A stretch of DNA of 60,548 bases from the NCBI GenBank assembly GCA_009692615.1, contig SHYW01000015.1, positions 1 to 60,548 on the forward strand, read 5' to 3'. A model generated the notes under the pieces. The model saw nothing but the letters and a program-made list of their open reading frames with translations, was not told where the DNA came from and ran no database searches. Positions 1 through 60,548 of this stretch are shown here, piece by piece. Position 1 is the stretch's first letter, and the number at the start of each line of letters is the position of its first letter. A program made the position numbers and the translations under genes. Origin of the DNA: Deltaproteobacteria bacterium. GTDB lineage: Bacteria > Desulfobacterota > Binatia > UBA9968.

Positions 1-86
1 GCGGCCTCAACCACGGTGATCTCGCTGCGATATACTCGTTGAATTACGTCTAGTCGTTTCTCGTCTTTCATTGTCAGGGTTGTCAT
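1..86 (-). CDS. Transposase N-terminus, partial (IS element running off the left edge)
   Basis: Only the first 29 codons are present, reading MTTLTMKDEKRLDVIQRVYR and then SEITVVEAA before the edge. This resembles the start of ISNCY-type transposases, where a helix-turn-helix DNA-binding domain begins in this way; that family match is from memory. A second in-frame ATG lies at 71. Directly repeated CCCTGACATAAT boxes just outside the gene (94-135) fit an element end. The coding direction points out of the window, so whether the element is intact cannot be judged. Confidence 0.6.
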   Translation of the reverse strand, partial: MTTLTMKDEKRLDVIQRVYRSEITVVEA

Positions 87-93
87 CCTTCCA

Positions 94-135
94 CCCTGAC
101 ATAATTACGTTGCCGTTAACCCCTGACATAATCAC
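94..135. repeat. Direct repeat at the presumed IS end
   Basis: CCCTGACATAATTAC (94-108) recurs as CCCTGACATAATCAC (121-135), 27 bp apart with one difference. The core CCCTGACA also occurs inverted at 72-79. Such iterated boxes next to a transposase start would suit transposase binding at the element end or an operator for the transposase gene. Confidence 0.55.
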
Positions 136-199
136 TTTGCTACAACACGGCGGCGAATTTTAATTGAGAGTTTGCGCCGCCTTGTGCTAGATTGAGCCG

Positions 200-820
200 A
201 TGTTGAGCGCGTCGCGGAAGTGCACACCGTTTGTCTGTCTATTATTCTTATTAAATATTTCCGGCTCTGCTGACGCCGCGCCACAAAAGGCCGCCGTCTT
301 TGGCACTCCGACTGCGAATTTGCGCGCCGGTGCCGGGGTTGAACATGCGCTTAAAACCACTCTGAAAGAGGGCGATCCAGTGATCGTCGAAAAGTTGGAA
401 GGCGATTGGTATCTGGTGAACGCGGCGGATGGGCAGAAGGGTTACGTTCACAAAAATCTCTTGAAGCTGGTCGCTGAGACCGCTGTGCCACCGGTTCCTG
501 CCTCAGTTCCAACGCCAACGGTGGTGACGAAATCCGAGCCACCGCCAGCCAGGGAGCCGTTAGCGGTTAAGAACGAAGCGCCCAGTGCGCCTGCGCCCGC
601 ACCGGTTCCGGTAGCTCTCGCGGCGCAGAAAACTCCAGCGCCACCAGCGAAGTCTGCCGAAGCTAAGTCGCAGTCGATCCTGCAAATGCTCGAAGGCCAC
701 GAAGCGGAAGTGAAGATCGGTCTATTTATCGCCGGCGTTGCCTTTGTCCTCGGCTGGTTTTGCGGCGGCAGCTATTACCAACGGCGTGAGCGCAAGTCGC
801 GCTACAAGCTGCGCTTCTAA
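200..820 (+). CDS. SH3-domain protein with C-terminal membrane anchor
   Basis: A 206-residue envelope protein. Residues 1-26 form a signal peptide ending in SADA, 30-90 a bacterial SH3 (SH3b) domain with the typical NLRAGAG start and GYVHKNLL end, 95-155 a Pro/Ala-rich linker, and 172-192 one transmembrane helix followed by a basic tail. The order matches SH3-and-anchor proteins, which probably bind peptidoglycan from the inner membrane. No good ribosome-binding site precedes the ATG. A weak TTGAGA (164-169) and TAGATT (188-193) pair would give a nearly leaderless transcript. plsY follows after 21 bp. The exact role is unknown. Confidence 0.75.
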   Translation: MLSASRKCTPFVCLLFLLNISGSADAAPQKAAVFGTPTANLRAGAGVEHALKTTLKEGDPVIVEKLEGDWYLVNAADGQKGYVHKNLLKLVAETAVPPVPASVPTPTVVTKSEPPPAREPLAVKNEAPSAPAPAPVPVALAAQKTPAPPAKSAEAKSQSILQMLEGHEAEVKIGLFIAGVAFVLGWFCGGSYYQRRERKSRYKLRF

Positions 821-841
821 AGCTGCCTCATATCGCAGATA

Positions 842-1422
<581 letters not shown>

Positions 1423-1426
<4 letters not shown>

Positions 1427-2130
1427 TTTTCGATAATCACTTCGACCCGGCGATTTTGCTGGCGGCCGCTTTCGTTATCGTTGCTCGCCACCGGCGCGCG
1501 GGTGCCGAGTCCCGCCGACGAGATGTTTCGACCGTTCACACCATCACGTTGCAGCGCATCGGCGACGGTGCTCGCGCGCCGTTCCGAGAGGCGCTGGTTG
1601 TAGGCTTCCGCGGCGGCGCTTTCGCGGCTAGCATGGCCTTCGACGACGATGCGCCGGTTGGGCGCGTCGCGTTTGATGATGTTGGCGATCTGATCGACTT
1701 TGCTCCGGCCATCCGGTGTCAGGTCGGCGCTGTCGAATTGGAAGTTTACGTTGGGCAGATTGACCATGACGCCGCGGCTGGTTTCGCGGGCGTCGATGTT
1801 TCTCTTCTTGAGCTCGTCGATCAAAGCGCGATTCTTGTCGATTTCGGCGCGCTGTTGGTCGATTGATTTTTGCTGTTCGTTTTGACGATTCTGCTGGCCT
1901 TGGAGCTGATCGCCGATCAACGCGCCAGTGCCGAGTCCCAAAGCACCGCCGATCGCCGCGCCCACTCCGGGACGGCCCACCGCCGCGCCGATCAAGCCGC
2001 CGGCGGCCGCGCCACCCAAAGCGCCAATGCCGGCGCCCTTTTCACGGGTGGTGATGTCGCCGCCGGCGCAACCGGCGATGAGCAACATAATCAATAGGGA
2101 CCGCGCTGAAAATTGTTTAGCCAAGTTCAT
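1423..2130 (-). CDS. OmpA-family lipoprotein with glycine-zipper segment
   Basis: A 235-residue outer-membrane lipoprotein. The lipobox LIAGC puts the lipidated Cys at residue 21. Residues 28-75 are Gly/Ala-rich with GxxxG spacing (glycine zipper), 78-112 are Gln/Lys-rich and likely coiled coil, and 120-233 form an OmpA-C domain with NFQFDSADL, VEGHAS and NRRVEVII, expected to bind peptidoglycan diaminopimelate. The first 100 residues are repeated in the next gene upstream (2260-2598), evidence of tandem duplication. A role in tethering outer membrane to wall is likely. Confidence 0.85.
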
Positions 2131-2259
2131 ACATCCTCCTGCCCTGTAGAGCCCGAACGAACTGTCGGGTTCGTCACTTGGTTAGACGTTCGATAACCCA
2201 ATGTGTTCTAACGCGCGGAGAAATTTTTCTCGGCGACCCAATCAGTGTGAAATTCGCGA

Positions 2260-2598
2260 TCAATATTCCTTCTGTTTCTTCAGGCGCTCGAGTTCGCGCT
2301 TTTGGCGGTCCAGCTCGGCTTGGTTGGCATCGATCTGTTTTTGCTGGTCGGCTTGGCGATTCTGTTGGCCCTGGAGTTGATCGCCGATCAAAGCGCCGGT
2401 GCCGAGGCCCAAGGCTCCGCCGATGGCGGCGCCCGCTCCTGGATGGCCGACCGCCGCGCCGATGATGCCGCCGATGGCGGCGCCGCCCAAGGCGCCGATG
2501 CCCGCGCCCTTTTCTCGCGTCGACAAGTCGCCGCCGGCGCAACCCATTAAGCCGCTGAGCATGAGGATGACCGCGAGCGTCGCAAACAAATGTTTCAT
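2260..2598 (-). CDS. Glycine-zipper lipoprotein, paralogue lacking the OmpA domain
   Basis: A 112-residue lipoprotein with lipobox LMGC (Cys20), a Gly/Ala-rich zipper at 27-72 and a Gln/Lys/Glu-rich coiled-coil tail. It matches the N-terminal half of the downstream OmpA-family lipoprotein closely, including GDxxTREKGAGIGALGGAA and IGDQLQGQQNRQ, but stops where the OmpA domain would begin. An AGGAGG-type site precedes the ATG. The 130 bp between the two genes hold no obvious gene. The function is not known; the pair could interact through their zippers. Confidence 0.75.
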   Translation of the reverse strand: MKHLFATLAVILMLSGLMGCAGGDLSTREKGAGIGALGGAAIGGIIGAAVGHPGAGAAIGGALGLGTGALIGDQLQGQQNRQADQQKQIDANQAELDRQKRELERLKKQKEY

Positions 2599-2763
2599 AA
2601 CTACCTCCTGATGGGACGAATTCGGACCGTTTCGCAGATGAGCGATTTTAGCAAAACGGCGCTATCCCGGCAAGGAGGATTGCGCGATCAAGTGCACCAC
2701 GAGCGCGGCGGCTCAGTGGAGTTAGACTTCAGTGTGCCGCGAATGTTAGCAGAAGCACCTCTG

Positions 2764-2791
2764 TTGACATGATAGACCTTATAAGTCTAAT
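2764..2791 (+). promoter_or_regulatory. Sigma70-type promoter for mrp
   Basis: TTGACA (2764-2769) and TCTAAT (2786-2791) are 16 bp apart, a perfect -35 and a 5/6 -10. The mrp start lies 27 bp further on and is preceded by AAAGGA. This is the strongest promoter match in the first 10 kb. Confidence 0.7.
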
Positions 2792-2817
2792 GTTTTTCTG
2801 CCGATTGAAAGGAAAAA

Positions 2818-3918
2818 ATGGACACAGTTTCTCAGGAAAATATTCTCGCCGCGTTGAGCAAAGTTGAGGATCCCGAGCTGCACCGCGATATCGTCAGCTT
2901 GGGCATGGTCAAGAATCTCGGCGTCAAGGACGGCAAGGTGAGCTTCACCGTCGAGCTGACGACCCCGGCTTGTCCGTTACGCGAAACCATTGAAACCGAT
3001 TGCAAAAAAGCGTTGGCGGCGGTGGCCGGCATCACCAGTTTAGAAATCAACTTCGGCGCCCAGGTGCGCGGTAGCAAAGCCGGCGCTGGCCAGACTGATC
3101 TTTTACCGTCGGTCAAGAATGTTGTATTGGTAGCGGCCGGCAAAGGTGGCGTCGGTAAATCGACGGTGGCCGCGAATTTAGCCGTGGCGCTGAAAATGCT
3201 CGGCGCCAAGACCGGCCTGCTCGACGCTGACATCTACGGCCCGTCGGTGCCGATCCTCATGGGCGTCAAAGGCGAGCCGACCAAGATCGATGTCGAAGGC
3301 GGACAAAAAATCGCGCCGACGATAGCCCACGGCATCCCGGTGATGTCCATCGGGTTTTTTCTCGATCCCGACCAAGCGGTGATTTGGCGCGGCCCGATGT
3401 TGGGCAAGGCGCTGCATCAACTGATGGCCGATGTGCATTGGGGCGAACTCGACTATCTCGTCGTCGACATGCCGCCAGGCACCGGTGACGTGCAGATTAC
3501 GTTTTCACAGCAGTTGAAAGTCAGCGGCGCATTGTTAGTGGCTACCCCGCAACTGGTCGCGCTTGCCGATGTGGTGCGGGCGAAATCAATGTTCGACAAA
3601 GTGATGATTCCAATCGTCGGTTTGGTCGAGAACATGAGCTACTTCATCTGCGATGGTTGCAACAAAGAGCATGATATTTTTTCCCGCGGCGGCGCGAAAA
3701 AAGCGGCGGAGCGCTTTCAGATTCCTTTTCTCGGCGAGATTCCGATCACGCCGGCGCTGCGTCAAGGCGGCGACGAAGGAGTGCCCATATTGATTCAAGA
3801 TCCCAATTCGCCGGTGAGCAAAAGTTTTCTCGAAATCGCCGGCAAGCTGGCGGGGCAATTGTCGATCGCCTCGGAGCGCGCGCAAAAGGCCCAGGGGATC
3901 AAGATCGTGACGACTTAG
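2818..3918 (+). CDS. mrp: Mrp/ApbC-type iron-sulfur carrier P-loop ATPase
   Basis: A 366-residue cytosolic protein that holds and transfers [4Fe-4S] clusters to apo-enzymes. Residues 1-85 are a MIP18/DUF59 domain with the ACPL motif. The MinD-like ATPase has Walker A GKGGVGKST (108-116), DADIYGPS (136-143) and VDMPPGTGD (216-224). Cys278 and Cys281 form the CxxC that ligates the cluster at the dimer interface. Length and domain order are typical. A stand-alone MIP18 protein follows after 33 bp and a MEMO1-family gene after that, so an Fe-S or redox-maturation operon is likely. Confidence 0.95.
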   Translation: MDTVSQENILAALSKVEDPELHRDIVSLGMVKNLGVKDGKVSFTVELTTPACPLRETIETDCKKALAAVAGITSLEINFGAQVRGSKAGAGQTDLLPSVKNVVLVAAGKGGVGKSTVAANLAVALKMLGAKTGLLDADIYGPSVPILMGVKGEPTKIDVEGGQKIAPTIAHGIPVMSIGFFLDPDQAVIWRGPMLGKALHQLMADVHWGELDYLVVDMPPGTGDVQITFSQQLKVSGALLVATPQLVALADVVRAKSMFDKVMIPIVGLVENMSYFICDGCNKEHDIFSRGGAKKAAERFQIPFLGEIPITPALRQGGDEGVPILIQDPNSPVSKSFLEIAGKLAGQLSIASERAQKAQGIKIVTT

Positions 3919-3951
3919 CTCGTTCAATTCAGTCGAAAGCAGGAGCAAAAA

Positions 3952-4251
3952 ATGGTTACCAGAGAACAAGTCTACGAAGCGTTGCACGAATGTTACGATC
4001 CGGAGATTCCGGTCAACATCGTCGATCTCGGATTGGTTTACGGCGTCGAAGTGACCGACGATAAAGTCGCGGTGATCATGACGTTGACCGCGCCGGGTTG
4101 CGGCATGGGCGGCATGATCGCCGCCGACGCCAAGGCGAAAATCATGGCTCTCGAAGGCGTCATCGACGCCACAGTGGATCTGGTCTGGGAACCGGCGTGG
4201 AATCCGAGCATGATCGCCGAAGAGGCGAAGCAGCGGCTTGGCATCGTCTGA
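3952..4251 (+). CDS. MIP18/DUF59-family Fe-S assembly protein (SufT/PaaD-like)
   Basis: A 99-residue single-domain protein. DPEIPVNIVDLGLVY (16-30) and TAPGCGMG with Cys50 are the family signatures. SufT-type relatives help mature Fe-S proteins; PaaD-type relatives help load a monooxygenase. No paa or suf genes are nearby, so the general Fe-S role next to Mrp is preferred. A GCAGGAGC site precedes the ATG. The end overlaps a possible TTG start for the next gene at 4238. Confidence 0.85.
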   Translation: MVTREQVYEALHECYDPEIPVNIVDLGLVYGVEVTDDKVAVIMTLTAPGCGMGGMIAADAKAKIMALEGVIDATVDLVWEPAWNPSMIAEEAKQRLGIV

Positions 4252-4273
4252 TTCGTCGCTGGCGATTTTTTCC

Positions 4274-5524
4274 ATGGCCGACAAACCGAGAGTTCGCGGC
4301 ATCGAAGCTTTTCCCGTTCAGCAGGACGGGAAGACGATTATCTATCTTAAAGACCCGCTCAATTTCGCCACGCCGCTGGGCATTTCGCCGGTCGGTTATT
4401 TTCTTTTGGTCCATTTCGACGGGCGCCACGCTTACAACGATCTGCGCGAAGTGTTCGAACAACGGTTTCGCTCGCCGCTGGCGCGCGCCGAGTTCGATCA
4501 ATTCGTCGCCATGCTCGATCAACATTATTATTTAAAGAGCGAGCGCTTCGAGAAGTACCAGCAAGTGGTGATCGACGAGTTTCGCGCGCGTCCGAGCCGC
4601 GCGCCGGCCCATGTCGGCGGCGGTTACAAGAATGATCCGGTGGAGTTGACGGCGCAGCTCGATAGTTATTTCGTCGAGGCCAAAGGTCCGGGACTTCCCG
4701 CCGCGACTAATAACACCGCCACGCCGAAGGCGATCGTCGCGCCGCACATCGATTTTCACCGCGGCGGTCCGGCCTACGCTTGGGCATACAAACCGTTGGC
4801 GGAAAGCGCCGGCGCCGATCTTTATATTATTCTCGGCACATCCCACTGCGGCGGCCAGACGCCGTACATTCTCACCCGCAAGAATTTCGAAACGCCGCTG
4901 GGCTTGGTCGAAACCGACAGCGAGTTCGTCGAGCAGTTACAAGCGCAGAGTAGCGAGGACTGTTTTGTCGACGAGTATCTCCATCGCGGCGAACACTCCA
5001 TCGAGTTTCAGGTATTGTTCTTGAAATACATCGCGCAGAAACGCGCCGCGCTCAACGGCGAACCGGAAAGGCCGTTTAAAATCGTTCCGATCTTGGTGTC
5101 GTCATTCCATTCAATGATGGTCAGTCAGACCTTGCCGGAAGCAACCGCGCCGGTGGGCAATTTCTTACGAACGCTGCGCCAGTTGGCGCAACAAGACACG
5201 CGGCGGATTTGTTTCGTCGCCGGCGTCGATCTCGCCCATGTCGGCAAACAGTTTGGCGACGAAGAACCTGTTGACGAGCAGTTTCTCAAATGGGTCGAAG
5301 CGGAAGATCGTCAGTTGGTTGATCGCTTAGTCGATTTGGACGCGCCGGGCTTTTTCAACGAGATTTCCAAGGACGAAGACAAGCGCAAGATCTGCGGCTT
5401 CGCGCCGCTCTATTCACTGATTCATCTTCTCGACGGCGCGCGCGGTAATCATCTCCATTACGGTCAAGCGTTCACGCCGGAGACCGGCTCGGCGGTGACG
5501 TTTACCAGTTTGGTATTCGACTAG
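4274..5524 (+). CDS. MEMO1-family protein (AmmeMemoRadiSam system protein B) with N-terminal extension
   Basis: The C-terminal ~290 residues are a MEMO domain: APHIDFHRGG, GTSHCGG, GEHSIEFQVLF, GVDLAHVG and ICGFAPLY supply the His, Asp and Cys residues that bind metal in human MEMO1. Bacterial relatives often sit with AMMECR1 and a radical-SAM gene, but neither is seen here. The first ~120 residues are an extra segment that could be a small winged-helix (PqqD-like) domain; this is uncertain. I chose ATG 4274 (416 residues) over TTG 4238; neither has a clear ribosome-binding site. It follows the MIP18 gene by 22 bp. The reaction of the family is unsettled. Confidence 0.8.
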   Translation: MADKPRVRGIEAFPVQQDGKTIIYLKDPLNFATPLGISPVGYFLLVHFDGRHAYNDLREVFEQRFRSPLARAEFDQFVAMLDQHYYLKSERFEKYQQVVIDEFRARPSRAPAHVGGGYKNDPVELTAQLDSYFVEAKGPGLPAATNNTATPKAIVAPHIDFHRGGPAYAWAYKPLAESAGADLYIILGTSHCGGQTPYILTRKNFETPLGLVETDSEFVEQLQAQSSEDCFVDEYLHRGEHSIEFQVLFLKYIAQKRAALNGEPERPFKIVPILVSSFHSMMVSQTLPEATAPVGNFLRTLRQLAQQDTRRICFVAGVDLAHVGKQFGDEEPVDEQFLKWVEAEDRQLVDRLVDLDAPGFFNEISKDEDKRKICGFAPLYSLIHLLDGARGNHLHYGQAFTPETGSAVTFTSLVFD

Positions 5525-5547
5525 CTTTCGAATTCGAAATTTAGGCG

Positions 5548-5693
5548 GGCCGGTTTTCTAACCGGCCAATAGTCAATCGCGGACAGGAATGTCCGCGCTC
5601 TCTTATTCGGATTGATTAGGTGGTGTAGGGGCGCAATTTATTGCGCCCTTTCCAACCGCAGCGCGAAGAGGACGCGATGAATCGCGCCCCTAC
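5548..5693. repeat. Cluster of four short hairpins between convergent genes
   Basis: Four palindromes lie between the MEMO1 gene and the convergent SDR. They are GGCCGGTT-TTCT-AACCGGCC (5548-5567), CGCGGACA-GGAA-TGTCCGCG (5578-5597), one starting GTAGGGGCGCAATTT (5625-5650) and one ending ATCGCGCCCCTAC (5670-5693). The last two belong to a family dispersed through the window. They may serve as two-way terminators here, but no T-run follows, so mobile palindromic repeats are more likely. Confidence 0.7.
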
Positions 5694-5705
5694 GGGTTTC
5701 CCTCC

Positions 5706-6464
5706 TCAGTGCATATGCTGGCCGCCGTCGACGCCGATGGCTTGGCCGGTCATGAAGTCGCTGTCGTCCGAGGCCAGAAAGATGACAGTGCCCACCAAGT
5801 CCGCTGGATATTGATCGCGCTGCAGAGCGCGGCTCTTTCTTCTATCGGCCAATTGCTCGGCGCTGACGACGCCTTCTTGGTTGGGGCTGGAGATAGTCAG
5901 GCCCGGCATGATCGAGTTGACGCAGATATTATCGCTGCCAACTTCCCTCGCCAGCGCGCGGGTGAAGCCGAGGACGCCGGCTTTCGACGATACGTAGTGC
6001 AGAAAAAACGGCGTGCCGCCCTGGGTCGTGCCCGATGAGATGTTGATGATCTTGCCTTTGTGCTGCTGCTTCATCGTCGGGTAGACCGCTTTCACGCAAA
6101 GAAAAAGACCTTTGACGTTCACCGCCATGACCCGGTCCCACTCGTCGGTGTCGATTTCCATGAAGGCTTTTTTCTTCAGCGCCGAGTAAAGTCCGGCGTT
6201 GTTTACCAGGATGTCGATGCGGCCGTAGGCTTTTAGGGCTGCCGCCGCCATCGCTTGAGTTTTTTCCGGCGAGGTTACATCGACCGCCACGGCGATGGCT
6301 TCACCGCCGGCTGCTTTGATGTCGGCGGCAACCTTTTGCGCCTCGACATCTTGAATGTCGGCGACGACAACTTTCGCGCCTTCTTTCGCCAACCCATGGG
6401 CGTAAGCTTTGCCGATCCCCACGCCGCCGCCGGTGACGATGGCTACTTTGTCTTTCAATCGCAT
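5706..6464 (-). CDS. Short-chain dehydrogenase/reductase (classical SDR)
   Basis: A 252-residue NAD(P)-dependent oxidoreductase of Rossmann fold. TGGGVGIG (11-18) binds the cofactor, NNAG (88-91) is present, and the catalytic set is Ser143/144, Tyr157 and Lys161 in YVSSK. VVVADI with an acidic residue after beta-2 favours NAD over NADP. An AGGAGGC site precedes the ATG. It shares the strand with an amidohydrolase, a second SDR and a zinc alcohol dehydrogenase, suggesting a small catabolic set. The substrate cannot be told from sequence. Confidence 0.9.
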   Translation of the reverse strand: MRLKDKVAIVTGGGVGIGKAYAHGLAKEGAKVVVADIQDVEAQKVAADIKAAGGEAIAVAVDVTSPEKTQAMAAAALKAYGRIDILVNNAGLYSALKKKAFMEIDTDEWDRVMAVNVKGLFLCVKAVYPTMKQQHKGKIINISSGTTQGGTPFFLHYVSSKAGVLGFTRALAREVGSDNICVNSIMPGLTISSPNQEGVVSAEQLADRRKSRALQRDQYPADLVGTVIFLASDDSDFMTGQAIGVDGGQHMH

Positions 6465-6508
6465 GATCTGCCTCCTTTATTAAGTCTTGAAGTCAGTAAG
6501 AAAATTTT

Positions 6509-6580
6509 CTCGCAAAGGCGCAAAGACGCCAAGTTCGGAATTTAATTCTTCTTACCTTTGCGTCTTTGCGCCTTTGCGAG
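6509..6580. repeat. Inverted repeat with CGCAAAG arms
   Basis: A 21-bp arm (6509-6529, beginning CTCGCAAAGG) is repeated exactly in inverse at 6560-6580. Similarity continues outward to about 6499 and 6590. Each arm is itself two near-copies of CGCAAAGRCG. It fills the gap between the amidohydrolase stop and the SDR start. It could fold into a long hairpin in RNA. Confidence 0.75.
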
Positions 6581-6597
6581 AGAAAATCTTCCGGTCT

Positions 6598-7638
6598 TCA
6601 TGTCTTTAGTCGATAAAAATTTACCGGGTTGTCGTGTAGTATCGCTTTCTTGTGCTCATCGCTGATGTCGTCGCGTTCGAGAAATTCCGGGATGTCGCGC
6701 TTGAACATGTCGGGTAAGCGCTCGTGCGGATAGTCGGACGGCCACATCAGACATTTTGGATTGAATTGCTTCAAGACGAACGGCAGTGCTTTCTCTTCGA
6801 CTTCGCAAGTGGTCCAGATTTGGCCGTTGCGAATCAGTTCGCTTGGTTTTTGCTTCAAGAGCGGCGCTTGGACGCGGTAGGGCTTTTCCATTTCTTCATC
6901 CATGCGGTCCATCATGTAGGGCAGCCAGCCGCAGCCGGCTTCGAGAAACGCCACGCGCAGTTTGGGGAAGCGCACGAACACGCCTTCGAAAACCATGTGG
7001 GTGAACTGGATCAAGATCGCGAAGGGATGTTCCAAGGTGTGGACGTGGAGAAACTTGTTGAAAAAGTCGAAGCCCATGCCGCGGCTCGGCGCGCCGTGGA
7101 TCGTCAGCGGCATGTCGAGTCTTTCGGCGGCTTCATAGATCGGATCGAAGTCGCTGTGGCCGTAACCTTTGTTCAACCAAGTCACCGCCGGCAGGAGGCC
7201 GGCGACGTGGCCCAAAGATTTCGCCCGCTCCAATTCTTTCGCCGCTTCGAGCGGTTCATGCACCGGGAGGAGCGCCACACCTTTGAGCCGCGGGCTTTGT
7301 TTGACGAAGCGATCGGCGAGCCAAGAATTATAGGCGCGGGCGAGCACGCAAGCCCATTCGGGATTCTGCACGAGGCCCAAGCCGAGGCCGCCGGTTGGAT
7401 AGAGGACGGTCGTGTGCACGCCCAACTCGTCGAGAAATTGCAGCCAGCGCGGCGCCGGCGTCTCTGGATCTTTGCCCGGCACGCCGGTGCCGCGGTTCCA
7501 ACCGTCGAGCGAGGGAAAGTAGCCGTAGGTTTCGAAGCGCGGCGCGCTGGTGTAACGGCCGCCAAGATAGTCGTGCAGCTCGCGGTCTTTTTCTAGCACG
7601 TGGCCGTCGGCGTCGATGATCGGGTAGGAAAGGTTCAT
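6598..7638 (-). CDS. Amidohydrolase-2 family metal-dependent hydrolase
   Basis: A 346-residue TIM-barrel hydrolase or decarboxylase of the amidohydrolase/ACMSD type. The N-terminal DADGHV (about 10-15) is the metal-binding start, IHGAPS carries a His of strand 5, and WPSDYPHE near the C-terminus carries the final conserved Asp. I start at ATG 7638 because GAGGAG lies about 10 bp upstream; an upstream ATG at 7659 has no such site. Relatives hydrolyse or decarboxylate small aromatic acids. The neighbours, two SDRs and an alcohol dehydrogenase, fit breakdown of an organic acid. The substrate is unknown. Confidence 0.85.
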   Translation of the reverse strand: MNLSYPIIDADGHVLEKDRELHDYLGGRYTSAPRFETYGYFPSLDGWNRGTGVPGKDPETPAPRWLQFLDELGVHTTVLYPTGGLGLGLVQNPEWACVLARAYNSWLADRFVKQSPRLKGVALLPVHEPLEAAKELERAKSLGHVAGLLPAVTWLNKGYGHSDFDPIYEAAERLDMPLTIHGAPSRGMGFDFFNKFLHVHTLEHPFAILIQFTHMVFEGVFVRFPKLRVAFLEAGCGWLPYMMDRMDEEMEKPYRVQAPLLKQKPSELIRNGQIWTTCEVEEKALPFVLKQFNPKCLMWPSDYPHERLPDMFKRDIPEFLERDDISDEHKKAILHDNPVNFYRLKT

Positions 7639-7660
7639 AGAGAAGCTCCTCTTAAACAAA

Positions 7661-7750
7661 TTGGAGTAATGGAGTGGTGGAGTAATGGAGTAATGGGTTC
7701 GGATGTTTTTCCGGTTCTCTTTTCAACACTCCAGTACTCCATCACTCCAG
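7661..7750. repeat. Inverted repeat built of TGGAGTAA units, copy 1
   Basis: The left part (7661-7697) is a run of TGGAGTRR units; the right part (7725-7750) is its inverse, made of ACTCCA units. It fills the 92 bp between the amidohydrolase and the second SDR. The same repeat recurs at 8546-8630, on the other side of that SDR. Confidence 0.7.
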
Positions 7751-7751
7751 T

Positions 7752-8534
7752 TCATACGAACGAAATTCCGCCATCGACGTTTACCGTCTGCCCGGTCATA
7801 AAATCGCTCAGCGGCGAGGCGAGGAACAACATCGCGCCGACAACGTCCTGGGGCACTTGGACGCGCTTCAAGGCGCGCAGGCCGGCGGAGGACTCGCGCA
7901 GGCGAATGGTTTCTTCAGTGGGATTTTCTTCCGACAGCGTGTTGCCCGGCGCCAGGCAGTTGACGTTGATGTTGTCGCCGCCGACTTCACGGGCCAGCGT
8001 GCGGGTGAAGCCGATGGTGGCGGCTTTTGACGTGACGTAGTGAATTCGTCCTGGGCTGCCGGCGAAGACCGTGCCCGAAGCGATGTTGATGATCTTGCCG
8101 GACTGCTGGGCGCGCATGGTCGGCAGCACGGCGCGGCAGCAAAAAAATAACCCGCGTAGATTGACCGCCATCAATTTATCCCATTCTTCGGGATCGATGG
8201 TTTCGATGCGGCCGCGGTTCATGGGCACGACGGAAAATATCGCCGCGTTGTTGATGAGAACATCGATGCGGCCGAAGCGCTCGATGGTTTGCGCGGCCAT
8301 TTTCTTAGTCGCGTCTTCGTTGGACACATCGACGTGAAGCGGTAGAAGGGACGAAAAATCTTTCGCCCCTACCTCGGCAGCAATTTCCGCGGACGCCGCT
8401 TCGGCCCCCGGTTTGTCGATGTCGGAGATGACCACACGCGCCCCGGCACGGGCGAATCCTTTGCAGTACGCCTTGCCTATGCCATGGGCGCCGCCGGTGA
8501 CGATGACGACCTTGTCTTTGAGTCCATCGATCAT
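7752..8534 (-). CDS. Short-chain dehydrogenase/reductase carrying a repeat-derived insertion
   Basis: A 260-residue SDR paralogous to the gene at 5706. Cofactor motif TGGAHGIG is at 13-20, and catalytic Ser153, Tyr166 and Lys170 (YVTSK) are present. Residues 54-65 (EVGAKDFSSLLP) are encoded by a GTAGGGGCG-type hairpin inserted in frame just before the HVDV strand. The paralogue has a shorter loop here. The insertion lies between alpha-2 and beta-3, on the surface, so activity may survive. No clear ribosome-binding site precedes ATG 8534. TGGAGTAA repeats flank the gene on both sides. Confidence 0.9.
   Translation of the reverse strand: MIDGLKDKVVIVTGGAHGIGKAYCKGFARAGARVVISDIDKPGAEAASAEIAAEVGAKDFSSLLPLHVDVSNEDATKKMAAQTIERFGRIDVLINNAAIFSVVPMNRGRIETIDPEEWDKLMAVNLRGLFFCCRAVLPTMRAQQSGKIINIASGTVFAGSPGRIHYVTSKAATIGFTRTLAREVGGDNINVNCLAPGNTLSEENPTEETIRLRESSAGLRALKRVQVPQDVVGAMLFLASPLSDFMTGQTVNVDGGISFV
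8341..8373. repeat. GTAGGGGCG-type hairpin inside a coding sequence
   Basis: On the minus strand the segment reads GGTAGGGGCGAAAG, then ATTTTTCGTCCCTTCTACC, a near-perfect 33-bp palindrome. It matches the intergenic hairpins at 5625, 40059 and others but lies inside the SDR gene, contributing about 11 codons without breaking the frame. Confidence 0.85.
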
Positions 8535-8545
8535 GGACGCGAATC

Positions 8546-8630
8546 ATTGGAGTGGTGGAGTAATGGAGTGTTGGAGGATTGGGTCTCCCCGCCCATCATC
8601 CCATTACTCCAGTATTCCATCACTCCAATT
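8546..8630. repeat. Inverted repeat built of TGGAGTAA units, copy 2
   Basis: Left arm 8546-8577 and right arm 8600-8630 are inverse runs of the TGGAGTRR unit, ending in ATTGGAGTG and CACTCCAAT. It separates the second SDR from the alcohol dehydrogenase. It shares unit and layout with 7661-7750, though the two differ in detail. Confidence 0.7.
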
Positions 8631-8634
8631 CCCC

Positions 8635-9729
8635 TCACCCGATCGCCGGATTGATCAACGCCTTGGTCGGGAAGGTGCCCGGCACTTCGCCGCCAATGGA
8701 GCGAATACAGTGCTCGATGTCCTTCAAGGGAAAAATGTGACTGACCATCTGTTCCACCGGAAATTTCGTCTCTTCGATAATCCGCAGCGCGGCTTCGGTG
8801 GCGTCGTTGTCGGCGGTGAAACAGCCTTGCAGTTTGATTTCGTTCCAGACCAATTTATCCATCAACATCGGCGTCACCGTGGTGTCGCCGGTGAGTCCGC
8901 CGAGTACCATGGTCGATTGGCGATGCAGGCAGTCCACCGATTTCAAGATCGCATTGGGATTGCCCGAGACATCGATGACGACATCGCAGAGTTCGCCATT
9001 GGTTTCCTTGCGAACAACTTCGACGACATCTTCCTGTTCGACGTTGATGATGCGCGTGGCACCAAACTTTTTAGCCAATTCCAATCTCGGCATATCACGG
9101 CCGATGCCGCTGACGAAGATTTTCGCCGCGCCGGCGTGTTTCGACGCAAAGGTGCAAGACAACCCTTGCTGGCCTGGACCTTGGATGAGCACATAGTCGC
9201 CCATCTTGACGCCGCCGCGGCGGATCGCCCATTGAAAACCGTTGGCCATCACCGAACCGACAAGCGCCGCGGCTTCGGCGGACAATGATTCGCTCACTTT
9301 GGTGCACAAAACGTCGGGCGCCAAGTATAAATAGTCGGCAAAGCCACCGAACAGATGGGGCGGCAGATCGCATTTCGTTCGTCCGCCGTAGTTGGTGCGC
9401 TGGCGACAGAAGCGTTGGTTGTTGCGCCGGCAGTCGGCGCAGCGGCCGCAGCCCAGCGCGCCTTTGAGAATGACTCGGTCGCCCTCTTTGACATGATGAA
9501 TCGCCGCCGCGTTCTTGCCGAGCTTTTCGATCCGGCCGAGAATCTCATGGCCGAGAATGATCGGATAGTCGACCTTGAGTTTGCCGTGCAGATATTTCAC
9601 ATCGGTGCCGCACACTCCGCCCATTTCGACTTTGATCAATCCGCCGTCGGCGGGAATATCGGGAATCGGATATTCGCGCAGTTCCAGTTTGTCGGGGCCG
9701 AGCAGTGTCGCACCTCTTGAGCTTGCCAT
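8635..9729 (-). CDS. Zinc-dependent alcohol dehydrogenase (medium-chain MDR)
   Basis: A 364-residue NAD(P)-dependent dehydrogenase. Catalytic zinc ligands are Cys40 in GGVCGTD and His61-Glu62 in GHE. The structural zinc lobe has all four Cys (94, 97, 100, 108). The Rossmann motif is GPGQQG near 195. The closest named groups are threonine, sorbitol and aryl-alcohol dehydrogenases; the substrate is not clear. AAGGAGGA precedes the ATG. It heads the minus-strand SDR and amidohydrolase set and lies downstream of the binding-protein gene at 9826. Confidence 0.88.
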   Translation of the reverse strand: MASSRGATLLGPDKLELREYPIPDIPADGGLIKVEMGGVCGTDVKYLHGKLKVDYPIILGHEILGRIEKLGKNAAAIHHVKEGDRVILKGALGCGRCADCRRNNQRFCRQRTNYGGRTKCDLPPHLFGGFADYLYLAPDVLCTKVSESLSAEAAALVGSVMANGFQWAIRRGGVKMGDYVLIQGPGQQGLSCTFASKHAGAAKIFVSGIGRDMPRLELAKKFGATRIINVEQEDVVEVVRKETNGELCDVVIDVSGNPNAILKSVDCLHRQSTMVLGGLTGDTTVTPMLMDKLVWNEIKLQGCFTADNDATEAALRIIEETKFPVEQMVSHIFPLKDIEHCIRSIGGEVPGTFPTKALINPAIG

Positions 9730-9825
9730 GGTTTGTCCTCCTTAGATTTTTTGAGCCCGTTTAAGTTGAGATCCTTCGCTGTTCGCTCGGGATGACACGG
9801 CCCCTGATTTTTATCACAGGTCGGG

Positions 9826-10812
9826 TCACTTCACTCGGTATTCCTGGGAAATCTTGTCGATGAAGCCGCTGCCTTCAAGTTCCTTGACCAGTGACAGGTC
9901 GGTATAGCGGTCTGGGTTTTCTTTCAGGACTTTGGGATCTTTTTTGCCGACTTCCTGAATCGGCAGCTCGAAATACTCCCGTGATGGATAGGGCTTCAGC
10001 GGAAAGTCATATTCTTTGAAATTTTCTTCCAGCACTTCGCGATCCTGGACTTTCATGTATTTGGACAAAACTTTCATGGCGAATTCTTTATTCGACTTAT
10101 AGAGCGCCACGCCTTCGATCATCGCCTTGTTGAAGTTGACCAGCTCCGCCCGGGCCTTTGCCAGGTAGGAGCGGCGCGCTACGAAGAAAAGACTGGAGTA
10201 GGGAATGTTCAGCTTCGACGCGTCGAGCAGCAGCGTCATCCCGAGTTTGCGCGCTTGCAGCGTCATCGGCGGCGTCAGCATGGCGGCATCCGCATTGTTC
10301 GTCTCGACGGCGGCGATGCGGTTGGCTTGATTGCCGACTTGCAAGAGCGCCACGTCGATGTCAGGCCGCAAACCTTCGCGCTGTAGCAGATAGCGGGCAG
10401 CGAAGTCGGCGTTGCTGCCGAAGCGGCTGATGGCGACGCGTTTTACTTCCTTGATGCTCTTGATGCCTTTGCGCGCGTAAACGCGGTTGTCCATGGTATT
10501 GCCCAAGCGGCCGAACATGACGAGGTCGAGTTGAGGCGTTGAAATCACCACTTGCGGCGAAAACATGCCGACATGTGCGTCACCGGAACTGAGCGCGGCA
10601 GCGGCGGAGGATGCGCCCTGGATAAATATCAGCTGGACGCTGTTGCCGTACTTCTCGAAGAGCTTGGCTTCCTTGGTCACCCACAGCGGCGCGAATTGGC
10701 CGACCTCGCTGGTCCACACGACATTGATGTTGGCGGCGAATGCCGGCGCGAGTTGCAATGCGACTGAGGCGAGTAAGAGCGGCAATGCCGCTCTGCGCAG
10801 GAATTTTTTCAT
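9826..10812 (-). CDS. ABC transporter substrate-binding protein, NMT1/SsuA-like
   Basis: A 328-residue periplasmic binding protein. Residues 1-27 form a signal peptide (KKFLRRAALPLLL...APAFA). The mature part starts with INVVWTSEVGQFAPLWVTKE, typical of the NMT1/THI5/SsuA group, which binds sulfonates, pyrimidine precursors or aromatic acids. No permease or ATPase gene is adjacent. It probably delivers the substrate of the dehydrogenase and hydrolase genes downstream, which is inference from position. AAGGAGT precedes the ATG. Confidence 0.85.
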   Translation of the reverse strand: MKKFLRRAALPLLLASVALQLAPAFAANINVVWTSEVGQFAPLWVTKEAKLFEKYGNSVQLIFIQGASSAAAALSSGDAHVGMFSPQVVISTPQLDLVMFGRLGNTMDNRVYARKGIKSIKEVKRVAISRFGSNADFAARYLLQREGLRPDIDVALLQVGNQANRIAAVETNNADAAMLTPPMTLQARKLGMTLLLDASKLNIPYSSLFFVARRSYLAKARAELVNFNKAMIEGVALYKSNKEFAMKVLSKYMKVQDREVLEENFKEYDFPLKPYPSREYFELPIQEVGKKDPKVLKENPDRYTDLSLVKELEGSGFIDKISQEYRVK

Positions 10813-10938
10813 TCAAGACTCCTTAAATTGAACCTAGCACTGTCGTCGTCGACCACGCGGCTCGCCTACCCATATAGTACCGAACAGTTGGCGAATCAAG
10901 TTTGGGAAGTTACGTCAGCCGGCTATTCATGTCGATGG

Positions 10939-10981
10939 CTACCTTGAATATCCCGCATCGACTGCGGGATATTCAAGGTAG
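10939..10981. repeat. Perfect 19-bp inverted repeat
   Basis: CTACCTTGAATATCCCGCA (10939-10957), loop TCGAC, then the exact inverse at 10963-10981. There is no T-run on either side, so it is not an ordinary terminator. It lies in a 574-bp stretch with no intact gene (10813-11386), upstream of an ATPase relic, and could be a remnant of a mobile element end. Confidence 0.8.
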
Positions 10982-11064
10982 TTGCAAAAGGTATGATCGA
11001 TGAAAAAACCGAAGTTCGGCTAGTTCCTGACGATAGATTACGGTGCGGAGATCGATCTCGAAAT

Positions 11065-11265
11065 CCTCAAAACGGCCGCCGCATCGGCGTAGAGCGCAAA
11101 CGCGCCGACGCCCCAACGATCACCAAGTCCATGCACATCGCATTGGATAATTTCAAACTCGATGAATTGATAATCGTCTATCCAGGCGAAAAACGTTACA
11201 AGCTGGCCAAGGGAGTCGAGGCTGTGCCGCTGGGGGAAATGGTGAATGCGAAGTTAGTGTCAGCA
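11065..11265 (+). pseudogene. Relic of an AAA ATPase with DUF4143 C-terminus
   Basis: One frame reads GRRIGVERKRADAPTITKSM, followed by HIALDNFKLDELIIVYPGEK and VEAVPLGEMVNAKL. This matches the C-terminal end of the AAA/DUF4143 ATP-binding family (GIE-KRADAP, LIVVYPG, EAVPL). The P-loop and the rest of the protein are missing, and sequence on either side is unrelated, so this is a fragment of about 65 codons. Such ATPases are often lost and gained. The remaining bases of 10813-11386 hold only the inverted repeat. Confidence 0.6.
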
Positions 11266-11386
11266 GGTATGTCGCAATTACGTGGCGAAGGGGCACGTCT
11301 CAAATCACGCGAATATGTGATCAAGATCTGGCGTCGTTCCTCCCGCGCGGAGGATGCTCAAAATGCGTGGCTTCTCGGGCGGCTGG

Positions 11387-12232
11387 TTAACTTACCGGTT
11401 TGCGGTTGTATATTACCTCTTCGACGAGATCTGGTCCGAAATGCCACTGTTCGGCGACCCGTTTCGCGTCTGGGCATGATGCGAGTACTATACCGGCAGA
11501 GCTGAAGGAATCGGCGTAGCTGAACGCGAAGTGAGCCATGATGACAACTCCGATACTTAAGATGAATTTGGTGAGCCTCTGTTGGTCTTGGAGGGCCTCC
11601 GCTTGGCCAACTTGCAAAGCGCTCGCGTAGCTGGAATGTGAATAGCCGCAGAGATAACCATAGATTTCCTTGAAATACTGCTTGTGAAACCCCGCCTTTA
11701 CGCCGAGATCAGACCAACCGTTACCAATTCGCCAATCTCCTTCGAGTAGTTTGTCGCGTTGCTTCGGTGTGTACTCCTGAAACTGAGGCGCTGCCTCAAT
11801 CTCAGACTTAAGCGCATCGATCTGCTGTTTTTCACGGGCCAAGACTTGGCGGTGTTCATCTGTTGATACATGAAACTGCTGGCGGTCAATCAGGCCACCA
11901 AGGCGCCAGGTCTTGTGCCGGAACTCAGAAATATCTCTGCGGTCCGCGGTCCCGTAAAGGTAGTAGAACACGAGGTAGGTTTCTAAGGCGGCTCGCGCGA
12001 CAACCTTGACTGATGCGTGATCGATAAAAAATATGGATGAGGGGTTGTTATGTTTGACAGTGGTACCGGTGGCGAGCGTCTGCATCGATACGAGATGACG
12101 GAACAGCTTTATAGAGAGTGTCTGAGCATCATTCAGCCACTCCTCGCCAGTTTCGATCTTCTTTCCTGCCTGCGATTGAACAAGCCGGATGAAGAGGTCA
12201 AGAAGTACCGCATAGTCGGTGCTATGGGACAT
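11387..12232 (-). CDS. Hypothetical protein resembling the DUF5677 family
   Basis: A 281-residue protein with no catalytic motif I recognise. It is mostly helical: an Asp/Leu-rich start, a hydrophobic helix at ARAALETYLVFYYLYG near residue 80, a charged middle with REKQQID, then YLCGYSHSSYAS near 200 and a hydrophobic stretch FILSIGVVIMAHFAF. The ALETYL and GYSHSS pattern resembles DUF5677 proteins, which have been noted near defence and mobile genes; the match is from memory. Its codon use looks less GC-biased than its neighbours and it adjoins relic DNA, so it may be acquired. Confidence 0.5.
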   Translation of the reverse strand: MSHSTDYAVLLDLFIRLVQSQAGKKIETGEEWLNDAQTLSIKLFRHLVSMQTLATGTTVKHNNPSSIFFIDHASVKVVARAALETYLVFYYLYGTADRRDISEFRHKTWRLGGLIDRQQFHVSTDEHRQVLAREKQQIDALKSEIEAAPQFQEYTPKQRDKLLEGDWRIGNGWSDLGVKAGFHKQYFKEIYGYLCGYSHSSYASALQVGQAEALQDQQRLTKFILSIGVVIMAHFAFSYADSFSSAGIVLASCPDAKRVAEQWHFGPDLVEEVIYNRKPVS

Positions 12233-12282
12233 CGTTTTCTGAATCCTCTGTGATCTCTTTGGTGACGCGACGTTTTCTTTCG

Positions 12283-12308
12283 GATGGGCGAGCGCCGCTC
12301 GCCCCTAC
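12283..12308. repeat. GTAGGGGCG-type hairpin
   Basis: GATGGGCGAGCG followed by CCGCTCGCCCCTAC, a palindrome with core GAGCGCCGCTC. It lies between the DUF5677-like gene and the exonuclease stop. It is a member of the dispersed family also seen at 5625, 23777, 40059, 49399 and 57989. Confidence 0.75.
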
Positions 12309-12321
12309 ACCGGATCCGTGG

Positions 12322-12912
12322 CTACTTCGTAAACGTCAACCGCTTATAAACCGCGCGCACCGAATCGACGTCGCGTTTGCAGTATTCGACGATCTCGGGG
12401 AGCTTGCCGGCGCGGTAGTAGGGGTAGACTTTGGAGCCGTCGAGGTTTTCTTTGGGCGAGGGGATGCCGAGGGCTTTCGTTAGATTGTCTAGACTGACAT
12501 GTTCGCGGCCCCATTTGCTCCATTCTTGCATGGTGTCGTAGATCGGTGCGTTGCGAAATCTTGTGAACGGGATGTCGCGCAGGGGTTTGATCTGGTGGAT
12601 GACCGAGCGTTGGTAGAGGAAGCGCAAGTCGAAGTCGAGAATATTGTGGCCGACGAACAAATTGCAATCGACGGCGAGCTTCCAGAAATTCTTGATGATC
12701 TCGGTTTCCTCGCCCTCCAACACTTGAATCGGCGCATCGCCTGGGGGATCGATGGCGTAGCACAGGCAGATGATTTTCGCCGTGGCCGCCGACAGGCTGA
12801 GCTTCTTGATTAGTTCGGGTTCGTCGAGTTTGATCTGCGCGTCGAGCAGGCCATTGTCTTGCAGCGATTTGTCGGTGGGCACGGTTTCGATGTCGAAGTA
12901 AAAGATTTTCAT
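12322..12912 (-). CDS. PolB-related 3'-5' exonuclease (DEDD, RNase H-like fold)
   Basis: A 196-residue predicted exonuclease of the PF10108 type. YFDIETVP (5-12) gives the first Asp-Glu pair, GHNILDFDLRFLY the second Asp region, and YCKRDVDSVRAVY near 185 the final Asp. I start at ATG 12912, preceded by CAGGACA, rather than 72 bp upstream. It sits just downstream of addA on the same strand (28 bp), fitting a DNA-repair role. No polymerase domain is present. Confidence 0.8.
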   Translation of the reverse strand: MKIFYFDIETVPTDKSLQDNGLLDAQIKLDEPELIKKLSLSAATAKIICLCYAIDPPGDAPIQVLEGEETEIIKNFWKLAVDCNLFVGHNILDFDLRFLYQRSVIHQIKPLRDIPFTRFRNAPIYDTMQEWSKWGREHVSLDNLTKALGIPSPKENLDGSKVYPYYRAGKLPEIVEYCKRDVDSVRAVYKRLTFTK

Positions 12913-12940
12913 ATTTTGTCCTGTGGTTCGCTGCCGATCG

Positions 12941-15900
12941 TTAGAACAGCGCCAATTCAACGTTCGACTCAGTGCCGACTTCAACGGATTCGCCGAGGCG
13001 GAGAAAGATCAATTTAAACCCAGCCACTTGGCGGCCCAGACTCTTTCTCGCCGCCTCGATGTAAATTTCCGCCTGCTGGCGATAGCGTTCGGCGCCGGCG
13101 CGTAATTCGTTTGGTTCGATCCTATCTGTCTTATAGTCGGCCAGGTAAAGCAAGCCGTTTTTCTCGTAGATCAAATCGATGACGCCTTCCATGATCTGAT
13201 CCTGCCACGGCATGATCAGCGGCACTTCGCGGCCGAGAATCTTTGCCCCGGCGAGTTCATCGTAGGCTTTGGAGTGGAAGTAGTTATCTAAAATTTCGTG
13301 CAGCTCGTTTTCGACTTCCGTGCGGTGCGAAGCGAATTCCGTCGGCAAAGCGCCGTCGATGAAACTGCGCAGTTGCGCAGGGAGTTTCGCGGTCTCGCTA
13401 CCGAACTGCCAAGTCTGCAAAAATCGGTGCGTCAGATCGCCGACCAGCAGCGCTGGAGTTTTGCGCGGCGGTTGCGTGCTGATTCTATCTCCGGCTTCGC
13501 TGTTCTCTTCTTCCTGGCGCTTGAGCAATGTCGGCGTCAGGAATGGCGTGATCTGCTGCGCCCTGTCAAAAACTTCCGTGCGCCGTGCCCACTTTTCTAT
13601 ATAAGGCTTCCAGTCGGGCTTCTTCTTCGAGCGTTTAGCTTTGGCCGGCGCGTGGCTCGGCGCACTGAGGTTCTGATGCACCACTTCGATCTCGACTACG
13701 CCTTTGCCGAGAGTGACGCGACTGGAAGAATCGGCGCCGGCGATAGAGTCGCTGAGCGTCGTGTCGAGCATAGCTTGAAAGCTGCCGCCGGAGCGCCGAT
13801 TGCTCGGGGCGCAGGAGATGACGAGATGTTCTCGCGCGCGGGTCATGGCGACATAGAGCAACCGCTTTTGTTCCTCGGTGTTTCTCGCACGGTTTTTCTC
13901 GCCGATGTAGAGGCCGGCGAGGTCGGCGATTTGGCCGATGCGCGTGCCGGTGAGTCCGGTGGACCAGTCGAAGCTCGACTCGGCTTCGGCGCTATGGCGT
14001 CCTTCGGTGCCGGTCTGGCAGCCGGCGAGAATCACTATTGGAAACTCCAAGCCCTTGGCTTTGTGGATGCTCATGATGCGCACGGCGTCGAGATTTTCTT
14101 CGGCGAGGACGCTTTCGCCTTCGTCTTTGACGTCGAGGACGCGCTGTTCGAGTTGGCGGATGGCGGTTTTGAGCGTGGTCAATCCCTCGTGGCCTAACTG
14201 TTCGGCTTGCTGGCGCAGCTTGGCCAAGTTCGCCACCGCCTGCTCGCCATGGAAGTGACAAGCGGCGAGTAATTCTACCGGTAATGTGGAAAATACCCGA
14301 TCGACGGCGGCGCCGACGGGCACGCTTCTCGTTTCAATATTGAGCTCGGTCAGCGCTTGATAAAGCTGCAAAAGCGTTGCGGGAAACTCCTTGTCGTCGA
14401 GCTTGGCGCTGTCGCGATAATCCAAGAGGTTATGCCTGTGCAGCTGGTAAATCTGCAAGTCGGTGAGGCCGCCCAAGGGCGAACGCAGCACGCCGACCAA
14501 GGCCAAGCGGTCATAGGGATTCTCCACCGCGCGCAGCAAATTCACCGCGTCGATAATTTCTTTTGCCGCGTAGAAATGGCGCTCACCTTCGACAACGTAG
14601 CGAATGGACTGGCGGCGAAACGGTTCCAAATAATCGTGGATGTCGGTGAGTTTGCGCATCAGGATGGCGACATCTTTGGGTTGAGCAATAACGGTCTCGC
14701 CGCGCGGGTTCAAGATTTGCGCTTTGCCCAACACCGACTCTTTCAACCAGAGCGCCAAGCTTTCGCCTTCGATGCGCCGGGCGGTTTCGGCGTCAGTCTC
14801 ATCGTCTGGCGCGATGATTTTTCGCACTGAAAATTTTGTCAGCGTTGTTTGATTACTGACACGGCCGGGCGCGGGCTCGATGGCGATGTAGGGCGGTTGC
14901 AAGCCCGGTTGCGCTTGGATCAGTGTTGTAAACGCGCCGTTGACGACGTCGAGTATCGCGCCATCGCTGCGGAAGTTGGTGATCAGCCGGCACTCGATGC
15001 CGTCTTGCGCCAGGACGATGTTCTCGACCACTTCTAAATAGGCCTCGATGTCGGCACGGCGAAAGGCGTAGATCGATTGTTTCGGGTCGCCGACTACGAA
15101 CAGTTTGCCGGGTTCTAGTTTAACCTTGCGCCAGTCCGATGCGCTCTGATTGGGCTGCTCGGCAAGGTAGAGAAGAATTTCATACTGGATTGGATCGGTA
15201 TCCTGGAACTCGTCGATTAAAATACTTCCGTAGCGTCGCTTCAATTCGGCGCGCACGCGCTGGTGGTCGCGCACCAGGTTGCGCGCGCGCACCAGAAGGC
15301 CGTCGAAGGAGATATGGCCGTCGCGCAGGAAGCGTTCGCGAAAGGATTCGGCATAGGGCGCGAGTAGACGCCAGATGAGTGCGGTGAACTCGCCGTCGAC
15401 GCCGGCCAAACCTTTGGCCGCGCGTACCAGCTCTTGGGCCGCCGCGATATCCTCCGCAGACCAGCCTTTGAGGCTGCGGCTGACGAACTTTTCCGCCAAG
15501 AGCGCGTAGCATTCAGCCAATTCTTCCGAGCGCCGGCCGGAATTTTGAAACTCATAGATCACTGCGTGGGCAGCGCGCACGAGTTTTTCATTCATGCGGT
15601 CTTCGGGATGGCGCGTGTCCAAGGCCGCCGCTTGAGCGGCTAATTTGCCGAGCCAGTCACGCAACGGCGCGGCGATTTCATTCGTTGGTTCTTGCGTGAG
15701 ATCGACGGTTTCGGCGGCGAGCGATCGCGCCAGCGCTTTGATCAGATCGAGTTGGCAGCGGGCGAGAATCTTGCGCCACTCGTCGGCACGTGGACTGCTG
15801 AGCGCGAGCTCCTGATCGAGCCAGCTGTCCCACTGCTCGTCGAACAGCCGGTCGAACTCCGTGCCGTCGTCTTCGCGAAACTGCGGGTCGACGCCGGCTT

Positions 15901-16357
15901 CGATGGGATAGAGCCTGAGCAAATTAGCCGCGAAGCTATGGATTGTGCCGAAGTCGCTGCGTTCAAGATTGCGCAGGGCGTCGCGGATGCGCTGGTCTAT
16001 TTCATCTTTGGAAAGTTGATAGAGCGCGATCAACTCTTCGACGGCGTGATAATTTTTCTTGTCGGTTTCGCTGGTCGGCTCGCGGTCGAGCTCGACGGCT
16101 AAATACGCCTGCAAGTGTTCGCGCAGGCGCAGCTTCATTTCATCGGCGGCTTTGTTGGTGAAAGTCAGAGCGACGATCTCAGTGATCTTGAGCGGATCGG
16201 GATTGCGCAAGATCAGATGCGCCAGCCGGTCGACCAGCAAAGTCGTCTTGCCGGTGCCGGCGCCGGCGGTGACGACCAGATTGCGATCGAAGGTGCTGAC
16301 GGCGATCTGACGGTCGCGGGCGTCGGGCAACGATGTTTTCGCCGGACTTTCACTCAT
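12941..16357 (-). CDS. addA: AddA-type UvrD/Rep helicase-nuclease
   Basis: An 1138-residue subunit of an AddAB-type recombination complex. It contains Walker A AGAGTGKTT (near 32), LIDEFQDTDPIQYE (helicase motif II), GDPKQSIYAFR, AMTRAREHLVIS (motif VI) and, at the C-terminus, a PD-(D/E)XK nuclease with GVIDLIYEKNG and LADYKTD. The complex resects broken ends for RecA loading. The start at 16357 is fixed by an ATGA overlap with the addB stop, giving translational coupling. A longer frame to 16480 would overlap addB by over 100 bp and is rejected. It could also be called RecB-like, but the partner is AddB-like. Confidence 0.88.
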   Translation of the reverse strand: MSESPAKTSLPDARDRQIAVSTFDRNLVVTAGAGTGKTTLLVDRLAHLILRNPDPLKITEIVALTFTNKAADEMKLRLREHLQAYLAVELDREPTSETDKKNYHAVEELIALYQLSKDEIDQRIRDALRNLERSDFGTIHSFAANLLRLYPIEAGVDPQFREDDGTEFDRLFDEQWDSWLDQELALSSPRADEWRKILARCQLDLIKALARSLAAETVDLTQEPTNEIAAPLRDWLGKLAAQAAALDTRHPEDRMNEKLVRAAHAVIYEFQNSGRRSEELAECYALLAEKFVSRSLKGWSAEDIAAAQELVRAAKGLAGVDGEFTALIWRLLAPYAESFRERFLRDGHISFDGLLVRARNLVRDHQRVRAELKRRYGSILIDEFQDTDPIQYEILLYLAEQPNQSASDWRKVKLEPGKLFVVGDPKQSIYAFRRADIEAYLEVVENIVLAQDGIECRLITNFRSDGAILDVVNGAFTTLIQAQPGLQPPYIAIEPAPGRVSNQTTLTKFSVRKIIAPDDETDAETARRIEGESLALWLKESVLGKAQILNPRGETVIAQPKDVAILMRKLTDIHDYLEPFRRQSIRYVVEGERHFYAAKEIIDAVNLLRAVENPYDRLALVGVLRSPLGGLTDLQIYQLHRHNLLDYRDSAKLDDKEFPATLLQLYQALTELNIETRSVPVGAAVDRVFSTLPVELLAACHFHGEQAVANLAKLRQQAEQLGHEGLTTLKTAIRQLEQRVLDVKDEGESVLAEENLDAVRIMSIHKAKGLEFPIVILAGCQTGTEGRHSAEAESSFDWSTGLTGTRIGQIADLAGLYIGEKNRARNTEEQKRLLYVAMTRAREHLVISCAPSNRRSGGSFQAMLDTTLSDSIAGADSSSRVTLGKGVVEIEVVHQNLSAPSHAPAKAKRSKKKPDWKPYIEKWARRTEVFDRAQQITPFLTPTLLKRQEEENSEAGDRISTQPPRKTPALLVGDLTHRFLQTWQFGSETAKLPAQLRSFIDGALPTEFASHRTEVENELHEILDNYFHSKAYDELAGAKILGREVPLIMPWQDQIMEGVIDLIYEKNGLLYLADYKTDRIEPNELRAGAERYRQQAEIYIEAARKSLGRQVAGFKLIFLRLGESVEVGTESNVELALF

Positions 16358-19300
16358 AACTTCTTCGGATCTTTGCCGCGCAAGGCGTAATGCGCTTCGG
16401 TCCGCGGATCGTTCTCGGCGCGCCATAAACTCGGCGGATGATTCTTGCGGCAAATGGTAGCGACCTCGCAGTGGCCGCAATACTCGCCACGGTGAATAAA
16501 GAAACTGCCTTGGCGCACGCCATCGGCGAGATAGGCGATGGTTTCCTGGGTGGCGGCGCCGAGAGTGCCGATCAAGCCTTCACGATCGTAGGGTGCTGTG
16601 ACCAGCGGACCGTCGGCCCAGCGTTGGGCGATGTAATAAAAATCCGCTTCGATGGTGGACGCGGCTTTTCCACCTTGGCGTTCGGACCACGCTTGCGCGA
16701 GCAAATAATAAAAAGGCGGCTGCAATCTTTCGCCGCGCAGCGCCGCGCGCAAAAGATTTTTGTCCTCGGTTTTTGGCGCGCCGCCGAACTTGAACTTGTA
16801 ATCGATCACACGCAGCGCATCACCATTTCGCAAGTTGCGATCGATACGATCCATGCGGCCGCGGATGGTCAGCCCTTTTAAACTATCCGGCCAGTCCTCG
16901 GGCAAGCTGCGCGCCACGTCGGTCTCCAAACTCACCGGCGCGAAGCCCGAGCTGGTAAGTTCTTTCAAATCGTTGCTGGTCACCTGTTGGAGTAATTGAA
17001 TCAGCCCGAGTTTTAGCGTTTCCCACGCCAGCGGGTAGCCCACCGGATTGTTGGTTTCGTATTCGGCGAATGCGCGGGTAGCGACGGCTAGGAGAACGTT
17101 CTCGGTATTCATGTTTGCGGCCTTGCCGGTGAAATATCCGCCGTCTATCAGCGCTGCGTAAAAGCCGTTGAGAATCGTATGGCCCAGCTCGCCGAACTCG
17201 GCGGCGTTGGGGCCGAGCGCTTCTTCGGGACGGTCCATCGGCTGCAAGCCCAACACTTGGCGGGCGAAAAATTGAAACGGGCAGCGCGCGTAGGTTTCCA
17301 GCGCCGTCGGCGACAAGCCGCGCTCGGAAAAATGTTTCCAATAGCCGGCGAGTTCGCCGACCACGCCGTCGTAGGCGAGCAAGCGATCGGTGGATTGGTC
17401 GAGGGTGGCGACGATCTTACGTCCTTGCTGATAGAGCGCTGGAAGATTGCCGGTGGCTTCGATCAGCGAAGTGGGATCTTGATTCGCCAACGTCAGCCGA
17501 ATCGCTAGTTCGCTGGGCAGCAGCAAGTCTTGGCGATCGAAGGGCTCCACCGTGGCTTTTTCAATCAAACTGCGCGGGATGGTGACGGTTTCGCAGATGC
17601 GACCCTGGCCGCTGAATGCTTGCTTCAATTCTTCGACATACCATGACGGCGCCAGGGCGCGACCGTTGTCATCGGCGCGTTGGTAGGAGCAGTAAAGCCG
17701 CTCGCGAGCCGCACCGACCAGGAGCGTGAACAAAAGTTTTTCTTCGTCGTAGCCGGTGAGTTTCTGATTGACCTTGTAGCCCAAGTCGGTTTCGAAAATT
17801 TCCCGGTCGCGGTCGCGCAGAAAAGCGTCTTCGCGGATGGTGCGCGGAAAGACGCCTTCGTTCATGCCGAGGACGAACAAGACGCGGAACGACAGGCCGC
17901 GCGCCGCCGTTGCCCCGAGCACCATGACGCCGTCGCGGTTGCGCCGGTCGTCGGTGACCGTGGTGCGTTCGAGCCAGTGCTCGAAGGTGTGGCTAAAATC
18001 GCCGAGGCTGACATTGTCTTCAATCTTGTCGAGCCCAGCGAGCTGATCCAGGACTTCGAGGATCGCATTGTTCGGCACGGCTTGCTCCGTTTGAGTCTCG
18101 GTCGCGATGCCAAGATATTTTTCCAACAAGATTTTCCATCGGCTCGTGTAATCTTGCCACGTCGCGTGGCTGGGCAGACTAGCGAGATCGGCGACCAGTG
18201 CGTCAACGACATCGGCGAGGGCGGTCAACTGCGGCGCGGCGATTTTGATGACGCGCGTTTCGTCGTCTTCGGAGATTTGCCGCAAAAGTAAATCGCGCTG
18301 GGTGAAACGGCGCAGCCGGCGCCATTCGCCGACCCCTTTGCAGATCGCCAGCTCGCGGGTCGCCAAGTCCCACAGCTCGGGACGCGCCTCGGATCCGGCG
18401 CTGAAGGTTTGCAGTTGGAAATAGGGCGACGAGAGCAGATCGATGACTTGGCTGCGGAGATAATCTTTGGCCGGCAGATTGAGCAGTAGGATGACCGCCT
18501 TGGTCAGCGGAAAATGCACCAGCGGTTCTTCGAGGCGGCCGGCGAGCGGGATGCGATGTTGGGCAAAGCTTTCTCGGATGACCGCGCCGTAGGATTCCAA
18601 ACCGCGCGCCACCACGCCGATCTCGTGGAAAGCGAACTTGCCGTCGTCGGTCAGGCGCAGGATCTCTTTGGCGACGGTAGCGACTTCGTCATGGATGCCG
18701 AAGGTATTGACAATCTGGCAGTGCCATTTCTTGGCGGGTTTTGCGTAGCTTCTGCTTTTATCGCTGTCGAACATGCGGGCGTTGGCTGGTAGCGCGCCGG
18801 TGGATTCCGAGTTGCCACTCGACTCGCTGGTATGTCCTTGGATGTAACGCTCGTAGAAGCGCGCGGCGAAGCTCCACGCGTCGTGACTCGGCTTGGCGGC
18901 TAACAACGGAAAGAACAGCGTGGTGGGAAAGTGGCGCACCGCAAGGAAAAAGTCCAGTTGAATCTGCGTCAAGTCGTAAAAGCCGTAGTAAAAAATCTCG
19001 CTGAACTGTTGGAGGAAGGAGGACGCTTGCGCCTGCTCGGTGGCGCGGCGGTCGAGATCGGAGAGGTCGTTGATATTTTGCGCGTCGCAGAAATGTTGCA
19101 AGGTTTGCAGCAGGTCAAGTAATTCCCCTGTGCGCTCGCTGGTGCGCTGATTGAAATGGCCCTCGCTGAGCGCCGCCAGCGCCAATACCGGATCGACTAA
19201 GCCATCGCGCAGATCGCGCAGCGTTTGCCACAGCGCGGCGCAGCCGCCGGCGCGATCTTCGATGCCAGTAAAGGGCGCGGCGCCGGGCTGGCGCGTTCGG

Positions 19301-19590
19301 ATGATCTGACGCAGCGCTTCTTCGAGAAAAAGATCGCTGTGCAGTTGGGTTGGCGTGCCGCCGCATTCGCCGTTCAGCCGTAACGATAGCTGGTGAAAGG
19401 TCAGTAGCTGCACATTGAGCAGCGCCAAGCCGCGCTCGCGGGTCAAGAGAATTTTCAAGCGCCGGCGGATGAGATCGGACGGCACCAGGATCAACAGCGG
19501 GCAGAGCAGGTCGGTGTCTTTATGTTTGGCAATCGCTTCGACGAGCGCGTTTTCGAGATCGGGATGAAAGGGAGCGACGATGGTTTGCAT
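16354..19590 (-). CDS. addB: AddB-like PD-(D/E)XK nuclease/helicase-like subunit
   Basis: A 1078-residue partner of AddA. A degenerate helicase core (no Walker A near the N-terminus, which starts MQTIVAPFHPDLE) is followed by a C-terminal RecB-type nuclease, RMDRIDRN then VIDYKFKFGG. ARCPFQFFARQVLGL and YCGHCEVATICRKNH supply the four Cys expected for the [4Fe-4S] staple of AddB. Loss of the P-loop with retention of nuclease and cluster matches AddB. The gene order addB-addA and the ATGA overlap are typical. No promoter stands out upstream. Confidence 0.85.
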   Translation of the reverse strand: MQTIVAPFHPDLENALVEAIAKHKDTDLLCPLLILVPSDLIRRRLKILLTRERGLALLNVQLLTFHQLSLRLNGECGGTPTQLHSDLFLEEALRQIIRTRQPGAAPFTGIEDRAGGCAALWQTLRDLRDGLVDPVLALAALSEGHFNQRTSERTGELLDLLQTLQHFCDAQNINDLSDLDRRATEQAQASSFLQQFSEIFYYGFYDLTQIQLDFFLAVRHFPTTLFFPLLAAKPSHDAWSFAARFYERYIQGHTSESSGNSESTGALPANARMFDSDKSRSYAKPAKKWHCQIVNTFGIHDEVATVAKEILRLTDDGKFAFHEIGVVARGLESYGAVIRESFAQHRIPLAGRLEEPLVHFPLTKAVILLLNLPAKDYLRSQVIDLLSSPYFQLQTFSAGSEARPELWDLATRELAICKGVGEWRRLRRFTQRDLLLRQISEDDETRVIKIAAPQLTALADVVDALVADLASLPSHATWQDYTSRWKILLEKYLGIATETQTEQAVPNNAILEVLDQLAGLDKIEDNVSLGDFSHTFEHWLERTTVTDDRRNRDGVMVLGATAARGLSFRVLFVLGMNEGVFPRTIREDAFLRDRDREIFETDLGYKVNQKLTGYDEEKLLFTLLVGAARERLYCSYQRADDNGRALAPSWYVEELKQAFSGQGRICETVTIPRSLIEKATVEPFDRQDLLLPSELAIRLTLANQDPTSLIEATGNLPALYQQGRKIVATLDQSTDRLLAYDGVVGELAGYWKHFSERGLSPTALETYARCPFQFFARQVLGLQPMDRPEEALGPNAAEFGELGHTILNGFYAALIDGGYFTGKAANMNTENVLLAVATRAFAEYETNNPVGYPLAWETLKLGLIQLLQQVTSNDLKELTSSGFAPVSLETDVARSLPEDWPDSLKGLTIRGRMDRIDRNLRNGDALRVIDYKFKFGGAPKTEDKNLLRAALRGERLQPPFYYLLAQAWSERQGGKAASTIEADFYYIAQRWADGPLVTAPYDREGLIGTLGAATQETIAYLADGVRQGSFFIHRGEYCGHCEVATICRKNHPPSLWRAENDPRTEAHYALRGKDPKKL

Positions 19591-19737
19591 GATTCGAACT
19601 TAATGTTGCGACGGGTGTCGTGCCTCAATATGAAATAGGCCAGCTGGATTGGCAAGGCAATTTCACGTCGATGACAAAATAGATTGGCGCGGATTTCTAT
19701 TTGCAAATGCGCCGGCAAAGCATTAAACCCCAAGACT

Positions 19738-21417
19738 ATGCGAGCTTTGCTTAAAATTCGTTTCATCGTCTGTTTGGTCTTCGTCCTCAACGTTTTCACT
19801 GTTGGCGTCGGCGCGCAGTCGGCCGGGTCTGGACTGGTGGTCGCCGACAGCGAACTGGCGAGCCGCGGCGGCATGGAAATCTTGCAGCGCGGCGGCAACG
19901 CCGTCGACGCGGCGATCGCTACCGCATTGGCGTTGTCAGTGGTCGACCAAGCGGCGTCGGGATTGGGCGGCGGCGGCTTCATGGTGATCTACCGGGCCAA
20001 GGACCAGAAATCTTTCGCGCTGGATTTTCGCGAGACCGCGCCGGCGGCGTCGCGCCGCGAGCTTTACACCAAAGATGGCAAGGCGGTGCCGTCGTTGAGT
20101 TTGAGCGGCGCCTTGGCCGTCGGAGTGCCGGGCGAAGTGGCGGGACTGGTCGAAGCGCACAAAAAATTTGGCACGCTGCCGTTGACCGTATTAGCCGCGC
20201 CGGCGATCAAGCTCGCCAGCGAAGGCTTTCCCATCGATCCGGCCATGCGCGTGGCCGTCGATCGCATGCAGAAAAACATGCTGCAGTATCCCGATCTCGG
20301 CCGCATCTACATGCCCAAGGGCGAGGTGCCGAAGGATGGCGACCTGATTCGCCAGAGCGAGTTGGCGGAAACGCTCAAAGCGATCGCCCAACAAGGCGCG
20401 GCGGTTTTTTATCAAGGCTGGGTCGGTCAGGCGATCGTCGAGACGCTCAAAAACGCCGGCGGTGTGATGACGCTGGACGATTTGAAAAATTACAAAGCGG
20501 TGTGGCGCGAGCCGCTGATCGGTTCATACCGCGGCAAAACCGTGATCACCATGCCGCCGCCGAGCTCGGGCGGCGTGGCGCTGTTGGAAATGCTCAACGT
20601 GTTAGAAGGCTTTAAACTTGCCGAGCTCAAGCACAACTCGTCCGACTATTTGCACCTGCTGAGCGAAACCATGAAACACGCTTTCGCCGACCGCGCGGCA
20701 CACTTGGGCGATCCCGATTTTGTCCATGTGCCGATGCGCAAGCTGACGGCGAAAGAATATGCCGCGTGGATTCGCGGCCGGATCGCGATGGACAAAACTC
20801 GTCCGACGAATTTTTACGGCTACTACAATTATGACGCCGAGAAAGGCGGCACGACCCATTTCAGCGTGGTCGATCGTTTCGGCAACGCGGTGGCGACCAC
20901 CCAGTCGGTGAACACACGCTTTGGATCCAAATTGCTCGCGCCGCGCACCGGCATCGTGCTCAACAACGAGATGGACGATTTCGCGATTCATGCCGACACC
21001 GGCAACGTTTACGGTTTGATCGGCAACCGGGCCAATTCGTTGGAGCCCAACAAGCGGCCGCTGAGCAGCATGTCGCCGACGATTATTCTAAACGGCAACC
21101 GCGCCGAATTAATTGTCGGCGCCGCCGGCGGGCCGCGCATCATCAACGCGACGCTGCAAACGATTGTCAACGTGCTCGATTTCAAATTGCCGGTGAAACA
21201 AGCGGTGGAAGCCGAGCGTATTCATCATCAATGGCTGCCCGAACGTTTGGGCGTCGAGGGAAAGCTCGGTGCCGAGCAGAAAAAGGCGCTGGAAGCGCGC
21301 GGCCACGTCGTGCGCGAGCAAAGCGCGCTGGGCGTGGTGCAGGCGATCACGATCAACGCCAGCGGCGTCAACGGCGCCGTCGATCCGAGAAAAGTTGAGC
21401 GGGCGAGGACGGAGTAG
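19738..21417 (+). CDS. ggt: Gamma-glutamyltransferase
   Basis: A 559-residue periplasmic Ntn-hydrolase that cleaves glutathione and moves the gamma-glutamyl group. Residues 1-26 form a signal peptide (FIVCLVFVLNVFTVGVGA). The self-processing nucleophile is Thr372 in GTTHFSVVD, and PLSSMSPTI near 445 matches the substrate-binding PLSSMxP motif. RGGNAVDAAIAT and GLGGGGFM are conserved. ATG 19738 is chosen because the signal peptide begins there; a start at 19684 adds 18 atypical residues. It is transcribed away from addB. Confidence 0.93.
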   Translation: MRALLKIRFIVCLVFVLNVFTVGVGAQSAGSGLVVADSELASRGGMEILQRGGNAVDAAIATALALSVVDQAASGLGGGGFMVIYRAKDQKSFALDFRETAPAASRRELYTKDGKAVPSLSLSGALAVGVPGEVAGLVEAHKKFGTLPLTVLAAPAIKLASEGFPIDPAMRVAVDRMQKNMLQYPDLGRIYMPKGEVPKDGDLIRQSELAETLKAIAQQGAAVFYQGWVGQAIVETLKNAGGVMTLDDLKNYKAVWREPLIGSYRGKTVITMPPPSSGGVALLEMLNVLEGFKLAELKHNSSDYLHLLSETMKHAFADRAAHLGDPDFVHVPMRKLTAKEYAAWIRGRIAMDKTRPTNFYGYYNYDAEKGGTTHFSVVDRFGNAVATTQSVNTRFGSKLLAPRTGIVLNNEMDDFAIHADTGNVYGLIGNRANSLEPNKRPLSSMSPTIILNGNRAELIVGAAGGPRIINATLQTIVNVLDFKLPVKQAVEAERIHHQWLPERLGVEGKLGAEQKKALEARGHVVREQSALGVVQAITINASGVNGAVDPRKVERARTE

Positions 21418-21488
21418 CAGTAAGGAGTAAGGAGTGAAAAGTAAGGAGTTGCGGATCTCCTTACTGCTTACTCCTCACTATTTACTTC
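21417..21488. repeat. Inverted repeat built of AAGGAGT units
   Basis: The left run of TAAGGAGT units (21417-21449) pairs with an inverse run (21457-21488). The inner stem is GTAAGGAG (21441-21448) and CTCCTTAC (21457-21464). It lies between convergent ggt and the yqjK-like gene, whose last codons fall inside it. It could end transcription from both sides but lacks a T-run. Confidence 0.65.
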
Positions 21489-21777
21489 TTCGCTTCCGCC
21501 ACCAGTCCCAGATCGGTTTAGACAACTTCCACAAGCGCAAAACTTCGCCGGTGGATTTCAGCAACTTGCCGGCGTAGCCGCTGACGAGAAAACTGGAAAT
21601 TCCGGCGGCGATGATCGGGTGGGTTTTGAGTGTGCGACCGAGGCCTAGGACGGTTGCGCCGATGTCGATGGGGGAGCGGATCTTATTAAGCGCCGCGGCC
21701 AGTTCCGTCCGTTCGCGGTCGGCGCGGTCGGTTAGCGCTTGCTTGCGCTGGGCGATATCTGCGAGCCGGTTACTCAC
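21478..21777 (-). CDS. YqjK-like small membrane-associated protein
   Basis: A 99-residue protein: charged N-terminal helix with many Arg/Glu (8-32), a weak hydrophobic segment THPIIAAGISSFLVSGYAG (53-71) and a basic C-terminus. The gene starts within the end of the YqjE-like gene (8-bp overlap), and a YqjD-like gene precedes that. The order DUF883-YqjE-YqjK is the stress-linked yqjDEK layout known from enterobacteria. Similarity of this member is weak and rests mainly on context. Confidence 0.55.
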   Translation of the reverse strand: MSNRLADIAQRKQALTDRADRERTELAAALNKIRSPIDIGATVLGLGRTLKTHPIIAAGISSFLVSGYAGKLLKSTGEVLRLWKLSKPIWDWWRKRRSK

Positions 21778-22180
21778 GCGAGGTGGTCCTTAAATGATCG
21801 CGGTCTTTGCCCAGCTCTCCCAACGTGGCGGGAAACAATCCGGGGCGGGTGAGAAAGGCGCTGCGCAGTTTTAATCCAGCCATGGCGCCGACGCCGAGAT
21901 AAACGGCGCTCAATATGCCGATGGCGGCGATCCAGCCTTTGTCCCAGAACAGCGCGACGATAAAGATCGTCAGCAGAATAAAGCCGAAGCTCAGACCGAA
22001 AAAAAGCAGCAGCGTGAGAATCAGCGTTTGCTTGAGCCGCTCGCGCTCTTCTTCGAGTTCGGTGGCGAACAGCTCAAGACGCGTGTGCAGGATCGCGCTC
22101 AGCGCCGCCAAGGCGGCTTTGAGCGCATGCAACACTCCCGGCCCGCTGGCGTTGCCGGCGGCGTTAAATTTCTCGAACAT
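21770..22180 (-). CDS. YqjE/holin-superfamily III inner-membrane protein
   Basis: A 136-residue protein. LELFATELEEERERLKQ (about 34-50) is the conserved amphipathic helix, followed by two transmembrane helices (LILTLLLFFGLSFGFILL and WIAAIGILSAVYLGVGAMAG). It belongs to the Actinobacterial phage holin superfamily III, named by similarity; no phage genes occur here, and the operon with DUF883 argues for the cellular YqjE type. It lies 9 bp after the DUF883 gene. Confidence 0.75.
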   Translation of the reverse strand: MFEKFNAAGNASGPGVLHALKAALAALSAILHTRLELFATELEEERERLKQTLILTLLLFFGLSFGFILLTIFIVALFWDKGWIAAIGILSAVYLGVGAMAGLKLRSAFLTRPGLFPATLGELGKDRDHLRTTSRE

Positions 22181-22189
22181 CGCGGAAAA

Positions 22190-22498
22190 CTATTTGCCGC
22201 GAATCAAAAGTCCGAGCACCAGGCCGATGCCGCCGGCGATGCCCACCGCGCTCCAGGGATTCTCGCGCACGTAGTCGTCGGCGATCTCGGCGCACTCTTT
22301 GGATTTCGCGACCAAGGTTTTTTCCGCGTCGGCCAAAGCTTTTTTGCCTTCGATCAAACTCTGCTCGATCTTCTGGCGCGCTTCGGTGACTTTTTCACCC
22401 GCCTGGCTGGCGGTGGCTTTGAGTAGTCCCTCGGCGTCGGCGACCAGGTTTTTTAGATCGCCGACGAGTTTGTCTTTACTAGTGGTTTCGCCGTCCAT
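22190..22498 (-). CDS. DUF883 family protein (YqjD/ElaB-like)
   Basis: A 102-residue protein. Residues 5-75 form a long amphipathic helix with heptads (LVGDLKNLVADAEGLLKATA), then YVRENPWSAVGIAGGIGLVLGLLI, the C-terminal membrane anchor diagnostic of the family. E. coli YqjD and ElaB bind ribosomes at the inner membrane in stationary phase. First gene of the three-gene minus-strand set; a GGGAGGT-like site precedes the ATG. Confidence 0.85.
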   Translation of the reverse strand: MDGETTSKDKLVGDLKNLVADAEGLLKATASQAGEKVTEARQKIEQSLIEGKKALADAEKTLVAKSKECAEIADDYVRENPWSAVGIAGGIGLVLGLLIRGK

Positions 22499-22672
22499 AA
22501 TGACCTCCCGTAGATCGGTTTCTGATGCTCGCCATGATAGACAGGCGCGCGTGGGGATTCAAGGTCGTTTCGGCCAAGGCGGCAAATATTATTTCTCCAT
22601 GCCGCGCAAGTTGAAATCCATCTGCCAGATGCTATCCATGTTGTTCCCGACTCGGGCGTGGAGGAAGTTCCC

Positions 22673-23694
22673 ATGGTTTTTGCGAAATGGCGGCGGTGGT
22701 TGGTTTCATGGCCGGTTTTGGCATTGCTTGTGTCTGCCTCGGCGTGGGCCCAGAGCAGCGTCAATCCCAAACTGATCGAAGCCGCCAAGAAAGAGGGCGA
22801 AGTCGTTTACTACACCACCATGACGCTCGAGCAGAGCAAGAGTGTGGCCGACCCCTTCGAAAAAAAATTCGCTGTCCGATTCAATCTGTTTCGCACCGGC
22901 GGCGGGCCGCTGCTGAATAAAATTTTTACCGCGGCCAGGGGCGGGCGCTACGATTGGGACCTGGTCTGCGGCCGGGGCGAAATGGTCTTGCCGATGCTGC
23001 AGCGCAAGTTGGTGGCTTCCTATCATTCGCCAGAGAGCAAGATGATCGACGAGCAATTGGTCGACAAGGAAGGTTACTGGACGGCGTACTACGTTAACAG
23101 TTTCGTGCTCGGTTGGAATACCAAACTGGTCAAAAAAGCGGACGTGCCGAAAACTTACGAGGAACTTCTCAACCCAAAATGGAAGGGGGGCCAGATTTCC
23201 CTCGATACCGAGGCCAACGGCATGCTCGAAGGATTGAAGCGGGTGTGGGGCAAGGACAAGGCGGTCAGCTATTTCAAACGGCTGGCAACGCTCGATCCTG
23301 TGCTCAAGCGCGGTAACACTGAGCGCGTCCAACTTACAGTCGCCGGCGAATATCCGCTGATCCTCGCTTACAATCAAGCTATTCAAAGACTCGCATCGCG
23401 CGGCGCGCCCATCGACTGGCTGGCGCTCGAACCGGCGGTGACCTAAGTCAATCCGATAATGCTCGCCGCCAAAGCGCCTCATCCCAACGCGGCGCGGCTG
23501 TTTTACGACTTCCTGCTGTCCAAGGAAGGCCAGGAAATGCTCCGCGGCTTTCAGCGCATCTCGTGCGCAAAGACGTCGATCCCGACCCGCCAAGACTTTT
23601 CCGCGGCTTTAAGATCCTCGTCGAAGATCCCGAGGACTACCAAGACTTCGACGCCACGGTGAAGCAGTATCTGGAGATTTTTAAGCTGCGGTAA
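22673..23694 (+). pseudogene. Broken ABC substrate-binding protein gene (iron/putrescine-type)
   Basis: The first 257 residues have a signal peptide (VSWPVLALLVSASAWA) and EGEVVYYTTMTLEQSKSV, typical of extracellular solute-binding proteins of the Fe(III)/thiamine type. Reading stops at TAA 23444-23446, yet the same frame continues with VNPIMLAAKAPHPNAARLFY and FLLSKEGQEMLRGFQRI, the expected next strand. Near 23558-23566 the frame shifts by one base and the family ending (VRKDVDPDPP, then FRGFKILVEDP) continues to TAA 23692-23694. Two lesions point to a pseudogene rather than recoding. GGAGGA precedes ATG 22673. A sequence error could explain one lesion. Confidence 0.75.
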
Positions 23695-23716
23695 ATCGAA
23701 ATTCGCATTGGCCGCA

Positions 23717-23802
23717 CCCTTCGACAAAGCTCAGGGCGATCGGGAGCGCAAAAGGCGCAAAAAAGGAATCCGAATTGTAGGGGCGCGATAAATCGCGCCC
23801 TC
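23717..23802. repeat. Composite repeat: CCCTTCGACA palindrome plus GTAGGGGCG hairpin
   Basis: CCCTTCGACAAAGCTCAGGG (23717-23736) is a short imperfect palindrome. After an Arg/Lys-like GCGCAAAAGG run comes GAATCCGAATTGTAGGGGCG, whose hairpin spans 23777-23802 with core GCGATAAATCGC. The junction GAATCCGAATT-GTAGGGGCG also occurs at 57977-57996, so the two units travel together. It lies between the broken binding-protein gene and convergent purA. Confidence 0.65.
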
Positions 23803-23808
23803 TTGGCT

Positions 23809-25189
<1,381 letters not shown>

Positions 25190-25195
25190 GTCTTC

Positions 25196-26779
25196 TCACA
25201 GTTTGACCAACTCGGCCGAGACGATCTGCGGATGTGCCCGCAGTTCCTCTAAAACATTTTTCGGCAACCTCTCGTCGACATGGGTGAACGAGATCGCCTT
25301 GCCGCCCTTTTCACTGCGGCCAAGCTCCAAGCCGGCGATGTTGATGCCATGCTTGCCCAGGGTCGTGCCGATCAGGCCGACGACGCCGGGCACGTCATTA
25401 TTTTGCAAGATCAGAATATAACCTTCGGGCGCCGCTTCGAGATAAAAATCGTTGACCCGGACGATGCGCGGATGTTTGGCGCCGAAGATCGCGCCTTCGA
25501 TTTCGAGATTTTCTTTGCCGTTTTTTGCCCGCACGACGATCGAGCTGGCGAAATCGCCGACCCCTTCGCCCTTGGACTCGACGATCTTGATGCCGCGCTC
25601 TTTAGCCACCAACGGCGCGTTGACATAATTAACCGCCGACTCCATCACCGGCGTGAGCAAGCCTTTGAGCACGGCGACGGTCAGCGGCGCGATGTTGTAT
25701 TGGGTCACGTCGCCGCGGTATTCGACCTGAACTTCCTTGGGCAGCGCGCCGGCCATCTGCGCGTGCAGGCTGCCGAGCTTTTCCGCCAGCGTGAGATAGG
25801 GGCGCAGCACTTGCAAAAGTTCGGGACTCACCGACGGCACGTTGACGGCGTAGCGCACTACGCCTTGGGCGAGGAATTCGACCATTTGTTCGGCCACCGC
25901 GATGGCGACGTTCAACTGGGCTTCGTCGGTGGAGGCGCCCAAGTGGGGCGTGGTGATAACTTGTTCGAGCTTGACCAGCGGATGATCGGCTGCTGGTGGT
26001 TCGTCGACATAAACGTCGAGGGCGGCGCCAGCGACTTTGCCGGATTTTATCGCGTCGGCCAAGTCCTGCTCGTCGACGATGCCGCCGCGGGCGCAATTGA
26101 TTATCCGCACGCCGGTTTTCATTTTGGCGAAGGCCGCCTTGTTGATCAAACTTTGGGTGTCGGGCGTGAGCGGCACATGCACGGTGATAAAATCGGCTTT
26201 GGTTAATATTTCGTCCAGCGTGCCCGGCTCGACGCCCATGCGGGCGATGTTATCTGGCGCGATGAACGGATCGAAGCCCAACACTTTCATCTTCAAGCCG
26301 GCGGCGCGCTCGGCGACGATGCGGCCGACGTTGCCCAAGCCGATGACGCCGATGGTCTTGTTGCACAGTTCCACGCCGACAAATTTATTGCGTTCCCACT
26401 TGCCGCCCTTGAGCGAAGCCACGGCCTGGGGAATGTGGCGCGCCATGGCCATCATCAACGCCACCGTGTGCTCGCCGGTGGTGACGTTGTTGCCGCCCGG
26501 CGTGTTCATCACCACGATGCCGCGCTTGGTGGCGGCGTCGGCGTCGATGTTTTCATAGCCGACGCCGGCGCGGCCGATGACTTTTAAGTTTTTCGCTGCC
26601 TCGATCAATTCCGCGGTAATTTTCGTGCCGCTACGGATCACCCAGCCGTCGTAGATTTCGCAGATCTTTTTCAGTTCGTCCGGTTTGAGGCCGATCTTGA
26701 CATCGACTTCGAAACCTTCGGCGTTTTGGAAAACCGCCAAGCCTTCGGGCGCTAGAGAATCGGTGACAAGAATTTTCAT
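25196..26779 (-). CDS. serA: D-3-phosphoglycerate dehydrogenase
   Basis: A 527-residue NAD-dependent enzyme that oxidises 3-phosphoglycerate, the first step of serine synthesis. The NAD-binding motif is GLGNVG (147-152), with catalytic Arg231 (CARGGIVDE), Glu260 and His279 (TPHLGAST). Residues ~310-450 form the intervening ASB domain, and the last ~75 an ACT domain (LILQNNDVPGVVGLIGTTLG) for serine control. Length is that of the long type. The ATG lies 2 bp after the aminotransferase stop, with GGAGG inside that gene, so the two are coupled. Confidence 0.96.
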   Translation of the reverse strand: MKILVTDSLAPEGLAVFQNAEGFEVDVKIGLKPDELKKICEIYDGWVIRSGTKITAELIEAAKNLKVIGRAGVGYENIDADAATKRGIVVMNTPGGNNVTTGEHTVALMMAMARHIPQAVASLKGGKWERNKFVGVELCNKTIGVIGLGNVGRIVAERAAGLKMKVLGFDPFIAPDNIARMGVEPGTLDEILTKADFITVHVPLTPDTQSLINKAAFAKMKTGVRIINCARGGIVDEQDLADAIKSGKVAGAALDVYVDEPPAADHPLVKLEQVITTPHLGASTDEAQLNVAIAVAEQMVEFLAQGVVRYAVNVPSVSPELLQVLRPYLTLAEKLGSLHAQMAGALPKEVQVEYRGDVTQYNIAPLTVAVLKGLLTPVMESAVNYVNAPLVAKERGIKIVESKGEGVGDFASSIVVRAKNGKENLEIEGAIFGAKHPRIVRVNDFYLEAAPEGYILILQNNDVPGVVGLIGTTLGKHGINIAGLELGRSEKGGKAISFTHVDERLPKNVLEELRAHPQIVSAELVKL

Positions 26780-26781
26780 GG

Positions 26782-27924
26782 TTAAGCCAGAGCCTCCATC
26801 AAAACTTCCTGCGCCGCGGCGACGCCTCGGCCGAAAGGAATTTCCACGCCGAATTTTCTCAGCGCCATTTCCAAGGCGGCGACGGCGATGATGACATCGA
26901 AGGCGCCCATGTAGCCGATGTGGGCGATGCGGATCGCTTTGCCTTTGAGTTGGTCTTGGCCTTCGGCGAGGGTGACGTTCATTTTGTCGCGCAAGTATTC
27001 GAGCACGGCATCGGCGTCGATACCGGCGGGAAGATAAATTCCCGTGGCCGCCGGACTCGGGCTATCGGGCGCGAGCAATTTCAGACCCAACGCCGTGGCC
27101 GCGGCGCGGGTGGCGCGGCACAAACGATCATGGCGCGCGTAGACATTGGCCAGACCTTCGCGCTCCATCATTTGCAGGGAGGCGCGCACGCCGAAAATCA
27201 ACGACACCGCCGGCGTGAATGCGCCGGAACCTTTTTGCTGGTTTTTGCGCTCGAGATTGAGATCGAAATAAAAGCGCGGCAGTTTGGCTTGTTTGGTTTT
27301 TTCCCAGGCGCGATCGCTCAGCGCGATGAAACCCAAGCCGGGCGGCAGCATCAAGGCTTTCTGCGAGCCGGTAACCAGCACGTCGATGCCCCATTCATCC
27401 AACGGCAAGTTTACCACGCCCACGGCGGTGACGCCGTCGACCAAAAACAGCGGGCCGTTTTGGGTCAGCTTGGCGATCTCTTTGATCGGATGGAGCACGG
27501 TGGTGGAAGTTTCGCTCGCTTGGATCATCACCGCTTGAATGCCGGGATTGGCCTTCAACTGTTTTTCGACGTCGGCGACTTTGACCGCTTGGCCCCATTC
27601 GACTTTCATTTCAATTGGATTCAAACCGAAGGCGTTGGCGATGTTCAACCAACGTTCGCCGAATTTACCGCCGTTGACGACCAGCACTTTATCGCCGGCG
27701 GAAAATAGATTGGCCACCGAGGCTTCCATGGCGCCGGTGCCGGAGGAGGCGAGCATCAGGACGTCATTTTTGGTGCCGAAAAGTTTTTTCAGCCCCTCGC
27801 GCGCTTCGATGAAAATTTGGTTAAATTGCGGCGTGCGGTGGTGGATCATGGTTTCCGACATCGCCAACGCCACTTCGTTGGGAATCGGTGTGGGTCCCGG
27901 TGACAGCAAATATTGCTTGATCAT
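26782..27924 (-). CDS. Class V aminotransferase (serine-pyruvate/alanine-glyoxylate type)
   Basis: A 380-residue PLP enzyme of fold type I. The PLP lysine is Lys189 in TGSQKALMLPPGLGF and Asp163 (LVDGVTA) contacts the ring nitrogen. N-terminal LLSPGPTPIPNEV and HHRTPQF are group signatures. Directly upstream of serA, it most likely makes phosphoserine or serine from the SerA product, replacing SerC, as in some archaea and deltaproteobacteria; the assignment is inference. GAGGAAG precedes the ATG. Transcription passes through a riboswitch-terminator leader. Confidence 0.9.
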   Translation of the reverse strand: MIKQYLLSPGPTPIPNEVALAMSETMIHHRTPQFNQIFIEAREGLKKLFGTKNDVLMLASSGTGAMEASVANLFSAGDKVLVVNGGKFGERWLNIANAFGLNPIEMKVEWGQAVKVADVEKQLKANPGIQAVMIQASETSTTVLHPIKEIAKLTQNGPLFLVDGVTAVGVVNLPLDEWGIDVLVTGSQKALMLPPGLGFIALSDRAWEKTKQAKLPRFYFDLNLERKNQQKGSGAFTPAVSLIFGVRASLQMMEREGLANVYARHDRLCRATRAAATALGLKLLAPDSPSPAATGIYLPAGIDADAVLEYLRDKMNVTLAEGQDQLKGKAIRIAHIGYMGAFDVIIAVAALEMALRKFGVEIPFGRGVAAAQEVLMEALA

Positions 27925-28030
27925 GGTCGATCTTCCTCTTCAGCCGCTAGCATGAGTCGATGATGTGTCGATGAGGCAGGTCAGAAGCGGACAACACGCG
28001 CCGGCATTAGCTCGACGGCATGCTCTCCAC

Positions 28031-28067
28031 AAAAAAAACCTGGACCTCTATATTTAAGAGACCCAGG
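28031..28067 (-). terminator. Intrinsic terminator, expression platform of the riboswitch
   Basis: On the minus strand, CCTGGGTCTCT, loop TAAATAT, AGAGGTCCAGG, then eight T. The 11-bp stem has two G-U pairs. The left arm starts inside the conserved CGCCTGGG 3' end of the aptamer, so terminator and folded aptamer exclude each other. Ligand binding would therefore prevent termination (an ON switch). Confidence 0.85.
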
Positions 28068-28131
28068 CGTTCGGCCGTCTTAGTGCTTTGCGCTTCCTCG
28101 TGGTCAATTCCACGTCCGCCAGTCGCGCAAA
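28061..28131 (-). ncRNA. ZTP (pfl-type) riboswitch aptamer
   Basis: Minus-strand order: P1 5' arm TTTGCGC (28131-28125), GACTGGCGG, P2 hairpin GTGG-AATTGA-CCAC (28113-28100), GAGGAA, P1 3' arm GCGCAAA (28093-28087), a linker, then GGCCGAACGCCTGGG (28076-28062). GACTGGCG and CCGNNCGCCTGGG with a GGCG/CGCC pseudoknot are the hallmarks of the pfl/ZTP class (recalled consensus). The class senses ZMP/ZTP, which accumulate when 10-formyl-tetrahydrofolate runs low. Here it precedes serine-synthesis genes, a source of one-carbon units. Confidence 0.8.
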
Positions 28132-28143
28132 ACTTACGAAAAA

Positions 28144-28172
28144 CTTCTATCTCGTTAGACTATGCTTGTCAA
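28144..28172 (-). promoter_or_regulatory. Promoter for the aminotransferase-serA operon
   Basis: Minus-strand TTGACA (28172-28167), 17-bp spacer, TAGAAG (28149-28144): perfect -35 and 4/6 -10. It would start transcription about 6-10 bp upstream of the riboswitch P1 stem. Confidence 0.7.
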
Positions 28173-28187
28173 TGTGGCGGGAGGGAA

Positions 28188-28294
28188 GACAGAGAATTGA
28201 GACAGAGACAAAGATGCCAGATAGAGATAGAGACAGTGATTGAAAATTGCGATAAGTAGGGAGGGCGGGGCGGACTCTGTCTCAATTCTCTGTC
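28188..28294. repeat. Perfect 20-bp inverted repeat with GAGACAGA arms
   Basis: GACAGAGAATTGAGACAGAG (28188-28207) is exactly inverted at 28275-28294. The 67 bp between contain further near-copies such as GATAGAGATAGAGACAG. It separates the riboswitch promoter from the divergent HAD gene. Confidence 0.8.
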
Positions 28295-28302
28295 TCTTAC
28301 CC

Positions 28303-28995
28303 ATGGAACGGCTGATTCTCTTCGATATCGACGGTACGCTGACGCGTACGGAGAACGGTTATTTGCCGTTCAACGAAGCGATTCTTCAAACCTTCGGCAT
28401 CGAGGGCGACATTCGCACGGTGGTTCCCGACGGCAACACCGATCCGGCGATCGTGCGCGATATTTTTGCCGCGGCCAAGGTTCAGATCGACATCGATGAC
28501 GCGCGCTGGCGGCAATTCTCCGCCAACCTCTGCGCCAGCTACGGCCAACATGTCGCCCGCGGTGAGACCACGGTGCGGGCGCTGCCTGGGGCGCTGCAAT
28601 TGTTGCAAGCGCTTTCGCTGCGCGACGATTTGAGCGCCAGCGTGGTGACGGGAAATTTTGAAGCGAGCGCTATGGTGAAGCTGGCCGCGGCCGGGCTCGA
28701 CGACTATGTCACCCGCGGCGCTTACGCCAGCGACTCCGATCATCGGCCAGATTTGCCGGCGCTGGCGAAACGGCGTTGGGAAGAATGGACCGAGCGGGAG
28801 ATTCCCGCCGAGCGCTGCGTGATCGTCGGCGACACGCCGAAGGATTTGGAGTGCGCGCGTGCCAACGGCATGAAGTGTCTACTTGTCGGCACCGGCCGTT
28901 ATCCGGTAGAAGAGCTTGAGTATTCGCGCCCGGACGCGTGCTTGGCCGATTTGGCCGATACGGCGGCGGTGCTGACAACGCTGGCGAATTTGTGA
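28303..28995 (+). CDS. HAD-superfamily phosphatase (phosphoglycolate phosphatase-like)
   Basis: A 230-residue hydrolase. Motif I FDIDGTLT (7-14) carries the nucleophile and acid/base Asp, motif II is VVTGN with the Thr, and motif IV is VGDTPKDLECA. A helical cap lies between motifs I and II (C1 type). ATG 28303 fits the motif I position; upstream sequence is repeat. A role in 2-phosphoglycolate or other sugar-phosphate clearance is possible. It is divergent from the serine operon, but a link to serine (SerB-like step) cannot be shown. Confidence 0.8.
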   Translation: MERLILFDIDGTLTRTENGYLPFNEAILQTFGIEGDIRTVVPDGNTDPAIVRDIFAAAKVQIDIDDARWRQFSANLCASYGQHVARGETTVRALPGALQLLQALSLRDDLSASVVTGNFEASAMVKLAAAGLDDYVTRGAYASDSDHRPDLPALAKRRWEEWTEREIPAERCVIVGDTPKDLECARANGMKCLLVGTGRYPVEELEYSRPDACLADLADTAAVLTTLANL

Positions 28996-29018
28996 TCAAT
29001 GATTTGAACGCTCAGAAC

Positions 29019-29106
29019 TTCCCCCTTTGAAAAGGGGGACTGAGGGGGATTTGAGTTTTGCGCGCATAAGAAAATCCCCCCTTCCCCCCTTTTTCAAAGG
29101 GGGGAT
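29019..29106. repeat. CCCCCTTT-type inverted repeat, copy 1
   Basis: Left arm CCCCCTTTGAAAAGGGGGAC with AGGGGGATTT after it (29019-29052); right arm AAATCCCCCCTTCCCCCC and TTTTTCAAAGGGGGGAT (29072-29106). Each arm is itself a hairpin, making a cruciform-like unit. It lies between the HAD and aldo/keto reductase genes. A second copy is at 49859-49952. Confidence 0.75.
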
Positions 29107-29153
29107 CGGACGCAACAGGTGACGATTGGGTTAATTTCATCAGGAGGTAACTC

Positions 29154-30146
29154 ATGCGCTATCGAACCATCGGCAATACCGGCGTGAAAATTTCCGAGAT
29201 CGGTTTCGGCTGTGGCAACAACGCGGTGTTGATGGTGAAAGCGCCGTACGACGAACAGGTTAAAGTTGTCAGGCGGGCATTGGATTGCGGTATCACGTTT
29301 TTCGACACCGCGTTCGCCTACGGCTTGGGTAAATCCGAAGAAAATTTAGGCCGGATACTCAAAGATCTCGGTGTCGATCCCGTTATTTCTACCAAGATTC
29401 GACTCGAAGCCGATTGCGTCAGCGACGTGAAGGCAGCGACGATTCGCGCGGTTGAAGCCGGACTTGAAAGGCTCGGCCGCGAGCGCGTCGACTTCGTGCA
29501 ATTGCACACGCGCGTGACCGTGGAGCGCGGCATGGATAAGCGCTTCAGCTTGACGCCGCAAGACGTGCTCGGCCCTGGCGGCGTGATCGATGGCTTTAAA
29601 GCGATGCGCGCCCGCGGCAAGGCCGGCTTCTTCGGCTTCAGCGGTCTCGGCGAAACGCCGGCATTGCACGAGTTGGTCGATAGCGGCGAGTTTCACGGTT
29701 TCCAGTGTTACTACAATTTACTCAATCCCAGCGCCGGCCAGCCGGTGCCGAATAATTTCAGCGCGCAAGATTACGGCTTGATCCTTGAGCGCGCCGCGGC
29801 CAAAGGCATGGGCGCATTCATCATCCGCATTCTCGCCGCCGGCGCACTCACAGCCGATCCCAGCGCCGGCGGTGGCGGCAGCGGCAACACGCTATCGCCC
29901 GGTTCCGATTATCCCATCGATCTGCAACGCACGGAGAAAGTTAAAGAGGCCCTCGGCGTCGACGGCAAAGATTTGACACAAGCGGCGATTCGTTTCGGCT
30001 TGATGCATCGAACCACGGCAGCGGTGCTGGTGGGATTTTCCAATGCCACGCATGTCGATGAGGCGGTGGGTTGTTCTGACATGCCGTCACTGTCGGAGCC
30101 GCAGATGAGCAGGGTAAGAGATCTGTGGCAGAGCGACTTCTGCTAA
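29154..30146 (+). CDS. Aldo/keto reductase
   Basis: A 330-residue NADPH-dependent TIM-barrel reductase. The catalytic tetrad is visible: Asp in FFDTAFAYG, Tyr in the same motif, Lys in ISTKIRLE and His in VQLHTR. GNTGVKISEIGFGCG is the usual start. AGGAGG lies 6 bp before the ATG. It begins a plus-strand run with an ornithine-cyclodeaminase-like gene (27 bp on) and two Bug receptors, suggesting one catabolic operon. The substrate is unknown. Confidence 0.9.
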   Translation: MRYRTIGNTGVKISEIGFGCGNNAVLMVKAPYDEQVKVVRRALDCGITFFDTAFAYGLGKSEENLGRILKDLGVDPVISTKIRLEADCVSDVKAATIRAVEAGLERLGRERVDFVQLHTRVTVERGMDKRFSLTPQDVLGPGGVIDGFKAMRARGKAGFFGFSGLGETPALHELVDSGEFHGFQCYYNLLNPSAGQPVPNNFSAQDYGLILERAAAKGMGAFIIRILAAGALTADPSAGGGGSGNTLSPGSDYPIDLQRTEKVKEALGVDGKDLTQAAIRFGLMHRTTAAVLVGFSNATHVDEAVGCSDMPSLSEPQMSRVRDLWQSDFC

Positions 30147-30173
30147 TACTCAGGCTAACCGAATGGAGGTTCC

Positions 30174-31289
30174 ATGGCACTTTTCTTTCACTCCGACGAT
30201 GTCGATCAAATGATTCCGATTAAGGAAGCGGTCGAGATCACCGAAAACTCGTTACGCGATATGATTTCGCCCAACGGGGTTTGCGCGCCGCGCAAGCGGT
30301 TGAATCTGCATCGCAACGTCGGCGAAGGGACGTTCGACACGGTGCTCAATATTTACGCCGGCGGTTCGGCGAACTACGGCGCGGTTGGCGCGCAGGTAGC
30401 GCTGCACCGCAAGGCGATCGCCGGAGCGACCCAGCAGCGGCCGCCGTTTAATCCGGATCAGACCGAGTTGGCGTTGATTTACGATTCCGACACGGGTTCG
30501 CTGCTTGGCGTGATGGCGCATCGGCCGCGGGATTTTACCGGTGTGGCTGACTTGCGTACGCCGGCGACGAGCTTGGCCGGTTTAGATTTGTTCGCGCGCA
30601 AGGACGCGCGTCGGGTGGGGATTTATGGCTCGGGCATGCAGGCTTGGGCGACCTTCGCCGGTTTGTGCGAGATGCGTAAGATCGACAGCGCGAAAGTTTT
30701 TAGCCCGACGCCATCGCATCGCGAAGGCTTTGCGAAAAAAATTAGCGCCAAGACCGGCGTGAAGGTGACGCCGGTCGACAAGCCGGAGTTGGCGGCGAAA
30801 GATGTCGACATCATTCTCTGCATGACCAACACCAACGTGCCGGTGCTCGACGGCGCCTGGTTAGAGGCGGGCCAATACATTATTTCCGTCGTCGGCAGCA
30901 ACATCGAGTTGGTCAAGAGCGGCAATCTTGCCGCGCCACGCCGGGAGATCGACGACGCAACGCTCAAGCGTTGCGACTTCATTGTCGCGCTATCGAAAGC
31001 CCAGGCGATCGATTCGCAGCAAGGCGATATCTATTGGCCGGTGCAGGATGGCGTGATTACCTGGGACAAAGTCGTCGAGATTTCCGACGTGCTTGCCGGC
31101 AAAGTCAAAGGTCGGACCAACGACAAGCAGATCATTCTCTACAAAAACCAAGGCGGTCAGGGGATCGTCGACATCGCGTTGGCGAAAAAGTGTTACGATT
31201 TGGCCAAGGCTCATGGTAAAGGCTACGAGATGAAAATCGAGCCACGCTTGAATTGGTGGGTGCAGGGTGGACGGGCGGAGACTTGGTGA
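30174..31289 (+). CDS. Ornithine cyclodeaminase/mu-crystallin family protein (paralogue 1)
   Basis: A 371-residue NAD(P)-dependent protein. The Rossmann motif is IYGSGMQA near 149. VCAPRKRLNLH (substrate Arg) and DLRTPATSL are present, and NTNVPVLDGAWLEAGQYI matches the family's TxxxxPVxxxxWLxPG pattern. Members include ornithine cyclodeaminase, ketimine reductases and alanine dehydrogenases; the exact reaction is not predictable. The middle loop with NPDQTELALI is longer than in paralogues 2 and 3. GGAGG precedes the ATG. Confidence 0.85.
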   Translation: MALFFHSDDVDQMIPIKEAVEITENSLRDMISPNGVCAPRKRLNLHRNVGEGTFDTVLNIYAGGSANYGAVGAQVALHRKAIAGATQQRPPFNPDQTELALIYDSDTGSLLGVMAHRPRDFTGVADLRTPATSLAGLDLFARKDARRVGIYGSGMQAWATFAGLCEMRKIDSAKVFSPTPSHREGFAKKISAKTGVKVTPVDKPELAAKDVDIILCMTNTNVPVLDGAWLEAGQYIISVVGSNIELVKSGNLAAPRREIDDATLKRCDFIVALSKAQAIDSQQGDIYWPVQDGVITWDKVVEISDVLAGKVKGRTNDKQIILYKNQGGQGIVDIALAKKCYDLAKAHGKGYEMKIEPRLNWWVQGGRAETW

Positions 31290-31297
31290 CATTGAAG

Positions 31298-31329
31298 GTT
31301 TCGAGTTTCGGGTTTTCAGTTTCGAGTTT
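31298..31329. repeat. GTTTCGAG tandem repeat
   Basis: GTTTCGAGTTTCGGGTTTTC followed by AGTTTCGAGTTT: three near-copies of an 8-11 bp unit in the 51-bp gap before the first Bug gene, ending just ahead of its AAGGAG ribosome-binding site. Confidence 0.55.
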
Positions 31330-31340
31330 AAGGAGAATTT

Positions 31341-32390
31341 GTGCAGACATATTGGAAGAATAATTTTTCTGTGGCCTTGTCTTTGGTTATCATGGTGAGT
31401 GCGAGCGAGATTCACGCGCAGGCTGAGCCTTTTTACAAAGGCAAGCAGGTTCGCATCATCGTCGGCGCGTCGGCGGGCGGGTTTTACGACCGTTGGGCGC
31501 GGTTGTTGGCGCGCTTCATTCCAAAATATTTGCCGGGCAATCCGTCGATGATCGTCCAGACGATGCCGGGCGCCGGCTCGCTGGTGGCGACCAATTACGT
31601 CTATGGCGTTGCCAAACCCGACGGCGTGACGCTGCTGATGCCCAACAGCAATACCTATCTCGAACAGCTTTCCGGCCACAAAGAAGTTCGTTTCGACCTG
31701 CGCAAGATGTCAATCATTGGCTCCCAAGAAAAAAACTTCATGCTGCTCTACATGCGCGCCGACGCGCCGTTCAAAACCGTCAGTGACCTGATCAACGCCA
31801 AAGATCCGCCCAAGTGCGGCAGCTCCGGGGTGTCGAGCGCGGGCTATATTCTCGATCGGGTTCTCGAAGTCACGCTCAACGCCAAGATCAGCACGGTGAT
31901 GGGTTATCCCGGCGGCAACGAGATCGATCTGGCGGTGGAGAAGGGCGAGATCCAATGCCGTGGCAACACCATCAATCCGCACTACGGCCGAGAGCCTTTC
32001 GATACCTGGCATAAAAAAGGTTTCGATCGTCATCTGGTGCAATCGGGCCGCAAGCGCGATCCTCAGGTGCCGGAAGCGCCGACGGTTTACGAGCTGATGG
32101 ATCAATACAAAACCAGCGAAATCAATCGTCGAGTCGCTCGCGTGCTGCTCGACGGCGCCGAGTTCGGCCGCTGGATGCTGGTCACGCCGGGCACGCCGGC
32201 GGATCGCATTAAAAATTTGCGCGCGGCCTACGCCCAGTCGATGAAGGATCCGGAACTATTGGCCGAGGCGAAAAAGGCGCGCATGGATGTCGAGCCATCG
32301 GCGGGCGAGGATTTGCAGGCGTTGCTGAACGATATTCTCAGCCAGCCCCGCGATGTGGTCGAGCGGGTCAAAAAGATTCTCCAAGAATAG
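31341..32390 (+). CDS. Tripartite tricarboxylate transporter receptor (Bug family), copy 1
   Basis: A 349-residue periplasmic solute receptor. A signal peptide ends near AQAEP (residue ~28). GKQVRIIVGASAGGFYDRWA and PGNPSMIVQTMPGAGS are the Bug signature for beta-1 and the ligand loop. Start is GTG with AAGGAG 6 bp upstream. No TctA/TctB membrane genes follow, so it probably shares membrane parts encoded elsewhere. It is 40 bp from a paralogue of equal length. The ligand is likely a carboxylate. Confidence 0.88.
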   Translation: MQTYWKNNFSVALSLVIMVSASEIHAQAEPFYKGKQVRIIVGASAGGFYDRWARLLARFIPKYLPGNPSMIVQTMPGAGSLVATNYVYGVAKPDGVTLLMPNSNTYLEQLSGHKEVRFDLRKMSIIGSQEKNFMLLYMRADAPFKTVSDLINAKDPPKCGSSGVSSAGYILDRVLEVTLNAKISTVMGYPGGNEIDLAVEKGEIQCRGNTINPHYGREPFDTWHKKGFDRHLVQSGRKRDPQVPEAPTVYELMDQYKTSEINRRVARVLLDGAEFGRWMLVTPGTPADRIKNLRAAYAQSMKDPELLAEAKKARMDVEPSAGEDLQALLNDILSQPRDVVERVKKILQE

Positions 32391-32429
32391 TGCGATCGTC
32401 GGTTCGCGAATCCCATGGAGGGCAAAACC

Positions 32430-33464
32430 ATGACGCGGAAGATTTATTTCGTGCTGATGAGCTTAAGTGTATTGCTCGGCCGCAACGCCAACGCGCAGAC
32501 GCCCAACTTCCAGGGCAAGACCGTGACCATCATCGTCGGCACCGTGGCCGGCGATCTCTACGATCTTTACGCCCGGGCGATCGCGCTCTACATGGGAAAA
32601 TATTTGCCCGGCAATCCCAACATGATCGTGCAAGACATGCCGGGCGCGGGCCATATGATCGCGGCCAATCATGTCTACAACATCGCCAAGCCTGATGGCT
32701 TGACTATGGGCGCGATCAACGCCGGGCTTTATTTCGAGCAGCTGATCGGCCGCGCCGAGGTGAAATTCGATTGGACCAAGTTCAACTGGATCGGCAACGC
32801 GACCAAATCGCCGCAGGTGCTCTACATGCGCGCCGATACGCCGTTCAAAACCATCGAAGATGTGCGCACGGCTAAGGAGCCGCCCAAGTGCGGAACCACC
32901 GGACTCAGCAACATGGGCTACTTCGTGCCGAAGCTTTTGGAAGAAACGGTGGGGGCGAAGTTCAACGTCATCGCCGGCTATCAGGGCGGCAACGAGATCG
33001 ATCTCGGCGTCGAGCGCGGCGAGATCGTCTGTCGCTCGCTTAGCACCGAGGCGTATTTTTCGCGCGAGCCATTTCTCACTTGGCGCAAGAACGGCTTTAC
33101 CCGTGAGCTAGTGCAGGGCGGCAAAGCGCGGCTAGAGAAACTCGCCAACGTGCCGACGATCTACGAGCTGATGGATAGATATAAATCGCCTGAATTGGCG
33201 CGGCGCTTGGCGACCGCCTTGCTCGCCTCGGGCGAATTTCACCGCCCCTTCATGGCGCCGCCAAAAATGCGCCCGGAAGTGGTAAAGACGCTGCGCGAAG
33301 CGTTCAGCCGAACCATGAAAGACGCCGACTTCATCGCCGAGGCGAAAAGAAAAAAATTGGATTTGGACCCAACCACCGGCGAGGAAGTTCAGCTCTTAGC
33401 CACGGACGCGATGGCGCAACCCAAGGACGTGATCGCGCGTTTGAAAAAGTTGATGGGGCAATAG
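32430..33464 (+). CDS. Tripartite tricarboxylate transporter receptor (Bug family), copy 2
   Basis: A 344-residue paralogue of the preceding gene. KTVTIIVGTVAGDLYDLYAR and PGNPNMIVQDMPGAGH are conserved; YQGGNEIDLGVERGEI also matches copy 1. A short signal peptide ends at ANAQ. ATG 32430 is preferred because GGAGG sits 8 bp upstream; an ATG at 32415 overlaps that site. The differing ligand-loop residues (GGFYDRW versus GDLYDLY) suggest different ligands. Confidence 0.88.
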   Translation: MTRKIYFVLMSLSVLLGRNANAQTPNFQGKTVTIIVGTVAGDLYDLYARAIALYMGKYLPGNPNMIVQDMPGAGHMIAANHVYNIAKPDGLTMGAINAGLYFEQLIGRAEVKFDWTKFNWIGNATKSPQVLYMRADTPFKTIEDVRTAKEPPKCGTTGLSNMGYFVPKLLEETVGAKFNVIAGYQGGNEIDLGVERGEIVCRSLSTEAYFSREPFLTWRKNGFTRELVQGGKARLEKLANVPTIYELMDRYKSPELARRLATALLASGEFHRPFMAPPKMRPEVVKTLREAFSRTMKDADFIAEAKRKKLDLDPTTGEEVQLLATDAMAQPKDVIARLKKLMGQ

Positions 33465-33481
33465 CTAGCGCCGCTAATTCT

Positions 33482-34543
33482 TCACGGTTTGATATCCTGC
33501 ATAAACCACTCGCTGGGAATTTCCTGGCCCATGCCTTTTTCTTTGGCGGCTTTGTAGGCGCAGTAGCCCATGGCGGCGAACTGGACGCCGGTGCCGACGT
33601 TGTTCAAGAAAAAAGTGATTTGCTTGTCGTTGGCGCGGCTCGGCGCTTTGCCGGCGATGAGATCGCAGATCTCGGGATACTTGGACCAGTCGCGGGGCTT
33701 TTCGCGGCGCACGCCGGGCATGTCGTCTATTACTCCCGGCGGTTGGAAGTGTAGGATGCCGCCGAAATTCGTGTGGATGCCGATCGGATCGCAGCGGTTT
33801 AACACTTCGAGATCGGTCTCGAACTCACGGATCGAGTTGTAGTGCATGCCGGGTTCCAACCATTCGAGTTTAACTACTGGGCGCGACGAATTGGTCGCGC
33901 TGCAGATCACGTCGCAGCCGCGCGCGGCTTCCTCGGCGCTCGCCACCGGCTCGCCGGCGACGCCGGTTTCTTTTTCCATCTCGGCGACGAAAGCTTTTCG
34001 ATGCTCGGCGTTGGGACTATAGACTTTGACTTTCTTGATCGGCATGACCGCGGTCATGTAGCGATAGTGCGCTTTGGCTTGGCCACCGGAGCCGATGAGG
34101 CCGAGCACTTGGGAGTTTCGCCGCGCCATCACTTTCATTCCCAAGGCGCTGGTGACACCGACGCGGGTTTGCTGGATGAAGCCGTCCGGCATGATCGCCA
34201 GCAATTCGCCGGTCTCAGCGCTGAAAAGTTGCACCAGGCCAACGAACATCCCTTTGCCGGCAAGGGGCAACTTTTCCAGCCGCACCGAGCCGTGTACTTC
34301 TTGTTCCTGGACAACGTCGGAAGTGACGCGCAGCGCGAGCACGCCATATTTACCGATGCCGCCGTCGACGGATTTAAAACTATAGGTAGAGTTCGGCAGG
34401 GCGTGGGGCAAGTAAGAATGGCAAGTGGGTCGGTTGACGGCCCGGCTGGCCGCTTGCTCGCGGTAGGATTCTTCCATCACCGCCAGGCATTCCTTGACGT
34501 TGAGCGCTTGCTGCACATGATCGTTGTTGAGTATCAGAGTCAT
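33482..34543 (-). CDS. Ornithine cyclodeaminase/mu-crystallin family protein (paralogue 2)
   Basis: A 353-residue protein with the Rossmann motif LIGSGGQAKAHY near 148. LALRVTSDV and QQTRVGVTSALG replace the canonical RTGAAGA region, and TNSSRPVVKLEWLEPGMHY is conserved. It is convergent with the Bug gene and closer to paralogue 3 than to paralogue 1. AGAGGAGC precedes the ATG. Likely a ketimine or imino-acid reductase; substrate unknown. Confidence 0.85.
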   Translation of the reverse strand: MTLILNNDHVQQALNVKECLAVMEESYREQAASRAVNRPTCHSYLPHALPNSTYSFKSVDGGIGKYGVLALRVTSDVVQEQEVHGSVRLEKLPLAGKGMFVGLVQLFSAETGELLAIMPDGFIQQTRVGVTSALGMKVMARRNSQVLGLIGSGGQAKAHYRYMTAVMPIKKVKVYSPNAEHRKAFVAEMEKETGVAGEPVASAEEAARGCDVICSATNSSRPVVKLEWLEPGMHYNSIREFETDLEVLNRCDPIGIHTNFGGILHFQPPGVIDDMPGVRREKPRDWSKYPEICDLIAGKAPSRANDKQITFFLNNVGTGVQFAAMGYCAYKAAKEKGMGQEIPSEWFMQDIKP

Positions 34544-34881
34544 CGAAGCTCCTCTTAGTTTCCGGTTTCTTTAATATCACAGGGCCCACGCTACGTACAC
34601 AAAGGGTACAATCGACCAATCGTCGGCCGTTTAGTGGGTCGTTTCTGCCGCGGTTGCCGCAGTGATGAGCGGAGTTTGAACGGTGTCCTAGGAAAATAAT
34701 GCTGGTGTCATTTTGCGGTCTGGCGGACAGCTTGTCTCATATGTTCGCAATCGCGCCATTTCGAGCATTTTAAGACGGAGCACGTCGGCCCGAGGATCAA
34801 ACGGAAGTGATTGGTGTGAGAATTGCTTTGTCATTACAATTTGGAGCACCCAGTAAGGCAGGCAACGCAAGGAGGCCAGAC
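34544..34881. other. 338-bp divergent gap, possible promoter for the CBS gene
   Basis: This gap lies between the divergent paralogue-2 and CBS genes. TTGGTG (34811-34816) and TACAAT (34835-34840), 18 bp apart, are a weak plus-strand promoter match. TAAGGAGG follows before the CBS start. Nothing else recognisable was found. Confidence 0.35.
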
Positions 34882-35355
34882 ATGATTCAAGGAATTCACC
34901 GCAGGAGCAATGAAAAACCAGCAAACACGGAACCTGGAATGATCGTCGGTCCGACCGAAGTTGCCGACGTGATGACTTCGAAAGTTGTCACTCTCAGTCC
35001 GCATCACAGCTTTAGCGAAGCCGCGAACTTAATGAATGACCGGTTTTTTCGCCACTGCGTGGTGGTCGATAGCCACGGTCAGCTGGTCGGCGTGATTTCC
35101 GATCGCGATATTTTGCGCGCCCTAGCGCGTAACCCTAATTCGCGGACCAAGACGTTGGATCAAATCATGACCCAGAACCCGGTGACGGTTCGACGAAATA
35201 CGCATATCGTCGACGCTGTCGGTAAAATTATTTCTAAACGGATCAATTGTCTGCCGGTGGTGGAAGAAGACGGCAGCGTGTGCGGTATTGTCACTTCCAC
35301 CGATCTCCTGCGCTCCTATCAGCAGTTGCTCGACATGATGCACAAAGCGCGCTAA
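34882..35355 (+). CDS. Tandem CBS-domain protein
   Basis: A 157-residue cytosolic protein of two CBS domains. VADVMTSKVVTLSPHHS to GVISDRDILRAL is the first, and LDQIMTQNPVTVRRNTH to GIVTSTDLLRSYQQLL the second. Such pairs bind adenosine nucleotides (AMP, ATP, NAD) and regulate partners. ATG 34882 follows AAGGAGG by 5 bp; a GTG at 34807 has no such site. No partner enzyme is adjacent. The role is not known. Confidence 0.88.
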   Translation: MIQGIHRRSNEKPANTEPGMIVGPTEVADVMTSKVVTLSPHHSFSEAANLMNDRFFRHCVVVDSHGQLVGVISDRDILRALARNPNSRTKTLDQIMTQNPVTVRRNTHIVDAVGKIISKRINCLPVVEEDGSVCGIVTSTDLLRSYQQLLDMMHKAR

Positions 35356-35415
35356 CGACGGTTTCCCTCTGGCGCGCAACACTTGAACCGCGCGTCCGGC
35401 GCGTTATTTTTGGTC

Positions 35416-35640
35416 ATGGCGCGGAAAATTTGGATCACGGTCAAACCCCAGGCGAAAAAAGAAATCGTCACCGAGATCTCACCGAGCGAATTCAAAGTGG
35501 CGGTGCGTGAACCGGCGCGCGATGGGCTCGCCAACGGTCGCGTGATCGAACTGCTCGCCGAATATTTTCACATTGCCAAATCCCACGTCAGCATTCTGCG
35601 CGGCCAAAGCGCCAGAAGAAAACTCGTCGAAATCGATTGA
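35416..35640 (+). CDS. DUF167 (YggU) family protein
   Basis: A 74-residue protein with WITVKPQAKKE at the start, KVAVREPARDGLANGRVIELLAEYF in the middle and VSILRGQSARRKLVEI at the end, the full YggU fold. The function is unknown in all organisms. ATG 35416 is the only start giving the standard N-terminus. It follows the CBS gene by 60 bp. Confidence 0.85.
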   Translation: MARKIWITVKPQAKKEIVTEISPSEFKVAVREPARDGLANGRVIELLAEYFHIAKSHVSILRGQSARRKLVEID

Positions 35641-35903
35641 GTCGGTTGGTTCAAGACTAAATTTTCGCTTTCCCATGATTTGAGTCTAATATTCCCCGCT
35701 GCTTGCGGCGGGCACAACTAAATGGGGCTTCCAAAGGGGGCGAGCATCCCCTTTGGTCGCGAGCGGGGTTCATACCCCGATCGCAAAATGCCGGGTTGAT
35801 TTCGGCTTTACCCGCTCGCGTGTCGAACCGCGCGCCTTGCTGGCTTGCCGAGATTGGTGTAGGTCAATCGGCAAGTACTCGACCTTTTTTTTAGGACTAT
35901 GTC

Positions 35904-37103
35904 TTGTCGAAAACTGAAACCGCGTCGAATCTAAGCGCGCCGCTTGCCAGTTGGGGTCGGTTGGCCGCCAACTCGACGGCGCATATGACTGAGCATTTGT
36001 TCAACGCCGTCATCGCGGTGATTTTGCCGATCATCACCGGGGCGCTGGGACTGAGTCTGGCGCAAGCGGGAGGGTTGGCTTCGGCGCGCACATTGCTGGC
36101 CGGCGTGGCGAGTTTTCCCTCGGGTTTTCTGGCCGATCTGGCGCGCCAGCGTAATCTCTGGTTGGGCGCGTGCATCGCCTTGATTGGATTAGCTTCGTGG
36201 GGCTTGAGCGCGTCGGCGAGTTTTCCGGCGTTGATGTTCTTCATGGCGCTCGCCGGTTTTGGCGGCGGTTGGTTTCATCCCCAATCGCTGGCGATCTTAT
36301 CGGCGAAATATTCCCAGCAAAAAGCTTTTGCCCTCGGCGTTCATGACAGCAGCGCCAACTTGGGCGAAGTCATCGGTCCGTTGGCGCTGGGGTTTCTGCT
36401 GACCTTTTTCGACTGGCGCATGGCACTGTTGCTCTGGGGCATTCCCGGTATCGTGATTGGCGTCGCCTATGCGCTGTTCGGCTCGGAAACCGCTCTCGCC
36501 GTGCCGCGCGGACGCGATTATCGCCGGGCGGTTTGGGACGATGTCGTCAAAAATAAATTGGTCTGCGCTCTGGTCGCGATCTCGACGCTGCGCGCCATGG
36601 GGCAGACGGCGTTGGCTTCCTTCTTGCCGCTCTACTTGTCGTTGCATCTAAAACTTCCCAGCGCTGTGGCTGGCGCCTATATGTCGATACTGTTTCTCTT
36701 TGCCGGCGTGGCGCCGGCTGTGGTCGGTTGGATCTCCGACCGCATTGGCCATCGCCGATTGATTATGGTGTTTTCGTTTTTCAGCACCATCGTCGTGCTG
36801 GCGATTCCTTATCTCGGTTCGGGCGCGATTCTCGCCATCGGTCTTGGTGCACTGGGTGCGTTGTTGTGGGCGCTCCGACCGGTGATCGTTTCGGCGGCGA
36901 TGTCATCAGCGCCGCAACAGCTCTCCGGCAGCATCGTCGCGTTTATTTACGGCGCCAACATGAGTCTGTCGTTTCTGGCGCCGATCGTCGCGGGACTGAT
37001 CGCCGATGCTTATGGATTACCGACCGCGCTGAGCGCGATTGCGCTTTTTCCGCTCAGCGCGTCACTGCTAACTTTTACATTGCTCAAACCAGTGAAATCG
37101 TAA
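35904..37103 (+). CDS. MFS transporter (fosmidomycin-resistance-like)
   Basis: A 399-residue integral membrane carrier with about 12 helices. STAHMTEHLFNAVIAVILP matches the FSR group's first helix, and GFLADLARQR is the MFS loop 2-3 motif; GWISDRIGHRR is its repeat in the second half. Start is TTG 35904 with TTAGGAC upstream; the ATG at 35899 is in another frame. It sits just before paralogue 3, so it may import or export the substrate of that enzyme. Confidence 0.85.
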   Translation: MSKTETASNLSAPLASWGRLAANSTAHMTEHLFNAVIAVILPIITGALGLSLAQAGGLASARTLLAGVASFPSGFLADLARQRNLWLGACIALIGLASWGLSASASFPALMFFMALAGFGGGWFHPQSLAILSAKYSQQKAFALGVHDSSANLGEVIGPLALGFLLTFFDWRMALLLWGIPGIVIGVAYALFGSETALAVPRGRDYRRAVWDDVVKNKLVCALVAISTLRAMGQTALASFLPLYLSLHLKLPSAVAGAYMSILFLFAGVAPAVVGWISDRIGHRRLIMVFSFFSTIVVLAIPYLGSGAILAIGLGALGALLWALRPVIVSAAMSSAPQQLSGSIVAFIYGANMSLSFLAPIVAGLIADAYGLPTALSAIALFPLSASLLTFTLLKPVKS

Positions 37104-37113
37104 TAGGCTAATC

Positions 37114-38199
37114 ATGACGCTCATCCTTACCAATCAAGAGATCGAAAGCATTTTTACCCTAGACGAATGTTTTGCCGTCTTGGAGCCGGCTTTGATGGCG
37201 CTCGGCAACGGCCGGGCGGTGAACATGCCGCGCCAGGATCTGCTCGTGCCGGGAGCGCTGGCCGATAGTTATCATGGGCTCAAAACTTCTTGCGCGTCGT
37301 TGCCGGATGCCGGCGTCACTACCCTGCGCGTCACTTCGGACGTGCTCACTTGGCCGGTGGTCGGTGGCCGGCAACGGCGTGTCAAAGTGCCGCTGGCGCA
37401 AGGGGATAAATATGTCGGCCTGGTTTTAGTTTTCAGCATCGCCAGCGGCGAACTGCTCGGGATCTTTCCCGACGGTTTTATGCAAGCGATTCGCGTCGGC
37501 GTCACCAACGCCTTGTCGGCGAAATATTTGGCGCGGAAAAATTCTCGTATCATGGCGCTCTACGGCTCGGGCTGGCAGGCGCGGCCGGCTTTGCTGGCGA
37601 TGTGTAAAACATTGCCCATCGAAGAAGTGCGAGTTTATAGCCCGACGAAAGCGAATCGCGAAAGTTTCGTCGGCGAGATGCGCAGGCAGACAACCGCAAA
37701 GTTGATCGCCGTTGGATCGCCCGAGCAAGCTGCGGAAAACGCCGATGTCGTTTCGCTGACGACCAATGCTCTCGATCCGTTTTTTCCGGCGGCGTGGATG
37801 GAAGCCGGCATGCATATCACCACCATCAGGCCGAGCGAGATGATGCTCGATGCCTTGGTGCGCTGCGATTTGATCGCGGTGTCGACGCGCGAGGCGGCCA
37901 AACTTTTTACCCTGCCCGGCGAGGAGCAAAAGGTTCCCGAGTTCGGTAAGGGCGACTACGGCCGCGCCGAATTGGAAAATACCGCCGCGGATTGGCGCAA
38001 CAAGCCGGAGTTGTCAGAAATCATGGCGAGTAAAATTGCCGGCAGGAAGAGCGCCGCCGATATCACTTGTATGCTCAATCATCTCGGGCTGGGGTTACAG
38101 TTCTCCGCCTGCGCGGCGCGCATTCTCATCTTGGCGCGGGAACGAAAATTAGGACGACAGTTGCCGGCGGAGTGGTTCTGCCAGGAAGAACATTCGTAG
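37114..38199 (+). CDS. Ornithine cyclodeaminase/mu-crystallin family protein (paralogue 3)
   Basis: A 361-residue protein. Rossmann motif LYGSGWQARPAL near 149; TTLRVTSDVL and MQAIRVGVTNALSAKYLARKNS match paralogue 2. TNALDPFFPAAWMEAGMHI is the family loop with PVLDxxW reduced to PFFPAAW. It starts 10 bp after the MFS stop, so the two are probably co-transcribed. Substrate unknown. Confidence 0.85.
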   Translation: MTLILTNQEIESIFTLDECFAVLEPALMALGNGRAVNMPRQDLLVPGALADSYHGLKTSCASLPDAGVTTLRVTSDVLTWPVVGGRQRRVKVPLAQGDKYVGLVLVFSIASGELLGIFPDGFMQAIRVGVTNALSAKYLARKNSRIMALYGSGWQARPALLAMCKTLPIEEVRVYSPTKANRESFVGEMRRQTTAKLIAVGSPEQAAENADVVSLTTNALDPFFPAAWMEAGMHITTIRPSEMMLDALVRCDLIAVSTREAAKLFTLPGEEQKVPEFGKGDYGRAELENTAADWRNKPELSEIMASKIAGRKSAADITCMLNHLGLGLQFSACAARILILARERKLGRQLPAEWFCQEEHS

Positions 38200-38279
38200 C
38201 TCTGCATTCGAAAAGAAATTTTCCCGCAAAGCCTGCCCTGAGCAACGTCGAAGGGGCGCTAAGGGAAGATTCGGACGGG

Positions 38280-38999
38280 TCAATGATCTCGTAGCAGTCG
38301 GCCTAGATTGGGCAGCTGTTCGTTGACGCCCACCATTCGTAGAGCTTGCCAGAGTCCTGCTTGATTGCTTGTCACCACCGGTAACCCAGTATCTTTTTCT
38401 AGCGGCTCGATGGCTTCGAAGCTGCGCAGATTGCCGCATGAAATTAAAATGCCGTCGGCGTCTGGCGCCGAGCGCACAGCTTGCTTGGCCAATTCATAGG
38501 TCGCGTCCGGCAATACTTTGCCCATGTCGATGCTGCGCTTGAGCCCCATGCCGCGGATCGCGGCGACTTTAAATCCCGATTGCTCCAGTACATCGACCAA
38601 GCGCGCGTCGATGTCGGCGAGATACGAAGTCGCAATCGCCGGCCGCTCGATGCCGAGCGTCCGCAGCGCCGCGACCACGGCGGTGAGCGAAGTGGTGGCT
38701 TTGATGCCGGTGCTCGTGGTGATGCGTTGGCTTAATTCGCGGTCGTGACCGAAGCCGCGAAAAAATGCGATCGCCGTGCCGGCTTGCAAAATGACATCGA
38801 CTTCGGCCGAAGCCAGTTCCAACGCGGCCCGTTCGACTTGCTTGACAGTTTCCGCCAGTCCTTCGACGGTCACGTCGTGCAGCAGTGTGCGGGTTTCCAC
38901 CAGGCAGACGCCGTCGGGCAGAGCGCGGCGCCACTCTTCGCAACCGACGGTTTCGGGGGAAGGGGATATGCGTCCGATTTTAGCGCGCCAGCCGTACAT
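38280..38999 (-). CDS. Maleate isomerase/arylmalonate decarboxylase-like protein with one active-site Cys
   Basis: A 239-residue member of the Asp/Glu racemase superfamily. The second active-site loop ISCGNLRSF has Cys188, but the first is QAGTAIAF with Gly74 where racemases and maleate isomerases have Cys. This is the pattern of arylmalonate decarboxylase, which uses only the second Cys. MYGWRAKIGRISPSPE is the usual N-terminus. It could act on a maleate- or malonate-type acid. It precedes a quinone oxidoreductase by 9 bp on the same strand. Confidence 0.8.
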   Translation of the reverse strand: MYGWRAKIGRISPSPETVGCEEWRRALPDGVCLVETRTLLHDVTVEGLAETVKQVERAALELASAEVDVILQAGTAIAFFRGFGHDRELSQRITTSTGIKATTSLTAVVAALRTLGIERPAIATSYLADIDARLVDVLEQSGFKVAAIRGMGLKRSIDMGKVLPDATYELAKQAVRSAPDADGILISCGNLRSFEAIEPLEKDTGLPVVTSNQAGLWQALRMVGVNEQLPNLGRLLRDH

Positions 39000-39008
39000 T
39001 TCTCACGA

Positions 39009-39998
39009 TTAGGGAATGAGCAGGATCTTGCCGACCGAGCGGCGCGATTCGATTTCGCGATGAGCTTCCGCAGCATTCGCCAGAGCAAAAGTTTTGCCGA
39101 TGTTGATTTTTAGTTTACCGCTGTCGATCCATTTGCATAAGTCGCCGGCGCGCCGCTCGACATCGGCGTGGCTTGCGACGTTGTGGGTCAGGCTTGGACG
39201 CGCGAGTGACAGAGATCCTTTGGCATTTAGCACCGCGGTGTCGAAGGGCGGCACGGGACCGCTGGCTTGTCCGAAGATGACCAGCGCGCCGAGCGGCGCC
39301 AGGGAGTCGAGGCTTTTTTCGTAAGTGTCTTTGCCGACGGAATCGTAGACCACGTTGACACCTTTACCGTCAGTCAGTTTTTTCACTTCAGCGGCGAAAT
39401 CTTTTTCCGTGTAGTTGATCGTCTCGTCTGCGCCGGCGTCGCGCGCGAGCCGCGCTTTGTCTTCCGCCGACACCGTGCCGATCACCCATGCGCCGAGCAT
39501 TTTCGCGATTTGCACGAGCAACAAGCCGGTGCCGCCGGCGGCGGCGTGGATTAGCACGCTGTCGTTCGGTTTCACCGGATAGGTGCTGTGCGTCAGGTAA
39601 TGCGCGGTCATGCCCTGGAGCATGACCGCGGCGGCGGTTTGGCTGTCGATCGACCTTGGCAATTTGAAAAGATGCCAACTCGGCGCAGCAAAGAATTCGG
39701 CGTAGGAGCCGTAGCCGTTCGATATGCCATAAGCGACGCGGTCGCCGATTTTGATGCCCTGCACATCGGCGCCGAGTTCGACGACGGTGCCGGCCGCTTC
39801 GGCGCCGGGAATGTACGGCAGCGGGCGGCGGTGATGGCCGCCCCAATGAAAGCCCGAGCGATAATAAATGTCGAGAAAGTTGACGCCGGCGGCTTCGATC
39901 TTGACTAGGACTTCATCAGCCTTGGGTCGCGGCTTCGCCGTCTCTTCGTAGCGCAGCACTTCAGGGCCGCCGAGTTCATGGACGCGGACTGCTTTCAT
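39009..39998 (-). CDS. NADPH:quinone oxidoreductase-type MDR (zinc-free)
   Basis: A 329-residue MDR enzyme. MKAVRVHELGGPEVLRYEE and GVNFLDIYYRSG are quinone-oxidoreductase signatures, AAAGGTGLLLVQIAKMLGA is the NADPH-binding motif, and no zinc ligands are present. It probably reduces quinones or enones with NADPH. It lies 9 bp upstream of the AMDase-like gene; the two are likely one transcript. No clear ribosome-binding site precedes the ATG. Confidence 0.9.
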   Translation of the reverse strand: MKAVRVHELGGPEVLRYEETAKPRPKADEVLVKIEAAGVNFLDIYYRSGFHWGGHHRRPLPYIPGAEAAGTVVELGADVQGIKIGDRVAYGISNGYGSYAEFFAAPSWHLFKLPRSIDSQTAAAVMLQGMTAHYLTHSTYPVKPNDSVLIHAAAGGTGLLLVQIAKMLGAWVIGTVSAEDKARLARDAGADETINYTEKDFAAEVKKLTDGKGVNVVYDSVGKDTYEKSLDSLAPLGALVIFGQASGPVPPFDTAVLNAKGSLSLARPSLTHNVASHADVERRAGDLCKWIDSGKLKINIGKTFALANAAEAHREIESRRSVGKILLIP

Positions 39999-40021
39999 GT
40001 AACGTGGCTAAGGTAAAAAAA

Positions 40022-40118
40022 TTTCTTCACCACGACGCACGCGCGGTTTTGAGTTGCGGTAGGGGCGAATGATTTTTCGCCCTTACAAGTAGTCCTGTGT
40101 GTTTGTCGTGGTAAAGAC
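40022..40118. repeat. Nested inverted repeats, including a GTAGGGGCG hairpin
   Basis: Outer arms TTCACCACGACGCAC (40025-40039) and TGTCGTGGTAAAG (right end, to 40118) are inverse. Inside, GTAGGGGCGAATGATTTTTC and GCCCTTAC form a hairpin (40059-40086). It fills the gap between the quinone oxidoreductase and cyclase genes. Confidence 0.65.
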
Positions 40119-40121
40119 ACT

Positions 40122-40826
40122 TCAATTATCGAGAATCGCGATCACCCGCGCCGGCGCGGATTCGGTCTTCCATTTGACCGGCAGGGCGACGATTTGCGCG
40201 GTGGAGCCGATTTGATCGAGATTGATTAGATTTTCGATTTGAAAAACTACCCGCGGTAAAATCGTTCGGTGCACGCGCATGGCGCTGTTCAAAATTTGAT
40301 CGGCCTGCTGATAGTCCGCGCCTTTTTCTTCCTGGGCGAAGTCGAAACCGACCACCGCCGGCTTTTTGCCGACCAGCCACTGGGCCGCTTCCTTGGTTAG
40401 GTAGGGCGAATCGTTCCACCATTTGGGATCGGTGGTGTCGTGGCCTTTGGGCCAGTCGGTGCGCAAAAACAGCATGCCGCCCTCCGGGATCGTCACGCCT
40501 TGGCGGGTAAGTTTTTGCTCGGCCTCGACCATGTCTTCGGTAGTGATTTTCGCATGCGCTACGCCGCGCGCCGTGAGATCCATGATCACCGCCTGACCCA
40601 TCATCGGTTCCAACGGCAGCTGTTCGATGGACGGCATGTCGCGGAAAAAATGGTGCGGCGAATCGATATGGGTGCCGACGTGCACGGTCATCTGCACCGT
40701 GTTCGAGACAAAGCCTTTGTCTTCCCATTTGATGATCGGCTTCAACTTGAAATACTTTTCATCAGGCGCAAACGGCGCGGAGTCACATTCTTCCACGGTC
40801 ATGCTGAGATCGACGATACGAGACAT
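40122..40826 (-). CDS. Cyclase-family metal hydrolase (kynurenine formamidase-like)
   Basis: A 234-residue enzyme. HVGTHIDSPHH (49-59) is the HxGTHxDxPxH motif that binds divalent metal. Length and fold suit polyketide-cyclase-like or formamidase activity. ALPVKWK near the C-terminus is also conserved. It lies 55 bp downstream of an MmgE/PrpD gene on the same strand, so it may act on a small ring or amide in the same pathway. Ribosome-binding site AGGAAA precedes the ATG. Confidence 0.85.
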   Translation of the reverse strand: MSRIVDLSMTVEECDSAPFAPDEKYFKLKPIIKWEDKGFVSNTVQMTVHVGTHIDSPHHFFRDMPSIEQLPLEPMMGQAVIMDLTARGVAHAKITTEDMVEAEQKLTRQGVTIPEGGMLFLRTDWPKGHDTTDPKWWNDSPYLTKEAAQWLVGKKPAVVGFDFAQEEKGADYQQADQILNSAMRVHRTILPRVVFQIENLINLDQIGSTAQIVALPVKWKTESAPARVIAILDN

Positions 40827-40881
40827 CGGGTTTCCTCCGAGTGCAAACAGGGTTTATATATCCTGCTCGCGGCCGGCAATG

Positions 40882-42291
40882 TCAACGGCGGGCCGGATGG
40901 AGCGGGGCGAGCCAGGCGGCAACCGACGAAGACTGTTGCAGGCTGTCGAAACTTTTTAAGAATTTTTCGATCGCGTGCGGCGGCAACACGCCGTCGGCGC
41001 ACTGGCGAAATTTCTCTTCGATGTCGGCGCGCGCGGCGGGCCGGGCCGGATGACCGCGGGCGATGCGATCGCGCGCGCCATAAATCGCGCCTGACTTGCT
41101 GGCGATTTCCACCTGGGTGTCGATGCCAGCTTTTTTGCTGCGTTTGGCCGCAGGCCGGCGAATCAGTTGTACGCGTTTCATTAGCGTGCGAATTTTCGCG
41201 TCGCCGACCCGCTCGGGTGAAAATTGTTTTAGCCCCGCCGCGCCATCGGCGATGGCGACCGCGGCGGCGAATTCAACGCTGAACTTCGCTTGCAGTGCAT
41301 CTTTCGGCTTTGGGTACACTAGCGGCAAGGCCGCGTCGGCATCGAGGGTGATGGAAATCTTTTCAATGCGCTCGGGAATGAGCCGGTAGCGCCGGCGTAG
41401 CAACAACAGCAAATCGATGGCGGGATGGAGCACGCCGACGCAAGGATAAAGTTTGATGCCGACGCCGGGTTTGGCGAAGAATAATGGCGCGCCAAAGCGC
41501 AAGAGCTGACGATCCAATTTGTTCTTGCAGGCGGCGGAAAAAAATCCCATGGGATCGTCAAAAATATTTTCCGACGCGGTAAATCCCTTGACGGCGAGTT
41601 GAGCGGCGAGCAAGCCGTTCTCGGCGGCGCGCCCGGCATTCAGTCCTTTGGCCATGGCGCCGCGATTGGCGCGCAGGCCGGAGCTGAGCGTGCCGGCGAT
41701 GCCCAAGGCGTGGCGGATGGCGACGGGCTTGAGCCTGAGCAAATGCGCGCAGGCGGCGGCAGCGCCGAAGACGCCGAGAGTACCGGTGGGATGAAATCCG
41801 TCCAAGTAATGACTTGGGTCGACGGCGTCGCCCAACCGGCAGGCGACTTCGACGCCGACAATGTAAGAGGTGAGCAGCGCCGCGCCGTTGGCGCGCGTGC
41901 TTTCCGCCAACCCCAGCACCGCCGCTAGTACGGGCGAGGTCGGATGGGTTTGCTGACCCATGGGGCGCGACGCCAGTGTGGTCATTTGCGCGTCGTCATA
42001 GTCGAGGACGTGAGCCGCGACGCCGTTGAGCAACGCGGCGTGTTGCGCCGAAATTTTCGACCGGCTGCCAATCACCGAGGCTTCGGATTGGCGATCTATT
42101 TCTAAATAATGGCGCCGGAGTAACTGCGCGGACGGTTGATTGACACCGCTCAGCATGGTCGCTAAGCCGTCGAGCAGATGGAGTTTCGCCGTCTCCAACA
42201 CTTCGGCGGAAATATTTTTTGCCGTGGTGCCGGCGATGAAGTCGCCGATGCGTTGCGAAACCGTTGGCTCTGGTGAACTGCGGCGAGTCAT
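40882..42291 (-). CDS. MmgE/PrpD family protein
   Basis: A 469-residue protein of the family including 2-methylcitrate dehydratase, cis-aconitate decarboxylase and iminodisuccinate epimerase. VLDYDDAQ near 97 is the motif LDYDD with active-site Asp, PTSPVLAAVLGLAE follows, and KLYPCVGVLHPAIDLLL is the substrate-pocket Lys-Tyr-Pro region. No prpB or prpC gene is near, so methylcitrate is unlikely to be the substrate. Length is normal. Confidence 0.85.
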   Translation of the reverse strand: MTRRSSPEPTVSQRIGDFIAGTTAKNISAEVLETAKLHLLDGLATMLSGVNQPSAQLLRRHYLEIDRQSEASVIGSRSKISAQHAALLNGVAAHVLDYDDAQMTTLASRPMGQQTHPTSPVLAAVLGLAESTRANGAALLTSYIVGVEVACRLGDAVDPSHYLDGFHPTGTLGVFGAAAACAHLLRLKPVAIRHALGIAGTLSSGLRANRGAMAKGLNAGRAAENGLLAAQLAVKGFTASENIFDDPMGFFSAACKNKLDRQLLRFGAPLFFAKPGVGIKLYPCVGVLHPAIDLLLLLRRRYRLIPERIEKISITLDADAALPLVYPKPKDALQAKFSVEFAAAVAIADGAAGLKQFSPERVGDAKIRTLMKRVQLIRRPAAKRSKKAGIDTQVEIASKSGAIYGARDRIARGHPARPAARADIEEKFRQCADGVLPPHAIEKFLKSFDSLQQSSSVAAWLAPLHPARR

Positions 42292-42337
42292 AAGCGTTGC
42301 GCGTGACCGCCGCTAAAGAATTCCTGGCGGTTAATAC

Positions 42338-43762
42338 TTAACCTTTGCGTTTGCGCGCGGCTTTGCGTGCGGACTTATGTTCTTCTTGGACCGCTTCGCT
42401 GGATTTGCCGAGCAGTTTGGGTTCGACGTTATCTCTGATCCATTTTTGGTCCCACCATTCCACCGGTAGAATCGCTAGGCCGTGCAAATAGACTCCGAAA
42501 TGGAGATGATCGCCTGCGGCAAGACCGGTCTCGCCAGTTTTGCCGATCGCCTGCTGTTGTTTGACCGCGTCGCCGACTTTGACGTCGATGGAGCTGAGGT
42601 GAGAGTACAGCGTGAATAGGCCGAGGCCGTGGTCGAGGATCACCGTGTTGCCATAAATCCCCAGATCGCCGGTGAACGCGACCACGCCGCTGTTGGCTGC
42701 CTCGGCGGGATAATGTTTGGTGACCGACAGATCGTAGCCCAGGTGATAGGCGTTATCGATCGTTTCTTCTTTGTAGATATAAGTCCTGGCGTCGGCGAAA
42801 TTGGCTTCGACTTTGGAATTGCTCAACTGGGTAAAGGCGCCGGACCAGAGCATTTTGACAGTCGATTTTTCCGTGATCGCTTTGATCTTGTCTTCGTTTT
42901 CTTTGCGCAGTACTTTGTTGACGCGGATAAAAATTTCTTTTGGGCTGCCCTGGCGCGCCGCCACGTCGTTGACCAGCGGCGTCACTTTGTTTTGAATGAA
43001 ATCGTCGGAGATCGGAATCGTACTTTTTTTGTATTTAACGTTTTTGAGCTCGTAGACCAGCTTCATTTCCCTTGTGTTGCCGGCCTTGTCGGTGGCGACC
43101 AAGGTGGCGCGCTCCTCCGGCCCGACATTGTATGGATGGGCGAAAAAGGCCAAGTAAGATTCCGGCTGCTCTTTGATCTGGCCTTTGTAGCCGGAAAAAA
43201 AATAGCTGCCGATCTTGATGCCAGAAGTGACCGTGTCGGCGGAGGGTTTGTAGACGATTAGGCCGACGCCGCCAAAATTCACATAGCGGTCGTCGGCGAT
43301 CAATTCCAAGGTCGGCGGCGTGATGTCGATGGTAATGTTTTTCTGCAAGACGGTTTCGTTGCCGCGGAAAAAATTCCACAGCGAGCGGTCTTTGGCGCTG
43401 ATGCTTAAAGTCGCCGGGCCTTCTTTGAGACCGGTGAGTTTGTTCGACAACGCGATGGTGAATTTTTTCTGCATCACCGGCTGGTCATATTGCTCGTTGG
43501 CGAGCGGATAGTCGGTGCCGGCGGCGGTGAGGATTATGCTGAAAGATCTTAGGCCGGTGCCTTGTTCGTTGACTTCCACTTCCATGGGCGCGAGACCGAT
43601 GGCATCGACGTCTGGGCTGAGTTTGATCTCGGGTTTGTGCCATTCGAAGCGCGGCACGAGAAAGTAAATGCCGGCGCCGGCGCCGATTAAAAGAATCGCC
43701 ACGACGAAACCGATGCCGGGGATAAATCTCCGTCTAGGTCTGCCGAATTCAAGAGCGCTCAT
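42338..43762 (-). CDS. M23-family (LytM) metallopeptidase with membrane anchor and Ig-like domains
   Basis: A 474-residue protein. Residues 17-36 are a transmembrane helix, 40-290 look like two beta-sandwich domains, and the C-terminal 110 hold LytM motifs HLGYD and GDHLHFGV, with the metal His-x-x-x-Asp and His-x-His. HGLGLFTLYSHL lies between. It cleaves or senses peptidoglycan crosslinks from the periplasm. The charged tail is KSARKAARKRKG. It neighbours radC and rlmI but no division genes. Confidence 0.88.
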   Translation of the reverse strand: MSALEFGRPRRRFIPGIGFVVAILLIGAGAGIYFLVPRFEWHKPEIKLSPDVDAIGLAPMEVEVNEQGTGLRSFSIILTAAGTDYPLANEQYDQPVMQKKFTIALSNKLTGLKEGPATLSISAKDRSLWNFFRGNETVLQKNITIDITPPTLELIADDRYVNFGGVGLIVYKPSADTVTSGIKIGSYFFSGYKGQIKEQPESYLAFFAHPYNVGPEERATLVATDKAGNTREMKLVYELKNVKYKKSTIPISDDFIQNKVTPLVNDVAARQGSPKEIFIRVNKVLRKENEDKIKAITEKSTVKMLWSGAFTQLSNSKVEANFADARTYIYKEETIDNAYHLGYDLSVTKHYPAEAANSGVVAFTGDLGIYGNTVILDHGLGLFTLYSHLSSIDVKVGDAVKQQQAIGKTGETGLAAGDHLHFGVYLHGLAILPVEWWDQKWIRDNVEPKLLGKSSEAVQEEHKSARKAARKRKG

Positions 43763-43882
43763 GTGTTGATGTTAGTTGAGAATGAGTTGTGAGACGATTT
43801 AGCGATAGAATAATCGCCGCTGCCAATGAAGTCAATCGAAGTTCGAGCCGCGCGTAAATTTCTTGGCCGATGTCGATAGGAT

Positions 43883-44575
43883 TTACAGAAGGCCGCGTTC
43901 GTTAAAACTAAAATAGCGGTCGTGGCCGATCACCACGTGATCGAGCACGCGCACGCCCATCACATCGCCGACTTCTTTCAACCGTTTGGTGATGTCGATG
44001 TCTTCCGGGCTCGGCGCCGGATCGCCGCTCGGATGATTGTGCACGAAGATCACGCCGGCGGCGGATTCGCGAATCACCGGATTGTAAACTTCACGCGGGT
44101 GGACGAGCGAGGCGGTGAGCGAGCCTTCGGAGATTTTTACTTCCCCCATTTTGCGATTTTTGTTGTTAAGCAGTACGACGTAGAAAAGTTCGCGCTTTTC
44201 CCGGCCGAGATTTTCGCGAAAGTGTTGATAAACATCTTCAGCGGAGTGAAGCGGCTGGCCGGTCTCCCATTTTTGGCTGCCGATTCTCTTGCCGATCTCC
44301 AAGCACGCTTTGATCTCGGCGACTTTGGCCGGGCCGATGCCTTTGACGGCGGAGATTTCGCTCGCCGACGCATCGTCGATGCCTTTGAGTCGGCCGAATT
44401 GATTTAACAGCAAGCGCGCCTGATCGATGGCGCTCTCGCCGGTGCTGGCGTTGCCGTTTCTAAGAATGATCGCGAGCAATTCGGTTTCCGTTAATGCGTG
44501 AGAGCCCTTGGCGAGAAGTTTTTCCCGCGGGCGATCTTCCTCGGGCCAATCTTTGATGGTCTGGTAAGAAGCCAT
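43883..44575 (-). CDS. radC: RadC-family JAMM-domain protein
   Basis: A 230-residue cytosolic protein. An N-terminal helix-hairpin-helix region has ISAVKGIGPAKVAEIKA; the JAMM motif VHNHPSGDPAPSPED near 175-190 gives the zinc ligands (HxHxxxxxxxD). The name RadC is historic; no repair role is proven. ATG 44575 with GAGGTG upstream is favoured over GTG 44581. It stands alone between the M23 and rlmI genes. Confidence 0.9.
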   Translation of the reverse strand: MASYQTIKDWPEEDRPREKLLAKGSHALTETELLAIILRNGNASTGESAIDQARLLLNQFGRLKGIDDASASEISAVKGIGPAKVAEIKACLEIGKRIGSQKWETGQPLHSAEDVYQHFRENLGREKRELFYVVLLNNKNRKMGEVKISEGSLTASLVHPREVYNPVIRESAAGVIFVHNHPSGDPAPSPEDIDITKRLKEVGDVMGVRVLDHVVIGHDRYFSFNERGLL

Positions 44576-44645
44576 GGACACCTCGCTTTCCGTGGTTGCG
44601 CGCTAGTTCCCGGTTGCGAGAACCGCCTACCACAGTGCGAGCGTG

Positions 44646-45821
44646 TTAGTCCAATGCTCTGAGCGCGAGGCCTTTTAAATATTCACCTTCGGGATGATGC
44701 AGGCTGACCGGATGGTCGAGGGCGTGGCCGAGTCGTTTGACGATTGTCGCCGTGCGGCCGGCGTCGACCGCGGCGCCGAAGACGACTTTTTGAAAAAGAT
44801 CGGCGGACAAATGCTGTGAGCAGGAAAATGTCAGCAGCAGACCGTCAGGGCTCAAATGCTTGAGCGCATGCAGGTTCAAAAATTTGTAGCCGCCGGTGGC
44901 GGCATCGATGTCGCCGCGCCGGTGCGCTAGCGAGGGCGGGTCTAAAATAATCAAATCGAACTTTTGCTCAAGCTCTTTTAAGTACGCAAAGGCGTCGCCC
45001 TTGATCAGCTCGCCTGGCCGTTCGGCAAAACCGTTGAGCGCAAGATTTTTTTCCGCCAGCTCCAACGCCGGATGGGAAGAATCGAAGGTGACAACTTCTT
45101 TGGCGCCGCCGGTAAAGGCGTAGACTGAAAAACCGCCGGTGTAAGAAAAGCAATTCAACACCCTTCGACCCTTGGCGAGCGTCGCGAGAAAAGCGCGGTT
45201 TTCGCGCTGGTCTAAAAAGAAGCCGGTTTTTTGACCGTGGGCCACGTCGACCAAAAACTTTTGGCCGTGCTCTTCGATCTGAATCAACTCGGGCGGCGTC
45301 TGGCCGGCAAGCACGCCGGTCGACGCCGCAAGCCCTTCTTCCTCGCGCACGCGCCCTTCGCTGCGTTCGAAGATGCCCGCTGCGGCGGTTAGTTCCGAAA
45401 GCGCGGTGACGATCTCGGCTTTGTGCTGCTCCATCCCCGCGGTGAAAAACTGGCAAACGTAAAAATCGCCGTAGCGGTCGACGATCAAGCCCGGCAAAAG
45501 ATCGCCTTCGGCGTTGCACAGACGATAAGCGTTGTTCGATCCGTTTAATTGTTGGGTGCGAAACGTGAGCGCCTGTGACAAGCGTCGTGTGAAAAAAGTT
45601 TTGTCGATCTCTTCTTTTTGCCACGTCAGCAAGCGCACTCGGAGCTGCGATTTGGGATTGTAAAAACCGCGCGCCAGCCAGTTTTTTTTGCTGTCGAAGA
45701 CATCGGCGACGCCGACTTGTTGGTCGTCGCCGACAATGCGCTCGATAGCGCCGGAAAAAATCCACGGGTGGCCGTTTACGACCGGCCGTTCGCGGGTGGG
45801 TTTGAGAAAGATTTGTTGCAA
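44646..45821 (-). CDS. rlmI: 23S rRNA m5C methyltransferase RlmI-like
   Basis: A 391-residue class I SAM methyltransferase. Residues 1-75 are a PUA domain (NGHPWIFSGAIERI), with AEGDLLPGLIVDRYG in the middle. SAM binding occurs at CFSYTGGFSVYAFTGGAKEV, and the catalytic region LIILDPPSLAHRRGD is followed by CSQH. E. coli RlmI makes m5C1962 in 23S rRNA. Length is normal. The gene lies in a repeat-bordered stretch upstream of radC. Confidence 0.88.
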   Translation of the reverse strand: MQQIFLKPTRERPVVNGHPWIFSGAIERIVGDDQQVGVADVFDSKKNWLARGFYNPKSQLRVRLLTWQKEEIDKTFFTRRLSQALTFRTQQLNGSNNAYRLCNAEGDLLPGLIVDRYGDFYVCQFFTAGMEQHKAEIVTALSELTAAAGIFERSEGRVREEEGLAASTGVLAGQTPPELIQIEEHGQKFLVDVAHGQKTGFFLDQRENRAFLATLAKGRRVLNCFSYTGGFSVYAFTGGAKEVVTFDSSHPALELAEKNLALNGFAERPGELIKGDAFAYLKELEQKFDLIILDPPSLAHRRGDIDAATGGYKFLNLHALKHLSPDGLLLTFSCSQHLSADLFQKVVFGAAVDAGRTATIVKRLGHALDHPVSLHHPEGEYLKGLALRALD

Positions 45822-45830
45822 AGTTTAAGA

Positions 45831-45919
45831 AGGCAATAGGCAGCGGGCAATAGGCAATAGTATTCGGATCGGAATCTTACTATTGCCTGTTGCCTATTGG
45901 CTATTGCCTATTGCCTATT
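45831..45919. repeat. Inverted repeat built of GGCAATA units, copy 2
   Basis: Left run AGGCAATAGGCAGC... (45831-45862) and right run of inverse TATTGCC units (45879-45919). It joins the rlmI start and moaC stop regions and is a counterpart of 25110-25189. The moaC stop codon falls inside it. Confidence 0.7.
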
Positions 45920-46394
45920 CCTTCCTAATAAACGTTCCGCTCTTGCCGCCGCTTTTTTCGACCAGGCGGATTTCGCCGAGGATCATTTCGCGGTCGACGG
46001 CTTTGCACATGTCGTAGATCGTCAGTCCCGCGACCGCGACCGCGGTCAGCGCTTCCATTTCGACGCCGGTCTTGCCGCTGACGCGCACCGAGGCTTCGAT
46101 GTCGACGCGGGCGGGTTTTTGCTTTGGCGTGAGTTCGATTGTGACTGACGTGATGTTGAGCGGATGGCACATGGGAATTAATTCCGAAGTTTTTTTCGCC
46201 GCCATGATGCCGGCCACGCGGGCAACCGAAAACACATCGCCCTTTTCGATTTTCTCGCCGAGAATTAAAGCCAGCGTTTTCGGCTGCATGCGGATTGTGC
46301 CGCGGGCCAGCGCGATGCGGCTGGTGATTTCTTTTTCGCTCACGTCGACCATGCGGGCGCGGCCTTGTTCGTCCAAGTGACTGAGTTGTGCCAT
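45915..46394 (-). CDS. moaC: Cyclic pyranopterin monophosphate synthase MoaC
   Basis: A 159-residue enzyme of molybdenum cofactor synthesis. It turns the MoaA product into cyclic pyranopterin monophosphate. [30 protein letters not shown] and VDREM near 145 are the active-site signatures. Length is standard. No other moa gene is in view. trxB is divergent after 43 bp. GGGAG lies ahead of the ATG. Confidence 0.95.
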
Positions 46395-46437
46395 CGGCTT
46401 TCTTTCTCCCTCGAAAAAATTATGTTACAGAACTCGG

Positions 46438-47379
46438 ATGGATAAGAAAAGTCATTACCGCGTAATCATTCTCGGCTCCGGCGCCGCCGGTCTCACGGCG
46501 GCGATCTACGTTGCTCGCGCCAACCTCCAACCGCTGGTGATCGAAGGCTCCCAGCCCGGCGGACAGCTGACCATCACCACCGACGTGGAAAATTTTCCCG
46601 GTTTTCCCAAAGGCATCATGGGACCGGAGCTGATGGAGGAGTTTAAAAAACAGGCGGAACGTTTCGGCACCGAGACTCTGTTCGGCGAAGTCACCGCCGT
46701 CGATTTGAAACAGCGCCCATTCAAACTGTCGGTCAGCAAAGAAAGCTATACTTGCGACACGCTGATCGTCGCTACCGGCGCAACGGCGAAACTGCTCGGC
46801 CTCGAATCCGAAATGAAACTCATGGGCCACGGCGTGTCGGCGTGCGCGACCTGCGACGGATTTTTCTTCAAAGATAAAGAGCTGGTGGTGGTCGGCGGCG
46901 GCGATACGGCGATGGAAGAGGCGACGTTTCTCACCAAGTTCGCCAGTAAAGTGACGGTCGTTCATCGGCGCGACAAACTGCGCGCCTCAAAGATCATGCA
47001 AGAGCGCGCGGAAAAGAATTCTAAGATTTCTTTCGTCTGGGACACGGCTGTCGAAGACGTTTACGGCGATGCCAAAGCCGGCGGCGTGACCGGCGTCAAA
47101 TTCAAAAATCTAAAAACCGGCAAGACCGAAAATTTCAAATGCGACGGTCTATTCATCGCCATCGGCCATGAGCCGAATTCGAAATTGTTCGTCGGCCAGC
47201 TAGATCTCGATCCGACGGGTTATATCCTCACCCACGATGGCAGCAAGACCAAAATCCCCGGCGTCTTCGCCTGCGGCGACGTGCAGGATCATGTTTATCG
47301 CCAAGCAATCACGGCGGCGGGAACGGGTTGCATGGCGGCGATCGATGCGGAGAGGTTTTTGGAGAATCAGGAAGGGTAG
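46438..47379 (+). CDS. trxB: Thioredoxin reductase
   Basis: A 313-residue flavoprotein that reduces thioredoxin with NADPH. FAD motif ILGSGAAGLTAA (11-22), redox pair Cys136-x-x-Cys139 (CATCDG), NADPH motif VVGGGDTAMEEA, and C-terminal GVFACGDVQD. Length is typical of the low-Mr type. No clear ribosome-binding site is seen. The upstream gap of 43 bp is shared with moaC. Confidence 0.95.
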   Translation: MDKKSHYRVIILGSGAAGLTAAIYVARANLQPLVIEGSQPGGQLTITTDVENFPGFPKGIMGPELMEEFKKQAERFGTETLFGEVTAVDLKQRPFKLSVSKESYTCDTLIVATGATAKLLGLESEMKLMGHGVSACATCDGFFFKDKELVVVGGGDTAMEEATFLTKFASKVTVVHRRDKLRASKIMQERAEKNSKISFVWDTAVEDVYGDAKAGGVTGVKFKNLKTGKTENFKCDGLFIAIGHEPNSKLFVGQLDLDPTGYILTHDGSKTKIPGVFACGDVQDHVYRQAITAAGTGCMAAIDAERFLENQEG

Positions 47380-47491
47380 AACGCGTCTCGGATTGCAGGG
47401 CCGTATCCGGTGCGCGAATTGCGCGTGGGTCTGATACAGCGGGATAGTTCTAATTTCAGAATGTTTGCGTTTCTGTCTCCGAAAATGATGA

Positions 47492-47695
47492 CTAACTGAC
47501 GAATCCCTTAGGAGGACAGGGGGCTTTCCAGCCGGACTCGTTGCAGTACGGCATCACAATAAAGGCCCAGACCAGGATAAATGTAAGTGCCAACAAAATG
47601 AGAGCGATAGCCAATAGCACATCGAACCGTAACAGTTTAGTGCGAATGAAGTGTTTTAGTGACTGTGATTCCGATCTCTCGTTCTCGCCTTCCAT
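47492..47695 (-). CDS. Small single-pass membrane protein
   Basis: A 67-residue protein starting MEGENERSESQSLKHFI. One transmembrane helix, VLLAIALILLALTFILVWAFIV, is followed by MPYCNESGWKAPCPPKG, two Cys on the far side. ATG 47695 follows GGGAG. The gene ends the minus-strand cassette with the DUF2442 gene, 26 bp downstream of it. I do not recognise the family. Confidence 0.45.
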   Translation of the reverse strand: MEGENERSESQSLKHFIRTKLLRFDVLLAIALILLALTFILVWAFIVMPYCNESGWKAPCPPKGFVS

Positions 47696-47721
47696 AAGCA
47701 CTCCCGGCTGTTTTTGCTGAA

Positions 47722-48039
47722 TCACTTCGGCCCGTGTTCGGTGTTTTCGCGCGCTTCCATCCACTTCTTCAAGGATTGAGGGCTTTCACCTGACGGAAGA
47801 CCGGCTAAAAGGCCCGCGACAGTCAAGTCTTCGTCCAATTCGGGCCAGTGAATGTACGTGCCATCGGCAAAGATCTCCAGATAATTGCGCTCCGCAGGCG
47901 TCCCGTGCCACAGACGAGGATACCAAACCAGCGGCACAATGATGGTGCGCCCATCCATCAGATCGACCGTCAATGAGTCTTCATTGACGACAACGCTTCG
48001 AGCCCGCGGCTCTCTCTTCTCAACGGCCAAAGAACTCAT
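47722..48039 (-). CDS. DUF2442 family protein
   Basis: A 105-residue protein. VVVNEDSLTVDLMDGRTIIV followed by VPLVWYPRLWHGT, then YIHWPELDEDLTVAGLLAG, matches DUF2442, a small family often paired with DUF4160 in toxin-antitoxin-like loci. No DUF4160 gene is next to it, but a BrnT-like pair lies just upstream on the same strand. Function is unknown. A longer frame to 48327 has no family support. Confidence 0.7.
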   Translation of the reverse strand: MSSLAVEKREPRARSVVVNEDSLTVDLMDGRTIIVPLVWYPRLWHGTPAERNYLEIFADGTYIHWPELDEDLTVAGLLAGLPSGESPQSLKKWMEARENTEHGPK

Positions 48040-48116
48040 ACAGTGCTTCGAGTAATGTCTGCCGATGCCTTGAACGGGTCTGTGGTAGTATTTAGCTTCG
48101 AGCGGCCCAGGGACCG

Positions 48117-48416
48117 TTAGGCGCCGTTTCTTAGCGACATCGCGCGCTTTGCTTCGCTGAAAGCAACCTCTTCCAATTCCACTCGCTCTTCGATAATCCG
48201 CGCTAACCAATTGCCGACATTTTTTTCTCTGTGTAGCCGCGCGAGGAATGCCGCGCGAGCGGCTAACTTCGCAGGAAGGGCTAACGCCGATGGCTTTGCT
48301 CTGCGAATGTTTTTGGGTTGTCCCCAAGCCGAATCGTCGCCGGCTTGCGCTTCGACGATTTTATCGCTCTCATTATCGGAATGTTGCTTTCTCGTGGTTT
48401 TCTTTTTTAGCTTCAT
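48117..48416 (-). CDS. Putative antitoxin of a BrnT-like module
   Basis: A 99-residue basic protein. The N-terminal half is KLKKKTTRKQHSDN, disordered; ALPAKLAARAAFLARLHREK with NWLARIIEERVELEE after it form helices of the kind seen in CopG-like antitoxins. It starts within the upstream toxin stop through an ATGA overlap (48413-48416), preceded by CAGGATG. Position after a BrnT-like gene supports antitoxin function; sequence alone does not prove it. Confidence 0.5.
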   Translation of the reverse strand: MKLKKKTTRKQHSDNESDKIVEAQAGDDSAWGQPKNIRRAKPSALALPAKLAARAAFLARLHREKNVGNWLARIIEERVELEEVAFSEAKRAMSLRNGA

Positions 48417-48664
48417 AACGGCCATCCTGTAATTATTCGCACAACATTATTTGCTTTGAGTTGAAAGATTATCTTGAGTCTGCGCCCTGCGAGCGTCGTA
48501 CCAATCATTTGGTAACGGTCGATGTATGTTTTGTTTCTTCGCACTTGGGAGTCGGAAAAGAAACATTCGACCGCTTCTTCGAACGTGATTCGATGTGCAT
48601 ACAGTTTGTCACTCTCAAAATCATATTCAAAGTCAGCGGGTGAAAAATGGTTCCAGTTGACCAC
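48413..48664 (-). CDS. BrnT-like ribonuclease toxin
   Basis: An 83-residue protein. FEYDFESDKLYAHRITFEEA (12-31) corresponds to BrnT FexDxxKxxxNxxKHGisFeeA, then DRYQMIGTTLAGRRLKIIF and NNVVRIITGW end it like BrnT (RIISA). BrnT toxins are RelE-fold RNases. Start is GTG 48664; the canonical N-terminus has a few more residues upstream, and the start is uncertain. The usual K-H of KHG is absent (AHR), so activity is open. Confidence 0.6.
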   Translation of the reverse strand: MVNWNHFSPADFEYDFESDKLYAHRITFEEAVECFFSDSQVRRNKTYIDRYQMIGTTLAGRRLKIIFQLKANNVVRIITGWPL

Positions 48665-48787
48665 GGTTCATAATACATCGTTCGGGCAATCTTTTGAAAG
48701 GCGTGGTGCAAGCGATTCGGATTCGCCGGACACCATTCAACCGAGCCCGGCAATTTTACTACCGCCATCTGACACGTTCGATCATCG

Positions 48788-49339
48788 TTATTGCTCGGTC
48801 AAAAGGCAGCTCGACCACAGACCGACCGTTTGGATTCTCGCCTGGCGCTCCAACTCGCGAAATTCTCTGAGGTAGCGAAACGGGAACTGAGTATAAGCGT
48901 GGGCGTAGCCTTGGCGGATCAGTTCGCGGTTTAGCATCGTGCCGTCTTCGAGGTAGGCGTAGGCAAGGGTGCGGCCGTAGCGGTCTTTGTGGCGGCGTTT
49001 GGTATTGACGTTGTCGAGGACTAATCTGATTGTTTTTCCTTCGACGGCGTCACGGGTGAATTGTTTGGCTTGTTGGCCGAAACACTCCACGGCCTTTTTC
49101 GGGTGGACCGTTTCCGGTGTGTCGACGCCGATGAGCCGCACTTTTTCGTTCGGGCTGACGACGATTGTGTCGCCGTCGACGACCCGGACGACTTTTCTCA
49201 GTTCGCCGATCTGGGCGGTGGCTTCTTCAGATTGCGCGGAAGTGCCGACGATGGCTGAGTGGCTTGCCGCTAAGCAGTGGCTCGCCAGCGCGCTGAGTAA
49301 TAAAGCTAGTAGTAAAAATTGTTTAGGATTCACAATCAT
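48788..49339 (-). CDS. Thermonuclease-family (SNase-like) exported nuclease
   Basis: A 183-residue protein. A signal peptide ends near residue 24 (LSALASHCLAAS). The SNase fold holds VVDGDTI, VRLIGVDTPE (Arg, Asp, Glu of the active site) and DRYGRTLAYAYL with the second Arg. It cleaves DNA or RNA with Ca2+ in relatives. ATG 49339 is chosen; TTG 49351 is in frame too. The upstream region has an inverted repeat (CAATCATYCGCAGG). Confidence 0.85.
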   Translation of the reverse strand: MIVNPKQFLLLALLLSALASHCLAASHSAIVGTSAQSEEATAQIGELRKVVRVVDGDTIVVSPNEKVRLIGVDTPETVHPKKAVECFGQQAKQFTRDAVEGKTIRLVLDNVNTKRRHKDRYGRTLAYAYLEDGTMLNRELIRQGYAHAYTQFPFRYLREFRELERQARIQTVGLWSSCLLTEQ

Positions 49340-49398
49340 TCGCAGGAGCAAGAGCTATGCCCCTGCGGATGATTGGGGGGACCGTGTTAGGTCTGGGT

Positions 49399-49424
49399 GA
49401 GGGCGACCGGCCGGTCGCCCCTAC
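49399..49424. repeat. GTAGGGGCG-type hairpin with perfect 20-bp palindrome
   Basis: GGGCGACCGGCCGGTCGCCC (49401-49420) is a perfect palindrome followed by CTAC. Its core GACCGGCCGGTC is close to that at 57989 (GACCGGCTGGTC). Confidence 0.8.
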
Positions 49425-49450
49425 GGGTCAAAGGCATTCGAAAAAAAATT

Positions 49451-50008
49451 CTATGGAGCGACTTTGCTTGGTGAGGTGGCGGCGGACTCGGATTCTAATT
49501 TCTTAAGTTCGGCGAGCAGGAATTCGCTGCTTTTGATTTCTTTGCCGTCTTTGAAACGAATGAGGTAAGGCTTGCCGGAGGTTCCCGACATGCTTGCAAC
49601 CTTGTCGATGAAGTCGTGGGCGGATTTGACGTCGTCGGAGTTGGCGCTCCATTTGCCGCGCAAAAAGCGCACCGCGGTTTTTGACTCGTAGGCGGAGCCG
49701 TTGCGGACGAACTTGCCGTCCTTCAAGTCGCCCACTCGCTTGATCAGCGTTTCGATCTTTTGCTTTTCGATCGCTGGCAGATTCTGGGCGTGGAGAAACG
49801 ACGCCGTGGCTAGAATCAAAATGAGTGCAATTGCGAGCGTGAAGCAGCGCGCTAGCTGCTTCCCCCTTTGGAAAAGGGGGATTGAGGGGGACTTGCGTGA
49901 GTGGTGTGGCGGGGAAAATCCCCCCTGGCCCCCCTTTTTCAAAGGGGGGAATGAAAAAAGAGACGGCATCGTCTGATTTTGTTGTGCGCCAAATTGGAAG
50001 GTGTTCAT
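49451..50008 (-). CDS. DUF5329 protein with a repeat-derived N-terminus
   Basis: A 185-residue frame. Residues 78-165 match DUF5329 (IEKQKIETLIKRV, FVRNGSAYESKTAVRFLRGK, DFIDKVAS, GKPYLIRF). A signal-like hydrophobic stretch (FTLAIALILILATASFLHA) lies at 56-74 rather than at the start. Residues 16-50 (FPPLKKGGQGG, KSPSIPLFQRGK) are encoded by the CCCCCTTT-type repeat. ATG 50008 is the first start in frame, but no ribosome-binding site precedes it. Either the repeat disrupted the native start, or a non-ATG start near residue 50 is used. Not called a pseudogene because the domain is intact. Confidence 0.65.
   Translation of the reverse strand: MNTFQFGAQQNQTMPSLFSFPPLKKGGQGGFSPPHHSRKSPSIPLFQRGKQLARCFTLAIALILILATASFLHAQNLPAIEKQKIETLIKRVGDLKDGKFVRNGSAYESKTAVRFLRGKWSANSDDVKSAHDFIDKVASMSGTSGKPYLIRFKDGKEIKSSEFLLAELKKLESESAATSPSKVAP
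49859..49952. repeat. CCCCCTTT-type inverted repeat, copy 2
   Basis: Left arm CCCCCTTTGGAAAAGGGGGA then TTGAGGGGGACTT (49859-49894); right arm with AAAATCCCCCCTGG and CCCTTTTTCAAAGGGGGGAA (49916-49952). Same layout as 29019-29106. It lies inside the DUF5329 reading frame. Confidence 0.75.
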
Positions 50009-50061
50009 GGCATAACTTAGACGTGCGCCGACGGAAATCCTTTTTCGTCTCCAGCGCTCGA

Positions 50062-50697
50062 CTATTCGCCGCCTTGGCGGATCATTTCGAGTACTTGGTT
50101 GGTCGTTCGGACCCGCGCCAGGCGCGGAAAGACGGTGTCCATGAGCGCTTTCATGGAATCGTCGTGGGAGTTGCTGCACGCGTCGCGCGCGACGATGAGG
50201 TTGTAGTCGTGGTCGCGGGCGGAGTAGACGGTTGACGCGACGCCGACGTCGACGGCGCCGCCGGAGATGATGATCGTGTCGACGCCGCGCGAGCGCAGCG
50301 CGAGATCGAAGTAGGTTTGGTGAAACGTGCTCCAACGATATTTCGGAATTACATAATCTTCGGGCCGGGGCGCGATCTCATCGAGAACTTTTTGCTCGCG
50401 CGAACCTTCGGTGGCGCCGTGAACCGTTGGATTGCAGTCGTCGTTGGGCCAAGGGCGCAGCCGCATATCAGTGTCGGTGATCGCCATGTAACGGCTGTGG
50501 CCGTCGGGCCGATGATTGGCCATGGCGTAGAAAATCAGAATGCCATGCTGGCGCGCCGCGTTCATCAAGCGCACGGCGTTGTCGACCACCGGCTTCAAGG
50601 CTTTTTGTTTTTCTTCGGGGATGCCGTGGAAGTAGACGTTGAGCATGTCGAAGAACAGCAACGCGGTTTTTTTATTGTCGATTTGGTGGATGTTCAT
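50062..50697 (-). CDS. Isochorismatase-fold hydrolase lacking the nucleophilic Cys
   Basis: A 211-residue protein. Asp17 (LFFDMLN) and Lys119 (IPKYRWSTF) of the cysteine-hydrolase triad are kept, but the Cys position reads VDVGVAST with Gly152. True isochorismatase PhzD has Gly at this place too, as I recall, while amidases need Cys. So an amidohydrolase role is unlikely. Last gene of the seven-gene operon (24 bp after the VOC gene). An isochorismatase-like ether or ester cleavage is possible; the substrate is unknown. Confidence 0.8.
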   Translation of the reverse strand: MNIHQIDNKKTALLFFDMLNVYFHGIPEEKQKALKPVVDNAVRLMNAARQHGILIFYAMANHRPDGHSRYMAITDTDMRLRPWPNDDCNPTVHGATEGSREQKVLDEIAPRPEDYVIPKYRWSTFHQTYFDLALRSRGVDTIIISGGAVDVGVASTVYSARDHDYNLIVARDACSNSHDDSMKALMDTVFPRLARVRTTNQVLEMIRQGGE

Positions 50698-50721
50698 AAG
50701 AGTTCCTCCAGTGAAATTAGA

Positions 50722-51621
50722 TTAGCCTAAAATTCCGCTGTCGCGGGAATGACGATCGAGCGCGGCGATCTCCCACCAGTTGTGATCGAGATCGCTTAGC
50801 AAAAACGAGTCGCCTTCGGTTGTCGACTCAATTTCCTCGATCATTGTCAGTCCGAACTCCTTGCGCCGTTCGTTAAAATCCCGATGGGCATCGGCAAGCG
50901 CGGCCGGCGATTCGACGGCGACCGTGTAGCGTTGCAGCGGCGTCAAAAAATGTTTGTTCTTCGCCGGCACTTCCAAGCTCACAACATACCATGGCGTCGA
51001 CGGATGCTTCACGTCGTGGGGCTCGATGGTCGGCACGTGGGTGATGACATCGAGGCCTAACCCTTCTCGGTAGAATTTTTTCGAGGCTGCGAGATCGGTG
51101 CATTCCATGGTGCCATGAGTCATCGCTTGGGGCACGTAACCGCAGTCCGGCAATCGTTCTTCGGTGAGCACGGTTTTCCAGGGAAACGCGATCTCGTAGG
51201 GTAGGCCGGCTTTGTGGCGGTTTTCGTAGGATTCGATTTCCCAATAGTTGCCGCCGGGCTCGACGAAAAACATCGAGTAGGAACCGGCGCGCTCTTTGCG
51301 CTTAACCACTTTGGTCAATTTCAGTTCTTCCTTATGCGCTAGCAAATACTGATAAGCGTGGTCGACTTCTTGGTTATTTGCCACGCGCACGCCGTAATGG
51401 TTGCGCTCAGGTTTGTCTTTCACTTCCGCGCCGCCTTCGTGGACGATCAATTCCCAGCCGGTGTTGGGATGTTTCAGCACCGCTTCACGGTCGCGCCGTT
51501 CGAGCAAATCCAGTCCAAGGACTTTGGTAAGCACGGGAATCGTGTCGTCGAGGAAGCGCACTTCGGTGTGGCCGTGGACGAGGCCGTTGGGTTTTAGTAC
51601 GGCATTGGTTTCGGTGGTCAT
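50722..51621 (-). CDS. Two-domain VOC protein (extradiol dioxygenase/glyoxalase fold)
   Basis: A 299-residue protein of two VOC modules. The first has His18 (GHTEV), His75 (NHYGVRV) and Glu128 (YWEIE), a full metal site. In the second, His169 (THGTME) and the last Glu (NWWEIAA) remain but the middle His is replaced (QRYTVAV). Type I ring-cleaving dioxygenases keep their iron in the C-terminal module, so this one is unusual. GAACTCC-type sites flank; the ATG follows an AAGGAG on its strand. Likely a dioxygenase or isomerase of the operon. Confidence 0.75.
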   Translation of the reverse strand: MTTETNAVLKPNGLVHGHTEVRFLDDTIPVLTKVLGLDLLERRDREAVLKHPNTGWELIVHEGGAEVKDKPERNHYGVRVANNQEVDHAYQYLLAHKEELKLTKVVKRKERAGSYSMFFVEPGGNYWEIESYENRHKAGLPYEIAFPWKTVLTEERLPDCGYVPQAMTHGTMECTDLAASKKFYREGLGLDVITHVPTIEPHDVKHPSTPWYVVSLEVPAKNKHFLTPLQRYTVAVESPAALADAHRDFNERRKEFGLTMIEEIESTTEGDSFLLSDLDHNWWEIAALDRHSRDSGILG

Positions 51622-51636
51622 GAAAAAACTCCTTCG

Positions 51637-52638
51637 CTATTTCTTACCGATGGCCAAGCGCTCGACGGCTTTTTGTACGAAGGTCGGATCGAGATAAGGC
51701 CGTGCGTCGCGATTTTTTACGATGGCGGGCGTGAAGCGCGCGTGAAAGCCGTTGATCATGCTTTCGATGCCTTCCTGCCAGGGAAACGGCTGGCCTTGGA
51801 TCGCGTCGTACTGGGCCAAATTATTCTTGTGGGTTTTCTCGAGCAAGTTAGGATCGTTTTGCCGAGTGATTTTAACAATCGCGCGGTAGGCCGCCTCGCG
51901 GTTGGTGCGATACACTTGGATCGCTTCGACGATGGCGGTCATAAAATCGGTCAGCACGCGGGGATTTTTATCGCGAAAGTCGCGGGTCACGGTGTAGGGA
52001 ATCCCCGCGTAGCCCATGCGCAGGTCGAAAAAGTTTACCAGCTCGCGAAAGCCGAGTTTTTCCAATTCGATCTCGTTGGGCGGCGACACGGTCATGGCGT
52101 CGTACAGCCCTTGCTTCATCTGCGCCGCCCGCGCCAAGGTGCCGCCGGCGGTGTAAAAAACCGCGACATCTTTGTTGGGCACGAGATTGTACTTTTCCAA
52201 AAGATAGAGCGTGGCGTATTCGTCCAGGCCGGCGCGGCTGACGCCGATCCTTTTGCCTTTCAAGTCGGCTATCGTTTTGATCGACGGCGCGACCATCAAG
52301 CGCTGCGGTACGTAGCGGGTCTCGGTGCCGATGACAATGATCGGCGCATCGGCGGCCGCGATGGTGCGCGACACTGCTGTCCCTCCCCCGTAGAGCACTT
52401 GAATGTTGTTGCTCAAAAGCGCTGGCAGGTAAGTCGACGGTCCCTGCATCAAGATCAGCTCGACGTCGAGATTGTACTTGCGAAAAATATTTTCCAGCTT
52501 GGCCAGCCAGGCGATGGAGAAGTTGGTGGTGGTGGAGGCGTAAGCGACGTTGAGTTTGGTAAGCTGAGCGCGGGCTTGGACTGGGAACAGGACGAATAGG
52601 ACTGATAGGACGGATAGTTTAAGAGAGCAGCGATTCAT
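51637..52638 (-). CDS. ABC transporter substrate-binding protein, NMT1-like
   Basis: A 333-residue periplasmic protein. The signal peptide ends near residue 24 (LFPVQARAQL). TKLNVAYASTTTNFSIAWLA and EDNI-type helix FRKYNLDVELILMQGPSTY match the NMT1/TAXI group. It shares only family-level features with the protein at 9826. No permease or ATPase gene is adjacent. It lies between the FAH pair and the VOC gene, so it likely feeds their pathway. Confidence 0.85.
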   Translation of the reverse strand: MNRCSLKLSVLSVLFVLFPVQARAQLTKLNVAYASTTTNFSIAWLAKLENIFRKYNLDVELILMQGPSTYLPALLSNNIQVLYGGGTAVSRTIAAADAPIIVIGTETRYVPQRLMVAPSIKTIADLKGKRIGVSRAGLDEYATLYLLEKYNLVPNKDVAVFYTAGGTLARAAQMKQGLYDAMTVSPPNEIELEKLGFRELVNFFDLRMGYAGIPYTVTRDFRDKNPRVLTDFMTAIVEAIQVYRTNREAAYRAIVKITRQNDPNLLEKTHKNNLAQYDAIQGQPFPWQEGIESMINGFHARFTPAIVKNRDARPYLDPTFVQKAVERLAIGKK

Positions 52639-52654
52639 AGTCGTGTTATTGGGA

Positions 52655-53602
52655 TTATTCCGCGACGATGCGGTTTCTGAGTTGGCCGAGGCCTTCGACT
52701 TCGGCTTCGACTAGGTCGCCGGGTTTTAGCCACCAGGGCACCTGGTCCGGTTTTCTCCCGGCGGCGACGCCGCGCGGTGTTCCGGTGGTTAGCACGTCGC
52801 CGGGATTGAGTCCCAGTTGCGACCAGTAGGCGATCATGTCGCGGATTTTGAAAATCATGTAGCCCAAGTTCGAGTCCTGGCGGATTTCGCCGTTGACGCG
52901 AAGTGAGAGTTTTAGATTTTGCGGATCGGCGACTTCATCGGCGGTAACCAGATAGGGACCCATGGGCGCGAAGCCGGGAAAACTTTTGCCCATTAAGTGA
53001 ATGCCGTTTTTGTTCTCGCTGCGAATCACATCGCGGCCACTGATGTCGTTGAACGTCGAGTAGCCTGCGACATAATCGAACGCTTCATCCACGCTGACAT
53101 CGACGCAAGGCTTGCCGATCACGATGGCGAGCTCGACTTCGTAGTCGAGATGTTTTACTTCCGGCGGATGGGGAATGTCGTCTTCGGGACCGATCACGCT
53201 GCCCGGCAGTTTCAAGAACGCCACCGGCGCTACCGGGCCTTTTTTCGACGACATCTCGGAGACGTGGTCGGAAAAATTTTTGCCGGCGGAAATCAATGCG
53301 CCAGGGCGAGGCACCGGCGCCATCAAGCGCAGGCGCTGGCGTTCGATGACATTGTCACCGCTGCTGTCAGAGGCTGCGTGCTCGATCGCTGTTCGCGCGG
53401 CGTCCATTGCTTTGTCGCCATGTTTCAAGAACTCAACCATGTCGCTGCCCAGGGCGGCGCTGGCTACGCGCAGCGGGGCGGCAGCTTTCTCAACCTTGCT
53501 TAGATGGGACGCGTAGGCACTGAGCAGATCGACGACATTGCCGGAGCTGTCGATGGCGCCGATTCTCTCTTGCTCGTCATGGAAAAAAGTCACCAGCTTC
53601 AT
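52655..53602 (-). CDS. Fumarylacetoacetate hydrolase-family protein, active-site intact
   Basis: A 315-residue FAH-fold enzyme. The metal ligands are Glu155 and Glu157 (DYEVELAIVIGK) and Asp186 (NDISGRD). GKNFSDHVSEM and GTPRGVAAGR surround the site. Members hydrolyse or decarboxylate beta-keto acids such as fumarylpyruvate, acylpyruvates and 4-oxalocrotonate. ATG 53602 is set by an ATGA overlap with the upstream paralogue and by GGAGGAG just ahead. Read-through frames upstream are spurious. Confidence 0.9.
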   Translation of the reverse strand: MKLVTFFHDEQERIGAIDSSGNVVDLLSAYASHLSKVEKAAAPLRVASAALGSDMVEFLKHGDKAMDAARTAIEHAASDSSGDNVIERQRLRLMAPVPRPGALISAGKNFSDHVSEMSSKKGPVAPVAFLKLPGSVIGPEDDIPHPPEVKHLDYEVELAIVIGKPCVDVSVDEAFDYVAGYSTFNDISGRDVIRSENKNGIHLMGKSFPGFAPMGPYLVTADEVADPQNLKLSLRVNGEIRQDSNLGYMIFKIRDMIAYWSQLGLNPGDVLTTGTPRGVAAGRKPDQVPWWLKPGDLVEAEVEGLGQLRNRIVAE

Positions 53603-54582
53603 CGGCGTACTCCTCCGGCGGCGATAACTTGATGCGACAGCTCGCCGATGGCCGGCGACGAGCAGCGCATCGTCGAACCGATTTTGAGCGCCACGGGATT
53701 CTGCAACCGCTCGCCTTGGCGTGCCATGCTGGCGCCAATGGCGAACCAATCGCCCGGCTTGACGCCGAGGATCGACCAGCGGGCGACGATCTGCTCGACC
53801 GTGAAGACGCAATCGCGCAGGGCGAATTTCTGCTTGACGCTGCCGTCGAGGGAGAGTTCGACCTCCAGGGCCGAAAAAGTGTTCTTGTCGTTACCGATGA
53901 GAATGGCGGGGGCGACGCAGGTGCTCGACGGAAAGTTCTTGCCGAGCAAATTGTTGGTCGTGAGCCCTTCGCGCTTATTGATGTCGCGGGCGGTGATATC
54001 GACGATCAACATGGCGCCGGCGACATGTTCCCAGGCTTTTTCCGGGGGGATGCGCTTGCCGGCTTTGCCGATGACGATGGCGATGCAGCCATCGGCGTCA
54101 ATTTCATCGGAAAATTTCGGCCAGATGACCGGCGCACCGATGGTGATAAAAGTCTGCGGCAGTTTGTAATAGCCCGTGGGGATTTCCGCCGGCGGCAGGG
54201 CTTCGACGCGGGCGCGATCGGAAAAACCGATGACGAAACTTTTTTCCGGATTTTGCAGCGGCGGCAGGACACTTACGTCGATGCTATCGTAAGTGAGCTT
54301 TTCGCCGCCGGGGCCGCGCAACTGGTTTAGGCCGGATTTGCTGACGAAGGACAGGATTTGATCGAGTAACGTTAGCCCAGGTTCGCCCCATTCGAGAAAG
54401 CCGGCGATGGTGTTTGGGAAATAATAGCTCGCCAGTTCGTAAGCATTCGCCTGTTTACCATCGGCCTGCGTCAAATAGGCGGCGCAGGCGACTTGTAAGT
54501 CGACTAACTGGCCGTCCAGCTCGCCGAAGATTCGGCTTTGATGCGGCAGCGAACTTTCCAAAAGTCCGAGATAAAGTTTCAT
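53599..54582 (-). CDS. Fumarylacetoacetate hydrolase-family protein with a missing metal ligand
   Basis: A 327-residue paralogue of the next gene. Aligned on the shared AIVIGK, the Glu-x-Glu pair reads Asp164 and Cys166 (DADGCIAIVIGK); Asp195 (IVDITARD) is kept. The first change is conservative but the second removes a ligand. The N-terminal 110 residues differ from standard members. Its stop overlaps the active paralogue by ATGA, so equimolar production and a mixed complex are plausible. It may be a structural subunit. Confidence 0.75.
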   Translation of the reverse strand: MKLYLGLLESSLPHQSRIFGELDGQLVDLQVACAAYLTQADGKQANAYELASYYFPNTIAGFLEWGEPGLTLLDQILSFVSKSGLNQLRGPGGEKLTYDSIDVSVLPPLQNPEKSFVIGFSDRARVEALPPAEIPTGYYKLPQTFITIGAPVIWPKFSDEIDADGCIAIVIGKAGKRIPPEKAWEHVAGAMLIVDITARDINKREGLTTNNLLGKNFPSSTCVAPAILIGNDKNTFSALEVELSLDGSVKQKFALRDCVFTVEQIVARWSILGVKPGDWFAIGASMARQGERLQNPVALKIGSTMRCSSPAIGELSHQVIAAGGVRR

Positions 54583-54660
54583 CGAATGAGTCTTTTCGAT
54601 CGATCGGAAAAAGTAGCTCTCCGTTTATCACGGACGCGGCGCGGTTCCTGCGATGCTGGA

Positions 54661-56253
54661 TTAGGATTTCTTTTGTTTCAAATCCTGCAAAATTTCTTTG
54701 GCGGCATAATATCCCGGCAAACCAGTAATGCCGCCGCCGGGATGGCTGCCCGAGCCGCAGAGAAAAAGTTTGTCGATTGGCGTGTGGTAGCGCGCCCAGC
54801 CGGGCAGCGGGCGCATGAAAAAAATTTGATCCAACGCTAACTCGGCGTGATAGACGTGGCCTTCGGTCATTCCGTAAATCTGTTCGAGATCGAGGGGCGT
54901 TAAAACTTGGCGGTGCAGGATCGAGTTCTTGAAACCCGGTGCATACGCTTCGATCAAGTTTACAACCGTATCGCCAAGCGCGTCGCGCTGTTTGTTCCAG
55001 TTTCCTTCACGCAAATGATAGGGCGCCGATTGCATCCAGACCGACATGACATGCTTGCCGGCGGGCGCAAGCGATGGGTCGGCGAGCGATGGAATTGTGA
55101 TTTCCAAAAACGGCTGCTGGGAATATCTGCCGTATTTGGCGTCATCGGCGGCGCGCTCTAGATATTCGATTGCCGGGCCGATGTGAATGATGCCGCCGAG
55201 CTGTGCTGCTTGTGCCGTGGACGATTTGAAATTCGGCAAGGCGTCGAGCGCGAGATTTACTTTCGCCACGGTGCCGCGGGCGCGAATGTTTTTCACTTGC
55301 AGTAAAAAATGCGGATCGACGTAGGTCGGTTCGACCAGTTTTAGAAAAGTTTTTTTGACATCGGTGCTGGAAATTATCACATCGGCGGTAAATTCAGTTC
55401 CGTTCGCGAGCACGACGCCCGAGGCAGCGCCGTCTTTGGTCGTGACGGTTTTGACCTCGGTGTCGGTGCGAATCTCCGCGCCATTTTGCTGGGCCGCAAG
55501 AGACAGCGCGTGGGAGATGCGGCCGATGCCGCCGCGGACAAAACCGTCGCTGCGAAAGGCGCCGGTGGCGGCGCCGATTTGATGATGCAAGAAATTGTAA
55601 GCCGTGCCTTGTTGGCGCGGTCCGACGAAGGATGCGAGCATGGAACTCGCCGCGATGGCGGCTTTGAGCGCTTCGCTCTCGAACCATTCGTCGAGAAAGT
55701 CGGACATGCTCATGGGCAAGACGCGCAAAAACTCGTACATCTCCTTTTTGCCCAGGCGATGAAATTTCCACGCCGCTTTGATCAGTTCCATCGGGTTGAA
55801 TTCACCCGGCGTGGCGCGGTCGGGGAGGGGTAAGGAATAAAGCGTCAGAAGAAAGCCGGACAATTTTTTTGTCAGCGCGCAAAACTCGCCGTACTTTTCC
55901 GCATCGCACTGGGAATGGCGGCGGATTTCCTCGATGGCTTTCGCTGGATCGCGCGGAATGACGAGCGCGTTGCCGGTGAGACTCGGCGCAAACATTAACG
56001 GATCGAGGGGCAGAAACTCCAGGCCGTGCTTTTGCAGATTGAGACCTGCAACAATTGCCGGCGCAAACGAACCGGCGAGATGGGCGCAGGTAGCGTACTT
56101 GAACCCAGCAAAGATTTCTTCGCTGGCGGCGCTGCCGCCGATCACCGGACGGCGCTCCAAGACCAAGATTTTTTTCCCAGCCTTGGCCAGATAGGCCGCG
56201 GTCACCAGGCTGTTGTGGCCGGCGCCGATGATGATCGCGTCGTATTTTGCCAC
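54661..56253 (-). CDS. FAD-dependent oxidoreductase, PYROXD2/phytoene-desaturase-like (B)
   Basis: A 530-residue flavoprotein. FAD motif IIIGAGHNSLVTAAYLAKAG has Ser where the third Gly of GxGxxG is usual, while the upstream paralogue keeps it. VLERRPVIGGSAASEE follows, and CGSGSHPGGGITGLPG near the C-terminus contacts FAD. Start is GTG 56253, 5 bp after the upstream stop, with AAAGGAG upstream; the frame extension to 56493 overlaps the neighbouring gene and is rejected. Likely oxidises a C-C or C-N bond. Not a carotenoid enzyme on present context. Confidence 0.85.
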   Translation of the reverse strand: MAKYDAIIIGAGHNSLVTAAYLAKAGKKILVLERRPVIGGSAASEEIFAGFKYATCAHLAGSFAPAIVAGLNLQKHGLEFLPLDPLMFAPSLTGNALVIPRDPAKAIEEIRRHSQCDAEKYGEFCALTKKLSGFLLTLYSLPLPDRATPGEFNPMELIKAAWKFHRLGKKEMYEFLRVLPMSMSDFLDEWFESEALKAAIAASSMLASFVGPRQQGTAYNFLHHQIGAATGAFRSDGFVRGGIGRISHALSLAAQQNGAEIRTDTEVKTVTTKDGAASGVVLANGTEFTADVIISSTDVKKTFLKLVEPTYVDPHFLLQVKNIRARGTVAKVNLALDALPNFKSSTAQAAQLGGIIHIGPAIEYLERAADDAKYGRYSQQPFLEITIPSLADPSLAPAGKHVMSVWMQSAPYHLREGNWNKQRDALGDTVVNLIEAYAPGFKNSILHRQVLTPLDLEQIYGMTEGHVYHAELALDQIFFMRPLPGWARYHTPIDKLFLCGSGSHPGGGITGLPGYYAAKEILQDLKQKKS

Positions 56254-56258
56254 GGTGG

Positions 56259-57851
56259 TTAGCGAAAACTCCTTTGGCTGTCTTTGAGAATTTCCAGCGC
56301 TGCCAATCTTCCCGACGCCGCCATGACGCCGCCGCCCGGATGGGTGCAGGCGCCGCACATGTAGAGATTTTTTATCGGCGTGCGATATTTCGCCCAGCCG
56401 GCTACTGGACGCAAGAAAAATAATTGGTCGAGGGTGAGCTCGCCCTGAAAAATATTTCCTTCGGTCAAGCCGAATTCTTGCTCCAGATCCCACGGCGTGA
56501 CCACTTGGCGGTGCAAAATAATATCTTTCATATTCGGCGCGTATTCGCTCAAGGTATCGATGACGGCGTCGCCCAGCGCGTCGCGTTTTTCCGGCCAGGT
56601 GCCAGATTTTAAATGATACGGCGCGTACTGCACGAAGATCGACATCACATGTTTTCCCGGCGGCGCCATGGATGGATCGAGCATCGACGGCAAAATGATG
56701 TCCATGTAGGGCCGGCGCGAAAAATCGCCGTACTTGGCATCGTCGTAGGCGCGCTCGATGTAGTCCAGGCTCGGGCTGATGGAAATCGCGCCGGCGAGAT
56801 GCGGGCCGTTGCCGGGCATGGCGGTGAAATTGGGCAGCGCGTCGAGGGATAAATTAACTTTTGCCGACGAGCCGCGGATTTTGAAATTTTGCACCTGCTT
56901 GGTAAATCCCGCATCGAGGTGCTGGCTGTCGATCATTTTCAAAAACGTCCGCTTGGGATCGACGCTGGAGACGATGACTTTGGCTTGGATTTCCTCGCCC
57001 GATTGCAGAACAACGCCGTGGGCTTTGCCCTTCTTGATCAACACTTGATCGACCGCGGCTTCGGTTCTGATCTCCGCGCCGTGGTGGCGCGCCGCCTCGG
57101 CGATCACTCGGCTGATCGATCCGGTGCCGCCGCGGGCGAAACCCCACGAGCGAAACGCGCCGTCGAGCTCGCCCATGTAGTGATGCAGCAGCACGTACGC
57201 CGTGCCGGGCGAGCGCGGTCCCATGAAGGTGCCGATGATGCCGCTCGCCGACATGGTCGCTTTGAGTACGTCGGTGTCGAACCATTCGTCGAGAAAGTCC
57301 GCCGAGCTCATGGTCATGAGTTTGGTGAGATCGTACAACAGTTTTTCACCCAGGCCGCGAAAATGGTTGCCCACCGTGGCCAGGCCGAAAAGATCTTTTG
57401 GCTTCCAGGTCGTCGGTTCCGGCGGAATCATGCCGAGCAGGGGCTTTACCGCCATCGCCATCTGCACCATCAGCTGGCCGTATTGTTCGTAGGCCTCGGC
57501 ATCGGTGGTCGAGTGGCGCGCGATCTCGCGCCGGGTGCGGGCGTGGTCGCCGCAGCGGAAAAGATAATCCCCGTCGGGCATCGGCGTGAAGGTGCTGTCC
57601 AAGGGAATGATTTCGAGATCGTATTTCGGCAGTTCGAGATCGCGGATGACTTCGGGGCGGAGCAAGCTCACGACATAGGAACAGACCGAATATTTAAATC
57701 CGGGATAGAGTTCTTCGGTCACCGCCGCGCCGCCGAGCAGGTGGCGCCGTTCGAGGACGAGGACTTTCTTGCCGGCTTTGGCCAAATAGGCGGCGCTGGT
57801 CAGACCGTTGTGGCCGCCGCCGATGATGATCGCGTCAAATTGGTTTCGCAT
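56259..57851 (-). CDS. FAD-dependent oxidoreductase, PYROXD2/phytoene-desaturase-like (A)
   Basis: A 530-residue flavoprotein, equal in length to gene B. FAD motif IIIGGGHNGLTSAAYLAKAG (9-28), VLERRHLLGGAAVTEE, and CGACTHPGGGVMAASGRLAA near the end. EWFDTDVLKATMSASGIIGT and PRSPGTAYVLLHHYMGE are also conserved in B. First gene of the operon. Human PYROXD2 is the nearest named relative. The start of the gene is 257 bp from the divergent GcvT-like gene. Confidence 0.85.
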   Translation of the reverse strand: MRNQFDAIIIGGGHNGLTSAAYLAKAGKKVLVLERRHLLGGAAVTEELYPGFKYSVCSYVVSLLRPEVIRDLELPKYDLEIIPLDSTFTPMPDGDYLFRCGDHARTRREIARHSTTDAEAYEQYGQLMVQMAMAVKPLLGMIPPEPTTWKPKDLFGLATVGNHFRGLGEKLLYDLTKLMTMSSADFLDEWFDTDVLKATMSASGIIGTFMGPRSPGTAYVLLHHYMGELDGAFRSWGFARGGTGSISRVIAEAARHHGAEIRTEAAVDQVLIKKGKAHGVVLQSGEEIQAKVIVSSVDPKRTFLKMIDSQHLDAGFTKQVQNFKIRGSSAKVNLSLDALPNFTAMPGNGPHLAGAISISPSLDYIERAYDDAKYGDFSRRPYMDIILPSMLDPSMAPPGKHVMSIFVQYAPYHLKSGTWPEKRDALGDAVIDTLSEYAPNMKDIILHRQVVTPWDLEQEFGLTEGNIFQGELTLDQLFFLRPVAGWAKYRTPIKNLYMCGACTHPGGGVMAASGRLAALEILKDSQRSFR

Positions 57852-57988
57852 CTCGATGATTTGCTTAAAGCCGCATATTTGGTAATTTCGACCGGGAAGT
57901 CAACGAGACAGTGCGGCTGAGCCGCAATCAATGGGAAGAAGAGATTAACCGCAAAAAGCGCAAAGGGCGTAGAAAAGAATCCGAATTT

Positions 57989-58015
57989 GTAGGGGCGACC
58001 GGCTGGTCGCCCTTC
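57989..58015. repeat. GTAGGGGCG-type hairpin
   Basis: GTAGGGGCGACCGGCTGGTC then GCCCTTC; core GACCGGCTGGTC. It is preceded by GAATCCGAATTT, as at 23771. A separate AATCCAAAATCGAAAATCC repeat lies at 58079-58102, just before the GcvT-like start. Confidence 0.75.
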
Positions 58016-58108
58016 TTTGCCGCACGGAAAGTTTTCAATGTACTGATGCAGTGTGGAGCCGGCGAGACCGTTTCCGTCAATCCAAAATCGAAAATCCAAA
58101 ATAACAAG

Positions 58109-59302
58109 ATGCCCATCGGAACGCCATTTCACTCGCGAACTTCGGCCCTTTGCGCCAGTCACAACTGGCGGACATGGTCGGGATACTTTGTCGCCGGCTG
58201 CTACGACGTGATGCACGACTACGAGTATCATGCGATCCGCAACAGCGCCGGGCTGATCGATGTCTCGCCGCTCTATAAATACGACGTGCGCGGCAAGGAC
58301 GCGCTCAAATTGGTCAATCGGGTGATCACCCGGGACGCGGCCAAGTGCGCCGTCGGTCAGGCGCTTTACGCGTGTCTGTGCGAAGACGATGGCGCGGTGA
58401 TTCAAGATGGCACGGTGTTTCGTTTGGCTGAGGATCATTTTCGTTTTCACTTGGCCGACCCGAGTTTACGTTGGCTAAAGCTCAATGCCGTCGGTCTCGA
58501 CTTGTCGATCCAGGAAGTTTCCGAGCGCATCGCCGCCCTGGCGCTGCAAGGGCCCAATGCGCGAAAAATCCTTGCCCAAGTATTCGATGCGGAGTTGAGC
58601 CAGCTAAAATTCTTTCGCTTCACGGCGGGGAAAATTCTGGACGTGCCGCTAATCGTTTCGCGCACCGGCTACACCGGCGATCTCGGCTACGAACTATGGT
58701 TTGACGCGCAACACGCCGAACGGATTTGGGACGCTTTGATGGCCGCGGGTGAATCGTTCGGTATCAAGGCGACCGGGATTTTGGCGCTCGATGTGTCGCG
58801 GCTTGAGGCCGGGTTCATTCTCTTGGAAGTCGACTACATCGGCGCTGAGAAGGCGCTGATCGCGACGCAACGCTATTCGCCATTTGAAATCGCTCTCGGT
58901 TGGACCGTCGATCTGCAAAAGGATCATTTCGTCGGCGCTAAGGCGCTGCGCCAAGCGCAGCAAGCCGGTCCGGCGCGCCAGATTGTCGGACTGGAAATCG
59001 TTCTCGACGACTACGAGTATCTTTACAAACAGGCCGGCTTGGCGCCGCAATATCCGCTGGCGGCGTGGCGCGGCGGCGTGCCGGTGTACAAAGACGATCG
59101 CCAAGTCGGCCATGCCACCACCGGCGCCTGGTCGCCGACCTTAAAAAAATATCTCGCGCTGGCGACTATTGAAAAAGGTTTAGCTGAGCCGGGTACCAAG
59201 CTCGATTTGGAAGTGACCGTTGAATACGCGCGCAAGCAAACCGGCGTGACGGTGGTTAAGACGCCGTTTTTCGACCCAGCGCGCAAGCGCGCCATCGCAT
59301 AA
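58109..59302 (+). CDS. Aminomethyltransferase (GcvT)-family protein
   Basis: A 397-residue folate-binding-fold protein. VSRTGYTGDLGYELWF is the GcvT Arg-x-Gly-Tyr-Thr-Gly signature, and AIRNSAGLIDVSPLYKYDV the N-terminal one. The I-D-D catalytic motif reads IQDGTVFRL, with the first Asp as Gln. It has an unusual insert (GLEIVLDDYEYLYKQAGLAP) ahead of the C-terminal barrel. No glycine-cleavage genes (gcvP, gcvH) are present, so it is not a bona fide T protein; demethylases of this fold use tetrahydrofolate. ATG 58109 is the start in frame with the first conserved block. Confidence 0.8.
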   Translation: MPIGTPFHSRTSALCASHNWRTWSGYFVAGCYDVMHDYEYHAIRNSAGLIDVSPLYKYDVRGKDALKLVNRVITRDAAKCAVGQALYACLCEDDGAVIQDGTVFRLAEDHFRFHLADPSLRWLKLNAVGLDLSIQEVSERIAALALQGPNARKILAQVFDAELSQLKFFRFTAGKILDVPLIVSRTGYTGDLGYELWFDAQHAERIWDALMAAGESFGIKATGILALDVSRLEAGFILLEVDYIGAEKALIATQRYSPFEIALGWTVDLQKDHFVGAKALRQAQQAGPARQIVGLEIVLDDYEYLYKQAGLAPQYPLAAWRGGVPVYKDDRQVGHATTGAWSPTLKKYLALATIEKGLAEPGTKLDLEVTVEYARKQTGVTVVKTPFFDPARKRAIA

Positions 59303-59312
59303 TCGCCAACCT

Positions 59313-60074
59313 CTATCGCACCGGCCGAATCGCCACGTTGCGGCTCGCCAGATATTTTTTGCACTCGCCGATGGAATATTCGCGAAAGTGAAAGATCGAC
59401 GCGGCCAGCGCCGCGCTGGCGTTACCTTCGGTTAATCCCTCATAGATATGTTCGAGGTTGCCGACGCCGCCCGAAGCGATCACTGGAATTCCCACGCTGT
59501 CGGCAATCGCCCGCGTCAGCGGTAAATCATAACCGGCTTTGGTGCCGTCGCGGTCCATGCTGGTGAGCAAGATTTCACCGGCACCATTTTTTTCCATGCG
59601 CCGCGCCCATTCGATGGCGTCAATTCTAGTAGCGTTTCTTCCGCCGTGGGTAAAAACTTCCCAGTGGTCGGCGACCCGCTTGGCGTCGATGGCGACGACG
59701 ATGCATTGGCTGCCGTAGGTTTCCGCCGCTTCGCGGACGAACTCCGGGCGATTGACCGCGCCGGTGTTGATCGAAACCTTGTCGGCGCCGGCTTGCAAGA
59801 GCGCGCGAATGTCTTCGAGCTTATTGATGCCGCCGCCGACCGTGAGCGGCATGAATACTTGTTCCGCTGTGCGCGCCACGACATCGAGAATGATACCGCG
59901 ATTTTCGTGCGATGCGGTGATGTCGAGATAGCACAGTTCGTCGGCGCCTTCGAGGTCGTAAACTCGGGCTATCTCCACCGGGTCGCCGGCGTCGCGCAGG
60001 CCGATAAACTTGACCCCTTTAACGACACGCCCGGCTTTGACATCCAGGCAGGGAATGATTCGTTTGGCGAGCAT
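59313..60074 (-). CDS. hisF: Imidazole glycerol phosphate synthase cyclase subunit HisF
   Basis: A 253-residue TIM-barrel enzyme of histidine synthesis. It uses ammonia from HisH to form IGP and [20 protein letters not shown] carries the catalytic Asp11-equivalent, and VVAIDAKRV carries the second. MPLTVGGGI and [10 protein letters not shown] bind phosphate. ATG 60074 is chosen; the frame runs 14 codons further. It is convergent with the GcvT-like gene, 10 bp apart. No other his gene is in view. AICAR links it by metabolite to the ZTP riboswitch. Confidence 0.95.
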
Positions 60075-60241
60075 GATTGAGTTAATCTTTGCGGTTCCCG
60101 CCAGCATTACCAGCAAGTTTTAATCGGCTTTCTTAACGACCGAGTCAAATCCCTATCACACGCCGAAAACGAAGGTAAGCTCCCGATTGTATGCCACTTG
60201 TCCTATGATTAGGACTAAAACTTTAAGCCTGATTATTCGAT

Positions 60242-60257
60242 TTAACCAGTTGGTTAA
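60242..60257. promoter_or_regulatory. Perfect palindrome, possible operator
   Basis: TTAACCA-GT-TGGTTAA (60242-60257) lies about 66 bp ahead of a TTGACA box. Symmetry and position suit a regulator site for the exported-protein gene. Confidence 0.4.
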
Positions 60258-60322
60258 GTATGCTTTGACATACGAAAGACCTAAAAAGTTCAAAAAAATA
60301 TTTTTTGTATACAACTTTAGGC

Positions 60323-60351
60323 TTGACAGAATGTCGCCGTTGGGTTAAAAA
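60323..60351 (+). promoter_or_regulatory. Sigma70-type promoter
   Basis: TTGACA (60323-60328), then 17 bp, then TAAAAA (60346-60351): perfect -35 and 4/6 -10. It would serve the gene at 60412, whose AAAAGGGAGG and AAGGAGG sites (60387-60406) follow. Confidence 0.55.
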
Positions 60352-60411
60352 CTGTCGGAACTGGTACCAAGAGCTTAGTTAATTTAAAAGGGAGGCAAGA
60401 AGGAGGCAATG

Positions 60412-60548
60412 ATGACGAAGAGATATTTAGTAGGGAGCATGCTTGCTGCGTTCCTTTTGGCTGCGGGAACAGTTCAAGCCCAGGGCGTGGATCAAAAGAT
60501 CCAAACGTTGGAGCAGGAACTTTCACAGCTGAAAGAACAGCAGATCGA
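60412..60548 (+). CDS. Exported coiled-coil protein, partial (possible porin)
   Basis: The first 45 codons are present. A signal peptide (MTKRYLVGSMLAAFLLAAGT, then VQAQ) is followed by GVDQKIQTLEQELSQLKEQQ, a coiled coil like that at the N-terminus of many porins and OMP channels. AGGAGG (60401-60406) sits 5 bp before this ATG and 2 bp before an earlier in-frame ATG at 60409; I choose 60412. The class cannot be settled without the rest. Confidence 0.6.
   Translation, partial: MTKRYLVGSMLAAFLLAAGTVQAQGVDQKIQTLEQELSQLKEQQI

Follow-up and report, generated by a model that had tools for sequence, protein, structure and literature searches.

Our analysis of a 60,548-nucleotide stretch of Deltaproteobacteria bacterium DNA (contig SHYW01000015.1; hereafter the window) reveals three adjoining genes, encoding two FAD-binding flavoproteins (flavoB and flavoA) and a stand-alone GcvT-fold protein (the GcvT-like protein), that probably function as one cassette in folate-linked oxidative demethylation, with an N-methylated amino acid or similar amine as the most likely substrate, as judged from sequence comparisons and gene context. 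We read the cassette as a new and widespread layout of flavin/folate oxidative demethylation. An initial annotation of the window had proposed a new split flavoprotein/folate layout of this kind, together with a possible heteromer of the two flavoproteins; the proposed layout is consistent with the conservation of the trio beyond the lineage, a demethylase-type folate site, and Rieske, PurU, and permease neighbors elsewhere, but the heteromer, as argued there from a Ser residue, does not stand.

The flavoprotein genes lie on the minus strand, with flavoA downstream of flavoB across a gap of 5 bp, and the ORF coordinates agree with the annotated pair of 530-residue FAD proteins (Table 1). The GcvT-fold gene, its fold supported by Pfam, is on the opposite strand, as annotated; however, it does not face the flavoprotein genes but diverges from flavoB, head to head, and the promoters of flavoB and the GcvT-like gene presumably are within the 257-bp region between them. 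The fumarylacetoacetate-hydrolase (FAH)-family gene at 53599-54582 is likely in one operon with flavoA. The downstream genes of the window (two FAH-family, VOC, and isochorismatase-family) point to aromatic or heterocycle breakdown, not to amino acids.

Table 1. Features of the cassette and adjoining genes in the window
Feature	Position	Strand	Size and start	Description
flavoA	54661-56253	minus	530 aa, GTG start	FAD paralogue, faster evolving than flavoB, missing in some genomes
flavoB	56259-57851	minus	530 aa, ATG start	FAD oxidoreductase, CrtI/CrtO/amine-oxidase superfamily; the flavin partner kept with the GcvT-like gene
GcvT-like gene	58109-59302	plus	397 aa, ATG start	GcvT-fold, folate-site protein, clade apart from glycine-cleavage GcvT
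Intergenic region, flavoB / GcvT-like gene	57852-58108		257 bp	Divergent
FAH-family protein	53599-54582	minus		At this locus, observed in the genus alone
Second FAH-family protein	52655-53602	minus	315 aa from 53602	
NMT1/SsuA-like substrate-binding protein	51637-52638	minus		
VOC protein	50722-51621	minus		Glyoxalase/extradiol dioxygenase fold
Isochorismatase-family hydrolase	50062-50697	minus		In G015 also adjoins flavoA

Within the family of the window, the GcvT-like gene is present in 18 of 25 genomes and adjoins flavoB in all 18. Four genomes (G011, G013, G019, and G022) keep flavoB and the GcvT-like gene and have no flavoA at the locus despite room on the contig, G019 (98% complete) having one flavoprotein match genome-wide, and a further genome (G002) has both flavoproteins without the GcvT-like gene. 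Two further genes, hisF and one for a thioredoxin reductase, likewise keep their place beside the cassette within the family, so linkage could not be established from the family genomes by themselves, and the argument rests on the cross-phylum data. A cross-species scan of contigs yielded at least 586 stretches, 565 of which encode a relative at E ≤ 1e-3, possibly including ordinary GcvT, and the best 80 of these at least 565 loci, being the closest relatives and not a random sample, were kept. According to the record titles of the metagenome bins, the 73 of the best 80 loci outside the family of the window are from Acidobacteriota, Gemmatimonadota, Chloroflexota, Betaproteobacteria, Myxococcota, and one archaeal record. 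A flavoprotein gene is located within 6 kb of the GcvT-like gene in 71 of the best 80 loci, and two are located there in 61. Both divergent and co-directional trios occur among these loci (the archaeal locus was scored co-directional owing to a third flavoprotein, its flavoB/flavoA pair being divergent). With automatically assigned start codons, the GcvT-like ORF and that of flavoB share 4 bases at one locus (L150) and are 2 and 10 bases apart at two others (L176 and L111, respectively); no flavoprotein-GcvT fusion was found among the GcvT-like ORFs of the best 80 loci, which extend to at most 496 aa. For the nine of the best 80 loci with no flavoprotein within 6 kb, genome-wide searches found flavoproteins in six genomes and no match in the other three, which carry the GcvT-like gene. 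Adjacency as mere shared synteny is rejected on the cross-phylum data, and neighborhood conservation, which the initial annotation had named as its refutation test, proved positive both in the family (18/18) and among the best 80 loci (71).

The GcvT-like protein matches the Pfam models GCV_T (PF01571; 206.8 bits) and GCV_T_C (PF08669; 62.8 bits), both above cut-off, and scores below the cut-offs of two GcvT models (188.8 vs 235.85 bits for TIGR00528; 240.2 vs 300 bits for NF001567) and of the TMAO demethylase model (299.2 vs 1100 bits). Its top solved relative is TMAO demethylase (179 bits, vs 169 bits for B. subtilis GcvT), the two being nearly tied in a profile search (220.2 and 219.9 bits). 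In the tree, the GcvT-like proteins form their own clade (support 99/99), apart from glycine-cleavage GcvT; Tdm branches as its sister, but support is weak (86/68) and a long-branch warning applies. The annotated lack of gcv partners is correct for gcvP, which is absent beside the gene: a true gcvT and two gcvP genes sit on another contig of the same genome. The candidate role of glycine-cleavage T-protein of the genome was rejected on these separate genes, the sub-cut-off model scores, the distinct clade, and the Leu in place of the glycine-cleavage Arg, described next.

An alignment of 94 GcvT-like rows (aligned over 330 residues, with >45% identity to the window protein) reveals that D100, Y87, Y188, and E195 of the folate site are invariant (94/94), and that the glycine-cleavage Arg position (E. 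coli R223; position 227 here) is Leu in 93 rows and Met in one. Fragments that are shorter or more divergent are left out of both this alignment and the flavoprotein alignment described below, and some rows are duplicates, since seven of the best 80 loci come from family genomes that were already included. We take Y83, D96, and Y188 (T. maritima numbering) to have roles in the folate site. Leu at the Arg position is common to TMAO demethylase and a DMGDH-like protein (L181), and the latter also agrees at Y87, D100, Y188, E195, and L227, with Asn for D228. As aligned, the main folate-site residues of the GcvT-like protein are thus of demethylase type. The positions E195 and R223 of E. coli GcvT are taken from one study (PMC12560246), in which a Leu replacing the Arg and the missing Tyr at position 104 are both interpreted as making THF binding by TMAO demethylase weaker, and THF use by that enzyme as probably vestigial. 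In 91 of the 94 GcvT-like rows, position 104 is occupied by Ser, Thr, Phe, or Ala, which counts against the demethylation reading.

Most of each flavoprotein is covered by its match to Amino_oxidase (PF01593), at 55.6 and 55.2 bits (gathering cut-off 19.8 bits); the best stretch of match to DAO is only N-terminal (residues 5-42 and 6-42). The annotated PYROXD2-like label is treated here as a presumed resemblance. CrtO is the best NCBIfam match of both (338.8 and 340.8 bits), and crtI_fam gives 122.4 and 126.2 bits (cut-off 238.1 bits). The solved folds nearest to the predicted structure of flavoA (pLDDT 84.5) are carotenoid desaturases and two unassigned archaeal oxidoreductases. Amine oxidases come next (NicA2, for example), MAO and putrescine oxidase rank lower, and Rab-GDI is also a match; the model of flavoB has only moderate confidence (pLDDT 71.7). 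The CrtO match and the desaturase folds would fit flavoproteins that are carotenoid or terpenoid desaturases or ketolases (CrtI/CrtO-like), next to a GcvT-like protein with an independent housekeeping function, for example YgfZ-like folate sensing. We consider this very unlikely, because both flavoproteins score well short of the 1000 bits set as the CrtO cut-off, because no carotenoid gene was present among the neighbors put through family models (a minority of the neighbor clusters), and because the flavoproteins and the GcvT-like gene remain together across phyla in two layouts.

FAD-binding motifs are present in both flavoproteins. Specifically, in an alignment of 150 rows (aligned over 430 residues, with two divergent family flavoproteins, L075 and L081, counted with flavoA), the Gly positions of the GxGxxG motif are kept in 80 of 81 flavoB rows, the remaining row being gapped, and the last Gly of the flavoA motif is Gly in 64 of 69 rows and Ser in two. 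The annotated Ser is thus true of the window copy and not conserved. The flavoB clade (35 rows) has support of 100/99, support for flavoA as a single clade is weak (92/53), and corresponding groups appear in both halves of the tree; from this topology, the duplication looks older than the phyla sampled. Outside the family of the window, flavoB has 65-69% identity, and the polar residues S58, Y59, Y225, E228, D230, and W236 are fixed in flavoB and rare in flavoA. The same demethylation chemistry could belong to a single heteromeric dehydrogenase that requires both flavoA and flavoB and has the GcvT-like protein for its folate subunit, analogous to a dimethylglycine dehydrogenase split into separate chains. 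The old duplication with matching groups, the asymmetric conservation, and the two flavoproteins near the GcvT-like gene at most of the best 80 loci all favor such an arrangement. We nevertheless judge it improbable: flavoA is missing at the locus in the four family genomes named above, making an obligate heteromer unlikely there, and the annotated argument for a heteromer fails with the unconserved Ser.

The neighbors of the cassette elsewhere were counted by tblastn with single representatives (≥28% identity; only some checked by family models). Some of the automatic ORF maps used in the analysis include spurious antisense ORFs. Counted by tblastn among the best 80 loci, Rieske oxygenases are present at 14 (12 Acidobacteriota, 1 Gemmatimonadota, and 1 Chloroflexota), APC (amino-acid) permeases at 35 and PurU at 17 (all Acidobacteriota), and an MttB-like gene at one. 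Five Rieske oxygenases tested by model are nearest GbcA (121-230 bits vs a cut-off of 670 bits), and these together with the permease and PurU suggest N-demethylation yielding methylene-THF. Rieske, PurU, and permease genes are absent at the window locus and at most loci outside Acidobacteriota among the best 80. In Acidobacteriota, the loci with PurU, methyltransferase, and permease genes are related to one another and represent few independent events. Within the family, co-occurrence of Rieske genes with the trio was not seen (PF00848 in 9/18 genomes with the GcvT-like gene and 3/7 without), and PurU is above cut-off in 4/18 and 0/7, respectively; the family-level Rieske result counts against the demethylation reading.

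The genes downstream of flavoA bear on a different chemistry, in which the GcvT-like protein would be of LigM/DesA type and transfer an aromatic O-methyl group to THF without redox, the flavoproteins would oxidize the ring or side chain, and the FAH, VOC, and isochorismatase proteins would complete an aromatic pathway. LigM and DesA have the same fold as the GcvT-like protein, and the aromatic-type catabolic genes are indeed downstream in the window and its genus; however, the model scores are far below cut-off (83 vs 580 bits for LigM; 93.4 vs 800 bits for DesA), and aromatic-type genes at the locus are confined to the genus, plus one isochorismatase gene in G015, occurring among the best 80 loci only at L101 and L103, both in the family of the window. 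We regard O-demethylation as unlikely.

For N-demethylation by the cassette, we propose that flavoB would oxidize the N-methyl group to the imine level, with reduction of its own FAD; that the GcvT-like protein would present tetrahydrofolate at the site around Asp100, capture the one-carbon unit, and release 5,10-methylene-THF; and that flavoA may either act as a second dehydrogenase, on another methyl group or an intermediate, or serve as a helper or in electron transfer. Any physical complex among the three proteins is likewise hypothetical.

Dimethylglycine dehydrogenase/oxidase and the sarcosine oxidase alpha subunit likewise combine a flavoprotein with a GcvT-fold folate unit, and the DMGDH-like protein has the folate-site Asp, Tyr, and Glu and the Leu at the glycine-cleavage Arg position of the GcvT-like protein. 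In dimethylglycine dehydrogenase/oxidase, however, a DAO-type flavin domain is fused to the GcvT fold in one chain, whereas the cassette has separate ORFs and two paralogous flavoproteins of the CrtI/amine-oxidase family. GcvT itself has the fold and most folate-site residues in common with the cassette protein, which differs by Leu for Arg, by its own clade, and by the absence of an adjoining gcvP. The cassette flavoproteins share the FAD-binding fold and family matches of CrtO/CrtI and adjoin a GcvT-fold gene. The Rieske glycine betaine monooxygenase GbcA acts first in its pathway, followed by flavin/folate demethylases; with Rieske oxygenases near the cassette at 14 of the best 80 loci, the order of steps may be alike, but the five tested are far below the GbcA cut-off, so are not shown to be GbcA, and the window locus has none. 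In Tdm, as described in PMC12560246, a metal-binding DUF1989 part is fused to a C-terminal GcvT-like domain, whereas the 397-aa cassette protein comprises GcvT domains only and stands alone beside the flavoproteins.

The cassette flavoproteins are, we assume, akin to human PYROXD2. A tentative extension, to which we assign a low probability, is that the cassette would serve dedicated catabolism of free N-methylated amino acids (e.g. N6-methyllysines and N-methylpipecolate) in environmental bacteria, with a PYROXD2-type flavoprotein as N-methyl dehydrogenase and a stand-alone GcvT-fold partner whose THF would receive the C1 product; in that case, human PYROXD2 would be an enzyme of this kind too. 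Variants of human PYROXD2 are reported to associate with N6-methyllysine, dimethyllysine, and N-methylpipecolate (PMC8109053), and in a second study with trimethylamine and dimethylamine (PMC3169529).

Five named bacterial phyla carry the trio, as do one archaeal record (L178) and the lineage of the window itself. No earlier account of it was found in the open-licence literature searched, which is weak evidence of absence. We know of no case in which CrtI-like flavoproteins and a free-standing GcvT-fold protein work together. If demethylating, the cassette would add a flavin family to the folate-linked C1 metabolism of mostly uncultured bacteria. It also offers a testable reaction for the human orphan PYROXD2, tied by metabolite genetics to methyllysines and methylamines, and may hint at its role.

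ORF coordinates and Pfam assignments bear out the initial annotation of two 530-residue flavoproteins, 5 bp apart, next to a GcvT-fold gene (table). Specifically, flavoB and flavoA, two sister FAD oxidoreductases that match Amino_oxidase, lie in that order with 5 bases between them, while the gene for the GcvT-like protein, a GcvT-fold, folate-site protein that matches GCV_T and GCV_T_C, is divergent from flavoB across 257 bases. None of the trio proteins meets the NCBIfam cut-offs for CrtO, CrtI, GcvT, TMAO demethylase, LigM, or DesA. The true gcvT and gcvP genes of the genome sit on a different contig from the trio, and the GcvT-like protein must therefore have a separate role. On the same strand 3′ of flavoA, two FAH-family genes, an NMT1-like binding protein, a VOC protein, and an isochorismatase-family gene (50062-54582, partly retained in the genus) probably form an aromatic or heterocycle catabolic operon; a second VOC protein, resembling the first by eye, lies near glycine-cleavage genes on another contig of the same genome (L183:10114-10944, contig C63).

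Coordinates and properties of the trio genes
Gene	Position	Strand	Start codon	Length
flavoB	56259-57851	-	ATG	530 aa
flavoA	54661-56253	-	GTG	530 aa
GcvT-like protein	58109-59302	+		397 aa

A GcvT-like orthologue (E up to 1e-75) is present in 18 of the 25 genomes of the window's family and, at the same threshold, in no non-family genome among the 148 genomes of the class searched. Each of the 18, the window and 17 fetched loci, has this gene head to head with flavoB. flavoA directly follows flavoB in 10 of these genomes, is missing despite contig room in four (G011, G013, G019, G022), and in G012, where flavoB is divided between two contig ends, lies on the second of these contigs about 4 kb downstream; in the last three (G007, G009, G021), the contig stops ≤1.2 kb past flavoB. 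Among the seven family genomes without a GcvT-like match, G002 encodes the two flavoproteins on a contig that runs on for 12 kb past flavoB and has no GcvT-like gene, and the other six show no flavoB match at ≥70% identity. Since hisF and a thioredoxin-reductase gene are further conserved neighbours of the locus in the family, we examined trio linkage in more distant lineages.

Scanning a single genome from each species revealed at least 565 stretches encoding GcvT-like profile relatives, possibly including ordinary GcvT, and the best 80 of these at least 565 form our cross-phylum set: seven from the window's family and 73 from outside it, the latter with 51-57% GcvT-like identity. By record title, the 73 comprise 55 Acidobacteriota, 10 Gemmatimonadota, 3 Chloroflexota, 3 Betaproteobacteria, 1 Myxococcota, and 1 archaeal record. 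The neighbourhood conservation proposed as a check holds across phyla, with 61 of the best 80 having at least two flavoproteins within 6 kb, 10 having one, and 9 none. In nine of the 10 single-flavoprotein loci, the flavoprotein flank reaches the contig end, the tenth (L104) being a real single; flavoB/flavoA-type genes occur elsewhere in the genome for six of the nine loci lacking a nearby flavoprotein and were not found genome-wide for three. Within this set, Acidobacteriota, Myxococcota, and the window's family have a divergent layout; that of Chloroflexota, Gemmatimonadota, and Betaproteobacteria is co-directional, in the order GcvT-like, flavoB, flavoA. With start codons assigned automatically, the GcvT-like ORF and that of flavoB share 4 bases in L150 and are separated by 2 bases in L176 and 10 bases in L111; in L146, three small ORFs lie between the two flavoproteins. 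The archaeal locus has one more flavoprotein of this family, its third, which lies across the GcvT-like gene from the pair and is truncated where the contig stops (L178:9253-9981). The trio is a real, widespread conserved unit, and because its linkage persists across divergent and co-directional layouts, there is good evidence for a shared function.

A tree of 79 flavoproteins places flavoB in a single clade (35 rows, support 100/99) and flavoA in another (34 rows, weak support of 92/53). Both contain matching subgroups, namely the window's family; Chloroflexota, Gemmatimonadota, and Betaproteobacteria; and Acidobacteriota and Myxococcota, by which the duplication appears to predate the sampled lineages and the gene set to have moved as one unit. 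Outside the family, identity to the window copy is 65-69% for flavoB and 41-50% for flavoA, flavoB being under stronger constraint. Positions S58, Y59, S62, Y225, E228, D230, W236, and other polar positions are ≥97% fixed in flavoB and <20% in flavoA; from these and the higher identity, we infer that the conserved substrate site sits in flavoB. The FAD-motif Ser of the window's flavoA copy, read earlier as a clue to a heteromer, is uninformative on the system, occurring in just 2 of 69 flavoA rows. Predicted models (pLDDT 84.5 for flavoA, 71.7 for flavoB) have gamma-carotene desaturase and CrtI as top fold matches, with nicotine oxidoreductase, monoamine oxidases, putrescine oxidase, and Rab-GDI among the lower ones; this fold serves C-C as well as C-N oxidation and does not choose between them. 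A separate tandem pair, made of distant PYROXD2/CrtI-like flavoproteins and adjoining an apparent short-chain dehydrogenase (by eye), occurs on contig C80 of the window's genome (L082:3285-6623) and again in a second family of the order (L084:9077-12438).

The GcvT-like clade (99/99) is apart from glycine-cleavage GcvT; it groups, with weak support (86/68) and a long-branch warning, as sister to the GcvT domain of TMAO demethylase (Tdm). The Tdm domain is the top solved relative in a single-protein search (179 bits, versus 169 for B. subtilis GcvT) and level with it in a profile search (220.2 versus 219.9). Another GcvT-domain family, ~30-31% identical and with its own clade, is found in several genomes of the window's family (L087-L093). 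Residues aligned to T. maritima Y83, D96, Y188, and E195 are invariant in the 94-row alignment, and we take the first three to have folate-site roles. The glycine-cleavage Arg position is Leu in 93 of 94 rows, as in Tdm and a DMGDH-like protein; at position 104, where T. maritima and B. subtilis GcvT have Tyr, 91 of 94 rows carry Ser, Thr, Phe, or Ala. PMC12560246 interprets the Leu and Phe of Tdm at these positions as making its contacts with THF weaker, and considers THF use by Tdm probably vestigial; this counts against reading the folate-site signature as proof of THF use. Human DMGDH hands its methyl group to THF (PMC5082570), and the DMGDH-like protein carries the identical Leu.

Neighbours in the best 80 of at least 565 stretches include a Rieske oxygenase at 14 loci, variously placed and oriented (12 Acidobacteriota, 1 Gemmatimonadota, 1 Chloroflexota), APC-family permeases at 35, and PurU at 17, co-oriented on the flavoA side, these all in Acidobacteriota. 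One PurU scored 421 and 399 bits by two models (cut-offs 223 and 286); five Rieske proteins matched GbcA best (121-230 bits, under the cut-off of 670). One Chloroflexota locus (L150) has a gene of the MttB family, to which glycine betaine demethylases belong (PMC12478193). As clues, these neighbours favour N-methyl substrates and a one-carbon product on THF. Weighing against this are their absence from the window locus, the small number of independent events behind the Acidobacteriota cases, and the failure of Rieske genes to follow the trio in the window's family, where they occur in 9 of 18 genomes carrying it and in 3 of 7 lacking it. PurU exceeds its cut-off in 4 of those 18 and in 0 of those 7. 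In three Pyrinomonadaceae loci (L123, L156, L172), a threonine-aldolase-like PLP enzyme adjoins flavoA and a Rieske oxygenase flanks the opposite end of the cassette, which hints at a beta-hydroxy amino-acid intermediate.

The window's flavoproteins are presumably of the PYROXD2 kind. One PYROXD2 variant accounts for roughly half the N6-methyllysine variance, and variants of the region also associate with dimethyllysine and N-methylpipecolate (PMC8109053); PYROXD2 variants further associate with urinary trimethylamine and plasma dimethylamine (PMC3169529). The best reading of trio function, which we regard as moderately likely, is folate-linked oxidative demethylation, probably of N-methyl compounds. 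The trio would have flavin/folate demethylation in common with DMGDH, but is split into separate genes and uses a different flavoprotein family. If this reading is true, the trio would represent a new, split layout for flavin/folate demethylation, built on another flavoprotein family.
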